Positions 1-36,781 of a DNA stretch of 36,781 nucleotides are shown here, piece by piece (positions within the stretch are counted from its first letter, which is position 1; each line of letters opens with the position of its first letter). The translations under genes were made by a program, and so were the position numbers. Source of the DNA: Bosea beijingensis (GTDB lineage Bacteria > Pseudomonadota > Alphaproteobacteria > Rhizobiales > Beijerinckiaceae); the NCBI RefSeq assembly GCF_030758975.1, contig NZ_CP132359.1, forward strand, positions 5,426,114 to 5,462,894, written 5' to 3'. The notes under the pieces are model-generated. The model saw nothing but the letters and a program-made list of their open reading frames with translations. It searched no databases and had not been told where the DNA came from.

Positions 1-51
1 CGTAGCCTCCGTCAAATCTTGTTCAAATGGTCAGTCGGTTCGGTGCGGGGT

Positions 52-2127
<2,076 letters not shown>

Positions 2128-2160
2128 GATCGTGCTCTGTGTCTCGGGTCGACGCGCCGC

Positions 2161-2634
<474 letters not shown>

Positions 2635-2701
2635 CTAGTCTCCGTAAATCTTCAACGCGGCGGACCGGCTCAGGCGGCGCGCCCGGCCGGTCGGGCCGAA
2701 A

Positions 2702-3073
2702 TTACTTGGGACGCTTCGCGCCGTACTTCGAACGGCGCTGCTTGCGGTTCTTGACGCCCTGCGTGTCGAGCACACCGCGCAGGATGTGATAGCGCACGCC
2801 GGGAAGGTCCTTCACGCGGCCGCCACGGATCATGACGACAGAGTGCTCCTGGAGGTTGTGACCCTCACCCGGAATATAGCCGATCACCTCGAAGCCGTTG
2901 GTCAGGCGAACCTTCGCAACCTTGCGGAGCGCCGAGTTCGGCTTCTTCGGGGTCGTCGTATAGACGCGCGTGCAAACGCCGCGCTTCTGCGGGCAATTCT
3001 CAAGCGCCGGGGCGGTGTTGCGCACCTTAACGGGCAACCGCGGCTTGCGGATGAGCTGGCTGATTGTCGGCAT
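2702..3073 (-). CDS. rpsL: 30S ribosomal protein S12
   Basis: Decoding-centre ribosomal protein and first gene of the str operon. I chose the start [10 protein letters not shown] at 3073, which gives the standard 123 residues; an in-frame ATG six codons upstream is not family-like. Residues where streptomycin resistance usually arises are wild type: Lys43 in the TPKKPNS loop and Lys88 in RVKDLPG, so the protein should be streptomycin-sensitive. It is followed by rpsG and fusA. The promoter should lie in 3074-3480, but I see no unambiguous -35/-10 pair. Confidence 0.98.
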
Positions 3074-3482
3074 TCTGGCCTCTCGCCCCACTGAGCGTTT
3101 GGAAATTCCTGGTCAATCTCCCAGATCGAAAAAAGCCATGACATAAACGAAGCCGCGCCATCGGCGCCCTTTCAGGGGCCTCAGGCGCGTTCGCCAGCAG
3201 AGGAACACGGAAAACCCGCGTTCATGCGTCCTGCCATGTCGTCAATCGACGCTGGAATTCCGACGGAGTTTCGGTCGCGAACCTCGCTCGCGAACCATGC
3301 GCAAGCGACAAACGTGTCCGACAGCCGTCGACAGTGGCGCGCTTATGACTCACGCGGAGATTCGCGTCAACCCCGGAATCCGGCTCCGAGCGCGTTTCGG
3401 CCTGCATTTCCGCCACCCACCAAGCGAATGGCATACTGAGTCCGGGTGCGATCGCATAGCTTGCGCCGATCGGCAGCATAGC

Positions 3483-3521
3483 GGTCCGGATCGAAGCGTA
3501 CAGCTCCGTTCGATCCGGACC
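3483..3521. repeat. Perfect 13-bp inverted repeat upstream of rpsL
   Basis: The arms at 3483-3495 and 3509-3521 are exact reverse complements around a 13-nt loop. It lies about 65 nt past the stop of the LuxR-like remnant and about 410 nt upstream of rpsL, so it could end minus-strand transcription coming through the remnant. No T-tract follows, so it is not a classic intrinsic terminator. Confidence 0.55.
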
Positions 3522-3586
3522 ACCACACGATCCCCAGAAGAGAATCATCTGCCGGAAAGAGGCTTCCGGCGAAGCCGCTGCCCGCC

Positions 3587-3814
3587 CTATCGAACCGCCA
3601 CCCGGGCCAGCAATGCCGAAAGCTCGCTCTGCCGCGTCACACCGGTCTTCTGGAAGGCGCGCTTCAAGGTGGCCCGCGCCGTCTCCTCGGTGATGCCGAG
3701 ACGCTCGCTCGCCTCGCGCGGCGCAAGGCCGAGCCCGACGAGGCGCGTGAAGAAAATGCGAGTAAACGGCGGCCCCGCGCCGGCCCGTCCGGCGAAGGGC
3801 CGAGGATGAGCCAT
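3587..3814 (-). pseudogene. LuxR-type helix-turn-helix remnant
   Basis: A 75-residue frame that is almost only a C-terminal LuxR DNA-binding domain. The segment LGLAPREASERLGITEETAR followed by LKRAFQKTGVTRQSELSALL matches the GerE/LuxR pattern, with the recognition-helix region ITEETARATLKRAF and the family-typical KTGVTRQSEL. No sensory domain precedes it: the frame runs upstream only into the rpoC terminator and antisense to the rpoC 3' end. I read it as the decayed 3' end of a larger regulator left between rpoC and rpsL, where many relatives have nothing. A stand-alone short HTH protein starting at the ATG at 3814 is possible but lacks a convincing ribosome binding site. Confidence 0.5.
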
Positions 3815-3855
3815 AGCTTGCCGGCGCGCCGTTCGGACACGTCGCGGCTCGCGCG

Positions 3856-3888
3856 AAAAAGAAAACGGCCGCCCGAAGGCGGCCGTTT
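3856..3888 (-). terminator. Intrinsic terminator of the rplKAJL-rpoBC transcript
   Basis: A perfect 11-bp stem (3863-3873 with 3878-3888) closes on a UUCG tetraloop in the minus-strand RNA. It is followed by TTTTCTTTTT, 26 nt past the rpoC stop. This is a textbook rho-independent terminator. Confidence 0.93.
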
Positions 3889-3914
3889 CGTAGCATCTGG
3901 CTCTCGCCGGCAGC

Positions 3915-8099
<4,185 letters not shown>

Positions 8100-8160
8100 C
8101 GCCTGTCTCCTTCCGCCGGTGGGGCTCAAGGCCGCCCTGCCCGGCTCGTCAATTCCGTCA

Positions 8161-8184
8161 GCCGGCGGCGTCAGTGCCGCCGGC
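8161..8184 (-). repeat. rpoB-rpoC intergenic hairpin
   Basis: An 8-bp all-GC stem (8161-8168 with 8177-8184) with an 8-nt loop lies between the rpoB stop and the rpoC ribosome binding site. There is no T-tract, so a role in mRNA processing or stability is more likely than termination. Confidence 0.45.
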
Positions 8185-8209
8185 GAATGTCCAAGGTTGG
8201 TCTAGCGGC

Positions 8210-12331
<4,122 letters not shown>

Positions 12332-12397
12332 GTTGTTCCTCGCGTTCTTCGGGCCCGGCGGAGAACGCCATGCCCAACCTTGACACATCCGCGCAGA

Positions 12398-12479
12398 TTC
12401 GTCTGACGACGAACCGCTGTTGCAGACGGCTGACCCGGAGGTCCGACGGAAGCGACCGCAAGGCCGCCGGGTCAGCCGT
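12398..12479 (-). promoter_or_regulatory. Paired stem-loops in the rpoB leader
   Basis: Two inverted repeats lie 65-150 nt upstream of rpoB. The first is a 6-bp stem at 12398-12403/12408-12413. The second has perfect 13-bp arms at 12426-12438 and 12467-12479 around a 28-nt loop. In enterobacteria the rplL-rpoB spacer carries an attenuator and an RNase III site. A similar role here is inference from position; neither stem is followed by a T-tract. Confidence 0.5.
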
Positions 12480-12537
12480 TCGAAGCAAATCCTATGATCT
12501 GCCTCACTGATTCGCCGCACCTTGCGGAAACGACGCA

Positions 12538-12571
12538 ACAGCCCCGGAGGCGTGAGCCGCCCCGGGACTGT
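12538..12571 (-). terminator. Attenuator-like hairpin after rplL
   Basis: A 12-bp GC-rich stem (12560-12571 with 12538-12549, two G-U pairs in the minus-strand RNA) begins 42 nt past the rplL stop. Only weak T content follows. It fits the partial attenuator that reduces readthrough from abundant rplL into rpoB. Confidence 0.5.
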
Positions 12572-12612
12572 CAATAGTGACTACGGTCGGACCGGCATCA
12601 GCCGGCCCAAGC

Positions 12613-12993
<381 letters not shown>

Positions 12994-13042
12994 GTTTAAC
13001 TTCCTGTCTTAAGAGGTTCGAACGATAAGGGTTTGCTGGCTA

Positions 13043-13558
13043 TCAAGCCGCATTCTTGTCGGCATAAGCCTGAACCACGCGTGCCAGCTTGCCGGCGGGC
13101 GCGTTCGTGAGCTGCGCGAGCTTCGTAGCCGGGGCCTGGATAAGGCCGATGAGCTTGGCGCGCATATCGTCGAGCGAGGGCATCGTGGCCAGAGCCTTGA
13201 CACCATCGGGGTTCAGGGCGGTCGTGCCCATCGCGCCGCCCAGGATGACGAGCTTGTCGTTTTCCTTGGCGAAAGCGGTGGCGACCTTCGGCGCCGCGAC
13301 CGGATCGTTTGAATAAGCGATCAGGGTGGGACCCGTCAGCAGCTTGCTGATGGACGCGACGTCGGTGCCTTCAAGAGCGATCTTGGCCAAGCGGTTCTTT
13401 GCGACCTTAACAGTGGCGCCATTCGCCTTCATCTCGCGACGAAGCTTCTGGAACTGGGCCACGGTCAAACCCGCATAGTGGGCCACGACGACGACCGACG
13501 TGTTCGCAAACACGTCGTTCAGCGACGCGACGGCATCTTTCTTTGCCGCTTTATCCAC
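13043..13558 (-). CDS. rplJ: 50S ribosomal protein L10
   Basis: Ribosomal stalk base that anchors L7/L12 dimers to 23S rRNA. I chose a GTG start at 13558, giving (f)[17 protein letters not shown], because GGAGAG lies about 8 nt upstream and the family starts there. A longer frame reaching 13696 adds a non-conserved Arg-rich extension and is rejected. The product is 171 residues and contains the typical [18 protein letters not shown] and [14 protein letters not shown] stretches. L10 or the L10-L7/L12 complex usually represses this mRNA by binding its leader, and the 512-nt spacer upstream is long enough to hold such a site. Confidence 0.97.
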
Positions 13559-14070
13559 TGGGCTCTCTCCGGTAGGCGACAAGCTTTGAGGCCTGCCGCC
13601 GGTTGCAAATGCCGCTTCCCGAAACCCCGGTTGACACCGGCGTCCCGCAAAGCGACGCTTGGTGCCCTGTCCCCGCTCCCGACCCCTGAGGGTCACGATC
13701 GGGCGAGATGGTTCGAACCGTCTTGTCCGGATCTCGCGATCCGGGACTAAGCTCTTGCACCGTCTATGCAGGCCTCTTGGCGAAATTATGCTCCCGGACG
13801 AACCGGGAAGGCACCTGCAGTCTCAGACAGGACTGGATGATTCTGGCCTTGGAAATCGCTCTCCGTGGCCCTAATCACCCACTTTTCAGCGAAAAACCGC
13901 CGAAAAACGCGAAACAGACCCCTTCGTGCCAGGCACGCCGGAGCCCCTTCACTCATGGAAACAGGCGTGCGTATACCGCCTTCGCCTGCTCCTGCCAAGT
14001 AGGCTCTTGACTTCACGAAATCAAGAGCAGGTGGGCGACCGGGATTCAGCCGCCCTGCCCTGAAGCCTGA
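13559..14070 (-). promoter_or_regulatory. Long rplA-rplJ spacer: putative L10 leader and rplJ promoter region
   Basis: These 512 nt hold no gene I can support. Two clear hairpins are present. One directly downstream of rplA (arms 14003-14013 and 14018-14028) has 11 pairs, one of them G-U, with a CGTG tetraloop. A 6-bp perfect stem with a TCGC loop lies at 13728-13733/13738-13743. The position matches the rplJL leader, where L10 autoregulation and a separate promoter occur in other bacteria. I could not fit a full L10-leader consensus by eye. Confidence 0.45.
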
Positions 14071-14769
14071 TCAGCCGCCGATGACGGTGTTCGGCTCGAT
14101 CTTGACGCCCGGGCCCATGGTCGACGACAGGGCGACGCGCTGGATATAGGTGCCCTTGGCGCCGGCAGGCTTCGCCTTGGCGACGGAGTCGACGAACGCC
14201 TTGATGTTCTCCGAGAGCTTCTCGGCCGAGAACGAGGCCTTGCCGACGGCGGCGTGGACGATACCGGCCTTCTCGACGCGGAACTCGACCGAACCGCCCT
14301 TCGAGGCGGCGACGGCGGCGGTCACGTCCATGGTGACGGTGCCGACGCGCGGGTTCGGCATCAGGCCGCGCGGGCCGAGCACCTTACCGAGACGGCCGAC
14401 GAGACCCATCATGTCCGGGGTCGCGATGCAGCGATCGAAGTTGATCTCGCCCTTCTGGACGGACTCGACCAGCTCCTCGGCGCCGACGATGTCGGCACCC
14501 GCAGCCTTGGCCTCGTCGGCCTTGGCGCCGCGGGCGAAGACGGCGACGCGCAGCGTGCGGCCCGAGCCGTTCGGCAGGTTGCAGACGCCGCGGACCATCT
14601 GGTCGGCGTGACGGGGGTCGACGCCGAGATTCATCGCGATCTCGACAGTCTCGTCGAACTTGGCGTTGGCGCGTTCCTTGATGAACGTGACAGCCTGGTC
14701 GAGCGAGTACAGCTTGGTGCGGTCAATGCCTTCACGGCCCTTGACGACGCGCTTTCCGACATGTGCCAT
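14071..14769 (-). CDS. rplA: 50S ribosomal protein L1
   Basis: Forms the mobile L1 stalk that helps release deacylated tRNA, and usually represses its own rplKA mRNA. It is 232 residues. Family stretches seen include [16 protein letters not shown], the central [20 protein letters not shown] with [13 protein letters not shown], and a C-terminal [16 protein letters not shown]. It starts 13 nt after rplK, with GGGAGG upstream. A strong hairpin follows the stop. Confidence 0.98.
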
Positions 14770-14782
14770 TGGTCAGCCTCCC

Positions 14783-15214
14783 TCAGCCCACGACTTCCAG
14801 GCCCATGGACCTGGCCGAGCCACGGATCATGGCCGAAGCCGATTCGACGGTGTCGCAGTTGAGATCGGCCATCTTCTTCTCGGCGATCTCGGCGATCTGC
14901 GCAGTGGTGACCTTGCCGACATTGCCGCCCTTGCCCGGGGTCTTCGAGCCGGAGGTCAAGCCAGCGGCCTTCTTCAGCCAGTACGAAACCGGCGGCTGCT
15001 TCATCTCGAAGGTGAAGGAACGATCGGCATACGCGGTGATGATCACCGGGATCGGCATGCCCTTTTCCATCTGCTGGGTCTTCGCGTTGAAGGCCTTGCA
15101 GAATTCCATGATGTTGAGGCCGCGCTGACCCAGCGCCGGACCGATCGGCGGCGACGGATTGGCCGCGCCCGCCGGAACCTGAAGCTTCACGTAGCCCGTG
15201 ATCTTCTTCGCCAT
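14783..15214 (-). CDS. rplK: 50S ribosomal protein L11
   Basis: Binds the GTPase-associated centre of 23S rRNA and is needed for RelA-dependent stringent signalling; target region of thiostrepton. It is 143 residues. It carries the family signature [20 protein letters not shown] near the N-terminus and the C-terminal rRNA-binding domain with [25 protein letters not shown] lies upstream of the ATG at 15214. It heads the rplKA pair. The 346-nt gap to nusG is unusually long for this operon and is filled by an inverted-repeat element. Confidence 0.98.
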
Positions 15215-15423
15215 GATGGCTGCTCCTGCCGTCCGCCCCGATGCCTATTCGGAACGACGACGACCCCGCCTGCCGATGCTCTTCATCGGGGCCGGGGTGG
15301 TTGCAGTGCGTGGTGCGGCGCCTTGAATCCGGCTGGCGACCGGCACGCCTCCCACGCGGTTGAGGCGCGCCCTATGACATAAGGCGACACCGAAGGGAAG
15401 TGGATTCGTTAATGCCGAACCAC

Positions 15424-15539
15424 AGCCCTCGTCCCGAGGAGCGGCCGAAGGCCACGCCTCGAAGGATGCTCCAAATGGTTCCAGGGCCTCCAATACCATC
15501 CTTCGAGACGCGCTGACGCGACTCCTCAGGATGAGGGCT
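15424..15539. repeat. Large imperfect inverted repeat between nusG and rplK
   Basis: Arms of about 44 nt (15424-15468 and 15497-15539) are near reverse complements; each joins a CCTC-type motif to a TCGAAGGATG core. The loop is about 28 nt. From memory, this resembles dispersed intergenic palindromes common in Rhizobiales genomes with the recurring CGAAGGATG core, but the genome-wide copy number cannot be judged here. The minus-strand RNA would form a very long stem inside the nusG-rplK transcript. Confidence 0.7.
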
Positions 15540-15560
15540 CCGAAACCGGATCGAAAAGCC

Positions 15561-16094
15561 TCAGAGCTTCTCGACCTGGCTGTATTCCAGCTCGACCGGC
15601 GTGGCACGGCCGAAGATCGAGACCGCGACTTTGAGGCGGGCACGAGCGTGATCGACATCCTCGACGACACCGTTGAACGAGGCGAAGGGCCCGTCCGCGA
15701 CCTTGACCTGCTCGCCGACCTCGAAAACGATCGTCGGCTTCGGCCGCTCGATGCCTTCGGCCACCTGGCCCTTGATCCGCATCGCCTCATGCTCGGGGAT
15801 CGGCATGGGCTTGGACTTGTCGGCGCCCAGGAAGCCCGTGACCTTCGGCGTGTTCTTGATGAGGTGATAGACCTCGTCGGTCATCTCGCACTTCACCAGG
15901 ACATAGCCCGGGAAGAACTTGCGCTCGGTGTCGACCTTGCGGCCACGGCGGACCTCGACGACCTTCTCGGTCGGGACCAGCACCTCGTCGAACTTGTCGG
16001 CGAGATTGCGCTGGGCGGCGCCGTCACGGATCGACTGGGCGACCTTGTTCTCGAAGTTCGAATAAGCGTGGACGATGTACCAGCGGGTGCTCAC
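15561..16094 (-). CDS. nusG: Transcription termination/antitermination protein NusG
   Basis: Elongation factor that binds the RNA polymerase clamp and links it to Rho or ribosomal S10. I use the GTG start at 16094 (reads STRWYIVHAYSNFENKVAQ after the initiator). This gives 177 residues, the usual alphaproteobacterial length; sequence further upstream in frame overlaps secE and is not conserved. The NGN domain includes RKFFPGYVLVKCEM. The C-terminal KOW domain includes FEVGEQVKVADGPFASFNG. The ribosome binding site is weak (GGAAT), and the gene starts 14 nt after secE, suggesting coupling. Confidence 0.97.
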   Translation of the reverse strand: MSTRWYIVHAYSNFENKVAQSIRDGAAQRNLADKFDEVLVPTEKVVEVRRGRKVDTERKFFPGYVLVKCEMTDEVYHLIKNTPKVTGFLGADKSKPMPIPEHEAMRIKGQVAEGIERPKPTIVFEVGEQVKVADGPFASFNGVVEDVDHARARLKVAVSIFGRATPVELEYSQVEKL

Positions 16095-16108
16095 GTTCGT
16101 AATTCCGT

Positions 16109-16303
16109 TCAACGGGCGCCGAGGACGAGGCCGAGCACCCAGCGGATGACGGTGTCGGTGAAGAGGAAGAACAGGCTGGAAAGGACCACCATGGCGAGCA
16201 CGAGGCCCGTGGTGATCAGCGTCTCGCGGCGCGACGGCCAGGTGACCTTGGTCGCCTCGGAGCGCACCTCCTGCAGGAACTGGAAGGGATTGGATTTCGC
16301 CAT
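16109..16303 (-). CDS. secE: Preprotein translocase subunit SecE
   Basis: Small essential membrane subunit of the SecYEG translocon that clamps SecY. The start MAKSNPFQFLQEVRSEATKV at 16303 gives 64 residues, typical for the single-span alphaproteobacterial form. The amphipathic region EVRSEATKVTWPSRRET (about residues 13-29) is followed by one hydrophobic span (about residues 30-50). In-frame sequence upstream of 16303 is Arg-rich and not conserved. The gene pairs with nusG in the usual order. Confidence 0.95.
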   Translation of the reverse strand: MAKSNPFQFLQEVRSEATKVTWPSRRETLITTGLVLAMVVLSSLFFLFTDTVIRWVLGLVLGAR

Positions 16304-16464
16304 GAACCACCTCGGGTTCCGATCCGGCTGGCGGCCCCGCCGCGCACCGAATCGGCTGTCCTGAAACATTCGCGGCGCGGAACCCGGGGAGGGTTGCGCG
16401 CCGTCATCGAAAGCCTCTTACATCGCTTGCGGCCTTTAGCCAAGACCCTTTCGGGCAACAGCTC

Positions 16465-17196
16465 TCAGGCCCGGCTCGCGGCGATCAGCAGGAAGAAGGG
16501 CCGCTCGCGCTCTTTCGCCCAGCCCGGCTCGTTTGCGACCTGCTCCGGGCTCGGCGCCCATTCGACCAGTCTGTCGAGCCGGAAGCCGGCGCCCAGCAGC
16601 AGGTCGAGATAGGTTCCGATGGTGCGGTGGCGCTTGACCACGCCGTCAGTCAGCCAGTTGCTGACCCGCCTGCCCTCGTCGTGATAGCCGTTGACCGGCC
16701 AGGTCGCGCGGCCATCGGCGTCCGCAAGCCATTCCTGCCGCGCCGGCGCGGTCATGATCGGATGCTCGACCGAGCAGACGAGACTGCCGCCCGGCTTCAG
16801 CGCCGCATGCACGCGCGAGAACAGCCCGGCGAGATCCGCGATGTAGTGGAAGGCGAGCGAGCTATAGGCGAGATCGAAGGCACCCGTCGGCGGCGCGTAG
16901 GTTTCGAGATCTGTGCGTTCGTAAGCGACGTAGGAATCGGGCGTCTCGCGCCGCGCCCGCTCCAGCATCTTCTCGGAGACGTCGACGCCGAGCACGCTCG
17001 CCGCCCCCTCGCCCGCTGCGAAGCGGCAGAACCAGCCGAAGCCGCAGCCGAGATCGAGAACGCTCCTGCCGGCCATCTCCGGCAGCATCGCGCGCAGCAC
17101 CGGCCATTCCGGCGCGCCGTCCAAACCATGGACCGAACGCGGCAACTGGCTGTAGCCCGCGAAGAAGGTCTCGTCGTCGTAGATGTTCTGGGTCAT
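16465..17196 (-). CDS. Class I SAM-dependent methyltransferase, substrate unknown
   Basis: A 243-residue cytoplasmic enzyme expected to transfer a methyl group from S-adenosylmethionine. Motif I is VLDLGCGFGWFCRFA (residues 46-60) and the acidic ribose-binding motif is GVDVSEKML (70-78). A post-II segment AFDLAYSSLAFHYI and the motif-III-like LKPGGSLVCSVEHP follow, as in the UbiE/type-11 methyltransferases. I chose the start MTQNIYDDETF (17196), with GAGG about 7 nt upstream. It lies between trnW and secE on the same strand, a place where relatives often have no gene. The substrate cannot be named; a small molecule is more likely than protein or RNA. Confidence 0.85.
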   Translation of the reverse strand: MTQNIYDDETFFAGYSQLPRSVHGLDGAPEWPVLRAMLPEMAGRSVLDLGCGFGWFCRFAAGEGAASVLGVDVSEKMLERARRETPDSYVAYERTDLETYAPPTGAFDLAYSSLAFHYIADLAGLFSRVHAALKPGGSLVCSVEHPIMTAPARQEWLADADGRATWPVNGYHDEGRRVSNWLTDGVVKRHRTIGTYLDLLLGAGFRLDRLVEWAPSPEQVANEPGWAKERERPFFLLIAASRA

Positions 17197-17251
17197 GGAT
17201 GCCTCGCCAACCTGCTTGGGCATCCGGGCATGAAGTCGCCAGCGGGACGAC

Positions 17252-17327
<76 letters not shown>

Positions 17328-17388
17328 GCAGGTGGGCGTCATGTGCCCCAAGGCGCGGCGCATTTCAAGTCGAAATCGCGCACTGTCC

Positions 17389-18288
17389 TCATTTGCTGTA
17401 GGGGCCGAGCTCCCTTGCATAGCGCTCGACCAGTTTCAGCCCGAATTCGGTCGGCCTGAGCGCCGGGCCACGGTCATGGATCGTGATGCCGGCCCGCGCG
17501 CCGAAAATGCGCTTGCCGTAGCAAAGCAGCGTCTCGATCGACTGCATGATGAAGGTGATCGCCGGCAGAACCTCGCGATAGGCGGCATCCGCCCCTGCCT
17601 CGTCGCCGGCCTTGTAGCGGTTATAGGCGCGCAGGGCGTAATCGATCGTGTCCGGCGCCAGGATCATGCCGGCACAGCCCGCGCGGAAATTGTCGATGAG
17701 TTCGAGCCCGCCGCGTCCGTTGAGAATCGGCAGCCGACCTTCGGTGAGCGCGATCAGGCGCTCGATCTCGACCACCGAGCCCTCGCCCTTGATCAGGCTG
17801 ATATTCGGATAGCGCCGGGTCAGCTCGCGGATGTCCTCCGCCGAAAGGCCACGGCCCATATAGGCGGGCGCATTCTGGATCGCGACCGGCAGCGCCGTGG
17901 TCTCGGCGATGCGCCCGAAGAAACTGATATATTCGGCGGCGCCAAAGCTACCGACCATCGGCGGCTGGAGAATCACCCAGTCGGCGCCGTTCTTTTCGGC
18001 GACCTTCACCAAGGCGGCCTGCTCCGCGACGGAGGAGCCGAAGATCGTGAAGGCGAGCGGCTTCCGGCCCGCCACATCCTCCGCCATCCACTCCATAACG
18101 GTGCAGCGCTCGGTGAAGCTGAGCTTCGAGACCTCGGTCGCGAGCCCGAGCGCGGCCATCCCCTGCACATCGAGATCGAGGCTGATCTGCGTCTGCTTGC
18201 GCATCGCCGCCCGGTCGAGCCGCTCATGCGCGTCGAACAGGGCGAAGACGATCGAATGGATCCCCGGAAACGGCGGCTTGAACGGCAT
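17389..18288 (-). CDS. Dihydrodipicolinate synthase/N-acetylneuraminate lyase family aldolase
   Basis: A TIM-barrel class I aldolase of 299 residues. The Schiff-base lysine is Lys167 in NISLIKGEG, and the catalytic tyrosine position is Tyr143 in QNAPAYMG. The usual GxxGE activation motif is replaced by GLATEVSKLS (residues 48-57), so it is probably not the lysine-pathway DapA but a catabolic member acting on a sugar acid or similar pyruvate-releasing substrate. The start MPFKPPFPGI at 18288 has GGAG upstream. It lies alone between the tuf terminator and trnW, same strand as both. The exact substrate is unknown. Confidence 0.85.
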   Translation of the reverse strand: MPFKPPFPGIHSIVFALFDAHERLDRAAMRKQTQISLDLDVQGMAALGLATEVSKLSFTERCTVMEWMAEDVAGRKPLAFTIFGSSVAEQAALVKVAEKNGADWVILQPPMVGSFGAAEYISFFGRIAETTALPVAIQNAPAYMGRGLSAEDIRELTRRYPNISLIKGEGSVVEIERLIALTEGRLPILNGRGGLELIDNFRAGCAGMILAPDTIDYALRAYNRYKAGDEAGADAAYREVLPAITFIMQSIETLLCYGKRIFGARAGITIHDRGPALRPTEFGLKLVERYARELGPYSK

Positions 18289-18420
18289 GGTCGGCTCCTC
18301 CGCAACGGAGCGGCTGATCCGCTCTCTTTCCGATTGAGAGCATGGAATGCGCGGTCGGAGCAGCCCGGCAGGCTGTGGCCGCCTCTGCATTCACGGCATG
18401 GCTCTGAAAGGCCTTTCAGC

Positions 18421-18453
18421 AAAGGAAAAAGGGCGGTGTCGCCACCGCCCTTT
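18421..18453 (-). terminator. Intrinsic terminator of the truncated tuf gene
   Basis: A perfect 11-bp stem (18428-18438 with 18443-18453) with a 4-nt loop is followed on the minus strand by TTTTTCCTTT. It begins 26 nt past the tuf stop codon. Its survival shows that this end of tuf is the original gene end. Confidence 0.9.
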
Positions 18454-18478
18454 CCCAACTCAATCTGCGTGCGATCGA

Positions 18479-18562
18479 TCAGGCGATGATCGAGGCGACG
18501 ACGCCGGCGCCGACGGTACGGCCGCCTTCGCGGATGGCGAAGCGCAGCTTCTCTTCCATCGC
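18479..18562 (-). pseudogene. tuf: 3' fragment of an elongation factor Tu gene
   Basis: The minus strand encodes [20 protein letters not shown] followed by VASIIA and a stop. This is the conserved C-terminus of EF-Tu. Homology stops just upstream of that Met (about 18560); the preceding codons do not match the expected PIA or PVA residues, and more than 360 codons are missing. The fragment keeps its terminator and stands in the usual tuf position upstream of trnW-secE-nusG. I therefore read it as a native tuf copy cut by a rearrangement. Cells normally carry a second tuf near fusA, so loss of this copy would be tolerated. Confidence 0.85.
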
Positions 18563-19231
18563 GTCCGCGCCGCAGCAATCGAGGCCATTGAGAATTTCAA
18601 CCGACGTGCGCGAAGCTACGCGACGATGCTCCCGACCCGGGAGCCAGCGGCCCCCAGCGCCGCACTCATTTCGGCGGCAGATCTGCTGGAACGTGTCGAG
18701 CGTGTGGGCGGTCTCGACGCCTTGGCCCGGGTTCGCGCTATCGAGACTACCTGGCTGGATTCAGACGATCCCTTGGCGCAGACGCGCGCGGTCGTCAGCG
18801 CGATGGTCACGGAAGCCGGCTTGGTCGGCCCCGCCATCATCTACGGGCTCAGCAGTCTAGTCTACCCCGCCACCCATCTGGCGAGAGCGGACGACCCGGC
18901 CGGTTTTGCCGCGGCGATCGAAGCCGCGCGCCGGGTTCAGGAGGAGACGGGGAGTCCGCCGATCAGGTACCGCGAGTACTTCACCGGCATCTCGGATATG
19001 AGCTTCCTCGGTCACCGGCCGCCGGAAGCCGATCGTGATCTCATCGCAGCCCATACCCCGATAGCGTCCCTCGTCGACCGGGCGGGTGCGGATGCGCTTG
19101 TTTTTCCCGTCGTCAACATCGGACCGTGGGGGCGCGAATTTCATCAAAGGCTGGAACGCGTTTACGCGCCCTATGCCTTCGAGGAGCTGCCGAGATTTCT
19201 GCGGGAGATCGTCCGGCAATTTCTGCGGTAG
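18563..19231 (+). pseudogene. C-terminal fragment of a RocB-like M20 family peptidase
   Basis: An open frame of about 220 codons with no start of its own at the correct place; it emerges from the junction with tuf. The C-terminal region carries REYFTGISDMSFLG, ADALVFPVVNIGPWGREFHQ and YAFEELPRFL. These are typical of the C-terminal half of RocB-type M20 metallopeptidases, annotated for arginine utilisation in bacilli. The N-terminal metal-binding half is missing, so it cannot be an active peptidase. An internal ATG ([10 protein letters not shown]) could start a short product. The stop at 19229-19231 directly abuts the stop of the convergent hydrolase gene. Confidence 0.7.
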
Positions 19232-20113
19232 TCACACCCGACCTGGAAACTGCTCGGAGGCGCGGAAAAACTCATTGAGAGCATGAGCGAGCTCCTCGGG
19301 GGCCTCCTCCGCCATATGGTGGCCGCTTGGGATCGATGCGCCGCGAATGTCGTCGGCCCATCGCTTCCAAACCGCGAGGACATCGCCATAAAGGTCCGGC
19401 AGGTCGTCTCGCTCCGACCAGAGAACCAGGAGCGGACACTGAAGCTTGCGGCCCTCGCCAAGATCCTTGCGGTCATGTGCGACGTCGACGGTTAAGCCTG
19501 CCCGGTAATCCTCAAGCATCGTGTGAATGGTGCCGGGGTTCGAAACGGCGCGAGCGAAGTCCGCAAAGTTCTCTTCGCCCATCATTGCAGGGCAGCCTCC
19601 GTACCATCTCAGTGGATCGGCTCCGATCGCACGCTCGGGCTTCTCCGGCTGGGCGTAGAAGAACCAATGCCACCAGCGGCGGGCAAACTCCTCCCGACAA
19701 CGCTCCAAAGCCTCCAGGATCGGAACGCCATCCAGGACGGCCAGCTTCCGAATGCGGCTGGGATGGTCCATCGCCATTCGAAAGGCGACGTACGAACCTC
19801 TGTCATGGCCGGCGACGCTGAATGTGTCGTGGCCAAGTCCCTGCATCAGCTCGACGAGAGCGAGCGCCTTTGCCCGTTTCGATGAGTTTGCGTGGTCGGG
19901 CCGGTCGGCAGGTTTGAACGAACTGCCAAAGCCCGGCAGATCGGGGCAAACCAGCGTGTAGCGCTCCCGCAGGTGCTCGGCGACCTTATGCCAAGTCGTA
20001 TGGGTGCGCGGATGGCCGTGCAACAGCAAGAGCGGCGGGCCGCTGCCGCCCAGGCGAAACCGGATCGATCCCCCAGCCACCTCAGCCGCATCAAGCCTGA
20101 ACCCCTCAAACAT
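19232..20113 (-). CDS. Haloacetate dehalogenase-like alpha/beta hydrolase
   Basis: A 293-residue alpha/beta-hydrolase whose nucleophile elbow is GHDRG (residues 102-106): an aspartate, Asp104, replaces serine, as in haloacetate dehalogenases and epoxide hydrolases. Other matches to fluoroacetate dehalogenase are HGHPRTHTTWHKV (residues 32-44), Arg105, the halide-site pair His149-Trp150 in WWHWFF, EDYRAG (201-206) and the catalytic His265 in SGHHMAEEAPEE. GGAGG precedes the ATG. Expected reaction: hydrolysis of a C-halogen bond in a short haloacid; epoxide or ester hydrolysis is an alternative. An EcfG-type promoter lies about 45-75 nt upstream, so it is probably stress-induced. Confidence 0.82.
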   Translation of the reverse strand: MFEGFRLDAAEVAGGSIRFRLGGSGPPLLLLHGHPRTHTTWHKVAEHLRERYTLVCPDLPGFGSSFKPADRPDHANSSKRAKALALVELMQGLGHDTFSVAGHDRGSYVAFRMAMDHPSRIRKLAVLDGVPILEALERCREEFARRWWHWFFYAQPEKPERAIGADPLRWYGGCPAMMGEENFADFARAVSNPGTIHTMLEDYRAGLTVDVAHDRKDLGEGRKLQCPLLVLWSERDDLPDLYGDVLAVWKRWADDIRGASIPSGHHMAEEAPEELAHALNEFFRASEQFPGRV

Positions 20114-20162
20114 CCGAACGCCTCCATCGCTTGCGGCCTATCCGTCGTGGACGGTTCTTACG

Positions 20163-20187
20163 GGAACCGATCCTTCAATCGATCGTT
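20163..20187 (+). promoter_or_regulatory. EcfG-type promoter for the zinc-ribbon gene
   Basis: GGAAC (20163-20167), 16 nt, then CGTT (20184-20187): an exact match to the alphaproteobacterial general-stress sigma consensus. Predicted start is near 20195, about 50 nt before the ATG at 20244. Confidence 0.75.
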
Positions 20188-20189
20188 CC
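20165..20189 (-). promoter_or_regulatory. EcfG-type promoter for the dehalogenase gene, overlapping the opposite promoter
   Basis: On the minus strand GGAAC (20189-20185), 16 nt, GGTT (20168-20165). It shares its bases with the plus-strand promoter at 20163-20187, forming GGAAC-N17-GTTCC. Predicted start is near 20158, about 45 nt before the hydrolase ATG. Confidence 0.68.
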
Positions 20190-20243
20190 GGATTCCGATC
20201 GCGGCAAATGCCTGCGGGGCCGCCGAGGATTGAGGACTGGAAG

Positions 20244-20441
20244 ATGCGTCAGGAAGGATTTGAGTGCGAAGCGTGCGGATCGGCGAGCGTTCAAATTCCG
20301 CGTGATCTCATGCCGAATAGCCAAGTGCGCTGTAGCGGTTGCATGCGTCCACTGGCGACATGGTCCAACTATCGGGTAAAGATCGCGGAGCTAGTGACAC
20401 GTTGTGGCAAAGGGCCCACTGCAGATCCGCTTCCGCGCTAA
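20244..20441 (+). CDS. Small zinc-ribbon protein
   Basis: A 65-residue protein beginning MRQEGFECEACGS. Two CxxC pairs (Cys8/Cys11 and Cys30/Cys33, the second in VRCSGCMRPL) spaced 18 residues apart form a likely zinc ribbon. A basic, helical C-terminus (YRVKIAELVTRCGKG) follows. GAGGA lies about 10 nt upstream of the ATG. No enzymatic motif is visible. It is divergent from the dehalogenase gene, and the two share an overlapping EcfG-type promoter. A nucleic-acid or protein-binding stress accessory is possible; the function is unknown. Confidence 0.72.
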   Translation: MRQEGFECEACGSASVQIPRDLMPNSQVRCSGCMRPLATWSNYRVKIAELVTRCGKGPTADPLPR

Positions 20442-20847
20442 CGGAGCGGGCTCGGATTAAATGCGGCCCTGCAAGCCTACGCGTCAGCGGCTGTCTCATT
20501 GACGAACCTGTTCAAGACCGTGGACTCCCGCGCATTTTGGTTGCCGCTTTGCCGAAGGTGACTTTCCCAGCTGTAAGCCCGGTGCTCCGTACCAAAGGCA
20601 CGATGGAACGCTCCATGTAGCGCACGCCAATGCGACCGAATGCGCTGAGCGCATCATAAGCGTTATGTCTAGGACGACGCCCTATCAAAGACTAAGCGGG
20701 GAAATTCTGGCGGCCGCGAAGTTCGCGGTGGGGCAAGTCTTTCTGTAAGTTTGGAAGGCGTGCGGACGGGGAACTCTAACCGGCAGACGAGGTTACCGGG
20801 GCAGGATCCGAGGGGAAGTCGGTTAGCACGCATCCCATGAGCAACAC
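20442..20847. other. Intergenic stretch with two tandem palindromes
   Basis: No gene is supported in these 406 nt. TGCGCTGAGCGCA (20641-20653) and CATAAGCGTTATG (20655-20667) are two perfect palindromes with odd centres separated by one base. They could be a regulator site or a small hairpin pair. An EcfG-type promoter follows at 20770-20794. Confidence 0.4.
20770..20794 (+). promoter_or_regulatory. EcfG-type promoter upstream of the 120-residue unknown gene
   Basis: GGAAC (20770-20774), 16 nt, GGTT (20791-20794). Predicted start is near 20802, about 46 nt before the GTG at 20848. Transcription could continue into the two ku genes. Confidence 0.65.
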
Positions 20848-21210
20848 GTGAAAAATTTCATCGCTACATTCGATATCGAGCTTTCGCCGGGTGAACCGCA
20901 GGACCGTTTCCTGCAAGCGGCATCAGAAAAGGGCTGGAGCGCCGTTATCGATTTCGCGGGACAGTTGGAGCGTTTGCCTTCCAATACCCTCATTGGTCAA
21001 TATCCCGACCTCGGAGCAGCTCACCGGTCATTCGACGAAGCGATCGTCGCCGCGTCCGAAACGATGGCGCCCGGTCGAGTGACAATCACGCGGCGGTTCA
21101 TCGTTGAACGCGTTCGAGGCGGGCGTCTCAAAGCATTGAGAACCAAGCTGGTGGAGACGAATATCGCCCGGTTGCGGAAATTCCTGCGTGCGAAAACATC
21201 GGCTGGCTGA
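20848..21210 (+). CDS. Unknown 120-residue protein upstream of the ku genes
   Basis: I do not recognise this family. The frame opens with GTG (20848) and encodes MKNFIATFDIELSPGEPQDR, a helix-forming stretch around EKGWSAVIDFA, a middle NTLIGQYPDLGAAHRSFDEA, and a C-terminal VTITRRFIVERV strand followed by a basic tail rich in Arg and Lys. The strand-helix-strand alternation suggests a compact alpha/beta fold, possibly ferredoxin-like; this is inference. There is no clear ribosome binding site. A four-codon ATG mini-frame (20837-20851) overlaps the GTG by GTGA, which would allow coupled initiation. It lies 149 nt upstream of the first ku gene and downstream of an EcfG-type promoter. Confidence 0.62.
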   Translation: MKNFIATFDIELSPGEPQDRFLQAASEKGWSAVIDFAGQLERLPSNTLIGQYPDLGAAHRSFDEAIVAASETMAPGRVTITRRFIVERVRGGRLKALRTKLVETNIARLRKFLRAKTSAG

Positions 21211-21300
21211 CGCAATAGCCGGCGGCCCGACCGGCGGCACTCGCGTGAAAATGATGGCTGTCGCTGGGCGTTCATACTTCGCTTTCCGGTAGCGCGCGGT

Positions 21301-21325
21301 GGAACAACCTCGCCGCGGGGCAATT
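21301..21325 (+). promoter_or_regulatory. Weak EcfG-like promoter upstream of the first ku gene
   Basis: GGAAC (21301-21305), 16 nt, AATT (21322-21325). It keeps the -35 and the final TT (the GGAAC-N18-TT form used for S. meliloti RpoE2) but lacks the CG of the -10. It lies 35 nt before the ku ATG. Confidence 0.35.
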
Positions 21326-21359
21326 GAGTCGCTGGAGTGAGTTGCGTGGGGAGTTTGTC

Positions 21360-22244
21360 ATGGCGGGTCATCGCGCCCAGTGGAAGGGCTTCATCAAGTT
21401 CGGCCAAGTGAGCTGCGGTGTAGGTTTATACACTGCCGCGAGCACCTCAGACCGCATAGCGTTCCACACCCTGAACAAAGCCACCGGCAACCGCGTCAAC
21501 CGCATTTTCGTTGATAGCGAGACGGGCAAACCGGTCGATCGCGAAGACCAGACCAAGGGCTTCGAGATCGAGAACGGCGAATACGTCATGATCGATCCGG
21601 AGGAGGTGGCGGCCACCGTCCCCGAGAGCGACAAGACGCTCGCCATCGAGACCTTTATCCCGTGCTCTGATGTCGACGACGTGTACTTCGACAAGCCGTA
21701 CTACCTGGTTCCTACAGACAGGGTGTCGTCAGACGCGTTCACGGCGCTGCGTGACGCCATGACCAAATCCAAGGTTGCTGCCATCGCTCAGACCGTTCTC
21801 TTCCGCCGCATGCGGACAGTTCTGATCCGTGCGCACGGCAAGGGGCTGATCGCGACCACGTTGCAGTATGATTACGAGGTGCGCTCCTCGGAGAAGGCTT
21901 TCGAGGAAATGCCGAAGCTCCGAATCAAAGGCGAAATGCTCGATCTGGCGAAGCACATCATCGCGACGAAGAAGGGGGAGTTCGACCCCGCCGAGTTCGA
22001 TGACCGTTACGAGGCGGCACTTGCCGAGCTGGTCAAGGCCAAGATCGAAGGCAAGGCGTTGCCGAAACGCAAGAAGGTGAAGGTCTCGAACCCGGACGAC
22101 CTCCTTGCCGCCCTGCGTGAGAGCGCCAAGATGATGGCGGGAGGCTCGTATCGTGGCCAGGCGGCTAATGCCAATCGCGGGACGCGCGCTGCCAGGCGCT
22201 CCCCGAGCCAAGCCTCACGCGCTCAACAGCGCAAGGCGAGCTGA
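21360..22244 (+). CDS. ku: Ku protein, first paralogue
   Basis: Bacterial Ku: binds double-strand DNA ends and recruits LigD in non-homologous end joining. I chose the ATG at 21360 (MAGHRAQWKGFIKFGQVSCG), 7 nt after GGGGAG, giving 294 residues. The core shows the Ku pattern: WKGFIKFG, the segment RIAFHTLNKATGNRVNRIFV, GYEIENGEYVMI-like FEIENGEYVMIDPEE, IETFIPCSDVDDVYFDKPYY and a C-terminal minimal LigD-interaction segment followed by a basic Arg/Ser/Gln tail. The tail (about residues 258-294) is longer and more basic than in the neighbour. It is followed by the second ku after 11 nt. Confidence 0.95.
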   Translation: MAGHRAQWKGFIKFGQVSCGVGLYTAASTSDRIAFHTLNKATGNRVNRIFVDSETGKPVDREDQTKGFEIENGEYVMIDPEEVAATVPESDKTLAIETFIPCSDVDDVYFDKPYYLVPTDRVSSDAFTALRDAMTKSKVAAIAQTVLFRRMRTVLIRAHGKGLIATTLQYDYEVRSSEKAFEEMPKLRIKGEMLDLAKHIIATKKGEFDPAEFDDRYEAALAELVKAKIEGKALPKRKKVKVSNPDDLLAALRESAKMMAGGSYRGQAANANRGTRAARRSPSQASRAQQRKAS

Positions 22245-22255
22245 GGAGAGTCGAT

Positions 22256-23068
22256 ATGGCTCTGCGCCCCTATTGGAAAGGCTACCTTAAGCTATCGCTG
22301 GTCACGTGCCCGGTGGCGATGTCGCCCGCGACGTCGGAAAGCGAGAAGGTTCGCTTCCATACCCTGAACAAGGCCACCGGCAATCGCGTCGTCTCCCAAT
22401 ATGTCGATTCGGTTACCCGCAAGCCGGTCAAGGACGACAACGAGATCAAGGGCTACGCGCGCGGAGAGAACGACTACGTCATGCTGACGGATGATGAGCT
22501 CGACGCTGTCGCGCTCGACACCGTCAAAACCATCGATATCGAGAAGTTCGTCCCGCGTGACAGCATCCAATGGATCTATCTCGAAAAGCCGCATTACCTG
22601 ATGCCCGACGATCCGGTTGGCCACGAGGCGTTTGCCGTCATCCGGGACGCCATGGCGGCGGACAAGGTCCTTGGCATCTCCCGGCTCGTGATTGGCCGGC
22701 GCGAGCGCGCCATTGTGCTGGAGCCTCGCGGAGAAGGAATCGTCGTGTGGACGCTCCGCTTCGGTGATGAGGTACGGCCCGAAGGGTCCTATTTCGAGGA
22801 TATCTCGGCGAAATCGGATCCGGATCTCATCCCTCTTGTGCAAAGCTTCATCAAGCAGCATACCAAAGCGTGGTCGGCCGACATGGTCTCGGATCCGGTG
22901 CAAGACGCTCTCCTCGACATCATCGCTGAGAAAAAGAAGGCGATGAAGCCGTCGCGGAAGGGCAAAAACAAGGACTCGGACGTCTCGTCCGGCAGCAACG
23001 TCATCGACATCATGGAAGCTCTGCGCGCGAGCCTAGCGGTTGGCGGCAAGAGCAAGAAGGCTTCCTGA
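22256..23068 (+). CDS. ku: Ku protein, second paralogue
   Basis: A 270-residue Ku, clearly paralogous to the preceding gene: RPYWKGYLKLSLVTCPVAM, then VRFHTLNKATGNRVVSQYVD, RGENDYVMLTDDELDAV, IDIEKFVPRDSIQWIYLEKP and a Lys-rich C-terminal tail. GAGGAGAG precedes the ATG. Tandem ku pairs are known in rhizobia (for example ku3-ku4 of Sinorhizobium meliloti), where the two proteins act together, so a heterodimer is plausible here. The stop is 15 nt from the stop of the convergent ligD. Confidence 0.95.
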   Translation: MALRPYWKGYLKLSLVTCPVAMSPATSESEKVRFHTLNKATGNRVVSQYVDSVTRKPVKDDNEIKGYARGENDYVMLTDDELDAVALDTVKTIDIEKFVPRDSIQWIYLEKPHYLMPDDPVGHEAFAVIRDAMAADKVLGISRLVIGRRERAIVLEPRGEGIVVWTLRFGDEVRPEGSYFEDISAKSDPDLIPLVQSFIKQHTKAWSADMVSDPVQDALLDIIAEKKKAMKPSRKGKNKDSDVSSGSNVIDIMEALRASLAVGGKSKKAS

Positions 23069-23083
23069 GCGGAGCTGCCGCAT

Positions 23084-25708
23084 TCACGCCCCGCGCTTCG
23101 TCTTAGCCAGACGCTTGATCGCTGTTTCCAAGGAACGTTGGCCGTCGCAATAATCCTTCCAGGCGGAACTCTTGCTGAGCAGCGACGGAACCGTGCGCAC
23201 CGTAAATCGCTTAGGGTCGAGGTCCGCTTTGACCTGGGTCCAGGTCAGGGGCATCGAGACGGTCGCGCCCGGACGCGCTCGTGGTGAAAGCGGAGCCACG
23301 GCGGTGGCCATGCGATCGTTGCGCAAATAGTCGAGGAAAATCCTGCCGCCGCGCAGACTCTTCGTCATCTTGATCAGGTAGCGACCCGGGTCTTGGCGGG
23401 CCATCTCCTGGCAGACATCGTGAGCGAAGGCCTTCGCTTGATCCCATGACAACGGCTTTCGAGAGGACACGGCGAGCGGCGTGACGACATGGAGTCCCTT
23501 GCCGCCCGTGGTCTTGCAAAAGCTGACCAGACCCAGCTCGTCAAGGCGATCGCGCATGTCGCGAGCAGCTTCCACCACCGCCGAGAAGGCGACATCCGGA
23601 CCGGGATCGAGATCGAAAACCAGTCTCCCGGGAACCTCGGGCTTTCCCGGCTCGCAGTTCCATGGGTGTAGTTCCACACCGCCGATTTGCGCGATTGCCA
23701 CCAATCCCTCGACACGGTCGACCTGCAGGTAAGGCTTCTTGTCGCCGAACACCTTCACCAGTTCGAGCAGGTTCGAGGTGCCTGGCATCGCATGACGCTG
23801 AAAGAACTGCTCGCCCCCTATCCCATCGGGCGCGCGTATAATGGAGCAAGGACGACCTTTTACGTGATCGATCAGCCACTGGCCGACCGATTCATGATAT
23901 CGCGCCAGGTCCTCTTTGGTTACCGGCTTGTCGTCTCCCGCGTCGGGCCAGAGCGGCTTGTCCGGATTGGAGATCAAAACACCCATCACCTCCGCCTTCG
24001 CTCCTTTGCGGCGGGGCGACTTCGCCGTGGGGGCAGGAACGGGGGTTTCGGTGCGGGACGGTGGTGCGGGCTTCTCAGCCTCGACCTCCGCGGCCGGCTT
24101 ATCCTCTCGAAGTCCCTTGAACGCGCCTTGCCGCACAAGTCCGTCGGCGGTCCAGCCGGCGAACTCGATTTCGGCGACGAGTTCCGGCCTCAGCCAGGTG
24201 ACTTCCTTTTCCCGCTTGGGAGCGCCGACGCCGGTGAACGGTGATGAGCCGGTCTCTGCTTCCTTCAATTTGGGAAGGAGCTTCTCGACCTTTGCCGCCC
24301 CGAACCCGGTGCCGACGCGCCCGACATAGACAAATTGATCCCCACGGTGCACGCCCACCAGCAGCGAGCGGAATTTGCCGTTGGTTTTGGCATAGCCACC
24401 GATGACGACCTCATGCCCAGCCCGACACTTTGATTTCGCCCAGGTGTCGCTCCGACCGGATTGATAGGGAGCGTCGGCTTGCTTCGAGACGATGCCCTCG
24501 AGGGAAAGTTTGCAAGCCGACCGCAGTACGGCATCGCCTCCCGTCTCGAAATGCTCGACGAAGCGCAGGCGAGGATCGTTGGACGCATCCGAGAGCAGCG
24601 TGTGAAGCCGCTTCTTGCGGTCGATTAGAGGAAGGTCGCGCAGATCCTCGTCGCCTTCAAACAGCATATCGAACGCGAAGAAGACGAGATTGCCCGTGGT
24701 GCGCTCGGATAGTGCAGCCTGCAGCGCAGCGAAATCGGGAGCGCCATTTTCATCCAGCGCGCAAATCTCTCCGTCGAGTATGCAGTCCGGAAGCTCCGAT
24801 CCGGCTACGACGATTTCAGGGTATTTGGCGGACCAGTCCAAGCCCTTTCGTGTTTTTAGATACACCTCGCCGCCGGCGACACGCATCTGGATGCGATAGC
24901 CGTCGAACTTGATCTCATGCAGCCATTTCGCGCCCGTCGGCGGTCGGGTCAAGGTTTCGCAGAGCTGCGGCGCGATGAAGTCTGGAAGCTTGGCCCTCTT
25001 GCCCCCGCTTTCGGACGGTGGCTTATCCGATTTGGCGGCGAGACCGCGCTTGCCGTCCCAGACTGCATCCCTTTCAACATCAGCATCACGCGCCATAAAT
25101 GGCGTGGGCTTTCGCCCTTTGCCGCTGGCGATCTGCTCCATCGTCCGTGAGGACGCCACCGAGGTCATGTTCTCTTCGAGAACCGCTGCCCCATTGGCGT
25201 CGACTGAATAGTCATCGTGGTGCTTGATCAGCAGCCAGTTGGTCCTCTTTCCACCATCGCGATCGCTACGCATGCGGACGAGCACGAAGCTGCCCTTAAG
25301 GCGCCGGCCATGCAGCTCAAACTTGAAGTCGCCCTTTTCCAGCGCCTCCTCTGGGGGCCGGGAGCCCTCGGGCTCCCAGTATCCACGATCCCAGAGCATC
25401 ACAGTGCCGCCGCCGTATTCGCCTTTCGGGATTGTCCCCTCGAAGTCGCCGTAGTCGAGCGGGTGATCCTCAACCTCGACAGCAAGCCGCTTGTCGTGAG
25501 GATCCAACGACGGGCCTTTCGTAACGGCCCAGGATTTGAACACGCCGTCGAGTTCAAGCCGCAGGTCGTAATGCAATCGGGAGGCGTCATGTTTCTGGAT
25601 GACGAAGCGAAGCCTATTGGAAATGTGGGTGGGGTTCTCGCCGGTCGGCTCAGCGGTATTCTTGAAATTCCGCTTCGAGCGGTAGCGCGAAAGTTTTTCT
25701 GTCGCCAT
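23084..25708 (-). CDS. ligD: Multifunctional NHEJ DNA ligase LigD (phosphoesterase-ligase-polymerase)
   Basis: An 874-residue ATP-dependent ligase that seals Ku-bound breaks and can trim and fill ends. Domain order is phosphoesterase-ligase-polymerase, as in Pseudomonas LigD. Phosphoesterase domain about 30-170: His40, His46, Asp48, Arg50 (HYDLRLE) and His82 correspond to the known metal-site residues. Ligase domain about 245-530: nucleophile Lys267 in EIKFDGYR, motif IV EGIVSK (404-409) and motif V WAKSK (423-427). A Pro/Ala-rich linker (about 535-572) leads to the primase-polymerase domain (575-860), with DLDP (699-702) and the [13 protein letters not shown] block. It is convergent with the two ku genes and has its own EcfG-type promoter. 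All catalytic residues I could check are intact. Confidence 0.97.
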
Positions 25709-25829
25709 GGCTGTCGCCTAAAAATGAAGCGCCGTAAGGCGTCGGCCATCCACTCACATCAGGTCAAGCTCCTTCGAATCTAGGAGCATCAATCCCTACG
25801 TGTGGGAGGATGGCTTCGCCGCAGGATTC

Positions 25830-25854
25830 AACCCGCCTAGCAACCTGGGGTTCC
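25830..25854 (-). promoter_or_regulatory. EcfG-type promoter of ligD
   Basis: On the minus strand GGAAC (25854-25850), 16 nt, GGTT (25833-25830). Predicted start is near 25823, leaving about 115 nt of leader before the ligD ATG at 25708. The -10 variant GGTT equals that of two other sites in the region. I see no gene in the rest of 25709-26190. Confidence 0.65.
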
Positions 25855-26190
25855 TCTTACCCCATTCGAGCCCAGCTGGTGTTGACGTCGCAATAAGAGG
25901 ATATCGCAAACCGAATGACCAGCTCACCCTCTCAGCCGCATCGACGCCAACCAGTAGATAGTGAGTGGAACTCAGTGGATGCGGTGTTGGAGGAGGGTCA
26001 ATCTTCGCCTCACGAGCACTCCAAAACCTAAGACGCTAGCCCGAGCGCGGGCCGCAGTATTTAACGCGCAGCTCGATCGCAAGGTCTTAACAAATGATAT
26101 TTCCGGATCGGCGGGGCTTTCGTTGAATGTTCCTGGAGCATCGGACCGGAGACGGTTGTGTAGAACGTAACGTGATCAGTGGAGGATGCG

Positions 26191-26505
26191 ATGGTGGCGG
26201 GGAAGGGAAACTTGCTGTTGCGTGACGGGCGCCGAATCCCGATTACATATCAGTTCGGTTCGGATTTCGGAGAGAGCCGCGCGGGTTATCTCCTGTGCGA
26301 CACGTCCAAGATCGATGCAACTGCACTTTTCGACCGCTTGACCGTGGAATGCGATAACGGACCATGTCTCGTCGTCGCCGTAATGCATTCCAGCGACCAT
26401 TATCTGGCGATTACGGGCCGTCTTCTCGATCCTTCGTCACAGACCCCGGTTTCGGTCGGGGGATCGGTCGCTGCAGCGTCGTCCAAACGGCAGCCCGCAT
26501 TTTGA
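26191..26505 (+). CDS. Unknown 104-residue beta-rich protein
   Basis: I do not recognise this family. The start is the ATG at 26191, with GGAGGA 5 nt upstream; an in-frame GTG four codons earlier overlaps that site. The sequence runs through GNLLLRDGRRIPITYQFGSD, RAGYLLCDTSKID, LTVECDNGPCLVVAVMHSSD and HYLAITGRLLD, an alternating pattern typical of a small beta-barrel or sandwich. A Ser/Ala-rich tail of about 20 residues follows. Three cysteines are present but there is no metal motif. It lies between ligD and katE, convergent with katE, and lacks a clear EcfG match. Confidence 0.68.
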   Translation: MVAGKGNLLLRDGRRIPITYQFGSDFGESRAGYLLCDTSKIDATALFDRLTVECDNGPCLVVAVMHSSDHYLAITGRLLDPSSQTPVSVGGSVAAASSKRQPAF

Positions 26506-26684
26506 GCGTGACCTCCATGGACGGTTGAAAAGCAAGATCAATCATCCAGATCCGATGCTAATGTCGGCCGCGAAAATGACAGGCGGCTCGGCGAGTGACG
26601 GAACCAGAGGGTTGCCAGGTAGCTGCATGCTTACCTCGTCTAAACCTCGACAGCAGGCAAATTTGCCGCGTGGCTGCCGGCGAA

Positions 26685-26711
26685 GCGCGCGCCCAGGTAA
26701 AAGGCGCGCGC
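26685..26711. terminator. GC hairpin between convergent genes
   Basis: A 9-bp perfect GC stem (26685-26693 with 26703-26711) and 9-nt loop lie 10 nt past the katE stop and also downstream of the 104-residue gene. No T-tract is seen on either strand, so termination is plausible but not proven. The remainder of 26506-26720 is empty. Confidence 0.4.
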
Positions 26712-26720
26712 CCTGACATT

Positions 26721-28907
26721 CTACTTTATTGGCGTAGACGCTTTTCCGAGCTTGACTGAAGGTTCACGTCCCCAGACGCGCAACTTTCCAAGCTCTTCAA
26801 CGAAAGCTGTCAATCCCCCCTCGCCAGGTAGGGCAATTGTGCCTTCGTCGAGGTCGTCGGCGATACCGGCCTTCGCGAGAAGGGGCATGGCTGACGGATC
26901 GTAGCCGATGAATTTGCAGTGCTGGAAAGCGTCTGCGACGAAGTCGCGAGCGGTCGCTTCCTTTAGGAGATCTTCGATGGCTTGGTTGGATGTCAGAAGA
27001 GCGACCGCATCGAAAAGCACGGAGGGGCCACCGTCGATCATATGATGGGCCACGACCCAACTTCCGTCCGCCGCTGTGACACCACCGACTTTCGGTGCAA
27101 TGAGCTCGAAGACGGCCTTTGCCTTGATTACGGCTTCAGTCAGGCCCTTCAGTAGCTTCGGATCAACACCGTCTGTAATGAGAACGCCGAGCTTGCGTCC
27201 TTCGAAGCGCTTTGGCCCCCGTTGGATGATGCTGAGTGCGGGAGATGGCTCCAGATCTTGACGCGTCGGCATCGCCGCATCCGCGGGAGCGGGCATCGAC
27301 ATGCCAAGTTTCTGGGCCACAGTGGTCGCCAGCGTCTCGTCGATATTCAGCAGATGCGAAACCATCCGCTCACGGATGATTGGAGCTTCCACCTTGCTCA
27401 GTTCAAAGGTCAAAGCCATCGCGATATGGCGCTGCTCAGGCCCGGTCTGGCTAATGTAAAACTGCCGTGCCTGACTGTAGTGATCGGCGAAGCTTTCCGG
27501 TCGAAGGCGGACCTTCTCGCCCTGTTCCTCGGACGGAAAATGTCGATAACCCTGAATGGGCGAAGCCCGGGGTCCTTCTCCACGAGAGTTTGGCTGATAA
27601 TTGGTGCGCCCTACCGGATTGCGCATTGTCATGTGCCCATCCTGCTGAAAGTTGTGCATCGGGCACTTAGGGGCATTGACTGGCAGGTGCGTGAAGTTGG
27701 GGCCGCCAAGTCGTTTGAGTTGCGTATCGAGGTAAGAAAAATTGCGTCCCTGCAGCAGTGGGTCGTTGCTGAAATCGATACCCGGCGGCACATTTTGCGT
27801 CATGAACGCGACTTGTTCGGTCTCAGCGAAGAAATTATCGGGCATGCGGTCCAGGACGAGGCGCCCAATCGGCATTACCGGCAGGACCTCTTCCGGGATA
27901 ATCTTGGTTGGGTCGAGGACGTCGAAATCGAAGTTATCGGCAAATTCCTGATCGAAGAGCTGAACGCAAAGCTCCCATTCCGGAAAGTCCCCAGACTGGA
28001 TCGCCTGCCAGAGGTCACGCCGGTGGAAATCGGGGTCGGCGCCGTTGATTTTCACCGCTTCGTTCCAGGCGACGGACTGCAGCCCGAGCTTCGGCTTCCA
28101 GTGGAACTTGACGAAAGTCGATTCGTCCTTCGCGTTAACGAACCGAAAGGTATGGACTCCAAACCCCTCCATGAAACGGAACGAGCGAGGTATGGTCCGA
28201 TCGGACATGATCCACATGATCATGTGCATGCTTTCGGGCGTCAGACTGATGAAGTCCCAGAAATTATCGTGAGCTGTCTGAGCCTGCGGAAAAGCGCGAT
28301 CGGGCTCTTGTTTGGCCGCATGGACGACATCGGGAAATTTTATCGCGTCCTGAATGAAAAAAACTGGGATGTTGTTACCGACGAGATCCCAGTTGCCCTC
28401 TTGCGTGTACATTTTGACCGCGAACCCGCGAACATCACGGGCCAGATCTGCGGAGCCCTTGTTGCCGGCAACCGTGGAAAATCGAACGAACACCGGCGTC
28501 TTCTCGCCTGCCCGCTGGAAGATGTCGGCACGCGTATATGCGGCCAACGAGTCATAGGTCTCGAAAAAACCATGCGCGCCATAGCCGCGGGCATGCACCA
28601 CGCGTTCCGGGATGCGCTCGTGATCGAAATGAAAGATCTTCTCTCGGAAGTGGAAGTCGTCGATAAGCGCGGGACCGCGCGCCCCAGCGCGCAGCGTGTT
28701 CTGATCATCGGCGACCGGGGCTCCCTGGGCGGTTGTCAATACATCGTGCCCATCTTCGGCGAACTGATGCAATTCACCACCTTGGCCGCGATGAAGCTTC
28801 TGATCATGAATCGTGGCGATATCGCCGGACTTTGATTCTGGACGCCCCGCTCGCGGTGCAGGTCCCTTGGTGGCTCGTGTTTTGGGAGGGGAGGGCTTCT
28901 TGGCCAT
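26721..28907 (-). CDS. katE: Large-subunit monofunctional catalase (HPII type)
   Basis: Heme catalase that converts hydrogen peroxide to water and oxygen; cytoplasmic. At 728 residues it belongs to the large-subunit clade (E. coli HPII is 753). The catalytic His105 lies in [13 protein letters not shown], the active-site Asn in [13 protein letters not shown] (about 178-179), and the proximal heme ligand Tyr392 in [20 protein letters not shown]-terminal flavodoxin/DJ-1-like domain (about 575-728) begins [17 protein letters not shown], as expected for this clade. The N-terminus is a Lys/Pro-rich extension. AAGGA precedes the ATG. It follows the DUF892 gene by 66 nt and is probably read from the same EcfG-type promoter, through a weak terminator. 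Confidence 0.97.
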
Positions 28908-28937
28908 GCTCGTTCCTTAAGGTTTGAAAGCAAAAGA

Positions 28938-28954
28938 GGCCGCGTAACGCGACC
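28938..28954 (-). terminator. Weak intrinsic terminator between the DUF892 gene and katE
   Basis: A 7-bp stem (28948-28954 with 28938-28944, one G-U) with a TTA loop is followed on the minus strand by TCTTTTGCTTTC. It would let part of the transcription from the DUF892 promoter read through into katE. Confidence 0.5.
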
Positions 28955-28973
28955 TTTTGGGGAGGACGGATCG

Positions 28974-29471
28974 TTAAGCAGACACCGCGCCCTTAGGATT
29001 TGCGGCGGCTTCTGCCAGTTTTGTCAGTTTCGCGTCGGTGGCCACTTCTTCGGCCAGATTGGCCTCAAGCAGCGGAACCGCATCCTCGAGGCCAATGTGC
29101 TCTGCCCAGGATATCAAGGTTCCATATCGAGCTATCTCATAGTGTTCCACGGCCTGGGCCGACGAAATTAGCCCAGCATCGAGGGCGGTCGATCCCTTAT
29201 AATCTTCCATTATCTCTTCGCCTTCGGCGATGATACCCTGGATAGCTTCGCAAGTTTTGCCGCGAGCTGGCTTGGCAATCAATTCAAACACCTGTTCGAG
29301 GCGCTTGATTTGCGCCAGCGTCTCATCCCGATGAAGCAGGAAGCCCGCAGCGCCCTCTTCGGACTGCGCTGCGCGCGCCATTTTAGGAAGCGCTTTCAGG
29401 ATCTGCTTTTCGGCGAAATATATGTCCTTGAGCGTGTCGACGAACAGATCGTTGAGTGTCTTCTCCGCCAT
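28974..29471 (-). CDS. DUF892/YciE-type ferritin-like protein
   Basis: A 165-residue all-helical protein of the YciE/DUF892 ferritin-like family, widely linked to stress responses; the exact activity is not established. The start MAEKTLNDLFVDTLKDIYFA has GAGGAGAG 6 nt upstream; an in-frame ATG 17 codons earlier is rejected. Candidate di-iron carboxylates sit at the expected helix positions: Glu21 in YFAEKQI, Glu50 in HRDETLAQ, Glu109/His110/Glu112 in VEHYEIARYGTL, and Glu141/Glu142. It is the first gene of a probable two-gene unit with katE, under a consensus EcfG-type promoter 35 nt upstream. Confidence 0.92.
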   Translation of the reverse strand: MAEKTLNDLFVDTLKDIYFAEKQILKALPKMARAAQSEEGAAGFLLHRDETLAQIKRLEQVFELIAKPARGKTCEAIQGIIAEGEEIMEDYKGSTALDAGLISSAQAVEHYEIARYGTLISWAEHIGLEDAVPLLEANLAEEVATDAKLTKLAEAAANPKGAVSA

Positions 29472-29503
29472 CCCCGCTCTCCTCGTTTGGGCGATGCGGC
29501 GCT

Positions 29504-29528
29504 GGAACGTGACAGCACGCACTATGTT
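29504..29528 (+). promoter_or_regulatory. Plus-strand EcfG-like face of the DUF892 promoter
   Basis: GGAAC (29504-29508), 16 nt, TGTT (29525-29528), overlapping the minus-strand promoter as GGAAC-N17-GTTCC. A transcript would run rightward from about 29536, where I see no convincing coding gene. Confidence 0.4.
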
Positions 29529-29530
29529 CC
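29506..29530 (-). promoter_or_regulatory. EcfG-type promoter of the DUF892-katE unit
   Basis: On the minus strand GGAAC (29530-29526), exactly 16 nt, CGTT (29509-29506): a full consensus match. Predicted start is near 29499, about 28 nt upstream of the DUF892 ATG at 29471. Confidence 0.8.
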
Positions 29531-29984
29531 AGACCCTAAACTAGCTACTGGCCGGCCCCGTTTCCTGCGGGCTGGACGATGCTATTCCAATCAGTTTCTC
29601 GGCTGGCGCCGGGCGACCTGTCTCCCTGTTCTGGCTATTTCGTCTAGCGGGTAGGGGACGGCCGCTGCTCTGTATTTGTCACTGATGCCTACCGTCTCGC
29701 CGCGGGCGGTTTGTTAAGCAGAAAAAGATCGCGGCCCGTCCGCGCTGCGTCCGGCGCGAGCTCAGCTCGATGTCGGAGATTGTCTCAGCTGCTCAGCAGT
29801 AATTTGCCCGCCACGGTCCGGGCATATCCGGGCAGGAGCGCCAGTTGCCTTGGGATATTGCTCCAGGGCGTCGAGACGAAGCCGCGACCGCCGGAACGCA
29901 AAAATAAACCGGAGGTCCAACATTAGACGTCTGAGTTGCCCCACCAGAAGTAGATTAGCCGGTTAATTTATGGCGGCATTTGTC
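29531..29984. other. Intergenic stretch without a supported gene
   Basis: Short frames exist on both strands (for example a 60-codon GTG frame at 29762-29944 minus), but none has a good ribosome binding site or a recognisable sequence. The region separates the DUF892 promoter from the candidate small RNA. Confidence 0.5.
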
Positions 29985-30065
29985 GTCTAGGAGAAAGAAG
30001 GAGGCCGACACAAGGGGGAGATATCGGCCTCCTTCGATACGCGATCTCATGGCACCATCGCGTGC
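29985..30065 (-). ncRNA. Candidate stress-induced small RNA
   Basis: A consensus EcfG-type promoter (30072-30096, minus) is not followed by a convincing ORF. Its predicted start near 30065 leads into a roughly 80-nt transcript with two hairpins. The 5' stem pairs GCGAT (30061-30057) with ATCGC (30045-30041). The 3' hairpin has perfect 11-bp arms (30034-30024 and 30008-29998) and a 15-nt loop holding a run of five C. The tail is CTTTCTCC, so the terminator is only moderately U-rich. The C-rich loop could pair with Shine-Dalgarno regions. Organisation and control recall GsrN, the sigma-T-dependent sRNA of Caulobacter that targets katG, but homology cannot be claimed. Alternative: a structured 5' leader, since the first arm contains AAGGAGG. 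Confidence 0.5.
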
Positions 30066-30071
30066 GCATCC

Positions 30072-30096
30072 AACGCCGCCACGATGCACGAGTTCC
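30072..30096 (-). promoter_or_regulatory. EcfG-type promoter of the candidate small RNA
   Basis: On the minus strand GGAAC (30096-30092), exactly 16 nt, CGTT (30075-30072): a full consensus match. It points away from the small genes at 30315-30700 and toward the hairpin pair. I see no gene in 30097-30314. Confidence 0.75.
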
Positions 30097-30314
30097 TTAG
30101 AGGGAAGCGCATGAGCGGGCTCAATGGTTTTCGGAAGGCCATCGGTTCTCGATCGCTTGCTTAAGCGAAATGAGCCCAGCCACGACTATACGTCGGCCGG
30201 ACTAAAAGCACCCTTGTGTCTCGGCCGCGAGGTAGCCCGCAGGCACAAGAGTGCGTTGAGGTCGGCCCAGCGAGCAGTCTTAAGGCCTTGGCCGGGCGAA
30301 TTACCTAACCCAAG

Positions 30315-30494
30315 TCACTCAACCTCGCGGACTTTAGCTTCCTTCATTAGCTTTCGGAGCTGATCAAACAGCGTCGGTCCACTGACCTGCTGCACCGTGA
30401 AGCCCTCTGCTGAGAGCGCACGCTGCAGATCCCTGACCTTCTCGAACCTCCCCGACCTGGCGAGTTCGAATGCTCTCTCTAAGGTAGTTTTCAT
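30315..30494 (-). CDS. Small unknown protein, 59 residues
   Basis: Starts MKTTLERAFELARSGRFEKV and continues DLQRALSAEGFTVQQVSGPT then LFDQLRKLMKEAKVREVE. The pattern of two or three amphipathic helices with a G-F/Y turn resembles a recurring family of short rhizobial proteins, from memory only. Its charged, basic surface could fit nucleic-acid binding. The ribosome binding site is poor. It lies 53 nt downstream of another possible small ORF on the same strand. Confidence 0.55.
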   Translation of the reverse strand: MKTTLERAFELARSGRFEKVRDLQRALSAEGFTVQQVSGPTLFDQLRKLMKEAKVREVE

Positions 30495-30547
30495 CGCGCC
30501 GACCCAAATGCTGGTTGGGTAAAATGGCACCCTGGCGGCGGGTATCA

Positions 30548-30700
30548 CTAACTTAGGATATGATGATATTTCGCCTGCTCCTGATTTGCGTTCGCGAGCA
30601 TCGCTTCAAGCTCGAACAAGGCCGCCACGGGGAGGATCGTCAGCACGTCTGCATCCCCCGCCATTTCAAACTTAATCGTGGCGTCGCTGTCAAATAGCAC
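30548..30700 (-). CDS. Possible 50-residue ORF, DUF1488-like
   Basis: With a GTG start at 30700 the product begins VLFDSDATIKFEMAGDADVL, followed by PVAALFELEAMLANANQEQA and a short tail. The V.F...D..I.F......L..L pattern loosely recalls the DUF1488 fold but lacks its usual start and end, so it may be a decayed copy. A shorter ATG start gives 38 residues. Neither start has a good ribosome binding site. Confidence 0.3.
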   Translation of the reverse strand: MLFDSDATIKFEMAGDADVLTILPVAALFELEAMLANANQEQAKYHHILS

Positions 30701-30953
30701 GCATCGTGATGAGGCACCGGCGTCTCGTCTTGGAGCGAGTGGTCACTGTCGACAGGCCTGGCTTCCAAATGAAGACAAGAAAGCGAGTGCGTTAGTCGTC
30801 CCGACATTGCTCTCGGTGGGGCTCGCATCTCGCGGTTTGCGAAGGCGGCGAGCCGGATAGCGCCTGCAAGGCGACCATGGACACTTCAGCCGACTAGTAG
30901 CCATTCAACCAACCCGAAACGAGAGCGTGCACACCTGCGATGAACATTTCAGT

Positions 30954-30972
30954 GAACGCAGGCGTTGCGTTC
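30954..30972. promoter_or_regulatory. 19-bp palindrome upstream of the Crp/Fnr gene
   Basis: GAACGCA (30954-30960) and TGCGTTC (30966-30972) are exact reverse complements with a 5-nt spacer, ending 22 nt before the ATG at 30995. Size and place suit an operator, possibly for autoregulation. It is not a standard FNR or CRP box. Confidence 0.45.
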
Positions 30973-30994
30973 CGACAAATAAAGGCAACATCCT

Positions 30995-31750
30995 ATGCAG
31001 TCGCAAGACGCAGCCGAGTTACTGATATCGGCGCTTAGCCTCCACGGCAGCCTCAGTGGCGGTGACGAAACCGCGCTCCGTGATACTTCTTTCAGGCTTC
31101 ATCGTTATGCCCGCGGAAGCGCGATTGCACGCGCGCATACATCGCCTCACGAAAGCTGCTTCGTGATTTCCGGTCTAGCCAGCCGTGAAATTATAATGCC
31201 GCGCGGCGCGCGAGCTTTTGTTGGAATGTACATCCGTGGGGACTTCGTAGACCTCCACGCCTTCCTTCTCGATTCGCTGGATCATGATGTGGTTGCGCTC
31301 ACCCAGGTGGTGATGGCTTTTGTTTCGCACACTGACATCGGGCGCCTGATAGCTAGCCAGACGATCAACCGACTCCTATGGCGTTTCATAGCCGTCGATG
31401 CTGCAATTCAGCGCTACTGGCTGGCATCCATGGCCAGGCGTAAGGCGTCGGATAGGTTGGCACACTTCCTGTGCGAACAATATATTAGGATGCGCGCGCA
31501 AGGGCTCGTATCTGCTGATAGCTTCGATCTGCCGCTTTCGCAGGCGCTATTAGGGGATGTGATTGGCCTTTCCGCCGTGCATATGAACCGAAGCATTCAG
31601 ACGTTGCGTCGTACCGGTCTCCTCAAATGGGAAGGGAACACCGTCACGATCAGTTTCCCCCGCCTAGCCGAATTGTGCGGTTTCGAACCCAGTTACTTGA
31701 ACCTGCAACGATTGGCGACGTCCGGGGGAGATGGGACATGCCGCGCTTAG
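30995..31750 (+). CDS. Crp/Fnr-family transcriptional regulator
   Basis: A 251-residue DNA-binding regulator. An N-terminal cyclic-nucleotide-binding-like beta barrel spans about residues 20-110, with the segment YARGSAIARAHTSPHESCFV and IRGDFVDLHAFLL. A long dimerisation helix (about 113-172) follows. The C-terminal winged HTH (about 177-222) contains LSQALLGDVIGLSAVHMNRS and IQTLRRTGLLKWEGNTVTIS. No N-terminal cysteine cluster of the FNR type is seen and the cAMP-contacting residues are not conserved, so the signal is unknown. AAAGG lies upstream of the ATG. A 19-bp palindrome precedes it. Confidence 0.92.
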   Translation: MQSQDAAELLISALSLHGSLSGGDETALRDTSFRLHRYARGSAIARAHTSPHESCFVISGLASREIIMPRGARAFVGMYIRGDFVDLHAFLLDSLDHDVVALTQVVMAFVSHTDIGRLIASQTINRLLWRFIAVDAAIQRYWLASMARRKASDRLAHFLCEQYIRMRAQGLVSADSFDLPLSQALLGDVIGLSAVHMNRSIQTLRRTGLLKWEGNTVTISFPRLAELCGFEPSYLNLQRLATSGGDGTCRA

Positions 31751-32021
31751 ATTCTGATGGCGCCGACGCGGCTACAAGGTGCCGTTGATGAGGTCTGGAC
31801 TACCCCATCGATATCGAAGCCGGTAGGTCCCGCGACGCGAGGTTTGGGCGACATGGGGCGTAAGCTGACTTGCTCGGACAGAGAAACGCACCGGTGAAAG
31901 TCCGAGCGATATGGGCGCTGAGTCCGGCATAGCTCCAGCGTACTCCGATCGGTCAATCGAGCACGTCTTGCTCTACGGAACAAAAGAAGGCGATTTCACT
32001 TCCCTTTCTAAGGAGACAGCC

Positions 32022-32309
32022 ATGCAAAAATCCCGCGAGAATCCGGCAATTTTGGAAGAAGAGCGCGAGCAGATTGCGCCGAGCGAGAGTCCGCTCGCGG
32101 CCGACCCCATTTCAACAGGTCGCCGCGTGAGCGATCAGACAAACATCCATGACGAAGGCAGCGACGCAAACGACACGAGTGACGGTCTTACCGAAATTGA
32201 AGAAGCTGTGCGGCAAGCAGCCGAGGACGTGCCACTGGGACAAAGGCTAGAAGGCTCAACGGAGTCTATTCCGGTGTTTGATAGATCGAGCTTACCGCCG
32301 AAAGTTTGA
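32022..32309 (+). CDS. Acidic, probably disordered 95-residue protein
   Basis: Starts MQKSRENPAILEEEREQIAP at an ATG 9 nt after AAGGAGA, a strong ribosome binding site that supports expression. The composition is dominated by Glu, Asp, Ser and Gln with no hydrophobic core, so it is probably intrinsically disordered. A short helix is likely around LTEIEEAVRQAAEDV. A weak EcfG-like motif (GGAAC 31977-31981, N16, ACTT) lies 20 nt upstream. I do not recognise the family; acidic stress-protectant proteins are one possibility. I see no gene in 31751-32021. Confidence 0.65.
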   Translation: MQKSRENPAILEEEREQIAPSESPLAADPISTGRRVSDQTNIHDEGSDANDTSDGLTEIEEAVRQAAEDVPLGQRLEGSTESIPVFDRSSLPPKV

Positions 32310-32364
32310 GATATTTCCCGCCGTCAATGTTCAAAGCACGGCTCGGAAACGGTGACACCTCGTC

Positions 32365-33111
32365 CTAAAGCAGGGTCTTTTGAGCAGGCTCAAGTTCGCT
32401 TGTAGATGCCAACTGCCTGCATCTCATCTCAGTTTGTGCACTGAATCGAAGATCGGCATCGCGACTCGCGGCGAACTCGGTCAGTGCTGCCACACTCAGC
32501 TGATCCCAGCTTTTACCGCGATCAGGACCATTCGGTACGCGGGGCAACAAGCCTGGCTCCGCACTCCAGGCAATCAGCTGATCGAGCGAAGCCTCGTTCA
32601 GCATGTCCCGAAGGTGGTGTGCCGTAACATAAGCGTCGGGCATCGCACGATGAGCCGGCAGCCCAATCTCATGAACTAGCCCCGCAGGCTTGCGCTGATA
32701 TCGAAGCATCTGGTTCGAGAACCGCGGCAGATCCGGCCAAAGGCGCAAGGCGCATTTCCAGGTGCAGATCCATTGAGCACCTGCGCTCAGCCGCGGTCGG
32801 CAATATCGCTGCTCGAACGACGCGCGGTGGGCCGCTAACGCTAGAACTCCGCCATCTGGCTTCAAGACGGACGGTGCAATGTCCTTCCAGTACGGAGCAC
32901 CAGCAACGTCCTCATCCCGAATATGATGCACAGCCATAGTATCGGTGGAGACAGGCCGTCCGGGATTGACGAGAAGCGCGCCGCGCTCCTCTATGACCTC
33001 CCACCGCCCATTGGCTCCTAACGAGACGTCCTGCCATCCAATCTCGCAGACATCGTGGGGGCCGTCGCCAGCGGTCTCCAGATCGATCACTCGCACGCGT
33101 TGATGGGACAT
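32365..33111 (-). CDS. DEDD-family (DnaQ/ExoX-like) 3'-5' exonuclease
   Basis: A 248-residue protein whose N-terminus has the ExoI motif with Asp10 and Glu12 (VIDLETAG). The ExoIII motif is His154-x4-Asp159 (HRAMPDAY), the DEDDh arrangement. The ExoII position reads AHRASFE, with Glu100 where the family has Asp; metal binding may be altered. The protein resembles RNase T/ExoX-type exonucleases and would degrade single-strand or damaged 3' ends. It lies 69 nt downstream of dnaE2 on the same strand, with a weak ribosome binding site, so it may belong to the mutasome operon. DnaE2 lacks its own proofreading activity, which makes the neighbourhood suggestive. Confidence 0.8.
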   Translation of the reverse strand: MSHQRVRVIDLETAGDGPHDVCEIGWQDVSLGANGRWEVIEERGALLVNPGRPVSTDTMAVHHIRDEDVAGAPYWKDIAPSVLKPDGGVLALAAHRASFEQRYCRPRLSAGAQWICTWKCALRLWPDLPRFSNQMLRYQRKPAGLVHEIGLPAHRAMPDAYVTAHHLRDMLNEASLDQLIAWSAEPGLLPRVPNGPDRGKSWDQLSVAALTEFAASRDADLRFSAQTEMRCRQLASTSELEPAQKTLL

Positions 33112-33180
33112 GGATGGGAGATCAGCATTCCCGCTGGTCGATATAAGGCAGGAGCATTTCGATCCTCGCCGGCAGCCGGG

Positions 33181-36100
33181 TCACCGAAAATCTCGCGTCT
33201 TCACCTTGATCGCGTCGATATGCAGATCGGGGATATAAATGTCCCGGGCTCGTAGTCCCTTGGGCGGAAGATCGCGCGGATCAGGCGTTGCAGAGCCATG
33301 ATGAAACTCGTCACCTCGTCCATGAGGCAGCGGGAAAGGCTGCCCGCGCTTCCCAACACCGGCAAGGTCGGCAGATAGGTCGGTGAGCCTCTGCGCCACG
33401 AGGTGGACGACTTCGCCCTCGCGCTGGATGCGCCCGCGCACTGCGATCATCCCGGCCGACAGTATCGTTCGGCGGAAGCGCTCGAACACCTTCGGCCAGA
33501 CCACGAGGTTCGCGATACCGCTCTCGTCTTCGAGGGTGATGAACATCACGCCTTTCGCCGAGCCCGGCCGCTGCCTCACCAGCACGATGCCGGCGGCTTC
33601 GAGCCAGCGTCCATCGCGCGCGTCCATTGCGGCCTGACAGCTGACGATGCCCTTGCGGCTGAGGTCCTGCCGCAGGAACGAGATGGGATGATCCCGGAGT
33701 GATAGCCCGACATTACGATAGTCCTCGACCACATCTCCGCCGGCGGCCATCGGTCGGAGCGCAACTGCAGGTTCTGGGGTCTCGTCGGCTTGCCGATCCG
33801 TTGCTGCGGCGAATAGCGGCAACGGCTCGTCGCGTAGGAGGCGGATCGCCCATATCGCCTCCCGCCGTGCCAGACCAAGGCTCGGCCGGAAGCCATCGGC
33901 CTCGGCAATCCGGGCCAGCGCCGCGACTGGTACGCGAGCCCGACGCCAGAGATCCTCGATCGTTTCGAACGGCAGGCGGGCTCGCGTCGTGACTATTGCC
34001 GCCGCATGGGCATTGGAGAGCCCCTTAACCATCCGCAGCCCGAGGCGAACGGCAAACCGAGCCTCGTCGCCAGTCGGCTCCAGCGTGCAGTCCCATCGCG
34101 ACGCGTTGGCGCAGACCGGCCGCACATCGACGCCATGATCGCGGGCATCCCGCACGATCTGCGCCGGCGCATAAAAGCCCATGGGTTGGCTGTTCAAGAG
34201 CGCGGCGCAAAACACGTCTGGATGCCAGCATTTTAGCCAAGCGGAGGCGTAGGCGATCAGCGCGAAGGAAGCTGCATGGCTTTCTGGAAAGCCATAGGAG
34301 CCGAAACCTTCGAGCTGTCGGAAGGTCTGCTCGGCGAACTCGGCCTCGTAACCGTTGGCCACCATGCCGGCGATGAGCTTTTCCTTGAACTTCGACACGC
34401 CGCTGGTGAACTTGAAGGTCGCCATGCTCTTCCGCAGCATATCGGCTTCGCCGGGCGTGAAGCCGGCGCATTCGATCGCGACGCGCATCGCCTGCTCCTG
34501 GAAGAGCGGCACGCCCAACGTCTTGCCCAGAACCTTCTCCAGCTCGGGCTTGGGGTAGTGGACAGGCTCGCGGCCCTCACGCCGGCGGAGATAGGGATGG
34601 ACCATGTCGCCCTGGATCGGGCCGGGCCGCACAATCGCGACCTGCACGACGAGGTCATAGTAGGTGCGGGGCTTGAGCCGGGGCAGCATCGACATCTGCG
34701 CGCGGCTCTCAATCTGGAATGTGCCGAGCGTGTCGGCCTTGCGGATCATCGCATAGGTCCGAGGATCTTCCGGCGGGATCGAAGCCAGGTCGAGCGCGAT
34801 ACCCTTATGGTCCGCGAGCATGTCCAGGCCTCGCTTCATACAGGTCAGCATGCCCAGGGCGAGGACATCGACCTTCATGAACTTCAGCGCGTCGATATCA
34901 TCCTTGTCCCATTCGATGACCTGACGATCGGCCATCGCTGCCGGCTCAATCGGGACCAGGTCGTCGAGGCGGTCATGGGTGAGGACGAAGCCGCCGGGAT
35001 GCTGCGACAGATGGCGCGGGGTGCCATGAAGCTGGCGGGCGAGATCGAGCGCTAGGCGCAGACGGCGGTCGGCCAGGTTGAGGTTCAGCTCCTCGACGTG
35101 CCGCTTCTCGACGCCCTCCTCCGACCAGGCCCAGACCTGCGACGATAATGTGCCGATCAAATCCTCGGGCAGCCCCAATGCCTTGCCAACATCGCGCAAG
35201 GCTCCCTTGGTCCGGTAGCGAATGACGGTCGAGCACAGGGCCGCGTGATCTCGGCCATAGGTGTCGAACACCCACTGCATGACGATCTCACGCCGCTCAT
35301 GCTCGAAGTCGACATCGATGTCGGGTGGTTCCCGGCGCTCCTCGGAGACGAAGCGCTCGAACAGCAGATCGTTGATGCTGGGATCGATCGAGGTAATGCC
35401 GAGCACGAAGCAGACTGCCGAGTTTGCCGCCGAGCCCCGACCTTGGCAGATGATGTCGCGCGAGCGAGCGAAGCGAACGATCGCGTTCACCGTCAGGAAG
35501 TATGGCGCGTAGCCGAGCCTTTCGATCAGCGTCAGCTCGTGGTTCAGGCTTGCCCGAACGCTTTCGGAGAGACCTTCGGGGTACCGCTGAGCAGCGCCTT
35601 CCCAGGTCAACTTCGCCAGCGTCTCTTGCGGCGTAAGTGAGGGATCGTCGCGCTCCTCGGGGTACTGATAGGCGAGCTCGTCGAGCGAGAACCGGCATCT
35701 ATCGGCGATCTGCAGCGTCCGCGCCAAGGCTTCAGGGTAGCGCGCGAAGAGGCGGTGCATTTCCTCGGGAGGCTTCAGATAGCGGTCGGCATGGCGCTCG
35801 CGCCGGTCGCCGAGGGCGTCGATCGTGACGTTGTGACGGATGCAGGTGACGACGTCCTGCAGGATCCGGCGGGCCGGCTCGTGGAAGAGCACGTCGTTGG
35901 TCACGACCGTGGGCACGCGCATCCGCGTCGCAAGGTTCGATAGCTCATGGAGCCGAAGGTGATCGTTCGGTCGGCGCCGCAGCGACAGTGCCAGATAGGC
36001 GCGGTCAGCAAAGCTCTCGCGGAGCCGCCGTAGGCGAAAGGCGCAATCCTCGTCGGCCAAGTCCGGGACGAGTACCGCGACCAGGCCATCGCAATGCGCA

Positions 36101-36441
36101 GCGACGTCCGACCATTCGAGATGACATCGCGCCTTTCCGCCCCGTTTCTTGCCGATGGAAAGCAGACGGCATAGGCGGGAATAAGCCAGTCTGTCCGTTG
36201 GATAGACCAGCAGTGACATGCCGTCCGCGAGATCGAGACGGCAGCCGACGATGAGCCTGACGCCGGTCGTCTTCGCCGCCTCGTGCGCCCGGACGATCCC
36301 GGCCAGCGAATTACGATCTACGACCGCGAGCGCCTCGATGCCGAGCAGCGCCGCCTGTGCGAACAGCTCATCGGCTGAGGACGCGCCGCGCAGGAAGCTG
36401 AAATGGCTGGTGACCTGTAGCTCCGCATACCGGGCGCTCAT
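33181..36441 (-). CDS. dnaE2: Error-prone DNA polymerase III alpha DnaE2
   Basis: C-family polymerase that, with ImuA and ImuB, performs mutagenic translesion synthesis after DNA damage. It is 1086 residues. The N-terminal PHP domain begins [20 protein letters not shown]. The polymerase active-site acidic motif is PDIDVDF (residues 373-379). The finger region includes [20 protein letters not shown]. Helix-hairpin-helix and OB-fold regions occupy the C-terminal third, including [20 protein letters not shown]. The ATG overlaps the imuB stop by 4 nt (ATGA), indicating translational coupling. In alphaproteobacteria this operon is usually LexA-controlled; the promoter lies outside the window. Confidence 0.96.
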
Positions 36442-36781
36442 CCGAACACACCGTGCAGGAACCAGCGATGCGAACCCGTGGCGACGTCTTCGCCATCGCC
36501 TGCGCGATAGAGCCAGTAGCGCTCTCCGGCATCATCCTCCACCCGGAAGTAGTCGCGCACGGCGACCATCTCCGCCTCGCGCTTCCACCACTCACCGAAC
36601 ACACGCTCTGGGCCATCTGCGCGCCGGACCCGGCGGCGGATCCCGCGCCAGCTGAACCAGGCCGGTGGATGGTCCGGCAGCAGCGCCATGGTCTCGACCG
36701 GTTCCGGTCTGGGTAGCAGCCTCGCCGGGCGCGGCCAGTGGCCTGGCCAGACCGCTCCAGTCTCCTCAGTCAGCGCCGCGA
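36438..36781 (-). CDS. imuB: ImuB, C-terminal part (window edge)
   Basis: The frame is open to the window edge and ends in the C-terminal region characteristic of ImuB, the catalytically inactive Y-family-like protein that recruits DnaE2 to the sliding clamp. Visible segments include [40 protein letters not shown] and RYWLYRAG. About 114 codons are present; the polymerase-like core and beta-clamp motif lie beyond the edge. The stop overlaps the dnaE2 start (ATGA). An imuA gene is expected further upstream. Confidence 0.88.

Follow-up and report, generated by a model that had tools for sequence, protein, structure and literature searches.

The window locus and its promoter

The window, the whole 36,781-nt stretch of Bosea beijingensis DNA analysed here (contig NZ_CP132359.1, positions 5,426,114 to 5,462,894), carries on its minus strand an EcfG-type promoter that leads into a segment with two predicted hairpins. 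Downstream of this RNA segment, Pfam assignments place a DUF892 gene and then katE. Upstream, on the same strand as the RNA, a 77-aa ORF is followed by an inverted repeat of 27 nt with 78 % complementarity, which is absent from the entries of the terminator scan. With a terminator-like repeat following the ORF, the window promoter probably opens a separate unit. The features of the locus are as follows.

30195–30267, minus strand: terminator-like inverted repeat behind the 77-aa ORF, with TTTTAG past the inner stem (repeat search)
30072–30096, minus strand: EcfG-type promoter GGAAC-N16-CGTT (GGAAC at 30096–30092, 16-nt spacer, CGTT ending at 30072)
30063–30065, minus strand: expected transcription start, about 7–9 nt past CGTT, from promoter geometry
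30039–30063, minus strand: 5′ hairpin ACGCGAT/ATCGCGT, 7 bp, with 11-nt loop GGTGCCATGAG (fold)
29997–30035, minus strand: 3′ hairpin GAAGGAGGCCGA/TCGGCCTCCTTC, 12 perfect Watson–Crick pairs with 15 nt between the arms (inverted-repeat search and fold)
29958–29977, minus strand: possible remnant of the downstream module described below, GCCGC-CATAAATTAA-CCGGC with a 10-nt middle (read from the sequence)
29900–29912, minus strand: CCGGTTTATTTTT, a weak candidate for a later 3′ end, forming an AT-rich inverted repeat with 29959–29972
29722–29744, minus strand: terminator-like CGCGGACGGGCCGCG plus ATCTTTTT, a weak candidate for the outermost 3′ end (terminator scan)
29506–29530, minus strand: separate promoter of the EcfG type ahead of the DUF892 gene (motif search)

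The full-consensus stress promoter of the original prediction was recovered as an exact match. On its own, the consensus is weak evidence, close to chance: the motif occurs three times in the window against 0.86 expected, a number reached by 9 of 100 shuffles, and genome-wide there are 128 sites against 106 for the reversed pattern. Elsewhere in the window, at 20163–20189, two EcfG-like sites overlap on opposite strands (GGAAC...CGTT on the plus strand and GGAAC...GGTT on the minus strand).

The combination of promoter and hairpin at the window locus is more than chance. A promoter-first scan covered 1.38 Mb of the 5.56-Mb genome (G000), comprising the window and stretches partly picked as EcfG-rich, and required a perfect hairpin of at least 12 bp with a 9–18 nt loop within 120 nt after a relaxed EcfG site. 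Three of the 141 relaxed sites qualified, namely the window locus, G000:C1:3787717-3787842 and G000:C1:4184260-4184384; the latter two are copies of the long-form family described below and had earlier been turned up by covariance searches. A qualifying hairpin was present in 29 of 20 000 random 120-mers and followed none of the reversed EcfG patterns in the same 1.38 Mb (none of 54 relaxed and none of 32 strict sites). Among the 60 strict EcfG sites there, the window site was the only one with such a hairpin.

The layout of a short 5′ hairpin followed by a perfect 3′ hairpin with CCCCC in its 15-nt loop was as had been predicted, with the stem being 12 rather than 11 bp long; the fold adds two or three inner pairs. 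The folding energy of the 83-nt segment is −35.9 kcal/mol, whereas its shuffles average −22.57 (z −4.66), and none of 200 shuffles was as stable. The U-poor tail, already named as a weak point, was confirmed as one: the terminator scan, which counts loops of 3–8 nt only and returned two sites against 1.1 expected, does not have this hairpin among its entries, and a script search of the window found no U-tailed terminator-like hairpin within 330 nt. The C-loop hairpin is a possible weak terminator.

Probable related EcfG-driven RNAs in Bosea

Plain BLAST found no orthologue of the window segment in the two genome sets searched. In a set of 61 genomes, with 36 from the genus and 24 from the order, five including the source genome matched the segment, and the four non-self matches were chance-like pieces of 25–41 nt. 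The surrounding 1.5 kb, compared with 67 Bosea genomes, gave short or unrelated matches and none on the RNA; most DNA matches of this region in other Bosea were to a 50-aa ORF region (window 30556–30687, minus strand). Against 72,556 plasmids, nothing was found for the window or for a G000 copy, while a copy from genome G078 (G078a) matched the Bosea plasmid pNBC550 only. Conservation of the hairpins in close relatives, on which the original prediction had been made to depend, is thus absent by BLAST and is seen only with structure-aware models, in relatives that are divergent.

Three covariance models were used. The first (R1), from the window segment alone and with the promoter not included, yielded 17 rows other than itself at E≤0.1 across the 67 Bosea genomes, two of which, in G078 (Bosea sp. 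NBC_00550) and G026, had an EcfG-type promoter just upstream. The best non-self match, in G066 (E 1.4e-4), was discarded for having no EcfG promoter, as were several GGGCCGGCTCC hairpins. The second model (R2), from the window, G078 and G026 loci, exposed further copies, with promoters read for part of its rows. The third (R3) was built from a 12-copy alignment (A5) with the window copy and G026 left out, and returned 31 rows in the 67 genomes: 15 strong rows, all with a promoter, two opposite-strand echoes, four weak rows with a promoter (in one case only inside the match), nine weak rows without and one that was unreadable in a short locus (L256). A literal pattern of promoter plus GAAGG...CYTTCTT was specific but too narrow, being found in two of the 67 genomes (the source genome and G026) and in no controls.

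Two further patterns were observed in these searches. Genome G023 contributed 20 R2 rows, 18 of them with an identical score, on C1 and C2 (for example 614835–614907); these are probably repeated or transposed sequence, and the one row read (L209) had no promoter. Another element recurs in Bosea, at L167, L169, L172, L173, L175, L212, L215 and L218; it consists of CACGTCCCCACCCACCCGTCCCC with a GGGCCGGCTCC hairpin behind it, and no EcfG promoter was seen at it.

Across the order, R1 gave 10 non-own rows at E≤0.05 in 297 genomes and R3 gave five at E≤0.001 in 397 genomes, none with an EcfG-like promoter. Because these scans scored few candidates per genome, about 15 for R1 and 8 for R3, absence outside Bosea is weak evidence, and it is within a limited sample that the family seems confined to Bosea. 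R3 over 80 named DUF892 loci, mostly from Rhizobiales, gave 13 rows at E≤1, the best at 18.5 bits.

The strong R3 rows comprise 15 long-form copies at 83.7 bits or above in five of the 67 Bosea genomes: eight in G078, two each in G000, G017 and G022, and one in G020. All 15 have GGAA[C/T]-N16/17-nGTT at position −24 or −25 relative to the start of the model, nine of them with CGTT, and this recurrence is not chance since the relaxed pattern has a frequency of only 8.4e-5 per position. The long form, as read from A5, is built of three hairpins. The loop of hairpin 1 contains C (ACCC, TCCC or ACC), a well-conserved UGCCAAGAUGACCA marks hairpin 2, and the stem of hairpin 3 resembles GAAGGGAGCC or GAAGCGAGCC and carries a loop that is mostly rich in C. 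Pairing in A5 extended to 94.8 % of cells compared to 89.0 % in shuffled alignments, cells changed on both sides numbered 25 against 10.6, and covariation was 0.304 against 0.210, each value being reached by none of 500 shuffles; the pairing was lost when partners were slid. The number of pairs with a change on both sides (48 of 500 shuffles) and of further pair types (332 of 500) was not exceptional.

Between long copies with unrelated flanks, BLAST likeness runs from the −35 box or later until roughly 40 nt beyond the model match, and in some pairs further. The 15 copies are not all independent, because some in G078 share more upstream sequence, two lie inside a 4.7-kb duplication, and the G000/G017 pairs are syntenic orthologues. 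Strict EcfG sites around 17 loci were about six times denser than genome-wide (0.14 vs 0.023 per kb), a figure in which six of the loci have none and two pairs are orthologous.

With respect to known families, Rfam at gathering threshold found only a single tRNA in the window and no match in eight loci with relatives; at E≤1 the window segment likewise had no match. A gene for a small protein starting MPFSS.SDP.D.ARAQ lies on the strand of the RNA in 8 of the 15 long-form loci searched (L191, L195, L231, L232, L237, L239, L240 and L273), just upstream of the RNA in L191 and L195, and the two examples scanned had no Pfam match. One family copy overlaps the annotated HWE histidine kinase gene NWE53_RS27315 (NZ_CP102773.1:59011-59652), whose annotated start falls inside hairpin 3; the true start may lie downstream.

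Allowing up to three substitutions, a module hairpin tip GCCG-CGGAUGUAC-CGGC is found shortly past hairpin 3 in 11 of the 15 long copies. A T-tailed terminator-like hairpin lies 117–123 nt past the model match in 10 of the 20 non-window copies (7 of 15 long, 3 of 5 short); the other ten have one elsewhere in two cases and none by script in eight. From this spacing, the full transcript in the ten terminator-bearing copies is probably about 250 nt, with hairpin 3 internal.

A second RNA type with the same module was found in G000, G017, G022 and G078, with a further copy on pNBC550. Its loci are as follows.

L198:3911, minus strand (G000:C1 near 4,181,910): type-2 RNA
L229:9063, plus strand: type-2 RNA
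L233:10236, plus strand: type-2 RNA
L235:8944, plus strand: type-2 RNA
NZ_CP102773.1:487739-487906: type-2 RNA, plasmid copy, with no gene annotated there

In this type an EcfG-type promoter lies about 74 nt upstream (in G000 with CATT for CGTT), and a strong U-tailed terminator is present in three of the four loci that could be followed to the end; the RNA is probably over 200 nt long. BLAST of the type-2 RNA against the same plasmids returned pNBC550 and 13 records at E 2–8, taken as chance. Across 15 sequences of both types the module tip is nearly invariant, and 5 of 12 predicted pairs are changed on both sides. The exact module 17-mer occurs three times in the 1.38 Mb, each behind an EcfG-like promoter, and its reverse does not occur. 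With up to two mismatches there are six matches (three for the reversed motif), the three extra ones being without a promoter, and with up to three there are 26 (67 for the reversed motif). Only near-exact matches are therefore informative.

Among the EcfG-type sites listed for G000:C1, clusters were observed at 2.64–2.65 Mb, containing the GSR core, at 3.77–3.83 Mb, with two DUF892 genes and a long-form copy, and at 4.18–4.19 Mb, with a long-form copy and a type-2 RNA copy.

Probable place of the window RNA beside the family

The R3 score of the window copy was 30.7 bits at 29983–30088, a value not fully independent since the R3 seeds came via R2, which included that copy. In the 1.38 Mb, the window copy ranked third after the two long copies (114.4 and 110.0 bits), and the next match, outside the family, scored 22.5 bits. 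The faster whole-genome R3 scan listed the two long copies of this genome and not the window copy, which appears when searched directly, and elsewhere in Bosea a 29.5-bit match has no promoter. Most of the window score comes from the counterpart of hairpin 3, the window 3′ hairpin, which shares the GAAGG/GAAGC-type stem and C-rich loop. The window 5′ hairpin aligns roughly to hairpin 2 in R3, with gaps and broken pairs; UGCCA is present in both, unaligned by the model.

An EcfG promoter lies upstream of the window copy as in the rest of the family, nearer than in the long forms because hairpin 1 is absent. The window copy has a single 5′ hairpin, lacks the conserved UGCCAAGAUGACCA of hairpin 2, and has no intact downstream module. 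What may be the arms of the module start 19 nt past the C-loop hairpin (29977–29958), with the conserved loop lost; the chance of such GCCGC/CCGGC arms within 8 positions is about 0.0023, judged after the fact. Five other short forms have a close EcfG-type promoter (G026, G067, G070, G076 and G022:C3:22416), and those of G067 and G076 bridge short and long forms because they join the close promoter to the module.

Promoter, EcfG machinery in the genome, the terminator-like repeat upstream and a layout that recurs in Bosea all favour the earlier claim of an EcfG-driven small RNA, probably non-coding, and it is very likely that the window gene is one. Homology to the long-form family is the reading we prefer, at a probability of roughly 0.65. 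As not all defining long-form features are found, the window copy is not filed as a full member and is probably a short, divergent relative.

It is unlikely, though it is among the stronger alternatives, that the window RNA is EcfG-driven yet unrelated to the family, with GC-rich GAAGG...CCTTC hairpins being simply a common terminator style in Bosea. Similar hairpins do occur without EcfG promoters, for example L164 in G066 and L204 in G016, and the window copy differs from the family in hairpin 1 and in the downstream module. Against this stand the score gap of 30.7 to 22.5 bits in its own genome, the short forms of G067 and G076, and the possible module remnant at the expected place.

Carrying about the same low likelihood, and overlapping with the preferred explanation, is a decaying copy in which promoter and hairpins are kept and the functional module is lost. 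The window copy could be decayed since hairpin 1 and an intact module are missing, the CGGAUGUAC loop is replaced, the tail is U-poor and there is no good terminator at the family distance. The module is also missing from 4 of the 15 long copies. The full-consensus promoter and perfect 12-bp stem argue against decay, which over a long time would be expected to damage both.

Transcription from the promoter is very unlikely to yield a leader or a short coding RNA in place of a non-coding one. A 44-aa GTG frame overlaps the segment, and inspection by eye shows a short ATG frame from 30069, slightly upstream of the expected start, that runs through the hairpins. The GTG frame begins within the promoter and has no Pfam match. 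In addition, loop lengths among the relatives differ by non-multiples of three, and DUF892, the next recognisable gene, has its own EcfG-type promoter.

Possible targets, precedents and meaning for Bosea

GsrN, the best-studied alphaproteobacterial general-stress sRNA that we found in print, had been offered as the precedent for the window RNA. In PMC5869019, GsrN is described as a sigma-T-dependent sRNA of Caulobacter crescentus that activates katG, its C-rich loop pairing with a G-tract in the katG leader. In the same source, 32 of 67 predicted interactions are via the C-rich 5′ loop, 31 of the targets having G-rich sequences, and GsrN usually lies beside ecfG-nepR-phyR, with C. crescentus itself an exception (PMC5869019). 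Predicted EcfG-dependent sRNAs, picked near ecfG-nepR-phyR, are given there for Rhizobiaceae, Brucella, Rhodopseudomonas and Bradyrhizobium (PMC5869019).

The precedent holds in outline. Endonucleolytic processing to a stable 5′ isoform and an effect of Hfq are further marks of GsrN. Like GsrN (about 100 nt), the window RNA combines a stress ECF-sigma promoter, a short structured RNA and an exposed C-rich loop. Unlike in GsrN, the C run is in the 3′ rather than the 5′ hairpin, no catalase leader pairing was found by plain duplex energies, and the RNA is probably kin to a family that occurs in multiple copies in Bosea and has one more conserved module. It also lies far from the core locus: the PhyR, NepR, EcfG and HWE/HisKA_2 kinase genes are together near 2.65 Mb, with nepR at 2,648,922 and the window RNA at 5,456,098–5,456,180, about 2.8 Mb apart. 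Membership of GsrN is not supported, the likeness being one of layout. A GsrN orthologue shielding the cell from peroxide via the neighbouring catalase mRNA would fit the EcfG promoter, the two hairpins, the C-rich loop and the nearby katE, but is scarcely credible given the position of the C run, the distant core locus, the katE leader result below and the lack, in a search with katE as query, of a catalase gene within 100 kb of any of the 15 long-form copies.

An EcfG promoter and an exposed C-rich loop are also shared with the predicted Rhizobiaceae sRNAs. By description, the window RNA and its relatives differ from these and from the predicted Brucella, Rhodopseudomonas and Bradyrhizobium sRNAs in being dispersed.

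C-rich-loop sRNAs also include RNAIII, CcsR and alpha-r14. By description, the window RNA resembles these in that its C-rich loop could base-pair with ribosome-binding sites rich in G, and differs in promoter control.

For the window RNA, the following mechanism is envisaged. Under stress, EcfG polymerase would start near 30064, and transcription would stop at the C-loop hairpin, giving an RNA of about 80 nt, or read through to a later U-rich site. The exposed loop would then pair with G-rich, Shine–Dalgarno-like stretches of several mRNAs and change their translation or stability, and the RNA may in this way tune stress proteins. We give action by C-rich loop pairing an even chance. The proposed action on katE is not supported. 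In a comparison of plain duplex energies that leaves accessibility aside, the katE leader was equalled or exceeded by 89 % of random 80-mers when the whole RNA was the partner and by 82 % when it was the loop. With pairing no better than random, katE was rejected as a target, and a role as the main one is highly improbable. By the same measure, the DUF892 leader was in the top 4.3 % with the loop alone, while 98 % of random sequences were equal or better with the whole RNA.

The long-form family, apparently undescribed so far, is dispersed in multiple copies over the genomes of some Bosea. Among the papers listed from the open-licence literature, to which the search was confined, no Bosea stress sRNA was found, PMC8103513 included, and of set phrases for EcfG- or RpoE2-dependent sRNAs only 'GsrN homolog' turned up, in PMC5869019. 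Such a dispersed family with variable C-rich loops also explains why plain BLAST misses the relatives of the window gene, and an EcfG promoter together with the module is offered as a rule for finding further genes.

A broader picture, which we advance tentatively and at somewhat less than even odds, is that some Bosea have a modular multi-copy sRNA arm of the general stress response, with up to eight long-form genes per genome, a second architecture, a shared GCCG-CGGAUGUAC-CGGC and diversifying C-rich loops. The shared hairpin would dock one protein or RNA partner and the loops would choose targets, with the window gene as a short diverged offshoot. If this is true, the sRNA arm of the stress response would be expandable in the manner of a protein family.
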